Source: Porphyromonas levii DSM 23370 (GTDB taxonomy: Bacteria; Bacteroidota; Bacteroidia; Bacteroidales; Porphyromonadaceae). From it: a stretch of 45,247 nucleotides of DNA. Each line of letters starts with the position of its first letter. Position 1 is the stretch's first letter. The stretch lies in assembly GCF_000379925.1 (NCBI RefSeq), contig NZ_KB904233.1:1-45247 (forward strand), in the 5' to 3' direction. Both the position numbers and the translations under genes were made by a program. The notes beneath the pieces are model-generated. The model had not been told where the DNA came from. It did not search any database and saw only the letters and a program-made list of their open reading frames with translations. This document shows positions 1-45,247 of this stretch, piece after piece.

Positions 1-120
1 CATGCACAAAATATACTTGAAGCCATTTGCTACAACATCAAAAGAGCTCCCCAGTTATACCTCAATACATTATTGCAAAATGAAGAAGCCTCTATAAGAG
101 GAGCACTTGTTATGAGATAA
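1..120 (+). CDS. C-terminal end of a truncated ORF (possible transposase)
   Basis: Thirty-nine codons are open from the window edge to a TAA stop; the start lies outside. The peptide contains the run AICYNIKRAPQL. A tyrosine-asparagine-(leucine or isoleucine)-lysine-arginine stretch near the C-terminus is common in DDE transposases, so this may be the tail of one. The candidate insertion-sequence end just downstream fits that idea. I do not recognise the protein with confidence, and another identity is possible. Confidence 0.4.
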   Translation, partial: HAQNILEAICYNIKRAPQLYLNTLLQNEEASIRGALVMR

Positions 121-130
121 GTACTAGAAA

Positions 131-169
131 TCCTCTGTAAAAGCTCATATTTAGAGCTTTTACAGAGGA
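131..169 (+). terminator. Perfect 16-bp hairpin after the truncated ORF
   Basis: Two 16-base arms (131-146 and 154-169) are perfectly complementary around a 7-base loop, 11 bases after the stop codon. No U-tract follows. It may stop transcription out of a mobile element or be internal structure of one. Confidence 0.5.
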
Positions 170-271
170 GAATAATCAAAAAACAAGGCGATTTTTCAAG
201 CTAGACAAGACGAAAATCTGAAAAAAGGTCAGTCAAAAACGTCTAAACTCGAATGTGCAACAGTCTCATAT

Positions 272-305
272 AAGGAGGTGTGCCGAAAGGTGCACCTCCT
301 TTTTG
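272..305 (+). terminator. Rho-independent terminator
   Basis: AAGGAGGTG pairs with CACCTCCTT around a short GC-containing centre with a GAAA loop, followed by a run of T. It lies just after the candidate IS end. It may have belonged to a gene now separated from it by the insertion, and it insulates the copper ATPase from upstream transcription. Confidence 0.7.
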
Positions 306-435
306 GCACCCTCAGTAGGGGGAGGGCAAACAAATAGTGGGGGAAGGAGGTTTATTTATAAGGAGGAGACCTTAGACCCCAACACCAATAGGCTAGGGGG
401 GTCCCTCTCATGGATACTATACTAATCGTAAAGAG

Positions 436-2619
436 ATGGAAAAAAAGATATTCACCGTGACGGGCATGAGCTGTGCTGGTTGTGTCGCAGCCGTCCAATC
501 CCAACTCAACAAAGCTAAAGGCGTATCGAATGCAGAGGTGCACCTCCTAGAGGGGCGCACGGTAATCACCTACGACGAGCGTAAGACCTCGCCCGAGCAG
601 TTGCGTGCCGAGGTACGAAGCCTTGGCTACGATATGCTCATAGAGGAGCGTACCGAGGTGCGTGAGGCACAGAGAGCTGAGCGGGAGCGTGCCGAGCTTT
701 CGCATGTCCGCACCAGGCTCATTGTCACCGTGCTTCTTACCATTGTTATGATGGCGGTGTCGCACCTAGGGGTGCCCGAGCGCCTCACACACTTGGTGAT
801 GCTCATCCTTGCCACCGTCATTATGTTTTACTCCGCTGGGGGCTACCACAAGCGGGCGCTCAAGCAGCTCACCCACCTCACATTCAGCATGGATACCCTC
901 ATCAGTATGAGCGTAAGTGTTGCCTACTTCTTCAGCCTTATTCGCTACACCATCTTGGGCACTATAGAGGAGGGTGGTCTCTTTGGTAATAGTTACTTCG
1001 ATGTCGTGGGCATGGTTATGAGCTTTGTATTGCTGGGTAAGTATATCGAAGAGCGTGCCAAGTACAAGACCAATGACGCACTCCGCAATCTTATGGCATT
1101 GACCCCCGAGACGGCACTGGTACGAAGGGGCGATGAGTGGGTAGAGCTTCATGTGGACGAGATACAGATAGGCGATTATATCCGCCTGCGCAAGGGCGAC
1201 CGAGTACCTGTAGATGGGCTTCTCCAGGAGCATGGGACCTTCGACGAAAGTAGTATCACAGGCGAACCTCTGCCAGTGAACAAAGAGAGCGGTAGTGAGG
1301 TCTTCTCTGGTACCGTATCGGTAGGAGCAGTCACCACCCTACAAGCTACCAAGGTGGGTAGTGCCACTCTCCTAGGGCGCATTATAGATGCCGTACGACA
1401 GGCACAAGCCTCCAAGGCCCCTATCCAGCGTATTGCGGATAAGGTGTCGGGCGTATTTGTCCCCTTTATCCTTGCTATCGCACTATTTACCCTCGTGGCG
1501 TGGGGCGTGGGTGGCATAGAGCAGCCTTGGCTCCACGGTATCTACTTCGCCATCAGCGTGCTCTGTATCGCCTGCCCTTGTGCACTCGGACTGGCTACCC
1601 CTACTGCCATTACTGTGGCTATGGGCAAAGCCTCAAAGGAAGGCTTGCTCATACGCGATGCCGTGGCGCTCGAACGCCTTGCGAAGGTCTCCGATATCGT
1701 CTACGATAAGACCGGTACCCTCACGGAGGGTACTTCCGAAGTGATTGCCTATGCTGGCGATATGAGCCAAGAGCAAGAGGCGCTCCTCGTGCGTGCGGAA
1801 CTGCAGTCTAGTCATCCCCTTGCAGCCGCTATCCTCTCGAGGTTCAGTATGATGCAGCATACTGCTGAGCCACAGCATGTGGAGGAAGTGGCGGGTGTAG
1901 GGCTTCGCTTTGAATACCAAGGTGACTCCTACTTTGTGGGTAATAAGCGCCCCGCTTCACTATCAGTAGCACACCCTCTCGAGATGGCGCACCCCCTTGC
2001 TACCTTTGTGTACTACACCAAGGGCGAACAGCTCCTTGCGCTCCTCGTAGTGGAGGATAAGGTGCGTCCCGATAGTAGGGAAGCCTTGCAACAGTTGCAC
2101 CGAGAGACTGGTGCTACCATCCATCTCCTTTCTGGCGACCGACTCGAACGGGCTCAAGCCCTTGGCCAGGAGCTAGGTATTGCTGAGGTGCGTGGCGGAC
2201 TATCCCCACTGGATAAGAAAAGCTACATCGAGGCACTTCAGCAGCAAGGCAAGGTGGTAGCCATGGTAGGCGATGGTATCAACGATTCGCCCGCGCTTGC
2301 CACTGCCGACCTCAGTATCGCCATGAGTAGCGGTAGCGATATCGCCAATAGCGTCTCCCAAGTTACTGTTATAGGCGGTTCGCCCTATGCTCTAGAGCGC
2401 GCCATACGGTTGTCTCGCAAGACCGTGCGAATTATTCACCAAAACTTCTTCTGGGCATTTGTGTACAACCTCCTAGCCGTACCTATTGCCGCAGGAGTCT
2501 TCTATCCCAACCTATTTGTGAGCCCTATGATTGCCGCTGCTGCCATGGCGTTTAGCTCGGTCTGCGTCGTGCTCAATTCCCTCCGCCTTCAAAACTCCCC
2601 TAGCCCCCAAACCCCCTAA
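436..2619 (+). CDS. copA: Copper-translocating P1B-type ATPase (CopA)
   Basis: This inner-membrane pump should export Cu(I) using ATP. An N-terminal HMA metal-binding domain has GMSCAGC (Cys13, Cys16). The phosphatase loop SITGEP is near residues 274-278, the membrane ion-site CPC at 380-382, the phosphorylated Asp424 in DKTGTLT, the P1B histidine-proline pair at 460-461, and GDGINDSPA in the hinge. At 727 residues with one HMA domain the length is normal. The CPC motif supports copper or silver, and silver cannot be excluded. No copper regulator or chaperone gene is adjacent. The last eight residues (NSPSPQTP) and the TAA stop are encoded by a dispersed palindromic repeat, so the native C-terminus seems to have been replaced. 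Confidence 0.93.
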   Translation: MEKKIFTVTGMSCAGCVAAVQSQLNKAKGVSNAEVHLLEGRTVITYDERKTSPEQLRAEVRSLGYDMLIEERTEVREAQRAERERAELSHVRTRLIVTVLLTIVMMAVSHLGVPERLTHLVMLILATVIMFYSAGGYHKRALKQLTHLTFSMDTLISMSVSVAYFFSLIRYTILGTIEEGGLFGNSYFDVVGMVMSFVLLGKYIEERAKYKTNDALRNLMALTPETALVRRGDEWVELHVDEIQIGDYIRLRKGDRVPVDGLLQEHGTFDESSITGEPLPVNKESGSEVFSGTVSVGAVTTLQATKVGSATLLGRIIDAVRQAQASKAPIQRIADKVSGVFVPFILAIALFTLVAWGVGGIEQPWLHGIYFAISVLCIACPCALGLATPTAITVAMGKASKEGLLIRDAVALERLAKVSDIVYDKTGTLTEGTSEVIAYAGDMSQEQEALLVRAELQSSHPLAAAILSRFSMMQHTAEPQHVEEVAGVGLRFEYQGDSYFVGNKRPASLSVAHPLEMAHPLATFVYYTKGEQLLALLVVEDKVRPDSREALQQLHRETGATIHLLSGDRLERAQALGQELGIAEVRGGLSPLDKKSYIEALQQQGKVVAMVGDGINDSPALATADLSIAMSSGSDIANSVSQVTVIGGSPYALERAIRLSRKTVRIIHQNFFWAFVYNLLAVPIAAGVFYPNLFVSPMIAAAAMAFSSVCVVLNSLRLQNSPSPQTP

Positions 2620-2684
2620 AGGGGGCTTCCCCATTGCTCATCTAGCTACCTGACGTTCAAGCCCCCTTTAGGGGGTTTGGGGGC
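2603..2684. repeat. Dispersed palindromic repeat, family 1 (copy at copA 3' end)
   Basis: Perfect 26-base arms (2603-2628 and 2659-2684) flank a 30-base spacer. Each arm contains CCCCCAAACCCCCTAAAG or its complement. The spacer, read in the reverse direction, recurs in the copy near 10261-10289. The left arm overlaps the last codons of copA. With its long GC-rich stem it could also serve as the copA terminator. Confidence 0.9.
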
Positions 2685-2715
2685 CAGATGTGGGGCTAGG
2701 TTTCCTATTTTTTTG

Positions 2716-2723
2716 TAAGTTTG
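2716..2723 (+). promoter_or_regulatory. Bacteroidetes -7 box (TAAGTTTG)
   Basis: The sequence matches the TAnnTTTG consensus 42 bases upstream of the phosphohexomutase start. It follows the palindromic repeat and a T-run. I see no TTTG -33 box at the expected 19-21 base spacing. Confidence 0.65.
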
Positions 2724-2765
2724 CATATCACAGATGGATAACGTATATACACTAAAAATAAAGGT

Positions 2766-4514
2766 ATGGCGACAGAAGATTTATTGAAAACGATTAGGGC
2801 AAAGGCTGAGAGTTGGACTACCCCTCAGTATGATGAGGCAACTCGCCAAGAGGTGCAGGCGCTTCTGGATAATTCGGATACGACACAGTTGGTAGATGCA
2901 TTTTACAAGGATCTAGAGTTCGGTACAGGTGGTCTGCGTGGTATCATGGGGGCTGGTACCAACCGCATGAATAGGTACACCGTGGGCACAGCAGCCCAAG
3001 GGCTTGCTAATTATCTGCTCAAGGAGTTTGGCTCTGAACAGGAGATTAAGGTGGTGATTGGCTATGACTGCCGCCACCACAGTTCGGAATTCTCTCGTAT
3101 GGTGGCAGGCATCTTCGCCGCCAATGGTATCAAGGTGTATCTCTTCGAGGCACTCCGCCCCACGCCTATGGTATCGTATGCCATCCGTACCCTAGGTTGC
3201 CAGAGTGGTGTGATGCTTACGGCTTCGCACAATCCTAAGGAGTACAATGGCTTCAAGGCCTATTGGAGCGATGGCGCTCAGATGATTGCGCCACACGATC
3301 GTAACGTTATTTCGGAGGTCAATGCGATTCGTTCGGTAGACGAAATCAAGTTCGATGGTCCTGCAGAGCTGATTACGATGCTCGGTAAGGATATGGACGA
3401 TAAGTTTATCTCCGATGCGCTTGCTAAGCGTCTCTCCCCTGAGGTTATCAAGCGCCAGAGTCAGCTCAAGATAGTCTTCACCCCACTACATGGTACCAGT
3501 GGTCAGGTATTACCACGCACCCTTAAGGAGGCTGGTTTCGAGAATGTCCACCCTGTAGAGGTGCAGATGCTCGTGAGTGGAGACTTCCCTACCGTGGTTT
3601 CTCCTAACCCCGAGGATCCTGCTGCCCTCAAGATGGCGATAGACCAAGCGAAGGCTATCGATGCCGATATTGTGATGGCAACAGACCCTGATGGCGACCG
3701 TATAGGTACCGCAGTAAAGGATAAAGAAGGCAATTGGGTGCTACTTAATGGTAATCAGACTTGTCTGCTCTACGCCTACTATGCGATAGAGAAGCGCCGT
3801 GAGTCAGGCAACCTCAAGCCTAACCAGTACTTGGTCAAGACGATTGTGACCACTGACCTCATCGCTGCTATTGCTAAGCGCAATAATATCGAGCTCTACG
3901 ATACTTACACTGGTTTCAAGTGGATAGCCGATGTTATCCGTAAGAATGAGGGCAAGAAAGAGTACCTCGGTGGAGGAGAGGAGAGCTATGGTTACCTGTG
4001 GAGCGACTTCGTACGCGATAAGTGCTCGGTAACCGCTTGCCTTATCTTCGCAGAGATAGCTGCATGGGCTAAGGACAAGGGGCAGAGTGTCTACGAGCTC
4101 CTAGAGAAGATCTACCTACAGTACGGTTACTCACTAGAGCAAAATGTGTCGGTCGTCCGCCCAGGTAAGAGTGGTGCAGAGGAGATAGAGCAGATGATGC
4201 GTGACTTCCGTCAGAACCCACCTGCCAAGCTAGCTGGTTCGAATGTAGTGGAGATTCTCGACTATGCTACACTAGAGGGCAAGCTACTAGAGAGTGGCGA
4301 TACCTATACACTAGATATGCCTACCACGAGCAACGTCCTCCAGTACCGTTGTGCCGATGGCACCAAGCTATCTATCCGCCCTTCTGGTACGGAGCCTAAG
4401 ATTAAGTTCTACATTGAGGTACACTCCGAGCCAAAGAACCTTGAGGAGCTTGATGCTGCTCGGGTGAAGAGCGCAGAGCGTGTACAGCAGATCCGCACTC
4501 AATTGGGTATCTGA
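2766..4514 (+). CDS. Phosphoglucomutase/phosphomannomutase (alpha-D-phosphohexomutase)
   Basis: The enzyme interconverts hexose 1- and 6-phosphates, linking glycolysis to sugar-nucleotide synthesis, in the cytoplasm. The phosphoserine loop TASHNPKEYNG carries Ser154. The metal loop DPDGDR is at 307-312, the sugar-binding GGGEESYGY near residue 400, and the phosphate-binding RPSGTEPKIKFY near the C-terminus. The length (582) fits the large bacterial PgcA-type branch. The start is an ATG with AAAGG a few bases upstream and its own -7 box. Substrate preference (glucose or mannose) cannot be read from motifs. ManC, further right, would use mannose 1-phosphate made by such an enzyme. Confidence 0.93.
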   Translation: MATEDLLKTIRAKAESWTTPQYDEATRQEVQALLDNSDTTQLVDAFYKDLEFGTGGLRGIMGAGTNRMNRYTVGTAAQGLANYLLKEFGSEQEIKVVIGYDCRHHSSEFSRMVAGIFAANGIKVYLFEALRPTPMVSYAIRTLGCQSGVMLTASHNPKEYNGFKAYWSDGAQMIAPHDRNVISEVNAIRSVDEIKFDGPAELITMLGKDMDDKFISDALAKRLSPEVIKRQSQLKIVFTPLHGTSGQVLPRTLKEAGFENVHPVEVQMLVSGDFPTVVSPNPEDPAALKMAIDQAKAIDADIVMATDPDGDRIGTAVKDKEGNWVLLNGNQTCLLYAYYAIEKRRESGNLKPNQYLVKTIVTTDLIAAIAKRNNIELYDTYTGFKWIADVIRKNEGKKEYLGGGEESYGYLWSDFVRDKCSVTACLIFAEIAAWAKDKGQSVYELLEKIYLQYGYSLEQNVSVVRPGKSGAEEIEQMMRDFRQNPPAKLAGSNVVEILDYATLEGKLLESGDTYTLDMPTTSNVLQYRCADGTKLSIRPSGTEPKIKFYIEVHSEPKNLEELDAARVKSAERVQQIRTQLGI

Positions 4515-4525
4515 TATTCAATAGG

Positions 4526-4574
4526 ACTAAGGGCGGCAAGGACACTAATGGTCTGTGTCCTTGCCGTCCTTAGT
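4526..4574 (+). terminator. Long hairpin between phosphohexomutase and topB
   Basis: Twenty-base arms (4526-4545, 4555-4574) pair with a single G-T wobble around a 9-base loop. Only a weak T-rich tract follows. It probably terminates or attenuates transcription before topB, which starts 20 bases later. Confidence 0.65.
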
Positions 4575-4593
4575 GTCTTTGTAGAAGAGTAGA

Positions 4594-6378
4594 ATGATTC
4601 TCTGTATCTGTGAGAAACCCTCCGTTGCCCGTGATATAGGGGCGGTGATAGGGGCGAATGTACAGCGTCAAGGTTATCTCGAGGGCAATGGCTTTTGGGT
4701 CACTTGGACGTATGGACACTTCTGTACACTTAAGGAACCAGGCGACTATTACCCCCATTGGCAGCAGTGGAGCTTGGTACACTTGCCCATGATACCGGAG
4801 CGCTTTGGTATCAAGGTAATGGAGGATAGTGGGGTACAACAGCAGTTCGGGGTCATCAAGCAACTGGTAAGCCAAGCTACAGAGGTGATCAATTGCGGCG
4901 ATGCAGGGCAGGAGGGAGAGCTCATCCAGCGCTGGGTACTACAGATGGCGGAGTGTAGGGTGCCGGTAAAGCGCTTGTGGCTATCGTCGATGACCAATGA
5001 AGCCATTGTGAAAGCCTTTCAGGAGCTTAAGCCCGAGAGCGAGTACGTCAACCTCTATCACGCAGGGCTTGCTCGCGCTATCGGCGACTGGGTGCTGGGG
5101 ATCAATGCTACCCGTCTGTATACCCTCAAGTACCGAAAAAGCGGTGAGCGTAGGGTGCTCTCCGTAGGGCGTGTGCAGACCCCCACGCTTGCGCTACTCG
5201 TGGATCGGTTCGAGGAGATTCGCGACTTCGTGCCCGAACCTTATTGGGAGATCAAGACGCTCTATAGGGAGGTGCTATTCGCTTCCACCAAAGGTCGCTA
5301 TAGCACCGAGGCAGAGGCCAATGAGGTAATTGAGAAGATAGCCTCGGAGGAGCTCACCATCACCAAGATAACCAAGAAGAATGGTAAAGAGGGTGCGCCT
5401 AGGCTCTTCGACCTTACGAGCCTACAGATAGAGGCGAATAAGAAGTTTGGTCTTACCGCTGAGCAAACTCTCGCAATCGTGCAGACGCTGTACGAACAGA
5501 AGCTGGTCACTTATCCTCGTGTAGATACCACCTATCTGCCCGATGATGTCTACGACAATTGCTTGCCTACGGTGCAGCAGCTCTATCCCGCCTATGCCCA
5601 GCAGTGCAGTCCGCTTCTCCAAGGGGGCAAGCTACGTAAGCTCAAGAAGTACTTCGATAGCTCTAAGGTCACCGACCACCATGCGATTATTCCTACAGGG
5701 ATGCTCCCAAGATTCCTCGACCAAGCTCACGGTCAGATATACAATATGATCGTATTACGCTTCCTCGCTATCTTCTACCCCGACATGGAGTACGAGCAGA
5801 CCACGGTCTTGGCAGACGTGGCTGGGATAGAGTTTAAGGCGACAGGTAGAGTCGTGACCGCCGAAGGGTGGAAGGCTCTCTACCAAAATCAGGAAGAGGA
5901 GCGTGAGGAGGAGGGAGAGCCCTCCGACAAGCAGGTGATGCCTACTTTCACCAAAGGAGAGCACGGTCCGCATAAGCCCGATCTCCTGGCCAAAGAGACC
6001 CATCCCCCTAAGCAGTATACCGAGGCCACCCTCCTCAATGCCATGGAGACGGCAGGTAAGATGGTGGATAGCGAAGAGCTGCGAGAGGCAATGAAGAGCA
6101 AGGGGATTGGGCGACCGTCTACCCGAGCCGCTATCATCGAGATACTCTTCAAGCGCGGCTACATAGAGCGCAAGGGGAAAAGTATTTTGCCTACACCATT
6201 GGGCGTAGACTTGATTCATACCATAGCCAATGAGCAGCTCAAGAGCGTAGAGCTTACTGGGGAGTGGGAGTATAAGCTTCGACTGATAGATCGGGGAGAG
6301 TATCGCACAGATCAGTTTCTATCCGAGCTAAAGCAAATGGTTCATGGATTGGTACAAGAGGTCATCAAAACGTCCTAG
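4594..6378 (+). CDS. topB: DNA topoisomerase III (type IA), short Bacteroidetes form
   Basis: A type IA enzyme relaxes or decatenates DNA through a transient 5'-phosphotyrosine bond. The Toprim domain begins with ICEKPSVA (Glu7). The catalytic tyrosine is Tyr307 in VTYPRVDTTYLP, and SVGRVQTPTLALLV precedes it. The C-terminal GIGRPSTRA element is present. The usual Toprim DxDxE reads D103-A-G105-Q-E107, so the middle acidic residue is glycine. I recall the same DAGQEGE sequence in other Bacteroidetes TopB proteins, so it may be a family trait. At 594 residues it is shorter than many TopB proteins and has no obvious zinc-finger tail. It could be a mobile-element-type TopB, but no conjugation genes are nearby. 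Confidence 0.9.
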   Translation: MILCICEKPSVARDIGAVIGANVQRQGYLEGNGFWVTWTYGHFCTLKEPGDYYPHWQQWSLVHLPMIPERFGIKVMEDSGVQQQFGVIKQLVSQATEVINCGDAGQEGELIQRWVLQMAECRVPVKRLWLSSMTNEAIVKAFQELKPESEYVNLYHAGLARAIGDWVLGINATRLYTLKYRKSGERRVLSVGRVQTPTLALLVDRFEEIRDFVPEPYWEIKTLYREVLFASTKGRYSTEAEANEVIEKIASEELTITKITKKNGKEGAPRLFDLTSLQIEANKKFGLTAEQTLAIVQTLYEQKLVTYPRVDTTYLPDDVYDNCLPTVQQLYPAYAQQCSPLLQGGKLRKLKKYFDSSKVTDHHAIIPTGMLPRFLDQAHGQIYNMIVLRFLAIFYPDMEYEQTTVLADVAGIEFKATGRVVTAEGWKALYQNQEEEREEEGEPSDKQVMPTFTKGEHGPHKPDLLAKETHPPKQYTEATLLNAMETAGKMVDSEELREAMKSKGIGRPSTRAAIIEILFKRGYIERKGKSILPTPLGVDLIHTIANEQLKSVELTGEWEYKLRLIDRGEYRTDQFLSELKQMVHGLVQEVIKTS

Positions 6379-6386
6379 ATGCTCTA

Positions 6387-6440
6387 AATTCAACCTCGAA
6401 GTGCAATATTTATGAAGTAATTGTACTTCGATATTGAATT
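6387..6440. repeat. Imperfect inverted repeat after topB
   Basis: Arms of 21 bases (6387-6407 and 6420-6440) match at about 18 positions around a 12-base spacer, starting 8 bases after the topB stop. It is a possible transcript-end structure. Confidence 0.5.
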
Positions 6441-6450
6441 AGGGTAGAAT

Positions 6451-6496
6451 AAAAACCGCCATCAGAGAGATAAAACTCAATGATGGCGGTTGTTTT
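6451..6496. terminator. Bidirectional rho-independent terminator
   Basis: AACCGCCATCA pairs with TGATGGCGGTT over 11 bases. An A-run lies before it and GTTTT after it, so it can work on both strands. It separates topB (+) from the lipoprotein gene (-), whose transcript also runs toward it. Confidence 0.8.
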
Positions 6497-6738
6497 AATT
6501 GTTCATGACAGTCAGAAACTATGGAAATATCAGAAGTTTTCTATTGATTCTGAGTTTTTGAAAACCCTCTTGCTGGGTTAATCTTTTTTTTTGTCCATAA
6601 AAATGAAAGTTGCAAAAAACAGCACAAATGTTACGCTTGAAAAAAAAGATTCCTTGTAAGGGATGCTAGACTCTGATAGAAGAGAAAGTATGACAGTACA
6701 AAAAACTGATATCAGAAAGAAAATAAGGTATTTCTTTT

Positions 6739-7587
6739 TCATAATAACAACTGTTTAACAGCGTTTGCAGCTGAAGCCCCAGCTGCTCCTCCAACAACGA
6801 GTGCTGCAGTGAGTTTCCATCCAGGAGGACCACAAAACACCCATCTAGCACCAGCTGCCACTGCACCGGCTACAGCTCCTCCAACATCTGAGACTCCGAC
6901 TTCTTTCCAGCTAAAATCAGCTCTTAAGGTGTTCTCTTTGAAATAGTTATGCCAATATGAACAAGTGTTAGCAGCAATGCTAGTTGCAGTTAGAACTACT
7001 GCAAGTTCTTCTTCGCTAAGATTGTTGATAGCTCCATCTTGTACTTTCGATATTCTATTTAACACAGACTCTATCGAGAGATCGGTGTCCTTCATTATAA
7101 TTTCTATTTCATCAATAAATTCCTTTTGTTTGTCGCTAAGATACTTTGCATCGTCGGAGGTATAAAATACCATATCTTCGGTTTTCTTGCCATAGTTTAA
7201 TAGGACAACATCATCGTATATCTCATTGAATTCCTCTTGTGTTATTACATCACCGCTTTCTGATCTTAGAGAAAGTCCAGGAATTTCATATTTCCCAATA
7301 GACTCAAAAACCTTCTCTTTTATGAATTCGTAAGATTCTGTATCCGTCATATCGGAACTTCTTAAAGTGGAGCCGTGTTGACTTATTAATAAATCAACAA
7401 TTTCATTGTGTGCTATACCCATATGGGATAGAGCATTAGAGTTGTTTATCTCCTCCAAAATATTTTTGCTTTGTTTAGCACCTAGATTTAGTAGATCTTC
7501 CTCTTGTCTTGAAGAGCAAGCAGACACAAGCAGTGCTATAGCTATAAACACTGCAGCAAAATAAAAGGGTAGATTTCTCAAGTTCAT
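6739..7587 (-). CDS. Lipoprotein of unknown function with C-terminal Gly/Ala-rich segment
   Basis: A signal peptide ends in a lipobox (VSAC, Cys24), so the 282-residue protein should be lipid-anchored. The middle is acidic and helical, with the sequence MGIAHNEIVDLL near residue 57. I recall a G-x-x-HNE-x-x-D pattern in uncharacterised Bacteroidetes lipoproteins. The last 55 residues are rich in Gly and Ala with GxxxG-like spacing (VGGAVAGAVAAGA, VGGAAGASAANA) and resemble a glycine-zipper membrane segment. The gene stands alone, has its own promoter, and its DNA is more AT-rich than the flanking genes, which suggests transfer. The function is unknown. A membrane-active or bacteriocin-like role is only a guess from the zipper. 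Confidence 0.75.
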   Translation of the reverse strand: MNLRNLPFYFAAVFIAIALLVSACSSRQEEDLLNLGAKQSKNILEEINNSNALSHMGIAHNEIVDLLISQHGSTLRSSDMTDTESYEFIKEKVFESIGKYEIPGLSLRSESGDVITQEEFNEIYDDVVLLNYGKKTEDMVFYTSDDAKYLSDKQKEFIDEIEIIMKDTDLSIESVLNRISKVQDGAINNLSEEELAVVLTATSIAANTCSYWHNYFKENTLRADFSWKEVGVSDVGGAVAGAVAAGARWVFCGPPGWKLTAALVVGGAAGASAANAVKQLLL

Positions 7588-7624
7588 ACTTTATTACGTT
7601 TATAAGTGGATAAAAATTCAACCA

Positions 7625-7632
7625 CAAATATA
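7625..7632 (-). promoter_or_regulatory. -7 box (TATATTTG) of the orphan lipoprotein
   Basis: A perfect TAnnTTTG match on the minus strand, 37 bases upstream of the start. A TTTG lies 17 bases further upstream (7650-7653), slightly closer than the usual -33 spacing. Confidence 0.75.
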
Positions 7633-7771
7633 CTAAAATCTATCTATTCCAAAAGAATATAAATGTGACACATTCCAACGTATTTTCCAGTATTAAGTGC
7701 AACACGGAGAGCATAAATGAGTAACCGCAGAATCTGGCAGAGAAGGGAATAAATATCTCCTCAAAAGTAAG

Positions 7772-7779
7772 TATATTTG
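7772..7779 (+). promoter_or_regulatory. -7 box (TATATTTG) of the OmpA/TPR lipoprotein
   Basis: A perfect consensus match 36 bases upstream of the chosen ATG. It overlaps an alternative upstream GTG start (7777), which argues against that longer reading. Confidence 0.75.
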
Positions 7780-7815
7780 TGCTCCAGAATAATTTTCACT
7801 CAAAATATTGATTAT

Positions 7816-9510
7816 ATGAAGATCAAACATTTAGTGCTTGGTGCACTATTTTCTATTCTAGTGGTACTGATGAGTTCTTGTGCCGGCAAGCTCAAGCCGC
7901 TTGATGCTCGTCAAGTCGTCGTAGATCCACAGCCACTTGTACTACAGGGCGGTCGTGTACCGGTAACTATTACCATCACTTTCCCAGCTAAGTGGTTCAA
8001 TAAGAACGCCGAGGTGCGTGTGACTCCTGTGCTCAAGTATGCAAGGAGCGAGGCGTGGGGCACTACCTACAACTTCCAGGGCGAGAAGCTACGTGGCAAT
8101 GCTACCACCATAGCCTACGACACCCCTACCTCGGTTACAGTGTACTCCGACTTTAAGTATAAGCCAGAGATGTCCGAAAGCGAGCTAGTGCTCCTCTTCG
8201 ATGCACGTATCAATGGTAAGCAAGTGGCGCTCCCCGTGCTCAAGATTGGCGAGGGCGTGATTGCCACCGAGGCACTCGCTAGCGCAGAATTTGCTACCCC
8301 AGCGATTGCCCCAGATATCTTCCAGAGGATTATCAAGGAGAAGTACGATGCCGATATCCACTTCCTTATCCAGCAGGCTAATGTACGTAGCTCGGAGCTC
8401 AACTCTGCCGATGTGCGTGAGTGGAAAGATATCGTAGAGAGTGCCGATATGACGCCTAACCAAAAGGTGGATGTCGAGGTGCAAGCCTATGCTTCGCCCG
8501 ATGGCGGTCGTGAGCTGAATGAAAAGCTCTCTGCTCAGCGCGAAAAGAATACCTCCGCACAGATTGCCCGCGACCTGAAGCGTGCCAAAGCGGATGTGCC
8601 TATGAGTGCATACTATACCGCTCAGGATTGGGAGGGTTTCCAAAAGCTCGTGGAGCAGTCCAACATCCAGGATAAAGAGCTTATCCTCTCGGTGCTTTCT
8701 ATGTACAAAGACCCTGAGACTCGCGAGCGCGAGATCAAGAATATCTCTTCTGTATTCAGCCAGTTGGCAGATGATATTCTGCCTAGGCTACGTCGTTCAC
8801 GCCTTATCGCCAATGTAGAGATTATCGGCAAGAGCGACGACGAGATTATGAACCTATCTCAGAATAATCCAAGTAAGCTCAATGTGGAAGAGCTCCTCTA
8901 CTCCGCAACCCTTACGGATAAGGTGGCAGAGAAGAGTCGTATCTATACCCAAGCTACAGCTCAGTTCCCTAGCGATGCCCGTGCGTATAACAACCTCGGT
9001 GTGCTGAGCTATCAGGCAGGTGACTACGATACCGCTAAGAGCTACTTCGATAAGGCAGCATCCATCAGCAAGCTCCCTGAGGTGAAGATGAACCTCGGGC
9101 TACTGCAGCTTCTCGATGGCAAGCTCGCAGAGGCAGAGACCCTTATCGGTCAGGCAACCAATGTGCCAGAGCTGGGCGAGACAATGGGTTTGGTGTACAT
9201 GCAGCAGGGTAAGTATGCCGAGGCAGCTAAGGCACTGTACGATGTAGCTACCAATAATGGTGTATTGGCTCAGATCCTCAATAAGGACTACAGCCGTGCA
9301 TCTGATCTGTTCGAACTCATCGATCACAAAGATGCCACCAGCTATTACCTACAGGCTCTCATCGGCGCACGTACGTCGCAACCCGCTATGATGGCTGAGG
9401 CTATCCGCAAGTCTGTACAGCTCAATCCTAGCATGGCAGCCCGTTTCCTCAAGGATAGGGAGTTTGCCCGTTTCGCTAGTCAGAGCTTCTTCCAGAGCGC
9501 TCTCAAGTAA
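7816..9510 (+). CDS. TPR/OmpA-like lipoprotein
   Basis: The signal peptide ends at a lipobox (MSSC, Cys22), giving a lipoprotein of 564 residues that probably faces the periplasm or the cell surface. Residues about 25-170 are beta-rich. From about 210 to 350 there is an OmpA-like peptidoglycan-associated region (VEVQAYASPDGGRELNEKLS), interrupted by a helical insert. TPR units follow at about 385-500 (DARAYNNLGVLSYQAGDYD, then NLGLLQLLDGKLAEAE). I recall similar TPR lipoproteins among P. gingivalis immunoreactive antigens, but I do not assign a name. The ATG at this position follows the promoter, whereas the GTG 39 bases upstream lies within it. The gene is monocistronic. Confidence 0.85.
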   Translation: MKIKHLVLGALFSILVVLMSSCAGKLKPLDARQVVVDPQPLVLQGGRVPVTITITFPAKWFNKNAEVRVTPVLKYARSEAWGTTYNFQGEKLRGNATTIAYDTPTSVTVYSDFKYKPEMSESELVLLFDARINGKQVALPVLKIGEGVIATEALASAEFATPAIAPDIFQRIIKEKYDADIHFLIQQANVRSSELNSADVREWKDIVESADMTPNQKVDVEVQAYASPDGGRELNEKLSAQREKNTSAQIARDLKRAKADVPMSAYYTAQDWEGFQKLVEQSNIQDKELILSVLSMYKDPETREREIKNISSVFSQLADDILPRLRRSRLIANVEIIGKSDDEIMNLSQNNPSKLNVEELLYSATLTDKVAEKSRIYTQATAQFPSDARAYNNLGVLSYQAGDYDTAKSYFDKAASISKLPEVKMNLGLLQLLDGKLAEAETLIGQATNVPELGETMGLVYMQQGKYAEAAKALYDVATNNGVLAQILNKDYSRASDLFELIDHKDATSYYLQALIGARTSQPAMMAEAIRKSVQLNPSMAARFLKDREFARFASQSFFQSALK

Positions 9511-9568
9511 GCCGAGGTACATACATAGCTAGATAAGAGGAAGATGTCGTACTATACGTATAAAAAAA

Positions 9569-9596
9569 TGAACGCTCCGAACCTGTCTCAGGTTCG
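9569..9596 (-). terminator. Hairpin downstream of the tRNA gene
   Basis: CGAACCTG and CAGGTTCG pair around a 3-base loop (9578-9596). On the minus strand a T-run follows after about eight bases. It is a likely end for the tRNA transcript and may also slow transcription from the TPR lipoprotein gene. Confidence 0.5.
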
Positions 9597-9652
9597 AAGC
9601 CTTCTGGAAAATCAATGATCTTAAACTAGTGTTCTTAGAGATAAAATTTAGT

Positions 9653-9729
9653 TGGTGGAGAATACCGGACTCGAACCGGTCGCCTCGACAATGCCATTGT
9701 CGCGCTCTAGCCAGATGAGCTAATTCCCC
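9653..9729 (-). tRNA. tRNA-Ala (anticodon GGC)
   Basis: The minus strand folds into a full cloverleaf. The acceptor stem is GGGGAAT/ATTCTCC and includes the G3-U70 wobble that defines alanine identity. The D-arm is GCTC/GAGC, the anticodon stem CGACA/TGTCG with loop ATGGCAT, and the T-arm ACCGG/CCGGT with loop TTCGAGT. CCA is encoded. Anticodon GGC reads GCC and GCU alanine codons. The gene is single, with its own -7 box. Confidence 0.97.
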
Positions 9730-9739
9730 GTGTCTGTTG

Positions 9740-9747
9740 CAAACCTA
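9740..9747 (-). promoter_or_regulatory. -7 box (TAGGTTTG) of the tRNA-Ala gene
   Basis: A TAnnTTTG match on the minus strand, 10 bases before the mature 5' end. A TTGG 19 bases further upstream (9767-9770) could serve as the -33 element. Confidence 0.75.
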
Positions 9748-10075
9748 AATAAATTCTTTCAGATGACCAATACATATTCTCAAATTAGGACAAAAATAGT
9801 TTGAAATCGGTATTATAGCACAATCGATAGGCTAAAGTGCCATTCCCATGGTCTCCTTTATGACTATGCGCTGAAATTTAAGTGCCCTTATGATGATGAT
9901 AGAGCATAAGGGACGGGGGAAAGGCCTTAGGTCATGGAGCTTATGCTTACACGCTATGACTCATATCTTGTTGCCAAAGAGAGCACCCATCGAAATACAT
10001 CATCGCCTTTGTCCACTACTGAGTCGCCAAGCGGGCTTGCCGTCGTAGGCAGTGCTACGACGGCGAGCACCCAAA

Positions 10076-10115
10076 TTTATCTCTAGGAATAAATATATTT
10101 ATTCCTAGAGATAAA
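10076..10115. repeat. Perfect 40-base palindrome
   Basis: The 20-base half-sites are exact reverse complements with no loop, built from TTTATCTCTAGGAATAAATA and its complement. The right half forms the start of the family-2 repeat that recurs inverted near 21.5 kb. Confidence 0.9.
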
Positions 10116-10181
10116 TATTTTTATTTGTACAGATAAATAAATTTATTCCTAGGAATAAATTTGGCTGCTTGCGCTCGTCAC
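10095..10181 (+). repeat. Dispersed repeat, family 2 (copy A)
   Basis: About 87 bases, nearly identical to the reverse complement of 21523-21610. It includes ATTCCTAGAGATAAAT, then TTATTTGTACAGATAAAT, and a perfect 24-base palindrome centred on CCTAGG (10139-10162). It ends with GCTCGTCAC. Confidence 0.88.
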
Positions 10182-10211
10182 GGATCCCATGATGGGGAGG
10201 AGCGACAACGA

Positions 10212-10344
10212 GAAGGTAGCCCATAGGCAAGGGATAAGCCCCCCAAACCCCCTAAAGGGGGATTGAACGTCAGGTAGCTAGATGAGCAACGGGAGAAAAG
10301 CCCCCTTGCCTATGGGCTACCTTCGGTTTAGGGGGGTTGGGGGC
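10212..10344. repeat. Dispersed palindromic repeat, family 1 (nested copy)
   Basis: The outer part has GCCCCCCAAACCCCCTAAAG (from 10238) and, at 10327-10344, TTTAGGGGGGTTGGGGGC. The spacer carries the same 25-base core found at copA, inverted. In addition, perfect 22-base arms at 10212-10233 and 10303-10324 (containing GGTAGCCCATAGGCAA) form a second inverted repeat. One of these arms interrupts the right family-1 arm, which suggests one element inserted into another. Confidence 0.85.
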
Positions 10345-10437
10345 TTAGATTCCGCTCCTCAGTTCAAGCGTGGTAACGAAAACCGCGCTAATGTTTCTCC
10401 CTATAACCAGTTTCGTCCCCAATAGAGCAAGTTTTGG

Positions 10438-10445
10438 TAAATTTG
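10438..10445 (+). promoter_or_regulatory. -7 box (TAAATTTG) of ptpA
   Basis: A perfect consensus match 24 bases before the ATG. A TTTC at 10411-10414 is a weak -33 candidate at a slightly long spacing of 23 bases. Confidence 0.7.
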
Positions 10446-10469
10446 TAGCTGGGGGAAGTAAATAGTTAA

Positions 10470-12590
10470 ATGATTATGCAGATAGTACGAAGAGTGACAA
10501 CAGGGTTGGCGCTATTGCTAGCCATTGCGAGTATGCCATTCAGCTACGCTCAAGAGCTGAAAAAAGTGACCATAGAGGAAGCTACGCCTGGCTCCAGGGA
10601 ATATTGGAAGATAGTACCACAGTCTTTGCCTGTGGTGGGTATATCTCCTTCGGGGGTACTCTTACACATGCAAGACGGGCTTTATGCTCAGGGGATGGAT
10701 GTCAAGAGCAGGCTGTTGAAGTGGGAAGATGTCGGAGGTCGTGGCAACCTTACCCCTTTCTCTGAACGCATCCTTGCCGGATGGGTCGATGACAATTATA
10801 TTCTCTTTGACTATCATGAGATGAAGGAGGTAGGGCGTTTCACTGTAGACCGTGACGAGTGGACTGCTCAGCAGGTAGCACCCAATGGGAGCTATATGAT
10901 GCTATCTGACCGCAAAAATATTGCGGTGATGGTACCTGGCGGTACGCCCTACCAACTTACGCAAGACGGTTCGTTCGATGTCACCTATGGTATCGAGGTG
11001 CACCGCAGCGAGTTTGGAATAAGTGGCGGTCTATTTATCTCGCCAGATAGTCGTTACGTCGCCTTTTACCGCAACGACCAGAGTGATGTGGAGCCTTATC
11101 CTATCGTGCGTATCAATAGCCATATTGCCGTGCACGACCCCATCAAGTATCCTATGGCAGGGCGAAAGAGTGAGCGGGTTACGATTGGTATCTACGACAC
11201 ACAGGCAGGTACTATCCAGTACCTAGAGACGGGTGCGCCCTACGATCGTTTCTTTACCAATATTGCTTGGGCGCCCGATAGCCGCAGTCTCCTGATCGAT
11301 GAGGTAGAGCGCAGCCAGCAAGTGACCCATCTGAGGGAGTACGATGTTACGAGTGGTCGCCTACTTCGTACGCTTATCGAGGAGCGTAATCCTAAGTATA
11401 TCGAGCCCCGTGAGCCTATCCACTTCCTAAGCGATGGACGTTTTGTGCGCCTGAGCCGTGTGGATGGCTACAGCCACTTCTATCTCTATAGCCGCGAGGG
11501 CAAGCTACTGCGTCAGATTACAAGGGGCGCGTGGGAGGTAAAGGAGCTACTCGGTATCGATGAGCATGCTGGGAAGATTTACTTTACATCCAATAAAGAC
11601 TATATCATAGGGCAAGACCTCTATAGCGTAAACCTAGAGGGCGGCGCTTCGGTTCGCCTCACAGAGGGAGAGGGTTGGCATAGCGTGACTATGTCGGATG
11701 ATTACAAGCTATTCCTCGACAACTTCTCCAACCTCAATACCCCTGGTGTCTCTACGCTCGTTTCGCTTGAGTCGGGTGAGAAGAAGGAGATATTGCGTGC
11801 TGAGGATCCACTTGTGGCTTATGAAAAACCAGTAGTGGAGCTGGGGAGCCTAAAGAGTGACTCGGGCGATGATCTGTATTATAAGCTCACCCGCCCTGCG
11901 ACCCTAGAGGCAGGTAAGAAGTATCCTGTAGTGCTCTATGTGTATGGAGGACCACACTCTCAGTTGGTCAACGATAGCTGGAGAGGGCTTCGCATGGGTT
12001 GGGATACCTATATGGCGAGCCAGGGATACGTGGTATTTACCCTAGACAACCGTGGTACTGCCCATCGCGGTATGGGCTTCGAGAGCATCACGCATCGCCA
12101 GCTCGGTACCGTGGAGATGGCAGATCAGATGAAGGGCATCGAGTACCTCAAGGGGCTGCCTTACGTGGATAGCGACCGTATCGGTGTCTATGGCTGGAGC
12201 TTCGGGGGCTTTATGACTACCAACCTCATCCTCACCTATCCAGAGACCTTCAAGGTAGGCGTTGCTGGTGGTCCTGTAATGGATTGGTCGTACTACGAGG
12301 TGATGTATGGTGAGCGGTATATGGATACGCCTGAGGAGAACCCTGAGGGCTATGCCAAGAATAATCTGATAAAGAGGGCGGGCGACCTCAAGCGGCGTCT
12401 TCTCCTTATCCATGGCGGTGTGGATCCTGTAGTACTCTGGCAGCATTCACAGCTCTTCCTACAGGCTGCCGTGAAGGCGGTTACCTTGCCCGACTATATG
12501 GTCTACCCTATGGACGAGCATAATGTGAGGGGGCAAGACCGTGTGCATCTGCACAAGGTGATATGTAGGTATTTTGAGGATCATCTATAA
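10470..12590 (+). CDS. ptpA: Prolyl tripeptidyl peptidase (S9, PtpA-type)
   Basis: This exported serine peptidase should remove tripeptides with proline in the third position. The first 28 residues form a signal peptide (cleavage after SYAQ). A beta-propeller region follows, then the alpha/beta-hydrolase domain. Catalytic Ser577 is in GWSFGGFMT, Asp652 in HGGVDPVV and His684 in DEHNVRG. The spacings (75 and 32) equal those I recall for the P. gingivalis enzyme (Ser603, Asp678, His710). The motif AGGPVMDWSYYEVMYGERY also fits that enzyme better than DPP4. At 706 residues it is full length. Translation could begin at the ATG six bases later. It leads the purD-dpp4 block, with purD 9 bases downstream. 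Confidence 0.9.
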   Translation: MIMQIVRRVTTGLALLLAIASMPFSYAQELKKVTIEEATPGSREYWKIVPQSLPVVGISPSGVLLHMQDGLYAQGMDVKSRLLKWEDVGGRGNLTPFSERILAGWVDDNYILFDYHEMKEVGRFTVDRDEWTAQQVAPNGSYMMLSDRKNIAVMVPGGTPYQLTQDGSFDVTYGIEVHRSEFGISGGLFISPDSRYVAFYRNDQSDVEPYPIVRINSHIAVHDPIKYPMAGRKSERVTIGIYDTQAGTIQYLETGAPYDRFFTNIAWAPDSRSLLIDEVERSQQVTHLREYDVTSGRLLRTLIEERNPKYIEPREPIHFLSDGRFVRLSRVDGYSHFYLYSREGKLLRQITRGAWEVKELLGIDEHAGKIYFTSNKDYIIGQDLYSVNLEGGASVRLTEGEGWHSVTMSDDYKLFLDNFSNLNTPGVSTLVSLESGEKKEILRAEDPLVAYEKPVVELGSLKSDSGDDLYYKLTRPATLEAGKKYPVVLYVYGGPHSQLVNDSWRGLRMGWDTYMASQGYVVFTLDNRGTAHRGMGFESITHRQLGTVEMADQMKGIEYLKGLPYVDSDRIGVYGWSFGGFMTTNLILTYPETFKVGVAGGPVMDWSYYEVMYGERYMDTPEENPEGYAKNNLIKRAGDLKRRLLLIHGGVDPVVLWQHSQLFLQAAVKAVTLPDYMVYPMDEHNVRGQDRVHLHKVICRYFEDHL

Positions 12591-12599
12591 ATAAGAGGT

Positions 12600-13886
12600 A
12601 TGAAGGCTTTAGTAATAGGCAATGGGGGAAGGGAACAAGCGCTAGCTTGGAAGATAGGGCTCAGTGGTATGATCTCGGATATCTATATGGCGCCTGGTAA
12701 TGGTGGTCAGCTGCCCAAGTGCCACAATGTGGCGATAGGGGTATCGGACTTCGAGGGGCTTTCGGAGCTTATCAAAAAGGAGGGGATAGAGCTTGTGGTG
12801 GTAGGTCCTGAGGTGCCGCTTGTAGAAGGCGTGGTAGACTACCTGAATGCCGATCCAGAGCTAGAGGATCTTTATATCGTTGGTCCTACCAAGGTAGGGG
12901 CAGAGCTGGAGGGGAGCAAGGACTTCGCCAAGGATTTTATGGCACGTCACGGTATCCCCACTGCTAAGTACCGTACCTTCACAAGTGAGACTCTAGAGGA
13001 GGGGCTTCGCTATCTGAGGGAGGAGGAGCGTGCACCTTACGTGCTGAAGGCCGACGGTCTGGCTGCGGGTAAGGGCGTGGTGATTCCTGAGACTCTCGAG
13101 GAGGCAGAGGCAGAAATGCGCGAGATGCTGGGGGGAAAGTTTGGTTCCGCTGGCGCAAGTGTGGTAGTGGAGAGCTATCTGAAGGGGATAGAGTGCTCCG
13201 TCTTTGTGCTCACCGATGGCAAGGATTATATGCTCCTCCCTACAGCAAAAGACTATAAGCGCATTGGCGATGGCGATACAGGACTCAATACCGGAGGTAT
13301 GGGTGCCGTTTCTCCTGTGCCTTTTGTGGACGATGCCTTTATGGAGAAGGTAGAGACGCGTATTATCCGCCCTACCATTCAGGGGCTTCTCGAAGATGGG
13401 ATAGACTACCGTGGATTTATCTTCTTCGGGCTGATGAATGTAGGGGGCGACCCTTATGTCATTGAGTACAACTGCCGTATGGGCGACCCCGAGACCGAAG
13501 CTGTGATGCTACGAATTAGGGGCGACCTCGTGGGCTCTATGCTTGCCTTACGCGATCAGATACTAGGCCTTATGGAACCACTCTTGGAGTTCGACGAAGT
13601 GGCTACTACCGTGGTCACGGTATCGGGAGGCTATCCTGAGACGTACCAGAAGGGGTTCCCTATCCTTGGGCTCAGAGAGGAGACAGAGGGGGTACAGGTG
13701 TTCCACATGGGGACCAAGGTGGATGGCGACCAGGTGGTTACGGCTGGGGGTCGTGTGCTAGCTGTATCGGCTATGGGCGGTTCTATAGAGGAGGCTCTAG
13801 GCAAAGCGTATGGAAGGGTAGGGGCGCTCTCTTATGAGGGGATGAACTACCGTAAGGATATAGGTCAAGACCTGCTAAAGCTCTGA
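12600..13886 (+). CDS. purD: Phosphoribosylamine-glycine ligase
   Basis: The ATP-grasp enzyme joins glycine to 5-phosphoribosylamine, the second step of purine synthesis. The N-terminus MKALVIGNGGREQALAW matches PurD, although the usual GREH reads GREQ. The ATP-grasp core includes VLKADGLAAGKGV (near 157), NTGGMGAVSP and EYNCRMGDPETE, which supplies metal ligands. At 428 residues it is standard length. It sits between a peptidase and membrane proteins rather than with other pur genes, and the tight spacing implies co-transcription with ptpA. Confidence 0.95.
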   Translation: MKALVIGNGGREQALAWKIGLSGMISDIYMAPGNGGQLPKCHNVAIGVSDFEGLSELIKKEGIELVVVGPEVPLVEGVVDYLNADPELEDLYIVGPTKVGAELEGSKDFAKDFMARHGIPTAKYRTFTSETLEEGLRYLREEERAPYVLKADGLAAGKGVVIPETLEEAEAEMREMLGGKFGSAGASVVVESYLKGIECSVFVLTDGKDYMLLPTAKDYKRIGDGDTGLNTGGMGAVSPVPFVDDAFMEKVETRIIRPTIQGLLEDGIDYRGFIFFGLMNVGGDPYVIEYNCRMGDPETEAVMLRIRGDLVGSMLALRDQILGLMEPLLEFDEVATTVVTVSGGYPETYQKGFPILGLREETEGVQVFHMGTKVDGDQVVTAGGRVLAVSAMGGSIEEALGKAYGRVGALSYEGMNYRKDIGQDLLKL

Positions 13887-13887
13887 G

Positions 13888-14793
13888 ATGGTAGAAAGAC
13901 CGTCACTCGTGAGTCTATACCTGCCACAACTAGGGGAGTGGTGGGCGGCTCTGCTCGCCTCGCCATGGCTGACCGTAGTCTTCGTTGTATTGGCACTGCT
14001 AGCGGTGCGGCGCCATGGTGAGTTGGCGTATGGAACCTACCATGTGCGCCCTTTGGGGCTGTTGCTCCTCCTTGTGTATCTTGTGGGTGTACCGCTAACG
14101 GGGATCTCCGCTACCAATCTTGGCTTTATCGCCATGATATTAGCGGTGATTCTGAGTGATAGTGTGGTGATGTCTATTAGCCGAAGTCGCTCTACATTCT
14201 TTGTCTACGACCTCGGTGTGGCATTGGCATTGCTTTTCCTTATTCACCCGATATTCGTGGTCTTATTGCCCTTCTTTTTGGGCAAACTGCGGACGATACA
14301 CTCCTCTTCGCTTAGGCATATCATCGCCTATGTGGCAGGGTATCTTACCATTTTAGCGCTTGCCACCATGCTCTTTGCTACTCGTAGCTGGGCAGGCATC
14401 CTACAGTACTGGTCTGGATGGATAGCTCCGCTTGGTGCGCTTCATTGGCCTAAGCTGTTGGATATCCCACTGTTGGTGCTGGATACAGCCTATCTGGTGG
14501 TGGTGTCGGTAGCCGTCTCTCAGATGATACGTGCCAGTACGGTGCGTGTGCGTGTGGCAATGGGCTACCATATTCAGCTTGCATGGGTGCTGATGCTCAT
14601 GAATCTCCTCTATGGTGTGCAGGGTGAAGGCAACTATGGGTTCCTCCTATCGTCTCTTTTTCTCAGTGGAGCCATTGCCGATTATCTTCTCACCCAGAGG
14701 CGTACCCGTTGGCTACTCCTCCCCTTGCTGGTCGTACTCTCTGCTGCCGTAGGTGTGCGCGTATGGTTATATTTAGGGCAACCTACATTGTGA
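13888..14793 (+). CDS. Polytopic membrane protein of unknown function
   Basis: The 301-residue protein has about eight or nine hydrophobic segments, for example LTVVFVVLALLAV near residue 30 and LLLVYLVGVPLTG near 67. I see no conserved charged pair or catalytic motif and do not recognise the family. It starts one base after the purD stop and ends 6 bases before the next membrane gene, so it belongs to the same transcript. Confidence 0.75.
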   Translation: MVERPSLVSLYLPQLGEWWAALLASPWLTVVFVVLALLAVRRHGELAYGTYHVRPLGLLLLLVYLVGVPLTGISATNLGFIAMILAVILSDSVVMSISRSRSTFFVYDLGVALALLFLIHPIFVVLLPFFLGKLRTIHSSSLRHIIAYVAGYLTILALATMLFATRSWAGILQYWSGWIAPLGALHWPKLLDIPLLVLDTAYLVVVSVAVSQMIRASTVRVRVAMGYHIQLAWVLMLMNLLYGVQGEGNYGFLLSSLFLSGAIADYLLTQRRTRWLLLPLLVVLSAAVGVRVWLYLGQPTL

Positions 14794-14799
14794 TAGATT

Positions 14800-15252
14800 A
14801 TGCTTGATTTCCTTATAGAATACGGTTATATCGGGGTCTTCTTGGCCGCCTTCCTAGCCGCAACGGTATTACCTTTCGGTTCGGAACCCGTAGTGCTGGG
14901 CGTCCTTGCCGCTGGTGCGGCATCTGTGCCGGTATTGATTGCAGCTACCCTTGGTAACTTCCTCGGGGGCATGAGTTGCTACTGGCTTGGGTGGCTGGGC
15001 AAGACCGAGTGGATTGTGAAGTACCTCAAGATGCCACAGGAGAAGGTAGATAAGTGGACACGTTGGCTTCAAGGGCGAGGCTCCTGGATGGCTTTCTTTG
15101 TCTTCCTCCCCGGTGTTGGCGATTTCTTTGCTGTAGCCTTGGGTTTGCTCAAAGCCAATGTATGGAGTGTGGCTATGTGGATGTTTGTAGGGAAGTTCCT
15201 CCGCTACCTGGTGCTATTCGGCGCCTTCGATTGGGTGATGTCGCTTTTTTAG
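14800..15252 (+). CDS. DedA/VTT-family membrane protein (YqaA-like)
   Basis: The 150-residue protein has an N-terminal hydrophobic segment, then FGSEPVVLGVLAAGA, a GNFLGGMSCYWLGWLG segment, and the RGSWMAFFVFLPGVGDFFAVALG re-entrant region typical of short YqaA-type DedA proteins. DedA-family members affect envelope homeostasis and lipid transport; the substrate here is unknown. It ends just before the dpp4 promoter. Confidence 0.85.
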   Translation: MLDFLIEYGYIGVFLAAFLAATVLPFGSEPVVLGVLAAGAASVPVLIAATLGNFLGGMSCYWLGWLGKTEWIVKYLKMPQEKVDKWTRWLQGRGSWMAFFVFLPGVGDFFAVALGLLKANVWSVAMWMFVGKFLRYLVLFGAFDWVMSLF

Positions 15253-15268
15253 TTGGGGCGATTATCGT

Positions 15269-15276
15269 TATATTTG
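15269..15276 (+). promoter_or_regulatory. -7 box (TATATTTG) of dpp4
   Basis: A perfect match 30 bases upstream of the chosen ATG. It gives dpp4 and lipA transcription independent of the ptpA-purD unit. An alternative start at 15253 would lie upstream of it and is rejected. Confidence 0.72.
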
Positions 15277-15306
15277 TACTCGTTGAGAATATTAGATAGA
15301 TACTAT

Positions 15307-17475
15307 ATGAAGAAGATCAGTAGTCTGGTGGTAGTGCTATTCGCATTACTTACCAGTGTACCTAGTTGGGCAGAGGGAATTAGCCTGAAGGATATCACCT
15401 ATGGCGTATATGCAGCAAGGAGCGCAGGCAATAGCTTTCGCCCTATGGCGGATGGCAATAGCTATACCGTGGTGTCGGACGATGGCACTCGATTAGTGCA
15501 GTACAGCTATGAGAGCGGCAAAGAAGTGGCGGTGCTCTTCGATACCAAGACGGCAAGAGACTGTAGCTTCGATACCTTCGAGGATTATATCATCAGTGAT
15601 ACCGGACACCATATCATTATCCTGCGCGATGGGAAGTCTATTTACCGCAGGAGTGCTACCTACGATGCCTACCACTATGATGTCCGTCGTAATAGGGTAG
15701 AACCCCTAACGAGCCCTGGTGCCCGGGTACGCGTGCCTCTGCTCTCTCCCGATGGTAGGAACTGCGCTTTCGTAGTGGACAATAATATATATGTCAAGAA
15801 GTTCGACTTCGATACCGAAGTTCAGGTGACCACTGATGGTAAGCAAAACGAGATACTCAACGGTGTCACCGACTGGGTGTACGAAGAGGAGCTCTACCTC
15901 ACTAGCCTCATGTCGTGGAGCGCTGATAGTAAGTACCTTGCCTTTGTGCGGACGGACGAAAGCCAGGTGAAGAGCTACGATATGACGGTTTACGGTAAGG
16001 GTAATTACCCCGATATCTACAGCTTCAAGTACCCCAAGGCAGGAGAGAAGAATAGTGAGGTATCGGTTTGTCTGTATCACCTAGACAACCGCAAGACCTC
16101 AGTGCTAGACCTTGGGATGAAAGAGGAGTTTTATATCCCTCGGATGACTTTTCACAAGGAGCACCTCTACGTATTCACGCTCAATAGGCTCCAAAACCAC
16201 CTCCGCACATATCAGATTAACCCCGATAGCCAAGTAGCTCGTCTGTGGTTGGAAGACCAAGATGACCGCTATATAGATAGCAATAGCTGGGTGCTGCAGC
16301 TCGCTTTTACCAATGACGGGGCATACTATGTCTCTGAGACAAGTGGCAGACCACAGCTTTACCGACTCGACCAAGCCGGCGTGCGCCAGCAACAGCTCAC
16401 CAAGGGGGACTACGATATCGACACCTTCTATGGCGTAACCCCAAGTGGCGAGGTGGTCTACTCCATGGCGTACCCTACGCCTATGGATCGTACTATTGTG
16501 GCACAGGATAAAAAGGGGCGTACCCGCTACCTCTCTCCCGAGAAGGGATGGAGTACTGCTACCTTTAGTAGCAATCTGAGCTACTACCTCCTTAAGCACT
16601 CTTCGGCTACCGAACTACCTAAGTACGAAATCTATCGCACACGCGATGCCAAGGCGCTCACCCTTCTAGAGGATAATAATGCGCTGGCTCAGAGATTGGC
16701 ACAGGTGAAGTACAATCATAGGGAATTCATACAAGTCAATACCAAGAGTGGGCAGACGCTTAATGCTTGGATGATCAAGCCTGAGGGCTTCGATGCGCAT
16801 AAGAAGTACCCAGTGGTGATGACACAGTATAGTGGTCCAGGTTCGCAGACGGTGAAGAATAGCTTCTCATTCGGTTGGGAAGAGTACCTTGCGCAGGAGG
16901 GTTTCGTGGTCGTCGCAGTAGATGGCCGTGGCACCGGAGGGCGAGGAAGCGAGTTTAAGAAGTGCACCTATCTGCAGATGGGTATGCTGGAGAGCCAAGA
17001 TCAGATAGAGGCAGCCCAAGCCCTAGGTCAGATGTCCTTTGTGGATAAAGAGCGTATTGGTATCTGGGGCTGGAGCTTCGGCGGGTATATGACACTGATG
17101 ACCCTCTCTCGTGGTAATGGGACCTTCGCAGCTGGAGTAGCAGTGGCACCACCTACCGATTGGCGACTATACGACTCTATCTATACTGAGCGTTACATGC
17201 GCACCCCACAGCAAAATGCCAAGGGATACCACGACACTTCGGTGATGAACCATGTCGCAGGTCTTAAGGGGGCTCTGCTCATTGTCCACGGTACTGCGGA
17301 CGACAACGTACATGTGCAGAGCGTGATGCAGCTGGTACCTGCGCTGGTGGAGGCGGATAAGGATTACCGGATGCTATTCTACACCGACAAGAACCATAGT
17401 ATCTATGGTGGCAACACCCGCAACCACCTCTATAGGCAATTTACCGACCACTTCAAGAAGCACCTGATGCGATGA
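15307..17475 (+). CDS. dpp4: Dipeptidyl peptidase IV (S9B)
   Basis: The exported enzyme releases N-terminal X-Pro dipeptides. A signal peptide (residues 1-23, ending SWAEG) leads into the eight-bladed propeller. The DWVYEEELY segment contains the Glu-Glu pair that binds the substrate amino terminus. Ser590 is in GWSFGGYMT, Asp665 in HGTADDNVH and His697 in DKNHSIYGG. The 75 and 32 residue spacings equal those I recall for P. gingivalis DPP4 (593, 668, 700). At 722 residues it is full length. The start follows the promoter. Its last codons overlap the lipA start by 4 bases (ATGA). Confidence 0.94.
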   Translation: MKKISSLVVVLFALLTSVPSWAEGISLKDITYGVYAARSAGNSFRPMADGNSYTVVSDDGTRLVQYSYESGKEVAVLFDTKTARDCSFDTFEDYIISDTGHHIIILRDGKSIYRRSATYDAYHYDVRRNRVEPLTSPGARVRVPLLSPDGRNCAFVVDNNIYVKKFDFDTEVQVTTDGKQNEILNGVTDWVYEEELYLTSLMSWSADSKYLAFVRTDESQVKSYDMTVYGKGNYPDIYSFKYPKAGEKNSEVSVCLYHLDNRKTSVLDLGMKEEFYIPRMTFHKEHLYVFTLNRLQNHLRTYQINPDSQVARLWLEDQDDRYIDSNSWVLQLAFTNDGAYYVSETSGRPQLYRLDQAGVRQQQLTKGDYDIDTFYGVTPSGEVVYSMAYPTPMDRTIVAQDKKGRTRYLSPEKGWSTATFSSNLSYYLLKHSSATELPKYEIYRTRDAKALTLLEDNNALAQRLAQVKYNHREFIQVNTKSGQTLNAWMIKPEGFDAHKKYPVVMTQYSGPGSQTVKNSFSFGWEEYLAQEGFVVVAVDGRGTGGRGSEFKKCTYLQMGMLESQDQIEAAQALGQMSFVDKERIGIWGWSFGGYMTLMTLSRGNGTFAAGVAVAPPTDWRLYDSIYTERYMRTPQQNAKGYHDTSVMNHVAGLKGALLIVHGTADDNVHVQSVMQLVPALVEADKDYRMLFYTDKNHSIYGGNTRNHLYRQFTDHFKKHLMR

Positions 17476-18374
17476 AGATGAGTAATAAGAAGGAACCTCT
17501 CCTTCGGAAACCCGCCTGGCTCAAGATCAGCATAGCAAGTACCGACAACTACGCAGGTACTTCCGAGACCATCAAGGAAGCGGCACTCCATACCATCTGC
17601 AGTAGTGGGCGGTGTCCCAATCAGGCAGAGTGCTGGAGCCGTGGTACTGCTACCTTTATGATTGGGGGTAATGAGTGCACCCGCTCTTGCCGTTTCTGCG
17701 GTACGCCTTCGTGCAAGAATCCTGCACCGCTCGACCCCGACGAGCCGCGCCGTGTAGCGGAGAGTGTCAGGAGGATGGGGCTAAAGTATGCCGTCATCAC
17801 CTCGGTAGACCGTGACGATCTCCCCGATGGGGGAGCGGCGCACTGGGCAGAGACCGTTCGGGAGATACGGCGACTCTCGCCCAATACCACTATCGAGGTC
17901 CTCATCCCCGACTTCCAAGGCGACCTCACTGCTCTCGATACCGTGCTCGAGAGCAAGCCAGATGTCGTGGGGCACAATATGGAGACGGTGAAGCGGCTCA
18001 CCCCTACGGTGCGGCACCGAGCTACCTACGATACTAGTCTGAAGGTGTTGAAGCACATTGCGGATAGCGGTTTTATCACCAAGACAGGTATAATGGTAGG
18101 GCTGGGCGAGACGCCCGAAGAGGTCGAAGAACTACTTCGGGATTGCTATTCTGTGGGGGTCTCGAGCCTTACGATAGGGCAGTACCTTCGCCCTTCGAAG
18201 CAGAATATAGCGGTGGAGGAGTATGTGCACCCCGACCAGTTTAGGAGATACAAGGAGATAGGAGAGGCACTCGGACTCTCGCATGTGGAGAGTGGTCCTC
18301 TGGTGCGCTCGTCCTACAAAGCCGACCAACAGTTTGAAGTCGCCAAGAAAAGTATCCATCTAAAAGACTTATAA
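17472..18374 (+). CDS. lipA: Lipoyl synthase
   Basis: The radical SAM enzyme inserts two sulfurs into protein-bound octanoate. The auxiliary cluster motif is Cys43-x4-Cys48-x5-Cys54 and the radical SAM motif Cys69-x3-Cys73-x2-Cys76 (CTRSCRFC). The C-terminal RSSY, whose serine binds the auxiliary cluster, is present. At 300 residues it is standard length. Its ATG overlaps the dpp4 stop; an ATG two codons later is possible. LipB is not adjacent. Confidence 0.95.
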   Translation: MKMSNKKEPLLRKPAWLKISIASTDNYAGTSETIKEAALHTICSSGRCPNQAECWSRGTATFMIGGNECTRSCRFCGTPSCKNPAPLDPDEPRRVAESVRRMGLKYAVITSVDRDDLPDGGAAHWAETVREIRRLSPNTTIEVLIPDFQGDLTALDTVLESKPDVVGHNMETVKRLTPTVRHRATYDTSLKVLKHIADSGFITKTGIMVGLGETPEEVEELLRDCYSVGVSSLTIGQYLRPSKQNIAVEEYVHPDQFRRYKEIGEALGLSHVESGPLVRSSYKADQQFEVAKKSIHLKDL

Positions 18375-18377
18375 CCC

Positions 18378-20615
18378 ATGCGTCGTTGTCTCTCCTTACT
18401 TCTATTCGTGTGGTGCCCCCTAATGGTGATGGCTCAGACGGGGTGGCAAGGGGAGTGGCAAGGCGACTTACAAGCATTTCATATCGAAGGCGCTACCCTC
18501 ACCCATCGTAATGATGGTGTGGCGGGTAGCGCTTCTATCTTCCGGCCTTATCAGCTCGAGAGTACTCTTTCTTGGCGCTTTGGCTTCCGGTTTGTCAGTC
18601 TTCCCACTACCGCCAATACCTTTGAGTACACCCCCTTGTATATCGATGAGGGCAACTATCGGTACTACTATAAGGTCATCCCCTATGGCAATCAGAAAGG
18701 GATTCAGCTGGTGCAAGAGACCCACGAGGCTTATAGTGGGCATTGGCGCAAGCTATCGAGCCAAGTCCTCTCACAGCAATTATTCAAGTCCGCCCTACTG
18801 GTATGGAACAACCTACAGGTAGAGCTCTTCTACGACAAAGAGCGAGGGCTACAGCTGCAAACCTTTAGTACGCATACCGGACTGTGGCAGGGGGAGTGGG
18901 TGAAGATACGACAAGGAAAGGTTACGCCACGTTTTACCATCTCCACAAAGTTCTCTTCGCAAAGGAAACTAGACTATACCTACCTTCTCCCTGAGCTGGT
19001 AGGCGGTAGCGCAACTCCTGAGGAGGTGAAAATCCTACGCTTCGAGCCTGAGGATATAGGGCGGGTTACGCTCTACCTCTCTGCCCCAGTGCTGGTGCAC
19101 AATGCTAGGGTCACTTGCGGCGGTTTTCAGCCTACCATTGCCTCTGGGGCTGCGGCAGATCAGTTGGTGGTCTACCTAGGCATTGCTTTTGCGCCTAATA
19201 GCCAATACGACTTCACCATCCACGGGCTTCAAGATAGGTCTGGGCGCACCTTCTCTCTCTCGTTTGTTGTGGAGACTAAGGGCGAGACCTCGGGGAGTAC
19301 CGCCATACCCACGGGTATCTACTTTACCGAAATTATGGCATCCCCTCCCGAGTCGGGACCTCTCCAAGCGGTGAAGTACATAGAGCTCTACAATAATAGT
19401 GGCGCACCTCTTGCGCTAGGCGATTTGTATCTCCTCTACGGTCGTACCAAGTACCCCTTGCCAATGGCTACGGTAGCCAACCGCTCTTTTGCTGTCCTCT
19501 ATCTAGAGAGTGATTCCCCTCCCTCCCGCCTGGGTACCCTTGTGCCTATGGAGCGCTTCCCCACTCTAGGGAGTAATTTCACACTGTCGCTCAATGATGC
19601 CAATGGCGTGGAGTATGACAAAGTCGCCTTTTCGTCTCGGCTATATGGTGAGGGAGAAGCGAAAGGGGGCGCCTCTATTGAGCGTGTCACTTACAATCCT
19701 GATAGCTGGCGAAGGAGCAACCACCCCAATGGCGGCACGCCTGGTGCGCCTACCACGCTGATGCCTTATAACAAGGTGGCTCAGGGGAGTGTGGTGATCA
19801 ATGAACTGATGCTCTCGCCTGCCACTACGGGGGAGAAGTATATCGAGTTGTTCAATAACTCGTCTGAGGTGGTCGACCTCGCCGATCTCTACCTCTCTTA
19901 TACCAATAAGGAGGAGGGTGTCTCTGCCGCTTCGTGGTTGCTGGTGCGTGAGTCGTATCTCCTACAACCGAAGAGCTATGTGGTGCTCTCGCCATTTCCC
20001 GAAATACTCCCTAAGCTCTATCCTCAGAGTGATGCTCATGCCCTTGTAGAGCGGATAGACTTCCCCGCTATCTCCCCTACTTACTCCGAAATAGCACTCC
20101 ACGCACACACCTCCCACCAAGTGGTGGATGCGGTGGTCTATCGCCGACAGTGGCTGGGGGAGAATAGCTCGGATCGTACGGGTTTCTCGCTCGAACGCCT
20201 CAGTCCTAGTGCCGACGGCACCCAGCGTCATAGCTGGAGGCGAGCACTAGAGAACGGCTCAAAGAAAGGCATGGGTGGTACCCCTGGGATCAAGAATAGT
20301 GTAGATGGGAGCGCCCTCCCCGATGACACTCAGACAGGTGCAATAGAATGGCCTGATAATCCTACGCTCAGCCTGGAGCAAGTGGTGCCTATGTTCCAAC
20401 GTTTTTCCTCCCTAGCTACACTCACGCTGTATAGTCTCACGGGCGATGTCCTTATGTCAGTATCGGGCGCAGATATACGTCCACTTTTTACTTCGCTGAG
20501 GGCGGGCACGGCACCGCTTCCTACCATGTTGTTCCTTGTGGATTTGCACTTTTACAACCCCGATAAGGAGCCTGCTTCGGTAAGCTATAAGTCTACATGG
20601 CTACATATTCGGTAA
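18378..20615 (+). CDS. Secreted lamin-tail-domain protein
   Basis: The N-terminus MRRCLSLLLFVWCPLMVMAQ is a signal peptide. The first 250 residues are beta-rich and unassigned. Two lamin-tail domains follow, starting near residues 312 (FTEIMASPP, KYIELYNNSG) and 471 (VINELMLSP, KYIELFNNSS). This domain is common in bacterial exported proteins and likely mediates binding. No type IX secretion C-terminal domain is evident: the end reads YKSTWLHIR, without the usual conserved glycine and lysine pattern. It starts 3 bases after lipA. The role is unknown. Confidence 0.82.
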   Translation: MRRCLSLLLFVWCPLMVMAQTGWQGEWQGDLQAFHIEGATLTHRNDGVAGSASIFRPYQLESTLSWRFGFRFVSLPTTANTFEYTPLYIDEGNYRYYYKVIPYGNQKGIQLVQETHEAYSGHWRKLSSQVLSQQLFKSALLVWNNLQVELFYDKERGLQLQTFSTHTGLWQGEWVKIRQGKVTPRFTISTKFSSQRKLDYTYLLPELVGGSATPEEVKILRFEPEDIGRVTLYLSAPVLVHNARVTCGGFQPTIASGAAADQLVVYLGIAFAPNSQYDFTIHGLQDRSGRTFSLSFVVETKGETSGSTAIPTGIYFTEIMASPPESGPLQAVKYIELYNNSGAPLALGDLYLLYGRTKYPLPMATVANRSFAVLYLESDSPPSRLGTLVPMERFPTLGSNFTLSLNDANGVEYDKVAFSSRLYGEGEAKGGASIERVTYNPDSWRRSNHPNGGTPGAPTTLMPYNKVAQGSVVINELMLSPATTGEKYIELFNNSSEVVDLADLYLSYTNKEEGVSAASWLLVRESYLLQPKSYVVLSPFPEILPKLYPQSDAHALVERIDFPAISPTYSEIALHAHTSHQVVDAVVYRRQWLGENSSDRTGFSLERLSPSADGTQRHSWRRALENGSKKGMGGTPGIKNSVDGSALPDDTQTGAIEWPDNPTLSLEQVVPMFQRFSSLATLTLYSLTGDVLMSVSGADIRPLFTSLRAGTAPLPTMLFLVDLHFYNPDKEPASVSYKSTWLHIR

Positions 20616-20691
20616 GTCCCGGATTTAACCTATCCCTATTTCTATTATCAAAAGGAGAGAAAGGAATAGATTACTTAATGAAAATTGGACT

Positions 20692-21141
20692 TTGGATATG
20701 AAGAAGATTAAGTTGCTACTCGCTGCTGCTACAGTGTTGCTTGTGTCATCGTGTTCGATGTTTATCCCTATGGGTGGACAAAGGTATCCTTATGGTGGAA
20801 ATAATGGCAACCACTATGGGGTGATTAGAAAGGGCACCCATATTAGCGATGTGATTAGGGTCAATGGTGAGCCTGACTATGCGGATTCTTACATGAATGG
20901 GCGCAACCGTATGGATGTACTCTACTACTATCGACCCAATTGGAATAATAGATACAATTCTCGGGATCGCATAGCGGTTAAGTATACTTTCCGCAATTCT
21001 TACCTGCAGAGTACGAAGCAAGAGAAGATTAAGACTCGCAAAAATAAGAGCCGTTACGATCGTGATGACGACCGATATTACCGCCGCTACGATGACCGTG
21101 ACCATCGCCGGAATAAGCGCAATAAGTCTCGTTGGGACTAA
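20692..21141 (+). CDS. Small basic lipoprotein of unknown function
   Basis: The signal peptide ends in a lipobox (VSSC, Cys21). Residues about 45-75 (GTHISDVIRVNGEPDYAD) recall the SmpA/BamE-like pattern in which a conserved G-x-P follows a helix, but the match is weak. The last 45 residues are highly charged, with repeated Arg, Asp, Lys and Tyr (RYDRDDDRYYRRYDDR), and are probably disordered and nucleic-acid- or polymer-binding. The start may be this ATG or the one two codons later. It is the last gene before the repeat cluster. Confidence 0.7.
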   Translation: MDMKKIKLLLAAATVLLVSSCSMFIPMGGQRYPYGGNNGNHYGVIRKGTHISDVIRVNGEPDYADSYMNGRNRMDVLYYYRPNWNNRYNSRDRIAVKYTFRNSYLQSTKQEKIKTRKNKSRYDRDDDRYYRRYDDRDHRRNKRNKSRWD

Positions 21142-21166
21142 GAAGCTATAGATGGAGTGGGACAAT

Positions 21167-21428
21167 GCCCCCAAACCCCCTAAAGGGGGCTTTCCCTTGC
21201 TCACAGGATGTACAAGCCCCCTTTAGGGGGTTTGGGGGCTAACTCTCCACGGCCTCGGGCTTCGCCCTCAACCGAGGCTCGCGTAAACTGCGCTACTGCC
21301 CCCAAACCCACTAAAGGGGGCTTTCCCTTGCTCACAGGAAGTACAAGCCCCCTTTAGGGGGGTGGGGGCTAACTTTCCACGGCCTCGGGCTACGCCCTCA
21401 ACCGAGGCTACCGTAAACTGCGCTAATG
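21167..21428 (+). repeat. Two tandem 131-bp units carrying family-1 palindromes
   Basis: The units run 21167-21297 and 21298-21428 and differ at few positions. Each has a left arm (GCCCCCAAACCC), a spacer with TTGCTCACAGGA, a right arm, and a tail with GGCCTCGGGCT and CAACCGAGGCT, ending in GTAAACTGCGCTA. The first unit has nearly perfect arms. The spacer differs from that at copA and 10.26 kb, so this is a distinct subfamily. No ORF is evident. Confidence 0.92.
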
Positions 21429-21522
21429 TTTTCTATTATTGTTCGTTATGAGTGATCCCGAACCCCAGCGGTGTCGTGGGGGTGCAGCCTTCTAACCGTA
21501 ATCGCTCAGGCGAGCACCAGTT

Positions 21523-21610
21523 GTGACGAGCGAGAGCGGGCAAATTTATTCCTAGGAATAAATTTATTTATCTGTACAAATAAATTTATTTATCTCTAGG
21601 AATAAATTTT
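21523..21610 (-). repeat. Dispersed repeat, family 2 (copy B, inverted)
   Basis: This is the near-exact reverse complement of 10095-10181, including the flanking GTGACGAGC. It contains the same 24-base palindrome around CCTAGG (21542-21565) and a second half-palindrome, TTATCTCTAGGAATAAAT. Confidence 0.88.
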
Positions 21611-21754
21611 GCTGATATAGGGTCTCAGGAAATGGTTATAGCGATAACAAGCAAACGATGATATAGACCATAGGGATTGAGGGAACATTATCAGGCTATT
21701 ACACTGATGAATATTCGTGATGGCGACATTGGGTATACGGGGGTGTAAACAAAT
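21611..21754. other. Remainder of the gene-less stretch before manC
   Basis: Together with the repeats from 21142 this makes about 650 bases without a supported gene. I see no RNA or ORF in this last part, only mixed-composition sequence leading into the manC terminator. Confidence 0.6.
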
Positions 21755-21778
21755 GTGACCCGCTGGTGGGCGGGTCAC
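21755..21778 (-). terminator. Terminator of the manC operon
   Basis: GTGACCCGC and GCGGGTCAC pair perfectly around a 6-base loop. On the minus strand ATTTGTTTA follows. It lies 16 bases after the manC stop. Confidence 0.8.
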
Positions 21779-21794
21779 AACTATCTTTGCTATG

Positions 21795-22892
21795 TCACTG
21801 CTTCTTGAGTTGTTTGGCGTACTTCTCGAGGAGCTGATGGAGGCGCTTGTCGTCTTTTTTCGGAGCGATCAGGAGGGTGTCATCGAGGTCTACGATGAGG
21901 TAATCCTCTAGCCCTACCACCACGATGTCTTTGTGCTTGACGCCTTGGTGTACCATGGTGCGGGAGCTGTCTTCGAGTAGCACCTTGCCTTTTCCCTCGG
22001 TATTTTCTGGCGTGCAAAGTGTGGGGTGATGCTCTAGATGCTGCTGTAGGCTCTGCCAAGTGCCGAGGTCGTCCCAGTCGAAGGTCCCTTGAATACAAGC
22101 TACATTATCGGCCACTTCCATTACGCCATAGTCTATGGAGATAGAAGGGCAAGCGAGGAATGCTCTGGATACGGCATCTATCTCTCCAGGCTGACCATAT
22201 ACGTTGATCTCGGCGAAGTGAACCGCTACCTCGGGGAGGTACTTCTCAAGAGCGCTGATAATATCACGCACACGCCAGACGAACATCCCCGAGTTCCACA
22301 CATAGTTGCCTGTGGCAAGGAGCTGTACCGCTTCCTCTTCGCAGGGCTTTTCCTTGAACCTAACGATAGGTCCTACGCCTGTGGCTTTGGCTTCCTCGCC
22401 TAGCTCTATGTAACCATAGCCCGTAGCGGGATAGGTAGGGGGGATACCTATGGTCATGAGGCAGTTGTGTTCCTTCACATAGGCGACGGCTCCGAGGAGG
22501 GTCTCTCTGAAAGCTTTGATATTGGTGATATGCTGATCGGCAGGGGATACAATCATCACCGCATCGGGGTTGATGCTGGCAATCTTGTAGGCAGCATAAG
22601 CAATTGCGGGAGCGGTATTGCGGCGATCTGGCTCCGTGAGCACTTGGCTCGGGTGGAGGGCAGGCAGCTCATTGAGTACCATCTTCTCGAACTTCTTACC
22701 CGTTACGACCAATACATTGTCCTCGGGGACTAGGGTATCGAAGCGGTCGAAGGTCTCTAGAATCATTGACCTCCCGCTCCCTAGGATATCGAGAAACTGC
22801 TTGGGACGATTCTGCCGGCTCCAAGGCCAGAAACGGGAACCAATCCCTCCAGCCATGATAACACAGTAGTTGTCGTTGAGTAGACTATTCAT
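21795..22892 (-). CDS. manC: Mannose-1-phosphate guanylyltransferase
   Basis: The enzyme makes GDP-mannose from mannose 1-phosphate and GTP for surface glycans. The nucleotide-binding signature MAGGIGSRFWPWSR is followed by KQFLD. TGYGYIELG, RFKEKP, WNSGMFVW and DWDDLGTW complete the family pattern. At 365 residues it is the short form without the C-terminal phosphomannose isomerase domain. It is the last gene of the minus-strand run, 6 bases after the 5'-nucleotidase gene. The phosphohexomutase at the left of the window could supply its substrate. Confidence 0.92.
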   Translation of the reverse strand: MNSLLNDNYCVIMAGGIGSRFWPWSRQNRPKQFLDILGSGRSMILETFDRFDTLVPEDNVLVVTGKKFEKMVLNELPALHPSQVLTEPDRRNTAPAIAYAAYKIASINPDAVMIVSPADQHITNIKAFRETLLGAVAYVKEHNCLMTIGIPPTYPATGYGYIELGEEAKATGVGPIVRFKEKPCEEEAVQLLATGNYVWNSGMFVWRVRDIISALEKYLPEVAVHFAEINVYGQPGEIDAVSRAFLACPSISIDYGVMEVADNVACIQGTFDWDDLGTWQSLQQHLEHHPTLCTPENTEGKGKVLLEDSSRTMVHQGVKHKDIVVVGLEDYLIVDLDDTLLIAPKKDDKRLHQLLEKYAKQLKKQ

Positions 22893-22898
22893 CTTCGC

Positions 22899-24629
22899 TT
22901 ACTTTTGTTGGGAGAATAAGAGGGTACTATCCCGCTGAATGGCAGGCTCTGTCCACTCTTTTGGTTCGAAAGACCACTTTGCCTTTACAATAGGAGTATA
23001 AGGATTGTGTTTCTTGAAGAAGTCTATGAGATAGAATCTTAGATCCTTGTCGGTAGACTTGACTAGCCTCTCTGGTAGCTCCTCGGCAGGGATGCCGCCG
23101 CCACGTGTAAGGAGCCCACCACCGCCATTGCCCCGATAGGAGTTGATGGCTACTAAGTATTCCTTTTGGGGGTCGAACTCCTTGGTTCCTACTTTCTCTA
23201 TTATCACGCGCTCTCCTTTGGGCTGGGTAACGTCTACAGTGTAGGTCATCCCAGAGGCGGAGTCGAAGTTAAAAGAGGCATTCTTGGTAGCGAGGTATTG
23301 CCCACCGAGCTTCGACTCGTCTATCTGAATAAGACGGTCGGTAGGCGAGGTCATGGTCTGTATCCAGCGATCATAGCTCTCCTCTAGCGTCTTGCGGATT
23401 TCGTCGCCCGTGAGCTTCATGAGGTAGAGGGTATTTTCGTACCTATAGAGCTTGAATAGGTCTCTTACCGCTATCTCGCCTTGGTTAAGGGTGACATTGA
23501 AGTCCAGTGGAGCGGTAAAGGATACCTCTGCCTCGGGATAGATGAAGAACTGTAGCTGGTGGATAAGATCGGTAAAAGGGGTGGGGCGGAAGAAGGCACT
23601 CCTAGCCTCGATAGGGCTAGTGAGTGTAGCGATGGGGCGCGCCACGAAGTCTCTGACTGCCTGCTCTTGGTCTTTGAATCCCATCAAGAGCGCTGGGTCG
23701 GGCTGTACCTCTTCGAGCGATACAATCTCAGGGGCAAGGGTGATTCGTCCTTTGCCCTTCTTGCTATCGTGGAAGGTGACCACGGTGTGGCTCACCGCAT
23801 TGGCATCGTTAGCGGGGTTGAGGAGGTAGGTGACCTTACCATCCTGATGCACTACCGAGTCAAGTAGCTGTCGATGGTCGTGCCCTAGGAGTACGAGATC
23901 CAGCTCGGGCACCTCGCGTGCCATTTGGTAGCCTACATTCTCCGACAATGGGCGAGTCTCGCCATCCTTATCGCCGCTACCACTATGGATGAGTGCCACA
24001 ATCATATCGGGTTTGCTCGCCTGTATCTCGGGGAGATACTTCTTTATGGTCTCCACCTGGTCGGTAAACTCCAGTCCCTCCCACAATACGCGAGGGAGGT
24101 TGTGGGTAAGACCGGGCATAGTGGTACCTATCACTGCTATCCTGCGCCCGCCCTTCTGGATAAAGACGTAGGGCAGGAAGTAGGGGGCGTCTGTCCCCTC
24201 CTTCAGTACGTTGGCACCCAGTACGGGGAGCTTAAGTTCCGCCACGAACCTATCATAGGTGCTGTGCCCTGTCTCGATATCGTGATTACCTATAGAGATA
24301 GCGTCGTAGCCCATCTGGTCGAGCACCTGAGCATAGATATGCGTGGAGGCAGTGTCGATAAAGTTGTAGTAATAGGCGGAGGGTTGTCCTTGTAGGATAT
24401 CCCCCGCATCAAGAAGCAGTACTTCATCGCTTCCCTGCTTTAGCTGCTTGATATAGCTGGAGACACGGGCGTAGCCTCCAGTGCCTGGCTGGTCATTGAC
24501 AAAGTCGTAGGGAAAAAGATTGCCATGGACATCGGTAGTATGCACGATGTGTAGCGTGGTGCTCTTCTCAGGGGGTTGGCACCCAGCCAAGAGAAGGAGC
24601 AGAGAGGCAAATAGTATTATCCGCTTCAT
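22899..24629 (-). CDS. Lipoprotein 5'-nucleotidase / 2',3'-cyclic phosphodiesterase (UshA family)
   Basis: It should hydrolyse extracellular or periplasmic nucleotides. The lipobox LLAGC (Cys17) follows a short signal. The metallophosphatase domain has TDVHGNLFPYD, LLDAGDILQG, GNHDIETG (near 116) and LLGHDHRQL. The C-terminal substrate domain includes SYRGNGGGGLL, the adenine-stacking region of UshA-type enzymes, in loose form. At 576 residues it is full length. It lies 8 bases downstream of the S46 peptidase gene, so the two are probably co-transcribed. Confidence 0.88.
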   Translation of the reverse strand: MKRIILFASLLLLLAGCQPPEKSTTLHIVHTTDVHGNLFPYDFVNDQPGTGGYARVSSYIKQLKQGSDEVLLLDAGDILQGQPSAYYYNFIDTASTHIYAQVLDQMGYDAISIGNHDIETGHSTYDRFVAELKLPVLGANVLKEGTDAPYFLPYVFIQKGGRRIAVIGTTMPGLTHNLPRVLWEGLEFTDQVETIKKYLPEIQASKPDMIVALIHSGSGDKDGETRPLSENVGYQMAREVPELDLVLLGHDHRQLLDSVVHQDGKVTYLLNPANDANAVSHTVVTFHDSKKGKGRITLAPEIVSLEEVQPDPALLMGFKDQEQAVRDFVARPIATLTSPIEARSAFFRPTPFTDLIHQLQFFIYPEAEVSFTAPLDFNVTLNQGEIAVRDLFKLYRYENTLYLMKLTGDEIRKTLEESYDRWIQTMTSPTDRLIQIDESKLGGQYLATKNASFNFDSASGMTYTVDVTQPKGERVIIEKVGTKEFDPQKEYLVAINSYRGNGGGGLLTRGGGIPAEELPERLVKSTDKDLRFYLIDFFKKHNPYTPIVKAKWSFEPKEWTEPAIQRDSTLLFSQQK

Positions 24630-24637
24630 CTTGAGTA

Positions 24638-26791
24638 TTATTCTACAATGTCGATTTCGTCGAGTAGGCGTTGGGCTCCGAGGTACTTGTCAAGTACTAG
24701 GAGTAGGTAGCGAGCATCCACGATGATACTTCTCTGGTAGTCGGGGAGGTATTGTATATCACCACCTACGCCTTCCCAGTTGCGGTCGAAGTTGATACCC
24801 ACAAGCTCGCCACGACCATTCACAAGTGGTGAACCAGAGTTGCCACCTGTAGAGTGGGTAGTAGAGATAAAGTCCACAGGCATCTTGCCATTCGCTAGGG
24901 CTAGTTTGCCGAAGTCCTTAGCCTTATATATCTCTACGACCTTAGGGAGCAGGTAAAACTCGGGGCTATTGTCGTCCCACTTCTCCATGATACCCTCCAT
25001 CGTGGTCTGGTGCCCATAGTAGACATTGTCTCGTGGCGAGTAGCCCTTTACTCTACCGAAGGTATAACGAAGGGTGAGGTTGGCATCAGGCCATAGGTTC
25101 ATCTCGCCCTCCATCTCGAGCATCCCTTGGAGCATCGTTTTGCGTGCGAAGGCGAAGTCTCTGTCGTACTCTGCTAGTGCCTTAGATATTGTAGCTATGT
25201 CGTTGTGTGTAGCCATGGCAAGTGCCACAAGAGGATCGCTAGCATAGTCGTTGTAGGTTTTGCCCTTGAGGATTTGCTGGAGCTTCTCTCTATTTTGGTA
25301 GAGGCTATTGTCGAAGACCTTATCTAGTTCTCCGCGCTCAAGAAGAGCTTTCGCAATCGCTGGCGCTGCTAGCTCCACTGGTAGTGTCTCAGTGCCCTGC
25401 ACCTTTTGGATATAGTCGAGCACTGCGGTAAGCATCGCTTTGGTGACCTTCTTATCTACCGCTATATTGTAGTCCTTATTGAAGTAGTTGTCGAGCTGCT
25501 TCATGAACTTATCTGGCTCTGTATTGGCAAACTCTTTCTCCGTAAGTAGGGGAGCACGCATAGTTTCTACGGCTCGGTTCAGACCCTCATCGTATATCTT
25601 GGAGAGTGCACGTAGCTTGGCACGCTCTGCCACCATGGATTCTATCTTGTCTATAGCTTGGGCATACTCGGGCTTGCCTACCTTCTTGGCGTAGGCGCGG
25701 AGCTTGTCTACCATTGCCCGCTTATTGCCCTCGAAGTCCATCTTATTGGTTGCCCAATTGGTGCCTATGGCATTTTTGTAAGCGTTGGTGGAGCCTTGGT
25801 ACTTAGCTGCGTACTGGATATTGACCGCCTCGTCCTTCATCATCTCTTCCCACATGGTCTCCTGGCGAACTTTCCTGAGGTCGATGCGGATCTGGTTGTC
25901 TATATCTCTACGCTCTACTACCTCGCTAGGGGTATAGAAGTGATTGGTGGTGCCAGGGAAGCCCATCATCATTACGAAGTCGTCCTCCTGCACTCCAGAG
26001 CTATTAATCTTGAGGTAGTACTTGGGGTTGAGTGGGATATTCTCTGCTGCGTACTCTGCTGGCGAACCGTCGGGAGCGGTGTAGATGCGGAATACCGAGA
26101 AGTCGCCAGAGTGGCGAGGCCAAGCCCAGTTATCGGTATCGGCACCAAACTTGCCGATACAGCTAGGAGGTGCAGCTACCAATCGGATATCGGAGTAGAT
26201 CTTCTTGACAAATAGGTAGTACCTATTGCCTTCATAAAAAGGCGCCATATCTAGGTTCACACCATTGGTGAGCTCGCCTCTATTCTCCTTGTACCACTGT
26301 TCCGCTACCTTGCGAAGAAAAGCACGGCGCATGTATTGCAGTGGGTCGGTGATGCCTTTCGCCTTGATATAACTATTGAGATAGTCGGTAGCATCTACGA
26401 TCTCCTCTACTATCGTGACCGTGAGCCCAGGGTTGGGGAGCTCGGACTGTAGAGTAGGGGCATAGAACCCATCACGGAGGTAGTTGTGGTCTACCGAACT
26501 GTGGTTTTGGATCTCACCAAAACCGCAGTGGTGATTGGTGATGACCAATCCCTGACTAGATATGATCTCTCCCGTACATCCGCCACCGAACTGTACTACA
26601 GCGTCTACTAACGACCCTTTGCCAGGGTTGTAGATATCCTCTGCCGACATTTGCATACCCATTGCTTGCATCTTGGCGAGGTTCTGTTGCTTCAGGAATT
26701 GTACCATCCACATCCCTTCGTCGGCCTTAGCTATTGGCGCTACGAAGAGTACCGCCGCGGCGGCTGCTAACCATCTCTTCATCATCTTCAT
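24638..26791 (-). CDS. S46 dipeptidyl peptidase, DPP11 type (Asp/Glu-specific)
   Basis: This exported peptidase should release dipeptides from N-termini. The signal peptide spans residues 1-23. The catalytic residues are His88 (TNHHC), Asp230 (RHSGDFS) and Ser652 (GGNSGSP). Arg670 in NFDRNWEG lies 18 residues after the serine. That equals Arg673 of P. gingivalis DPP11, which gives preference for Asp or Glu at P1; DPP7 has Gly there. At 717 residues it is full length. The specificity call rests on one residue and remembered numbering. Confidence 0.9.
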   Translation of the reverse strand: MKMMKRWLAAAAAVLFVAPIAKADEGMWMVQFLKQQNLAKMQAMGMQMSAEDIYNPGKGSLVDAVVQFGGGCTGEIISSQGLVITNHHCGFGEIQNHSSVDHNYLRDGFYAPTLQSELPNPGLTVTIVEEIVDATDYLNSYIKAKGITDPLQYMRRAFLRKVAEQWYKENRGELTNGVNLDMAPFYEGNRYYLFVKKIYSDIRLVAAPPSCIGKFGADTDNWAWPRHSGDFSVFRIYTAPDGSPAEYAAENIPLNPKYYLKINSSGVQEDDFVMMMGFPGTTNHFYTPSEVVERRDIDNQIRIDLRKVRQETMWEEMMKDEAVNIQYAAKYQGSTNAYKNAIGTNWATNKMDFEGNKRAMVDKLRAYAKKVGKPEYAQAIDKIESMVAERAKLRALSKIYDEGLNRAVETMRAPLLTEKEFANTEPDKFMKQLDNYFNKDYNIAVDKKVTKAMLTAVLDYIQKVQGTETLPVELAAPAIAKALLERGELDKVFDNSLYQNREKLQQILKGKTYNDYASDPLVALAMATHNDIATISKALAEYDRDFAFARKTMLQGMLEMEGEMNLWPDANLTLRYTFGRVKGYSPRDNVYYGHQTTMEGIMEKWDDNSPEFYLLPKVVEIYKAKDFGKLALANGKMPVDFISTTHSTGGNSGSPLVNGRGELVGINFDRNWEGVGGDIQYLPDYQRSIIVDARYLLLVLDKYLGAQRLLDEIDIVE

Positions 26792-26812
26792 GCTCTTATC
26801 TCTATTTGTCTG

Positions 26813-27292
26813 TTATTTATTCCAAGTACTGTAGGGGTGTTGTGCCAAGTAGTAGTTGAGGTAGTGCGGGTCGTTGGTCACCTCCTCGCCTATCCATTCA
26901 GGGATGATGACCGTCTCTTCTAGCGATGGTAGCTCCAGCTCCGCTATGATCAACCCTTCGTTCTCCTCCAAGAAGAAGTCCACCTCCCACCTGCGTGCGC
27001 CATCTGTGATGATATGGCGCTGTTTCACAATCTTGCTGTAGTGGCTCAGCTGCATCATCTCTATCGCATCCTCTACAGGGATTGGGTACTCAAACTCACT
27101 GCGGATACCGAGTTCCTCTGTCCGAGCCTTCTTGATGGTGAGATATGCCTCCTCCATATTGATTAGGCGAATGCGCACCGTGAGTCCCTCATCGTTGGCG
27201 ATATAGGCTTGCTGTATATTTAGTACTATATCGCTCTCAGGCAATTGTGCTCCAGGTTTGAGCAAAAACTTACGTTCTATCTCTAATGCCAT
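26813..27292 (-). CDS. CYTH-domain phosphatase/cyclase-like protein
   Basis: The N-terminus MALEIERKFLL holds the ExExK signature of the CYTH superfamily (triphosphate tunnel metalloenzymes). Further charged tunnel residues appear in TVRIRLI, YLTIKKA and WEVDFFLEENEGLIIAELEL. At 159 residues it fits small bacterial tripolyphosphatases. The substrate cannot be told from the sequence: inorganic triphosphate is typical, thiamine triphosphate possible. It lies 10 bases after the Smr-domain gene. Confidence 0.9.
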   Translation of the reverse strand: MALEIERKFLLKPGAQLPESDIVLNIQQAYIANDEGLTVRIRLINMEEAYLTIKKARTEELGIRSEFEYPIPVEDAIEMMQLSHYSKIVKQRHIITDGARRWEVDFFLEENEGLIIAELELPSLEETVIIPEWIGEEVTNDPHYLNYYLAQHPYSTWNK

Positions 27293-27302
27293 AGCTCCTA
27301 TC

Positions 27303-28385
27303 TTATCTAATGGTTACCTGTGTAGCGCCAAATCCGTATTGCTGGAATGAGGCGTCCTGCTGGTCATATCTGGGGTACTTGCGCTTTAGGAGATTGATTA
27401 CGGCTTGGCGCAATACACCCTCGCCCTTGCCGTGTATAAAGATAATCTTCTTTCCCTTGAAAGAGGGTTTGCGATGTGCTCGAAGCACTTCCTCTACCCT
27501 TTTGAGTTGGAGCTCCAGCATATCCCGAGGCTCCAAGCCTACGGTGCTATCTACCACTTCATCTATATGTAGGTCGATTACTAGAGGCTCGCTGAGTTTC
27601 TTTTGGGGCTCGGTGTGAGGGCGCTTCTGCTGAGTAGCCACCTTCTGAGACATCATTTCTGCTGCGAGCTTCTCGGCATCAATCTTATTTGTGGTCATTA
27701 CCTTGTCGTCCTTCACTAGTTCGTACACAATGGCGTGGTCGTCGAAGTAGGGCGTCTCTATAAAGGCATTCTCCTTGAAAAACTTAGCACCATCTATCTT
27801 CAGTTCGACATCCACAGAGTGCTTAGGGCGGTAGGGCACCCCTTCCTCCTTGAAAGCGATAATCTGGAAAGTACTCTTGGCACGCTCGGGTAGCTCGTCG
27901 GGACTAAAGCTCTCTAGTAGCTCCGAGCTATCGAAAGAGATCATACCCGCGAATCTGAGCTCATGGGCTGCACCGCGCCCCGAGGTGTAGGTGACAAAGA
28001 GATCGTAGTTGGAGTCATTGACGAGGAATACCTCGTAGTGGCTCTGTCCGATGCGCCCACCCTCCTCGGGTAGATAGCATAGGGTGATATTGAGTAGCTC
28101 TCCACTAGGGTCGCTCCCTCGCTTAGGGGCAGGTTGGTAGGTGCTCTTGCGCTGGGGCTGAACCGCAGTAGTTGCGGGAGCCTCTTGCTTCTTAGCACTC
28201 ACGGGCGGTACTATAGTAGCCCCATCCTCTACCTTAACCACCTCATTATGTAGTACGGGAATCTCGAAGCCCGACTCGTCTTCTACATATACTACACCAC
28301 TAGAGCGTAGTACCTTGCGTACAATACCCCCTCCAGTGGTATTGAGAAACCGAACCCTATCCCCGATATTTAATTGTATATCCAT
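27303..28385 (-). CDS. DUF2027 and Smr-domain protein
   Basis: The N-terminal 60 residues form a small beta-domain (IGDRVRFLNTTGGGIVRKV), followed by a Pro/Gln-rich linker and a DUF2027-like beta domain to about residue 225. The C-terminal 90 residues are an Smr domain with LHIDEV and the active loop IHGKGEGVLR. Smr domains, as in MutS2, are often endonucleases; this protein lacks the MutS ATPase. The start is the ninth codon of the longest reading, because the upstream ATG overlaps the promoter. Cytoplasmic; the physiological role is unknown. Confidence 0.85.
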   Translation of the reverse strand: MDIQLNIGDRVRFLNTTGGGIVRKVLRSSGVVYVEDESGFEIPVLHNEVVKVEDGATIVPPVSAKKQEAPATTAVQPQRKSTYQPAPKRGSDPSGELLNITLCYLPEEGGRIGQSHYEVFLVNDSNYDLFVTYTSGRGAAHELRFAGMISFDSSELLESFSPDELPERAKSTFQIIAFKEEGVPYRPKHSVDVELKIDGAKFFKENAFIETPYFDDHAIVYELVKDDKVMTTNKIDAEKLAAEMMSQKVATQQKRPHTEPQKKLSEPLVIDLHIDEVVDSTVGLEPRDMLELQLKRVEEVLRAHRKPSFKGKKIIFIHGKGEGVLRQAVINLLKRKYPRYDQQDASFQQYGFGATQVTIR

Positions 28386-28406
28386 GCTCGTTAACGTTAT
28401 ATTGCA

Positions 28407-28414
28407 CAAATGTA
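28407..28414 (-). promoter_or_regulatory. -7 box (TACATTTG) of the Smr-protein operon
   Basis: A perfect TAnnTTTG match 21 bases upstream of the chosen start. It would drive the Smr, CYTH and perhaps S46 genes. Confidence 0.7.
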
Positions 28415-28513
28415 CCTAATTTATCAGTGATAAGCGGGGTCTCTTATTGCCAAATGTCGGTCGTCCTCATCATTACCAATGTGTCGTAAGGGCTATTTTA
28501 GCACCGATAGTGC

Positions 28514-29074
28514 TCAATAGAGTAGAGCTCCAAGGTAGAAGTAGTAGGGCGGAAGTTTACCTTCCCTTATCCATTGGGTAGGGATGCCGAAAAGCTCCTC
28601 GGAAGTGCCCATGAGGTCGAAACAGAAGTTCTCCAGAGAGTAACGAATAGCTTCGGGATGACGGCAAGGCTTGTCCTTGAGTCGAGCACAGGTACCACGA
28701 GGACACCTGCGGCAGCTTCCCGCAAAGCAGGCTCGACTGCCGGGTCGGCTCTTCTCCAGTGCCAGAATTTCCCGATCGGTAATCAGGCGAACGGCATCGC
28801 CTATCTCCTCGGCAAGATCCATAAGCTCTTGCATCGAGCCCTCACGCCCAGCATATTCCTCATTGAGTACTACCTCGTAGCCATATAGCTCTATCTGTGT
28901 GTAGCCCTCTAGGAGGGTGTTGAGGTCAAAGTTAAAAGGCGGACAGCTCCAGAGCTTTCCATACTGGCGGCAATGCTTACAAGCCTCTCGGAACCGCTCT
29001 ATATGTTGATACCGCTCCACGTATTCGTGAAGCGGTATCAATCTAGAATGAGTCTTTATCTCTCCGTATTTCAT
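28514..29074 (-). CDS. DUF2284 cysteine-rich metal-binding protein
   Basis: The 186-residue protein has cysteines in [15 protein letters not shown] (near 36-50) and in [14 protein letters not shown] and KPCRHP (near 115-135), as expected for the DUF2284 family of predicted metal or iron-sulfur proteins. The function is not established. The start codon overlaps the IMP dehydrogenase stop by 4 bases, which indicates translational coupling. Confidence 0.85.
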
Positions 29075-30564
29075 CTTTCCTTGAGGATGACATCGTGGGC
29101 GCCTCCCTCTACGATAGAGGTGGAGGATACGAGTGTTATCTTGCTATTGTAGTGTAGCTCATGGATGTTTACTGCGCCACAACTGCACATGGTAGACTTC
29201 ATCTTGCCCAGCGTGAGCATTAGATTGTCTTTCATCTTACCAGCATAGGGGACGTAGCTATCTACACCCTCCTCAAACTTCATGCCCTCGGTAGTGCTAC
29301 CGCTATCGTAGCGCTGCCAGTTCTTAGCACGGTTCGAGCCTTCGCCCCAGTACTCCTTTACATAGTTGTTGTTGATCTTGAGCTTCTTCGTAGGGCTCTC
29401 ATCGAAGCGCGCAAAGTACCTACCCATCATCAGGAAGTCGGCTCCCATGGCGAGCGCTAGCGTCATGTGGTAATCATGCACGATGCCACCGTCCGAACAG
29501 ATTGGGATATATACCCCTGTCTCCTCGAAGTACTTGTCGCGGGCTTTGGCGATATCCATTATCGCTGATGCCTGACCACGACCAATACCCTTCTGCTCAC
29601 GAGTAATACAGATAGAGCCACCACCAATACCTACCTTTATGAAGTCTGCCCCAGCCTCTACGAGATAGAAGAAGCCATCTGGGTCTACTACATTACCTGC
29701 TCCGATAGGCGTGTCGGGATAATGCTCCTTTACCCAAGCGAGGGTCTGCTGCTGCCATACCGAGTAGCCATCGGAGCTATCGATACATAGGACATCTACC
29801 CCTGCCTCTACGAGTGCAGGCACACGCTCCTTGTAGTCGCGGGTATTGATACCACCGCCTACTAGTAGCTGCTTATTCTCTTTGCCAGAGAGCTCGAGAG
29901 GGTTCTCTTTGTGGCTATCGTAGTCCTTACGGAATACGAAGAATTGGAGGTTCTGATCCTCATCAATGATAGGCAAGGTATTGAGCTTGTGCTCCCAGAT
30001 TACATCGTTGGCCTCCTTGAGGGTAGTACCCAGCTTGCCTACCGTGAGTTTCTCAAATGGCGTCATGAAAGACTCTATCTTGGTCTCTAGTGGCGTAGTG
30101 GAGATACGATAGTCGCGGCTCGTAACAATGCCGAGGAGCTTGCCATTGGCAGTGCCATCCGCTGTGATAGCGATGGTAGAGTGTCCCGTCTTCTGGGTGA
30201 GTGCCAATACATCTCGTAGGGTCTGGGAAGGAGTGAGATTGGAGTCGCTGGTTACGAATCCAGCCTTGAACTTCTTCACTTTGCGCACCATCTCGGCTTG
30301 GCTCTCAATAGATTGCGAACCGAAAATAAACGAAAGGCCACCATTGCGTGCCAACTCAATAGCAAGGGTATCATTAGATACCGATTGCATGATGGCGCTT
30401 ACGAAAGGAATGTTGAGGTTAATCTTGGATGCTTCACCTTTGTGGTGCTTCACCAGTGGTGTCCGCAGGTCTATATTTTCAGGGGTGCACTCTGCTGTAG
30501 TGAGTCCCGGAATCAGTAGATACTCCCCGAAGGTGTGGGAGATTTGGTCTAGTACTTTTGCCAT
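29071..30564 (-). CDS. guaB: IMP dehydrogenase (divergent Bacteroidetes/Clostridia-type)
   Basis: It oxidises IMP to XMP, the committed step to GMP. The TIM barrel is split by two CBS domains (about 95-210). The catalytic loop reads [18 protein letters not shown], with the nucleophilic cysteine, instead of the commoner GSICTTR-VAGVG form. The C-terminal flap has [12 protein letters not shown] and [10 protein letters not shown]. At 497 residues the length is normal. The start is the 20th codon of the longest reading, because a promoter overlaps the earlier ATG. DUF2284 follows in the same transcript. Confidence 0.92.
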
Positions 30565-30608
30565 GTTTCCTCTAATGGTTCTAAAAGTTATGAGGTACAA
30601 CTTGCTCG

Positions 30609-30639
30609 CAAATTTACACAAAATGTCCGAGCTTGCAAA
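30609..30639 (-). promoter_or_regulatory. Complete -33/-7 promoter of guaB
   Basis: The minus strand has TTTG (30636-30639), 19 bases, then TAAATTTG (30609-30616). This is an ideal Bacteroidetes sigma-ABfr promoter, 44 bases upstream of the chosen start. Confidence 0.85.
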
Positions 30640-30755
30640 GCCCCCCCCATCCTTCCCTCAATGGCGCGCACCGGTAAAAGAAGTCCGAGTATAAGGCGCT
30701 ATACCATATTGTATATCGCCATATATTGCTGGAAAACGCTCTAGTATTACCCCTC

Positions 30756-30917
30756 TCAATTTCTCCTAATAATGATGATTAAAGGGAGCAACATGATTAG
30801 TAGGTAGCCGATTATTTCCTTTCTATTAGATCCTTCAGCCCAAATATCCAATACTATAGCTAACGCAATTAGTATTATACTTAGAACAAGGACGGTTTTG
30901 TTCTTGCGCAATATCAT
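30756..30917 (-). CDS. Small two-helix membrane protein (53 residues)
   Basis: The ORF runs ATG to TGA. The protein starts MILRKNKTVLVLSIILIALA and has a first hydrophobic helix (about 8-26), a short polar turn (WAEGSNRKE), and a second helix (IIGYLLIMLLPLIIII), ending RRN. The positive ends suggest both termini face the cytoplasm. A perfect -7 box precedes it, which supports expression. I do not recognise the family. It is divergently oriented to the AT-rich lipoprotein gene and has no partner on its own strand. Confidence 0.6.
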   Translation of the reverse strand: MILRKNKTVLVLSIILIALAIVLDIWAEGSNRKEIIGYLLIMLLPLIIIIRRN

Positions 30918-30963
30918 ATTCTTTATTGGATGTCTCCGCTCAGTATGAGTTATTACTCAGTTG

Positions 30964-30971
30964 CAAAGATA
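30964..30971 (-). promoter_or_regulatory. -7 box (TATCTTTG) of the 53-residue membrane protein
   Basis: A perfect TAnnTTTG match 46 bases upstream of the small ORF on the minus strand. No -33 TTTG is seen at the usual distance. Confidence 0.6.
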
Positions 30972-31041
30972 CAACAATATTGCCCTATTTGAACTGAGGA
31001 GAGGAGACTTGATACCGTCAGAATGAAGGGATATTTTTTGT

Positions 31042-31072
31042 TTTGTTGGTGCGTTAGTTTTTTATTATTTTG
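31042..31072 (+). promoter_or_regulatory. Likely promoter of the polyglycine-hinge lipoprotein
   Basis: TTTG (31042-31045), 19 bases, then TTATTTTG (31065-31072), one mismatch from the -7 consensus. It lies 41 bases before the ATG. Confidence 0.45.
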
Positions 31073-31113
31073 TCGGTAAGAGTTGTTCGGGATATTGATT
31101 TCATTAAATAAAT

Positions 31114-32271
31114 ATGAGGAAAATATGCAGTAGCATTTTATTGGTACTATTATGCATTCTACTTTCCGTTTCCTGTAATAAGAACAGTGAATTGGAGGAA
31201 ACGTCTTTGTCGAACTTCACACAATTCGAAAGTGTAAAGAATAAATTAGACGCTGATGCTAAAGTGGCAAATAGGCGTGCGCGATTGCGTTCGGCATCGG
31301 ATGACGAGACCCCACTTATACTGAAAGAAGTCGATATAGACTGGGATGAATCTAGATTTGTAACTTTTGGAGATTCTACCATATTTATGTGGGTTCCTTT
31401 TGATGCCAAGTTCAATTCTGTATTGGTCTCGAATGAAGTTGATTCCATCAGAGCAAAAGAGTTCAACCACAAATTGAGTTATACAACGCTGGTTCGGTAC
31501 GAAAATATTTCTGATTCGATCTCAGGAGTTAGCTTGTATGCACATATTATACCTAGCATTGAGTACCTATATTCGGGAGCACCTCTTTATGATTCCGATA
31601 GATTTGTCCCAAAGCACTTTGATGGACAGATACACCTATATAATCTAGATGGCAACTTGATTGGCATACGTCAGTACATAGATGGCAAGCCCTATGAAAT
31701 AGCAGAGGAGCTTCGTGCTATTCTTTCTATCTGCTTCACGAGAGTTGTCGAAATGTACGCAGGGGTAGGTTCAAATCTTGAATTTAAGGGTTACGCATAT
31801 CAGCGACATTGTATACATGACTTTGGCTACACAAATTCCAATATTTCACCACTGGTATACCTTACTATGTCCAAGATCGATTCTGGAGAAGGTGGTGGAG
31901 GGGGAGGAGGCTCCTATTCGCCTCCCCTACCGCCTCCGGAAACACCTATTCGAAAAGACCCATGCGGTGAAGCCAAGAAATTCATAGCAAGGACACAAAT
32001 ATCTGACAAAATAAAAGAGTTGTCAGCGCATAGGGAGGCACAAAGAGGGCGGTCGATCCAGGAAGAGAAAGGGTATGTTGAACTATCCGATGGTACATTC
32101 AAGCCAATTCCGGCAATCAAAGATGGACACACAATGAATGTGGAATCGGTCGTGGGCGATAAAAAAGGATATATACATACACATACAACTGATTATGAGG
32201 CTGCAGACGGATATATTAATAAACCTATTCAGATTTTAAAGTCAACCATAATGATAGAATGTAAAGAGTAA
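31114..32271 (+). CDS. Lipoprotein with Gly/Pro hinge and truncated C-terminal peptidase-like domain
   Basis: The lipobox LSVSC (Cys21) follows a signal peptide. Residues about 40-240 are unassigned. At about 258-276 comes a glycine run then a proline-rich stretch (GGGGGGGSYSPPLPPP), which looks like a flexible hinge. The C-terminal 100 residues (from KDPCGEAKKF) resemble a domain I recall from many Bacteroidetes surface proteins. There a His-x-His motif (here GYIHTHTTDY) is followed by a Ser-Pro-x-Asp segment, a JAB-like metal-site pattern. The protein stops shortly after IQIL with no Ser-Pro-x-Asp, so the domain looks truncated and probably inactive. The DNA is AT-richer than its neighbours. 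It is 12 bases upstream of the next gene. Confidence 0.7.
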   Translation: MRKICSSILLVLLCILLSVSCNKNSELEETSLSNFTQFESVKNKLDADAKVANRRARLRSASDDETPLILKEVDIDWDESRFVTFGDSTIFMWVPFDAKFNSVLVSNEVDSIRAKEFNHKLSYTTLVRYENISDSISGVSLYAHIIPSIEYLYSGAPLYDSDRFVPKHFDGQIHLYNLDGNLIGIRQYIDGKPYEIAEELRAILSICFTRVVEMYAGVGSNLEFKGYAYQRHCIHDFGYTNSNISPLVYLTMSKIDSGEGGGGGGGSYSPPLPPPETPIRKDPCGEAKKFIARTQISDKIKELSAHREAQRGRSIQEEKGYVELSDGTFKPIPAIKDGHTMNVESVVGDKKGYIHTHTTDYEAADGYINKPIQILKSTIMIECKE

Positions 32272-32283
32272 ATAACTAAGAGT

Positions 32284-33378
32284 ATGAAGAAGATCGTAAA
32301 ATTAGTCGCTTTCTGGAGCTTTGTCCTCCTCTTTGCGTACACGCCACTTAAGGCGCAAGAACAACTCCCCATTATACCTCTGGAAGATCATATCCCGTGG
32401 AGGAAGCACGAGGTACACCAAGATATTAAGTATGCGTATTTCAAAGATGTCCATAATATACTGCGACCGATGGTGGGGCATTGGTCTGCGGAAAAAGGGA
32501 ATTATCTATATGACTTTTGGATTACAAAACAAGAATATGTAGAAATCCCTCAGGGAAGACATGACAATCTTATTATCCAGTATGAGGTTTATGAAAAGGG
32601 GAAGATTCTTTTCTCTACTTTACCTATCACTTTGCAGAAAAGACCACGTATTCCGAAGGGATTCCGATACTACCCGGATAGAAAGGAGTATTCCGTTTTC
32701 TATTTCGGGGGTAAGGGTCAGGAGGGTTTATGGTGGCTCAGTCCGGGAGCGAAACCTCAAACTCTTAAACTTGTATATCGCGATGATGCCTATTTGCATG
32801 GCTTTGACCCCAAGACACCTCAGCTATTCCCGATGTTCCCGGACTACCTGGTGCTTACGAGAATTAATCCTAATCCGGCGATTGCTGAAAGGTTACTGTC
32901 GATGGACAACATCAGTGCTTTGGGGGTAGAGAAAGTTAAGAAGCTGATTCAGATATCTCGTATGATATCCAAAAAATCACGAACTTTTACCATTGGAGAC
33001 TTGACTACTGAAGTGAAGTTTCTAAGTGCCAAAGGCCGTCCTGTACTTAATAAGGAGGAAGTCGAGCGACACAACTACTACAGCATCCGGTTTACTGCAG
33101 ACAAAGAGATCACTCCAATCACAATACAGTTTTATAACCATCCTACCATTGTGTATGAATCTGTCGTCCCGATATATCTTCAAGCTTTGTGTCACTCTCT
33201 TTTGATAGAGAAAATCAAGAATCTAAATAATGATAGCAGTGTCTCTTTCCTCAAGAGTCCATCGAGCCAAGACTTTGGTTTTGGATTATTATGCTCAGCA
33301 TACGAAGCAGGCTCCATCGGCTTTGGCAGATCAGTATGTTCGAGAGATGGGAGATGTGATTGCGTTCTTTGGGGATGA
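32284..33378 (+). CDS. Secreted protein of unknown function (DUF6705-like N-terminus)
   Basis: A signal peptide (to LKAQEQ) precedes a region with YFKDVHNILRPMVGHWSAEK near residue 50. This is similar to the start of small exported Bacteroidetes proteins of the DUF6705 type, as I recall them. The rest is unassigned. The last 45 residues are rich in Ser, Cys and Gly (VCSRDGRCDCVLWG) and coincide with an overlapping ORF in another frame that looks more protein-like. The true gene may therefore end differently, or a frameshift may have occurred after about 33226. It is probably co-transcribed with the preceding lipoprotein. Confidence 0.6.
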   Translation: MKKIVKLVAFWSFVLLFAYTPLKAQEQLPIIPLEDHIPWRKHEVHQDIKYAYFKDVHNILRPMVGHWSAEKGNYLYDFWITKQEYVEIPQGRHDNLIIQYEVYEKGKILFSTLPITLQKRPRIPKGFRYYPDRKEYSVFYFGGKGQEGLWWLSPGAKPQTLKLVYRDDAYLHGFDPKTPQLFPMFPDYLVLTRINPNPAIAERLLSMDNISALGVEKVKKLIQISRMISKKSRTFTIGDLTTEVKFLSAKGRPVLNKEEVERHNYYSIRFTADKEITPITIQFYNHPTIVYESVVPIYLQALCHSLLIEKIKNLNNDSSVSFLKSPSSQDFGFGLLCSAYEAGSIGFGRSVCSRDGRCDCVLWG

Positions 33379-33556
33379 CTTAGATGATGTTGCCCCGATA
33401 TTATGGTGGGGTATTCGAAATAGTGCATCCTTTAGTGAACTGCCGCTAATGGAACAGGCTAGGATCGACGATATCCTAAGTACTCTTGGATATATTATTC
33501 GTGATAATGTACGTCGTCCAATGGATCCGAATCTGGATACCCAGGAGCTAAAGTAA
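33230..33556 (+). CDS. Overlapping acidic ORF, possibly a separate protein or a frameshifted C-terminus
   Basis: The 108 codons overlap the preceding gene by 149 bases in a different frame. From about residue 30 the composition is natural, acidic and amphipathic (GDVIAFFGDDLDDVAPILWW, then EQARIDDILSTLGYIIRDN). Stops in this frame lie just upstream (33203-33226), so any frameshift must occur after them. It may be a distinct small cytoplasmic protein, such as a partner of the exported proteins. I do not recognise it. Confidence 0.5.
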   Translation: MIAVSLSSRVHRAKTLVLDYYAQHTKQAPSALADQYVREMGDVIAFFGDDLDDVAPILWWGIRNSASFSELPLMEQARIDDILSTLGYIIRDNVRRPMDPNLDTQELK

Positions 33557-33745
33557 TTGAAAATACTTATTATTGACTTATTGGTAGCTATAAAGGAACT
33601 TTGTGTTAAGGGGAGGTATGGCATGGTGGTAGCGAAAGGGAGCTAGGTGGGTGTGTTTTCGTGTATTTTATCTGATGGTTTAGCGATATTTTGGTATCTT
33701 GTCGGGAGTGAATAGAAATTGATAACCAGAAAGAATAGTATTACT

Positions 33746-35203
33746 ATGTCGAATGAGATTTTGAAACTGAAGCCAGAGACAGTCTGGGCTTATTTTTATG
33801 AGCTTACACAGATTCCTCGCCCTACTGGGCAGATGAAGGAGGTGGTAGAGTATGTCTCCTCGGTAGGAAAAAAACTGGGATTAGAGACGCATGTAGATAA
33901 GGTAGGTAATATCTTGATACGCAAGCCTGCCACAAAGGGGTATGAGAATCGTCCTGTGGTAGCATTGCAGGGGCACTTGGATATGGTGCCTCAGAAAAAC
34001 AACCATGTGCAGCACGACTTTGCCAAGGATCCTATCCAGCCACGTGTTGATGGCGAATGGGTGAAGGCCAATGAGACTACACTGGGTGCCGATAATGGTA
34101 TCGGTGTATCGATGGCGCTTGCTGTGCTATCCGATGACACACTAGAGCATGGTCCTCTTGAGGCGCTCTTTACGATAGACGAAGAGGTAGGTATGGTGGG
34201 TGCTTTCGCTCTGGAAGCTGGCTTCTCAAAGGCTGATATCATGCTTAACCTCGATTCTGAGCTTGTGGACGAACTCTATGTGGGCTGTGCTGGTGGTGTA
34301 GATATCAATGTGCGCCTAGAGTATAAGGATGATAAGCCTGTACCAGCTAATGATGTTGCGGTGAAGGTGACGCTAAATGGTCTGAAGGGTGGTCACTCGG
34401 GCGTGGATATCCACCTCGGTAGGGGCAATGCCAATAAGATGATGGTACGCTTCCTGAAGAAGGCTACCGAGGAATTTAATATCTCTATAGCTGAACTACA
34501 GGGTGGTTCGCTCCGCAATGCTATACCACGCGAGGCTTGGGCTGTGGTTACGCTGCCCGAGGAGGAGGTGAAGGACTTCCAGGCTAGGGTTGCAGAGTTC
34601 GAGTCGCTCTACATCACCGAGTACCAGGGTATAGAGAGCGGTATCAAGATACATGTAGAGCGTCTTGCCGACCTACCTAAGACGGTTGTGCCTCAGGAGA
34701 TTGCCGATAGCGTTATCCAGGCTGTTGAGGCGGTGCAGAATGGTGTGATCACTTATCTATCAGAGTTCCCCGATACTGTGGAAGCGTCTAGCAACCTAGC
34801 TGCCATCAAGCTCGCTGAGGGAGAGCTTACGGTGACTTTCCTCACCCGTAGCTCTAGCGAGAGCCGCAAGGAGATGGTGGCATCGAGCATAGAGAGTGCT
34901 TTTGCCCTCATTGGTGCCGAAGTGGAGTTCGATGGGGACTACAACGGTTGGCAGCCCGATGCACATTCTCACGTACTTGAGGTGATGAAGCGAGTATTTA
35001 AGGAGGAGCATGGCGTGGAGCCACCAGTGAAGGTGATGCACGCTGGTCTAGAGTGCGGTATCTTACAGGGTGTGATGCCAAATACTCAGATGATTAGCTT
35101 TGGTCCTACCATCAAGTTTCCACACTCTCCCGATGAGAAGCTGGAGATTTCTACTGTAGCTAGGACTTACGACTACTTGCTCCGTACACTCAAGGCACTT
35201 TAA
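33746..35203 (+). CDS. pepD: Aminoacyl-histidine dipeptidase (M20C, PepD)
   Basis: The cytoplasmic di-zinc peptidase hydrolyses dipeptides and would complete the work of the exported dipeptidyl peptidases. Metal ligands lie in LQGHLDMVPQ, GADNGIGVS, DEEVGMVGAF and HAGLECGILQ. The tail FGPTIKFPHSPDE carries the last histidine. A lid domain occupies about 185-385. At 485 residues it is full length. The start is the tenth codon of the longest reading, which matches the usual N-terminus. Its stop overlaps the recO start by one base. Confidence 0.92.
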   Translation: MSNEILKLKPETVWAYFYELTQIPRPTGQMKEVVEYVSSVGKKLGLETHVDKVGNILIRKPATKGYENRPVVALQGHLDMVPQKNNHVQHDFAKDPIQPRVDGEWVKANETTLGADNGIGVSMALAVLSDDTLEHGPLEALFTIDEEVGMVGAFALEAGFSKADIMLNLDSELVDELYVGCAGGVDINVRLEYKDDKPVPANDVAVKVTLNGLKGGHSGVDIHLGRGNANKMMVRFLKKATEEFNISIAELQGGSLRNAIPREAWAVVTLPEEEVKDFQARVAEFESLYITEYQGIESGIKIHVERLADLPKTVVPQEIADSVIQAVEAVQNGVITYLSEFPDTVEASSNLAAIKLAEGELTVTFLTRSSSESRKEMVASSIESAFALIGAEVEFDGDYNGWQPDAHSHVLEVMKRVFKEEHGVEPPVKVMHAGLECGILQGVMPNTQMISFGPTIKFPHSPDEKLEISTVARTYDYLLRTLKAL

Positions 35204-35919
35204 TGCTCGTAGAGACCGAACTTATCGTGCTCAGTGCTGTGCGTTATTCTGATAGCGCCAGTATTGTGACTACATATAGTGAGCGTTTTGGGACGCTCGC
35301 ATTTAAGGTCGTTCGCTCTGCCTCTCGTAAGAGGGGAAGGGCGAACGCTCTTTTTATGCCCCTCTCTGTAGTGCGTATGACTATGGAGTATCATCCGACG
35401 AGGACTATCCAACTGCCTGGAGAGGCGGTCGTGCTACACGCGCCTATGCGTCCATCGGTCGATGCTGCTGCCAATGCTGTAGCCCTCTTTGTGGTGGAGC
35501 TACTTACCCGTATCGTGCGTTCGGGGAGTGCCGATGCCGAACTGTACCGTTACCTTAGGGATGAGATTATGGGGCTGGAGGCTCTGAGTGATCGGGGAGT
35601 GAGCTCTTTTCACCTCCGTTTGGTAGTAGGGATGCTGCACCACATGGGTATTCTGCCCGATCAGAGCCGGTATCGGGAGGGATACATATTGGATTTGCCC
35701 GAGGGGGCATTCCGTAGGGCTTGGACATTGGAAGAACAGGCACTGGGCAGGAGTTCTGAACTACTGGTGCAATTTATCACTACCGAATCTCCCGAGGAGC
35801 TTCCGATCTCTCGGCAAGAGCGCAATGCCCTCCTAGATATGCTGCTCGCCTATCTTGCGTATCACTTCCCCGATGTGGGCACACTGAGGTCGCCCGAAGT
35901 CCTTTGCCAGCTATTTTAG
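35203..35919 (+). CDS. recO: DNA repair protein RecO
   Basis: RecO helps load RecA on SSB-coated gaps and anneals strands. The N-terminal OB fold begins ETELIVLSAVRYSDSASIVTTYSERFGTLAF. The helical domain follows from about residue 85. The length (238) is typical. No zinc-finger cysteine set is present, as in several Bacteroidetes RecO proteins. It is coupled to pepD and its end overlaps the ABC ATPase end by 4 bases on the opposite strand. Confidence 0.9.
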   Translation: MLVETELIVLSAVRYSDSASIVTTYSERFGTLAFKVVRSASRKRGRANALFMPLSVVRMTMEYHPTRTIQLPGEAVVLHAPMRPSVDAAANAVALFVVELLTRIVRSGSADAELYRYLRDEIMGLEALSDRGVSSFHLRLVVGMLHHMGILPDQSRYREGYILDLPEGAFRRAWTLEEQALGRSSELLVQFITTESPEELPISRQERNALLDMLLAYLAYHFPDVGTLRSPEVLCQLF

Positions 35920-36569
35920 AGCTGGGTGAAGGTGTGGTCGATGTGGTAAATGCGAGTGGAGAGGTCTTTGAGATGCTCTATATTGTGCGATACCATTATC
36001 AGCGCAGTGTGCTGCTGTAGGGTAGGGAGCATCTGGTGGAGGGTCTCTTCGAAAGTGCGATCTACATAGGTGGTAGGCTCATCAAGAATCAGTAGGGTGG
36101 GTTCGCTCACGATAGCACGAGCTAGGAGTACGCGCTGGAGCTGTCCGCCCGATAGTGCTCCTATGGCGCGATGAGCGACTTCGAGCATGCCCACTTGCTG
36201 TAGTGCTTCATGTGCTTTTGCCCTTTGCTCCTTGGTGGAGTACAGACTATTATGAGTGAATAGCCCACTCAAGACCACCTCCTCTACCGATATGGGGAAA
36301 GCCTTATCCAGACGGTTCTGCTGCGGCATATATCCGATATTGAGTTGGTCTATCTGCTGCCCTTCGGGGGTATAGTAGGTGATACGCCCCTTACGGGGTA
36401 TGATGAGCCCTAGCAAAGCACGGACAAAAGTGGTCTTCCCCGCACCATTAGGACCGGAAAGACCGATGAAGTCGTGGGGATAGAGCTCGAAGTCAAGCCC
36501 CGTTAGGATACTCGGCTCATCATCGTAGCCGAGCTCCAGTTTCCTCGCTATCAATATAGGATGGCTCAT
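35916..36569 (-). CDS. Metal ABC transporter ATP-binding protein (ZnuC-like)
   Basis: The nucleotide-binding subunit has Walker A GPNGAGKTT (near 41), a Q-loop (GYMPQQNRLD), signature LSGGQLQRVLLARA, Walker B LLILDEPTT, and the switch histidine in VSHN. At 217 residues it is compact. Overlap by one base with the metal-binding lipoprotein gene marks them as one transporter. A permease gene is missing from the neighbourhood. Confidence 0.9.
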   Translation of the reverse strand: MSHPILIARKLELGYDDEPSILTGLDFELYPHDFIGLSGPNGAGKTTFVRALLGLIIPRKGRITYYTPEGQQIDQLNIGYMPQQNRLDKAFPISVEEVVLSGLFTHNSLYSTKEQRAKAHEALQQVGMLEVAHRAIGALSGGQLQRVLLARAIVSEPTLLILDEPTTYVDRTFEETLHQMLPTLQQHTALIMVSHNIEHLKDLSTRIYHIDHTFTQL

Positions 36570-37423
36570 TATCGCTTCCTAAATACCTCTATAAGGCGTT
36601 TCATCTCTGCTGTCCAGTCTTCCGCAAGCGGCTGGATGGTTAGAGGTGCTATCCCTAGTTGGCGAGCTATGTTTTCGGCATTCTTTGCGTCGAACTCCTC
36701 TTGTATCAATACAGCACGTGTGTCCATTGCCTTTGCGGTTTCTAGTAACTGTACTAAGTGACGGGGGGTAGGCTCTAGCCCATTCTCCTCTATCACCAAC
36801 TGGGTTAAGCCCCATTCACTAGCGAAGAGGGATAGGGAGGGGTGGTAGATGACGAAAGCGCACGAATCGCTCTCCCCGAATACCTCGTGGGCGAGGGCTT
36901 CGACCTCGCCAAACTTGGGGGTGAGATGGCTCTCGTAATTGGCGCGTAGCTCTGCTTCTTTTTCGGGGAATATCTCGATAGTAGCCGCTAGGATAGCTTC
37001 TGCCATAGCTTTGCCGCCCTGTAGCGAAGTCCAGTAGTGCGGGTCGCCATGGATATGTGTGTGTTCGTGACCTTCCTCATGCCCATGGATGAGGTCGTGA
37101 GGTAGCCTTTCCGCAAGGTTGATCACGGCAACACTATCGGGTAGTGCATTGATCCACTGTTGCTCAAAAGGCAGAGTGCCGATAGCAAAGTAGCCTCGTG
37201 AGTCTTGGAGCTTAGCGATGTTTCTTGGGGTAGGGTCGTAGTACTCAGGGTTATTACCGTAAGGTACGAGCACGTGAACCTCGGCGAGGTCGCCCACGAT
37301 ATGCTTCAAGAAGTACTTCTGGGGCAATAGGCTCACCGATAGGATGGGCTTGTGACTCTCCTTGGACGGGGTGCAGCCTGTGGCGAATAGGGCTACAAGG
37401 AGTAGTGTAAGTAACTTATTCAT
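36569..37423 (-). CDS. Zinc/manganese-type substrate-binding lipoprotein (ZnuA family)
   Basis: The lipobox FATGC (Cys17) follows a signal peptide. The cluster A-I fold is supported by SLLPQKYFLKHIVGD, NNPEYYDPTPRNIAKL and a His-rich loop (HGHEEGHEHTHIHGDPHYW, near 113-131) typical of zinc-binding members. The permissive ligand set and loop favour zinc over manganese. It binds metal on the cell surface or in the periplasm. Its start overlaps the cation-exchanger stop by 4 bases. Confidence 0.88.
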   Translation of the reverse strand: MNKLLTLLLVALFATGCTPSKESHKPILSVSLLPQKYFLKHIVGDLAEVHVLVPYGNNPEYYDPTPRNIAKLQDSRGYFAIGTLPFEQQWINALPDSVAVINLAERLPHDLIHGHEEGHEHTHIHGDPHYWTSLQGGKAMAEAILAATIEIFPEKEAELRANYESHLTPKFGEVEALAHEVFGESDSCAFVIYHPSLSLFASEWGLTQLVIEENGLEPTPRHLVQLLETAKAMDTRAVLIQEEFDAKNAENIARQLGIAPLTIQPLAEDWTAEMKRLIEVFRKR

Positions 37424-38382
37424 ATTGAGTTGGTGATAAGTACAGCGTTGTAAGCGATAAAGAGAAGTAGCATAATCAGCCCTTCGGGACGTTTGATCTC
37501 ACGTTTGCCCCAGAAGAGTGCCATAGCAAACGCCATGATTGTAGCAATCAACTGCATCCAGATATCGAGAGTAGTAAACTGGAGGTGCTGCAATGGGTGA
37601 ACGACGCCCGAGATACCGAGCACGAAGAAGATATTGAAGATATTGCTCCCAATTACGTTGCCCACAGCGATACCAGTATTCTTTTTGAGTGCTGCGACTA
37701 CCGAGGTGGCTAGCTCGGGTGCAGAGGTGCCCCAAGCCACTAGGGTGAGCCCAATCAGGGTGTCGCTTACTCCTAGTTTCTTGGCTATGAGCGAAGCATT
37801 GTCCACAAATAGACCGCCACCATAGATGAGCCCTGCTAGCCCTACGATGATGAGCAATACATTTAGCGCCCAGTGCTTCTCGCGCTCGGCGGGTGCCTCT
37901 GTCTCCTCTCTATTTTGCCGTCCCATATACATGGTGTAGCCGAGGAAGAGCAATCCAAATAGGATGAGTATCAAAGCCTCGGCACGTGAGATAGATGATG
38001 GTGCGCCATCGAGTGCGGGGTCGGAGACGAAGATCATCATCACCGTGGCGGCGAGGATAGATATGGGGATGTCGAACCGGATGGAGTTGCGCTGCACCGG
38101 GATGGGATACACCACGGCACATAGTCCGAGGGTGAGTAGGATATTGAAGATATTGCTTCCGATCACATTGCCTACCGCAATGCCTCCATTGCCACCGATA
38201 CTACTGAGTACGCTCACCGATAACTCGGGAGCGGAGGTGCCGAAAGCCACAATCGTAAGCCCTATGATGAGCTGAGGGATCTTGAACCTCCGAGCTATCG
38301 CTGCCGCACCATCGGTAAGGAAGTTGGCACCAGCCAAGATGAGTGCCAGCCCAACCACTACTAAAGCAATCTCTAACCACAT
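37420..38382 (-). CDS. Calcium/sodium antiporter (CaCA family, YrbG-like)
   Basis: The inner-membrane exchanger has ten or so hydrophobic helices with two inverted repeats. Each holds the alpha motif: GTSAPELSVSVLSS and GNVIGSNIFNI in the first half, GTSAPELATSVVAA and GNVIGSNIFNI in the second. These supply the ion-binding Glu and Asn residues. At 320 residues it is standard. The ion is not certain. It is translationally coupled to the downstream metal-binding lipoprotein. Confidence 0.92.
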   Translation of the reverse strand: MWLEIALVVVGLALILAGANFLTDGAAAIARRFKIPQLIIGLTIVAFGTSAPELSVSVLSSIGGNGGIAVGNVIGSNIFNILLTLGLCAVVYPIPVQRNSIRFDIPISILAATVMMIFVSDPALDGAPSSISRAEALILILFGLLFLGYTMYMGRQNREETEAPAEREKHWALNVLLIIVGLAGLIYGGGLFVDNASLIAKKLGVSDTLIGLTLVAWGTSAPELATSVVAALKKNTGIAVGNVIGSNIFNIFFVLGISGVVHPLQHLQFTTLDIWMQLIATIMAFAMALFWGKREIKRPEGLIMLLLFIAYNAVLITNSI

Positions 38383-38389
38383 AATCCTA

Positions 38390-38944
38390 TTAGTCCAAAT
38401 ATGCGTACTCGAGGGTGGTCACCGAACCATACTCAGGTACCCCTACAAAGAGCTCTTCTAGCCCTATCAAACCCTGACAAAGGCGAGCACTATTGATGAC
38501 CCCTCCGTGGCAAAAGACCGCCACCCTGCGGTAGCGCTCTCTCCTCACTTCTTGTACAAATGCCCGCACTCTTTCGATTAGTTGGTCCACCGTCTCGCCA
38601 CTAGGCGGAATTGCCTCACCCTTAGCATCTGCATACTTTTCGGGTTGCTCCTTCATAAGTGCGAATACCTCCGTCCACGGTTTTAGTTCCCATTCGCCAA
38701 AGTTGCGCTCCATGAGGCGTGGGTCTCGTGTGGCTATATCGTCGTAGCCACAGAAGATACAGAGATCCTGTGCCCTCGAGAGGGGGCTCGTGAATACTGC
38801 ATCATACTTTCGCCCTTCCAGCCTATGGTGTACCACCGCTGCCTCGTCGGCAAACGTATCAGCTACCTTGAGGTCGGTCTGCCCATAGCAAGTCGCCCCT
38901 GTGATGTTTAGTGAAGTGTGTCTAATCCAGTCTATTCTCAACAT
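38390..38944 (-). CDS. Histidine phosphatase family protein (CobC-like)
   Basis: The phosphohistidine motif reads WIRHTSL near residue 8, in the RHT form of alpha-ribazole phosphatases. The second catalytic histidine is in VFCHGGVI near residue 149, and TSPLSRA and ERNFGEWE also fit. At 184 residues it matches CobC. Without other cobalamin genes nearby the substrate is uncertain. The start overlaps the S4 gene stop by one base. Confidence 0.82.
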   Translation of the reverse strand: MLRIDWIRHTSLNITGATCYGQTDLKVADTFADEAAVVHHRLEGRKYDAVFTSPLSRAQDLCIFCGYDDIATRDPRLMERNFGEWELKPWTEVFALMKEQPEKYADAKGEAIPPSGETVDQLIERVRAFVQEVRRERYRRVAVFCHGGVINSARLCQGLIGLEELFVGVPEYGSVTTLEYAYLD

Positions 38945-39294
38945 TAATATTCTTCTTCGTAATTCTTGCCGTGGCGCTTCTTGCGGTTGTCCTTCCTTCC
39001 CTTGCGTAGCTCCTTGCTCTTAGGGTTGTCGGAGAAGTTCTCTTCCGCTTTCTTGTGGCTTCCATACTTCTCATCGGTCTGGCGCTCAGCTGCCTCACGG
39101 GCAAACTTCCTAAATAGTCCCTTCAGAGGGATCGACACATCATCGAGGGTTACCCTGTCCTCTACCGAGGCTTTGTCGCCAATGCCAGCGGTCTGGTCGT
39201 TTACCTTGATACGTCCTTGACGAAGTAGCTCCTCTGCATCCTTTCGTGTGTACTCGTAGTACTCACTCACAATACGACTAATGCGTACCTCCAT
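38944..39294 (-). CDS. S4-domain RNA-binding protein
   Basis: The first 60 residues (RISRIVSEYYEYTRKDAEELLRQ, then GRIKVNDQTAGIGDK) form an S4 fold. The last 45 residues are strongly basic and Lys-rich (KELRKGRKDNRKKRHGK), likely RNA-binding and disordered. No catalytic domain follows, so it is not a pseudouridine synthase. A role in ribosome assembly or heat-shock response, as for Hsp15-type proteins, is a family inference. Confidence 0.8.
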   Translation of the reverse strand: MEVRISRIVSEYYEYTRKDAEELLRQGRIKVNDQTAGIGDKASVEDRVTLDDVSIPLKGLFRKFAREAAERQTDEKYGSHKKAEENFSDNPKSKELRKGRKDNRKKRHGKNYEEEY

Positions 39295-39311
39295 ACTATT
39301 GGATTAAATAG

Positions 39312-40235
39312 TTACTGATATTTATTGAAAATTGATTCCTTCATCGCCTCTGCTGTCTCCCTAGGAGTGGCAAGAGGACTAATATATTCTATCTCAAATC
39401 CATTGCGCTCCATCCCTCTCGCCCACGTCATCTGTCGTTTGGCAAACTGGTGTATCGCTGTCTCTAGCCCTCGGTGCATCTCCTCGTAGCTGAGTTTATC
39501 CAGTAGGTAGAGCGTTACGAACTTATACTCTAGTCCGTAGCGAATGAGTGCATCGGGCTCCACTTGCTCCAAGAGCCCCCGCACCTCATCTATCATCCCC
39601 TTTTCTAGTCTTGCCAAGAGTCTTCTCGAGATTCGCTCTCGGCGTACCTCACGGCTTACATCCACACAGAAGATAGGGCCTCTCAGGGGCGCCCGCTCTT
39701 CTACCTCCACTTCGCCCGCAAGTGCCAATTCTATGGCACGCACTAAGCGCCTGCTATTGTGGCAGTCTATTCCCTCCAAACTGCCACCTGCTGCCAATAG
39801 CCTAGCTTGGAGTCCCTCTACTGAGAGGGCATCCAGCTCGGCACGTAGCTTGTGGTCTATAGGCGCTTTGGGCATCTTATACCCTCCGAGGACGGCTGTT
39901 ATGTAAAGTCCGGTACCACCACAGAGTATCTTAGGGGTCTCTTGGGGAAGGGCATCGAAAGCCATGTAGAAGTCCCTCATGTATCGGTGTAGGTTGTACT
40001 GCTCGCCAGCCTCCGCTACATCAATCATGCGGTAGGGGACAGAGTAGCCGCCCACCTGATACTCCGAGAGATCCTTGCCTGTGCCGATATCCATGCCACG
40101 GTACACTTGGCGCGAGTCTCCACTAAAGAGTACCGCACCAAGCATCTCTGCCAACTGCACAGCGATAGAAGTTTTACCGCTGGCGGTTGGTCCATAGATG
40201 GTAATGATATCGATGCCGAGCGGCAGAGGTTGCAT
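39312..40235 (-). CDS. miaA: tRNA dimethylallyltransferase
   Basis: It adds an isopentenyl group to A37 of tRNAs that read UNN codons. The P-loop is GPTASGKTS (near 15). The catalytic aspartate follows in FSGDSRQVYRGMDIGTGK, then CGGTGLYITAV. QFAKRQMTWARG near the C-terminus is the usual RQxTW anchor. At 307 residues it is normal. Its start abuts the preceding gene without a gap. Confidence 0.93.
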   Translation of the reverse strand: MQPLPLGIDIITIYGPTASGKTSIAVQLAEMLGAVLFSGDSRQVYRGMDIGTGKDLSEYQVGGYSVPYRMIDVAEAGEQYNLHRYMRDFYMAFDALPQETPKILCGGTGLYITAVLGGYKMPKAPIDHKLRAELDALSVEGLQARLLAAGGSLEGIDCHNSRRLVRAIELALAGEVEVEERAPLRGPIFCVDVSREVRRERISRRLLARLEKGMIDEVRGLLEQVEPDALIRYGLEYKFVTLYLLDKLSYEEMHRGLETAIHQFAKRQMTWARGMERNGFEIEYISPLATPRETAEAMKESIFNKYQ

Positions 40236-41144
40236 TTACTTCCCGAGTAAATTCTGTGGATAGGTACCCTCGTCGGCGAGCTTCTGTAGCTTAGCTACAA
40301 CATCGGGACGGTCATTGGCATAGGTGACACCAAACCACTTGGCAGGGGTGTCGAGTACCTTGCAAGTAGATGTACCATTATTAATAAGTTGGTTGACCAC
40401 GAAGGGGATGTAAAACTCACCCTTCTCGCTATTGATATTTTGCTCTAGGAAAGAGACAAAAGCCGCTTCGGAGTGCTGGAAGTAGTCGGGCGTAAAGCCC
40501 CACATATTCATTGATACAGGGGTATGATCGTCTATGGCCACTTTCTTGCCGTGCTCATCGGTGAAGACAATCTCGCCATCTACCCTCTGCACATCGGTAC
40601 GCTCTACTACGCCAGTGAGGAAGCCCTCCTCATTGGTCTCGCATACACCACGGGCTACAGTGCCGCTCTCGCTGAGCGTATTGCCTACACGATAGCCTAC
40701 CATGCAATACTGGTTGGTAGTGCCCTCCATACGGCGTAGTTCTTCGGCAAGAACCTCGAAACTCTCACGTCCGTAGAAGTCGTCGGCATTGATGACCGCA
40801 AATGGCTCCTTAATCACATCACGCCCCATGAGTACAGCGTGATTGGTACCCCAAGGCTTGGTACGACCCTCAGGGCAAGTGAAGCCCTTGGGTAGGTCGT
40901 TTACAGCTTGGAATACTATCTCTACTGGTAGAAGATGCTCGTACTTGCTGGCTACCTTGGTACGGAAATCCTCCTCAAAGTCTTTGCGAATCACAAATAC
41001 CACCTTGCCAAACCCAGCCTTCACTGCGTCATAAATTGAGTAGTCCATAATGGTTTCTCCACTAGGTCCTACGCCATCTAGCTGCTTCAGACCGCCATAA
41101 CGGCTGCCCATTCCTGCTGCCAGTACAAATAATGTTGGTTTCAT
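40236..41144 (-). CDS. Sugar-1-phosphate nucleotidyltransferase
   Basis: The N-terminus LFVLAAGMGSRYGGLKQLDG is the nucleotide-binding signature of NDP-sugar pyrophosphorylases. AVINADDFYGRESF carries the metal-binding aspartate and VSMNMWGF is the sugar-binding strand. At 302 residues, it makes an NDP-sugar for glycan synthesis. The exact sugar cannot be read. It is first in the eight-gene minus-strand run toward the ABC ATPase. No clear promoter box precedes it. Confidence 0.85.
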   Translation of the reverse strand: MKPTLFVLAAGMGSRYGGLKQLDGVGPSGETIMDYSIYDAVKAGFGKVVFVIRKDFEEDFRTKVASKYEHLLPVEIVFQAVNDLPKGFTCPEGRTKPWGTNHAVLMGRDVIKEPFAVINADDFYGRESFEVLAEELRRMEGTTNQYCMVGYRVGNTLSESGTVARGVCETNEEGFLTGVVERTDVQRVDGEIVFTDEHGKKVAIDDHTPVSMNMWGFTPDYFQHSEAAFVSFLEQNINSEKGEFYIPFVVNQLINNGTSTCKVLDTPAKWFGVTYANDRPDVVAKLQKLADEGTYPQNLLGK

Positions 41145-41240
41145 CTTTTACTTTGCTTATAACTCTTTCTAAACAGTGCGTAAAGCTACACAAAAAAAGT
41201 GATAATGGAATGATTATTAGTAGGCTCTCCACTCTTTTAA

Positions 41241-41567
41241 GGAGTGTTAGAGCAATATGAATGCCCCGAGATCATCAACTCAGACTAAGGCGTACAGTAT
41301 ACGAGCAAGAAGTGGGTAGAGCTACTAGAGGAGAAAGGAATGAGGATATGTATGGATGGAAAAGGACGTTGTAAGGATAATATTTGGATAGAACGCTTCT
41401 GGAGAAGCATCAAACAGGAACATATCTATCTTAATCCAGCCCATACAGTCTCAGAACTAAGGCAGGGGATAGGGAAGTGGATAAAGTTCTATAACTATGA
41501 GCGCCCCCACTAGAGTATCACCAAGCTACTCCCTGCCATGGAATATGGAATAGTAGTAGCTGCATAA
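41241..41567 (+). pseudogene. IS3-family transposase (OrfB) remnant
   Basis: One frame gives the C-terminal integrase core: EIINSD-stop-GVQYTSKKW, MDGKGRCKDNIWIERFW, HTVSELRQG, FYNYERPH-stop-SITKLLPAM. It includes the second Asp and the final Glu of the DDE triad. Two stops interrupt it, TAA at 41286 where families have CAA (SDQG) and TAG at 41511 where they have CAG (RPHQS). The first Asp and N-terminal part are absent. It is inactive. Remnant IS sequence probably continues to about 41667, where the SPASM fragment begins. Confidence 0.85.
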
Positions 41568-41667
41568 CAATAACTAATAACTATGTAAAGAGAAAGAAAA
41601 TGTGTACTTTTGTTACGGTGAAAGAAAAAAACACTAGCCCGTTGTCTAAAAATGGGGAGTACTATAC

Positions 41668-42087
41668 ACAGTAATACAAAACTTTAAGGATGAGAAACTA
41701 AATATTGTACAACTACTATTTAGTAATGTTTATTCTTCTTGTTATGCAGATAGGCGTCATAGTGCTGTTATTAACTATAATGGGGATGTTTACAAATGTA
41801 CAGCAATTGACTTCCTCAATACTACAAGAGATGGTTATTTAAGTGAGGATGGGAATATAATTTGGGAAAATGATAGCCTAGAGAAACGAATGGATAGTAA
41901 GTTCAAAAATGCTCCATGTCACAAATGTCGTATTCAGCCAATATGCAATGGAGGCTGCAGTCAAAAAGCACTTCATTATGCCCATAAGGACTATTGTATA
42001 CATGATTATAATGAAAGCAAGAAAGATAAAGTTATACTTGATAAGTTCTACTCATTACTTCAAAAGAAAGTGAAATCATTTATATGA
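41668..42087 (+). pseudogene. C-terminal SPASM fragment of a radical SAM peptide maturase
   Basis: The frame is open from a stop at 41647 to the TGA, giving about 140 residues. The SPASM cysteines are seen in INYNGDVYKCTAI and in CHKCRIQPICNGGC (C-x2-C-x5-C-x3-C), with a last Cys in KDYC. The N-terminal radical SAM barrel with its CxxxCxxC cluster is missing; IS3 debris lies where it should be. Such proteins modify ribosomal peptides in Bacteroidales. The first in-frame ATG is at 41890, inside the SPASM domain, so any product would be inactive as a maturase. The end overlaps the next start by 4 bases, which indicates an original operon. Confidence 0.8.
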
Positions 42088-44468
42088 CAAAGCTGGATTT
42101 ACTTTACTCAAAAATGGAACGTAAAAAACAAAGCGTATCACTTGTAAAGTCTGTGAGAGGTCTTTGGATACTCTTATTGGCGGGAATAACTATGGGGGTC
42201 GGTCCAAGTGCCTTTGCTCAATTCCAAATCACTGGACGACTACTCTTTGGCTCCGACTCTACTTCTGTCGCTGGTGCGTCGGTCTCCCTCTATGAGGGTG
42301 ATCGATTGGCAGAGGGGACGATAAGCAAGGAAGACGGAAAATTTGTACTCCATCGGGGTACTCGCCAATCGACACAAGTAAGCATCAGTATGCTTGGTTG
42401 TGCACCTATGGTGATTTCGATAAAAGGTGCTAGTAAATCATTAGACTTGGGCAACCTATATCTAGACGACACACATCAATTAGACGAAATCGTCGTAACC
42501 GCCCAAAGGGAGAATGTACAGAGGATATTAGTTTTCCCCAAAAAACATGAGCTTGTCGCTAGTCCCGATGTGCTGAGCTTGCTTAGGAATATGGGTCTTA
42601 GAGGACTAAGCATTAGTCCAATGTCACAGACGGCATTGGTGTATGGCAAGGCGGTACAGTGGCAAGTGAATGGTGTCCCAAAGTCGCGTGAGGAAATCTT
42701 CAATATTATCCCAGAGAAGATTTTGCGTATTGAGTACTCCGATATGCCAGGTGCGAGGTATCTAGACAAAGGGATCGGTGGAGTGGTCAATATCGTACTA
42801 AAGGAGCAGAATGATGGGGGCTCCTTCAGGGTATCTGCTCAGCCAGCACTGACGACGGGTTATTTCAATGGCAATACAGGCTTTAGCTACAATATCGGCA
42901 AGCATGCCCTCACACTGGGCTACAACCTTTCGTATAGAAATTATAAGAGTAGGCTGGTAGAGCTCGATGAGCGCTTTATCGGCAAAGGAGAGGAAGTGCA
43001 TAGGGTGAAGATGCCAGTGGCTAGCCCATTTGGCTATAGCGACCACAACCTCAGTCTCTCTTATCTGTATCAGATGACCCCCAACAGACAGTTTTCGGCC
43101 ACTTTTAGCGGGAAGCTTTTGGACACTCACTCCATAGAGCAATCCCATGTAATAGAGACCCATAAGGCAGATTACTTTAGGACCGATTACTCTAAGGGTA
43201 GGTCTGTGGCTCCAACGCTCGACCTATACTTCTCCAATCTGTTTGATAATGGTGGTAAGCTCGAACTTAATGTCGTGGGGACCTATAGGCAGGGCAAATA
43301 TGAGTCTAGTGTCTCTGACAAGATGGGTGGAGCAGTGAAGCAAGAATATACCAATCCAGTAGAGAGCCATCGTAAAGCTCTGATTAGCGAGGTGTATTAT
43401 ACTCAGCAGTTTAGACCCTCTCTAGTCTTCACTACGGGTGTGCAAAACCATCTTGGACACTCGGAGAATACCTACTTCTCGCCAAGCAAATTTACAGATG
43501 TCTTGAGCGAAAATAATAATTATCTGTATGCTCAATTGTCGGGCTCAGCAAATAAGTTTCAGTACTCTGTGGGTACAGGGGTAAAAGCGTATTGGGTCAA
43601 AAGCTCTACCAACCAGAAGAGCTATTACAAAAATCTGAGTACCTTGACCCTGATGTACTCCTTGAGTAATAAAGCACACCTCCGCTTGGCAAGCTCCTAT
43701 ATGCCTAGTTTGCCTAGTTTGAGCCAGCTCTCAGAGGTGTCTCAGCGCTACGATGACTATTTAGTACATAGCGGTAACCCACAGCTCTCCGCTGCCCAGT
43801 ATGTATATAATAGACTGGGGCTATACTACTCCTCAGAGCATTTTGCACACGACCTAGAGGCGACTTACTACCGAATTTGGGATCCTATTCTTTATGATGT
43901 CTCCTATAATAGAGAAAAGAACTATTTCCTTTCACACGCAGTTAATGGCAGGTATAGCCAGGTGCTAGGGCTGAGCTGGAACTTAAAGATGAAGAACCTC
44001 TGGGATTTCCTGACCATTTATAGTACGGTGGGATATGATTTCCAAAACTCCGATACAGGAGTAGATAAGTTTAGCCTCAATTCGCTCTACTGGGACATCT
44101 CTGCAATACTACAATACAAGGAATGGTCGCTTGCCTATTACTATACCCAGCCGAAGAGATCGCTGTATAATAACGTCGTCTCAAGGGGTGAAAACTCATC
44201 CCAATTGACTTTGATATGGAAGCGTAATAGGCTCACCCTATATGCAGCCCTCCACTTCCCATTTACTAAGAACGGTGCAACCTACGAGTCGGAGCTCCTC
44301 TCAAGGGTCAATCCCAAGACAAGCTACGTGAGCATCTTGGATAATCGTAATATGTTTTCACTAGGCCTCTCCTGGAATATAAGCTTTGGGAAGCGACTAA
44401 AGACCAGCCAAAGAGGTCTCTACAACACCGACTCCGACAATAGCATGGTCTCTACCTCTAGTAGGTAA
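42084..44468 (+). CDS. TonB-receptor-like outer-membrane beta-barrel protein
   Basis: After a signal peptide (ending SAFAQ, about residue 46) comes a carboxypeptidase-regulatory-like beta domain (ITGRLLFGSDST to LGNLYLDD, about 48-130). LDEIVVTAQ then leads into a plug-like domain, with VNGVPKSREEIFNIIPEKI and GGVVNIVL. The remaining 530 residues alternate as transmembrane strands rich in Tyr and Ser. The barrel seems to end at LGLSWNISFG, and about 25 polar residues follow. In peptide-export loci such a protein would be the outer-membrane partner or receptor. An alternative start is the ATG ten codons later. It is intact. Confidence 0.82.
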   Translation: MTKLDLLYSKMERKKQSVSLVKSVRGLWILLLAGITMGVGPSAFAQFQITGRLLFGSDSTSVAGASVSLYEGDRLAEGTISKEDGKFVLHRGTRQSTQVSISMLGCAPMVISIKGASKSLDLGNLYLDDTHQLDEIVVTAQRENVQRILVFPKKHELVASPDVLSLLRNMGLRGLSISPMSQTALVYGKAVQWQVNGVPKSREEIFNIIPEKILRIEYSDMPGARYLDKGIGGVVNIVLKEQNDGGSFRVSAQPALTTGYFNGNTGFSYNIGKHALTLGYNLSYRNYKSRLVELDERFIGKGEEVHRVKMPVASPFGYSDHNLSLSYLYQMTPNRQFSATFSGKLLDTHSIEQSHVIETHKADYFRTDYSKGRSVAPTLDLYFSNLFDNGGKLELNVVGTYRQGKYESSVSDKMGGAVKQEYTNPVESHRKALISEVYYTQQFRPSLVFTTGVQNHLGHSENTYFSPSKFTDVLSENNNYLYAQLSGSANKFQYSVGTGVKAYWVKSSTNQKSYYKNLSTLTLMYSLSNKAHLRLASSYMPSLPSLSQLSEVSQRYDDYLVHSGNPQLSAAQYVYNRLGLYYSSEHFAHDLEATYYRIWDPILYDVSYNREKNYFLSHAVNGRYSQVLGLSWNLKMKNLWDFLTIYSTVGYDFQNSDTGVDKFSLNSLYWDISAILQYKEWSLAYYYTQPKRSLYNNVVSRGENSSQLTLIWKRNRLTLYAALHFPFTKNGATYESELLSRVNPKTSYVSILDNRNMFSLGLSWNISFGKRLKTSQRGLYNTDSDNSMVSTSSR

Positions 44469-44537
44469 GTATTAATCATTAATAATTGCAATTGAGATGA
44501 AACAGAAAAATCTCTCTTAAAATTACAGGCGCAGGTG

Positions 44538-45247
44538 ATGCAAGAGATAGAATATATCAAACAGAAGGATGCGATGGATTGTGGACCAGTGTGCTTGGCT
44601 ATGGTGGTTAAGCATTATGGTCGCCATCCTGACTTGGAGCAAATCCGTAAGGATTGTGCTTTAGGTAAGGAGGGGGTCTCTTTATTGGGGATTAGTAAGG
44701 CGGCAGAGAAGAGGGGGTTGCACTCGCTGGGTGGTCGCATCACTTTTGAGACGCTAGCAAATGAAGCCCCACTTCCCTGCATCGCTCACTGGAATCAGAA
44801 TCATTTTATAGTTGTTTATAAGGTCAAGAGACTTCGTAAGGGTAATTATAGGGTCTATGTCGCAGATCCAGGAAAAGGATTGTTCACTTACACCAAAGAG
44901 GAGTTTTGCGAGCATTGGATTAGTACCAAGACTAATGGCGAAGAGAAAGGTATAGTCCTACTTTTAGAGCCGACAGATGAGTTTTACAGCCAAGAAGTGA
45001 CTGATGGCGGAAAGTTCGAGAAAGGTAATCGGCTGACCTTCCTTTGGAGCTATGTCAAGAAGTATCGTAGGTACTTTGGGCAAATTATACTAGGCCTATT
45101 GCTGGGTTCGCTGATACAGCTTGTTTTCCCATTCCTTACTCAGGCTATAGTCGATACTGGTATAGGTGGGCGAGATATCGGTTTTATTTGGCTGGTGCTA
45201 TTGGCTCAGCTGATGTTGCTCTTTAGCCGTACGGCGATTAGCTTTAT
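44538..45247 (+). CDS. C39-peptidase ABC exporter (5' part, cut by the window end)
   Basis: No stop occurs in the 236 complete codons from this ATG to the edge. An N-terminal C39 cysteine-peptidase domain has Cys15 in MDCGPVCLAM, the histidine in HWNQNHFIV (near 88) and the aspartate in VADPGKG (near 112). The first transmembrane helices follow (IILGLLLGSLIQLVFPFLTQ). The ATP-binding domain is outside the window. These exporters cleave leaders after Gly-Gly and secrete bacteriocins or modified peptides. It lies 69 bases after the barrel gene. Its cognate peptide is not seen here. Confidence 0.92.
   Translation, partial: MQEIEYIKQKDAMDCGPVCLAMVVKHYGRHPDLEQIRKDCALGKEGVSLLGISKAAEKRGLHSLGGRITFETLANEAPLPCIAHWNQNHFIVVYKVKRLRKGNYRVYVADPGKGLFTYTKEEFCEHWISTKTNGEEKGIVLLLEPTDEFYSQEVTDGGKFEKGNRLTFLWSYVKKYRRYFGQIILGLLLGSLIQLVFPFLTQAIVDTGIGGRDIGFIWLVLLAQLMLLFSRTAISF

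Follow-up and report, generated by a model that had tools for sequence, protein, structure and literature searches.

Radical SAM (rSAM) RiPP clusters of the Bacteroidales, in which a C39 peptidase ABC exporter (PCAT) is combined with GG-motif precursors, have been described in a 2023 survey whose accessible text covers also Porphyromonas (PMC10352776). For BGC6–9, which are clusters with an exporter and an outer-membrane gene, that text gives no membrane fusion protein. The window analysed here is the whole stretch of 45,247 nucleotides from Porphyromonas levii DSM 23370, which is also the whole contig C31. With the clusters in the accessible part of the survey, the locus at its right end shares an rSAM with a SPASM domain, an outer-membrane protein gene, a PCAT and, in its relatives, GG-leader precursors. 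Unlike those clusters it is decayed, as the front of the rSAM and the precursor are gone. A YcaO query for the P. gulae cluster of the same survey gave no match in 26 genomes.

The decayed cassette and its relatives

In the preliminary description, a SPASM tail, an outer-membrane barrel and a C39 exporter were proposed to lie in tight order, and this was borne out by the TIGR04085 match, the receptor-fold model, the Peptidase_C39 match and the ATGA by which the SPASM-tail frame overlaps the barrel ORF (Table 1). The tail, which scored 49.2 bits with TIGR04085 (cut-off 27) and 23.6 with Pfam SPASM (cut-off 21.5), corresponds to approximately the last third of a maturase and has no usable start. 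The CX3CX2C radical SAM core is absent before the SPASM domain, the last ca. 139 codons being left with the IS remnant in front of them. Likewise, no GG precursor ORF was recognised by eye among the ORFs of at least 50 aa at 36000–45247, while precursor ORFs are present in the relatives. The catalytic half of the rSAM and the precursor are thus missing, as had been claimed. Among the loci compared, the best relatives of the tail were the C-terminal parts of P. uenonis rSAM (38%, E 7e-27), followed by that of P. endodontalis rSAM (38%, E 5e-22), and according to Pfam both of these have the radical SAM core.

Table 1. Features at the right end of the window
Feature	Coordinates	Strand	Basis or remark
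Nucleotidyltransferase, left flank	40236..41144	-	Named by eye; outside the cassette
IS3-family remnant, 5'-truncated: transposase (rve) end and right terminus, stop in frame	41239..41666	+	rve_3 and alignment to other copies
C-terminal SPASM part of rSAM peptide maturase, pseudogene	41668..42087	+	TIGR04085
TonB-dependent-receptor-like outer-membrane protein, 794 aa, open	42084..44468	+	ORF, ATGA overlap, AlphaFold model
C39 peptidase ABC exporter (PCAT), N-terminal part, cut by contig end	44535..45247	+	Peptidase_C39

Also the decayed IS3 transposase reported in front of the tail was recovered. The rve_3 family matched the frame 41241–41567 with an E value of 8.4e-15 when stops were read as X, and the similarity to other IS copies spans 41239–41666, ending at the terminal repeat ATGGGGAGTACTATA. 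The element is incomplete: its left part is absent and a stop lies within it, the rve end and the right terminus being there. In the window the right end of the IS adjoins rSAM sequence at 41666; elsewhere such right ends lie against another rSAM gene (contig C8) and against a barrel (C83). An outward promoter in the IS end is not claimed, as just a -7-like box was seen by eye.

The nucleotidyltransferase of the left flank is conserved across the genus (12/12 genomes). A kdsA-like gene, named by eye, stands beside it in the relatives L124, L127, L133 and L134, and the best kdsA match in the P. levii genome itself was just 26%. The loss of kdsA was nevertheless rejected as proof of a deletion, since a match of at least 66% was found in only six of the 12 genomes of the genus and the loss therefore proves nothing in this respect.

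The exporter starts at GTG 44535 or ATG 44538. Its Peptidase_C39 domain (E 5.8e-32) carries C16, H90 and D111, which we take to be the Cys/His/Asp triad of the C39 family. The exporter is 94% identical over 233 residues to L062:2256–4463, in which the ABC membrane and ATPase domains are present, whereas the exporter of the window is truncated. Because position 45247 is the end of the contig, with nothing to the right of exporter residue 237 in the window, the earlier statement that the exporter and the barrel remain open holds for the whole barrel, and for the exporter only over its 237 visible residues. The two may, as was suggested there, serve another peptide. In three other contigs of the same genome (C94, C96 and C111) a 3' piece of an exporter is followed, near the contig start, by the gene of the short protein described below. 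The reading frame is broken in C96 and in C111, while in C94 other sequence, transposase-like by eye, precedes exporter residue 454. None of the three could be linked to the window and none is a clean continuation, and so the exporter of the window may be broken further on.

The P. levii genome carries several paralogous cassettes. The order rSAM, barrel, PCAT is kept in its locus L029 and in the relatives L062 and L073, and this recurrence supports the arrangement as one for the modification and export of Gly-Gly peptides. An intact rSAM upstream in relatives, the search for which had been suggested as a test, was found as well: an open full-length rSAM lies upstream of a barrel and/or a C39 exporter in the paralogs L029 and L032 and in the relatives L062, L073, L099, L101, L110 and L114, several of all these having a GG-leader ORF in front. 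The paralog L029 (contig C62) consists of rSAM, barrel, exporter (with some unread bases) and a 163-aa protein, L032 (C116) of a GG peptide, rSAM, a barrel with a 4-base overlap and a broken exporter, and L031 (C83) of rSAM, YcaO, barrel and an exporter cut by the contig end. L062 and L073 both include rSAM, barrel, exporter and short protein, and in L073 the rSAM is preceded by a GG-peptide ORF. Two of the 14 candidate precursors exceeded a curated cut-off, namely those of L043 (TIGR04149, 31.8; cut-off 25) and L094 (class I lanthipeptide leader, 32.7; cut-off 22), the other 12 being below the cut-off or giving no score. The same type of exporter was preceded by LanB and LanC in L107 and by a LanB C-terminal domain in L086.

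As the relatives keep rSAM, barrel and PCAT, some of them together with a GG peptide, the locus belongs to a RiPP system that is already known and represents a decayed, pseudogenised and otherwise ordinary case of it. The explanation that joins these observations, namely that a RiPP cassette of oral and gut Bacteroidales survives at the end of the window as a decayed paralog, struck by an IS3 element and in its intact copies provided with a short adaptor, is considered very probable. The intact cassette would have comprised a GG-leader precursor, an rSAM/SPASM maturase, a TonB-dependent-receptor-like barrel, a PCAT exporter and the short adaptor. An IS3 element would have inserted into the rSAM gene. 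The IS would later have lost its left part, together with the beginning of the rSAM gene and any precursor, and a single deletion with one end next to the nucleotidyltransferase gene may account for this. In intact copies, judging from the protein families, the rSAM enzyme would modify the precursor, the C39 domain would remove the leader by cleavage behind the GG motif, transport of the peptide across the inner membrane would fall to the ABC part, and the barrel may act at the outer membrane either as exit or as receptor.

The short protein after the exporter

When an alignment of the short protein was scanned over species genomes, 37 loci were found; the scan requires one of two sequence patterns, so that distant forms are missed. 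The loci are from Porphyromonas, Prevotella, Hoylesella, Hallella, a Phocaeicola MAG and uncultured kin. In all 37, PCAT sequence ends at most 150 bases upstream of the ca. 160-aa protein, although in L116 this is a stub covering the first 37 model positions. Counting fragments, and also the tails of L106 and L116, our own HMMs placed a barrel upstream in 28 and an rSAM in 19 of the 37 loci, the rSAM HMM giving an undercount (L105:3772–5352 is a radical SAM by Pfam). Full-length HlyD was detected in none of the 37 fetched loci, as judged from ORFs, partly of the plus strand only, and with several contigs ending near the gene; the two-sequence HlyD HMM did detect a split HlyD at L145. In the genus of P. 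uenonis the short-protein profile matched nine of the 26 genomes, and eight of these nine loci have adjacent PCAT sequence, one of the eight (L145) being the split full-length HlyD.

Pfam included no family for the three copies of the short protein tested, and NCBIfam gave nothing over the cut-off for the one copy tested. In a PDB sequence search the best match (E 0.038) was a ribosomal protein. The first 64 residues, however, matched full-length HlyD with an E value of 2.7e-6 and an hhalign probability of 88.6, and the protein has an N-terminal membrane segment of the HlyD type. Over 247 Bacteroidales genomes the profile produced 78 matches in 61 genomes. Forty-nine of these are in frames of HlyD size (427–495 aa) and involve, by eye, mostly the N-terminal part of the model; the remaining 29 are in frames of less than 400 aa, some of which may be broken full-length HlyD, so that they were rejected as an order-wide count of short adaptors. 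Ten of the 29 reach, by eye, at least model position 118, six of them in the P. levii genome and G200. Descent of the N-terminus from HlyD is supported by these sequence comparisons.

The predicted structure (162 aa; pLDDT 78.4, pTM 0.59) contains two helices, one of them of membrane length, and a small beta domain, and it lacks a coiled-coil hairpin. Its fold matches were weak, the best Foldseek E value being 0.018. Adaptors matched with Z scores of 6.7–8.0 (MacA 8.0, AcrA 7.4, BesA 7.3, and ZneB, MexA and EmrA), but unrelated six-stranded barrels matched equally well or better, up to Z 8.7. With full-length HlyD adaptors (e.g. L035:5999–7315) the short protein shares the N-terminal membrane segment and the position of the gene after the exporter, and it differs from them in its length, ca. 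160 against 427–495 aa, and in the hairpin, which is lacking in the model. BesA of Borrelia, as presented in the accessible part of its description, is an adaptor without hairpin and the partner of an RND pump (PMC8277102). The helical hairpin is lacking from BesA and from the model of the short protein, whose beta domain matched BesA with the Z score given above, among the unrelated barrels; in that account BesA works with the RND pump, whereas the short protein comes after a PCAT.

Most likely the short protein is a hairpin-less adaptor of HlyD descent, its adaptor function being predicted from these likenesses. It would then be a candidate for the adaptor missing from the clusters in the accessible text of PMC10352776. 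Among titles and abstract openings of the open-access literature, no report of a short adaptor in such clusters was found.

The barrel and alternative readings of the locus

In Pfam, the barrel gave just a sub-threshold CarboxypepD_reg-like match. Its AlphaFold model (pLDDT 73.9) has the plug-plus-barrel fold and matches TonB-dependent receptors (E 1.4e-22); 274 PDB matches had an E value of at most 0.001, with Cir at the top, and the outer-membrane transporters and receptors FepA, BtuB, ChuA and FrpB were among the matches listed. The motif DEIVVT at residue 134 resembles what we take to be a TonB box. Cir bound to microcin V (PDB 9nn6) has the same overall fold as the model, but the barrel is only 16% identical to it and is encoded in a peptide-export operon. 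The barrel as query found no relative in the species-genome contig collection. The two closest barrels, in G002 (about 41% identity) and G005 (about 37%), are both intact, and the fetched DNA included no C39 gene downstream of either and no rSAM upstream of the G005 barrel; the G002 contig stops ca. 0.4 kb upstream.

An rSAM without core or front precedes the barrel in three other loci: the second copy of L062 (G009), L106 (H. shahii) and L116 (P. pallens). In the first of these (L062:955–1269) the rSAM piece, which has 104 residues and is identical to the C8 rSAM, comes right after a GG-peptide ORF, and the barrel there runs off the contig; in L116 most of the exporter has been lost as well.

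Barrel and exporter were compared in 40 pairs, judged by eye. Thirty-one of them belong to the named loci, from whose 37 members L086, L087, L090, L096, L098 and L115 were dropped for having no upstream barrel or being cut, and nine are Porphyromonas pairs (L029, L030, the first pair of L031, L032, L062, L075, L078, L079 and L081). Of the other Porphyromonas loci, L073 was dropped as a copy of L109, L035, L074, L082 and L042 as having no pair, and the window, L080 and the second pair of L031 as cut by an end. Both genes were intact in 26 pairs. The exporter was broken and the barrel intact in 11 (L030, first pair of L031, L032, L078, L094, L095, L100, L102, L108, L112 and L116), and the reverse was found in three (L103, L113 and, judged from a fragment of 21 bits, L121). 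Barrels thus tend to outlast exporters (sign test p = 0.057), in a sample where the loci are partly related (L102 and L103 share genes, and there are near-identical cassettes among the named loci) and where frame breaks in the draft assemblies can be errors.

This asymmetry, together with the intact barrels of G002 and G005 that stand without an adjacent exporter and with the modelled receptor fold and its plug, is consistent with the barrel being kept for itself, as a receptor for uptake, sensing or immunity to a kin peptide even where a working maturase or exporter is lacking. The p-value, the composition of the tally with its fragmentary L121, the majority of pairs with both genes intact, and the contig end that hides any rSAM context of the G002 barrel all weigh against this, and the reading is regarded as possible but rather doubtful. 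More speculative, and on the whole unlikely, is a further double-membrane route for the export of modified peptides in oral and gut Bacteroidales, in which a PCAT and a hairpin-less adaptor of ca. 160 aa would work with a barrel of the TonB-dependent-receptor type that replaces TolC as the gate in the outer membrane; as this barrel would double as receptor, decayed cassettes would keep it.

The junctions of the window could also be assembly artefacts, unrelated pieces having been joined via IS or exporter repeats, and the state of the 2.51 Mb genome, with 124 contigs of which several end in such repeats, gives room for this. However, the IS copy of the window diverges by 2 to 20% or more from the other matches, and the rSAM tail and the barrel start, joined by the ATGA overlap of an operon, had no match elsewhere in the 12 genomes searched, which makes an artefact improbable. 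Hardly credible is a functional stand-alone SPASM protein, a core-less partner of the kind of the pseudo-rSAM proteins, for although the tail keeps seven SPASM cysteines and SPASM-only or core-less rSAM genes precede the barrel in the three loci above, its earliest listed start codon, at 41890, falls inside the domain, the tails elsewhere are cut at different points and the L116 exporter has largely gone too.

The module of exporter and short protein

With the locus read as a decayed cassette paralog, the interest is in the module of exporter and short protein rather than in the locus itself. This constant module, an exporter with a tiny adaptor candidate, is common to different maturation enzymes, both rSAM and LanB/LanC. 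It bears on the question raised in the accessible text of the survey (PMC10352776), that of export with an exporter and an outer-membrane gene but without an adaptor. The persistence of the barrel after the loss of biosynthesis or export makes it testable whether the barrel is an exit or a receptor.

IS3 copies and the left flank

The genome of Porphyromonas levii DSM 23370 has 17 matches to the IS3 remnant by similarity, the window copy included, and these are spread over contigs C98, C124, C8, C83 and C31 (L033, L043, L042, L031 and the window) as well as other contigs. The same right end was retained in 13 of the matches examined in this genome. Eight of these 13 copies reached a contig end, and all of the remaining five lacked the left part, four of them pointing into a nearby co-oriented gene. 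The shared right ends could be exapted ends.

In four relatives, a gene identified by eye as kdsA-like adjoins the nucleotidyltransferase gene. It was absent from the corresponding site in the window and was not found in a search of the own genome, nor in half of the genus.

Locations of the site and the loci described in the text
Feature	Location	Protein length (aa)
Site next to nucleotidyltransferase gene	window 41145-41238	
Locus with stand-alone C39-like protein	L076:8128-10154	182
Locus with stand-alone C39-like protein	L083:12-1962	167

Exporter fragments and related loci

Contigs C96 (L039) and C111 (L136) of the same genome both start with the 3' piece of the exporter gene and the short gene, at equal coordinates, and the exporter pieces have a frame break in common. 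This likeness is possibly an assembly duplication.

Small GG-leader ORFs, with hydrophobic tails seen by eye, adjoin both stand-alone C39-like proteins; these two Porphyromonas loci may encode class II-like bacteriocins.

Possible cassette mobility

Genes resembling relaxase, TraG or ParA, named by eye, adjoin the cassettes in five loci (L079, L080, L081, L035 and L029), and these neighbours suggest that the cassettes are carried on conjugative elements.
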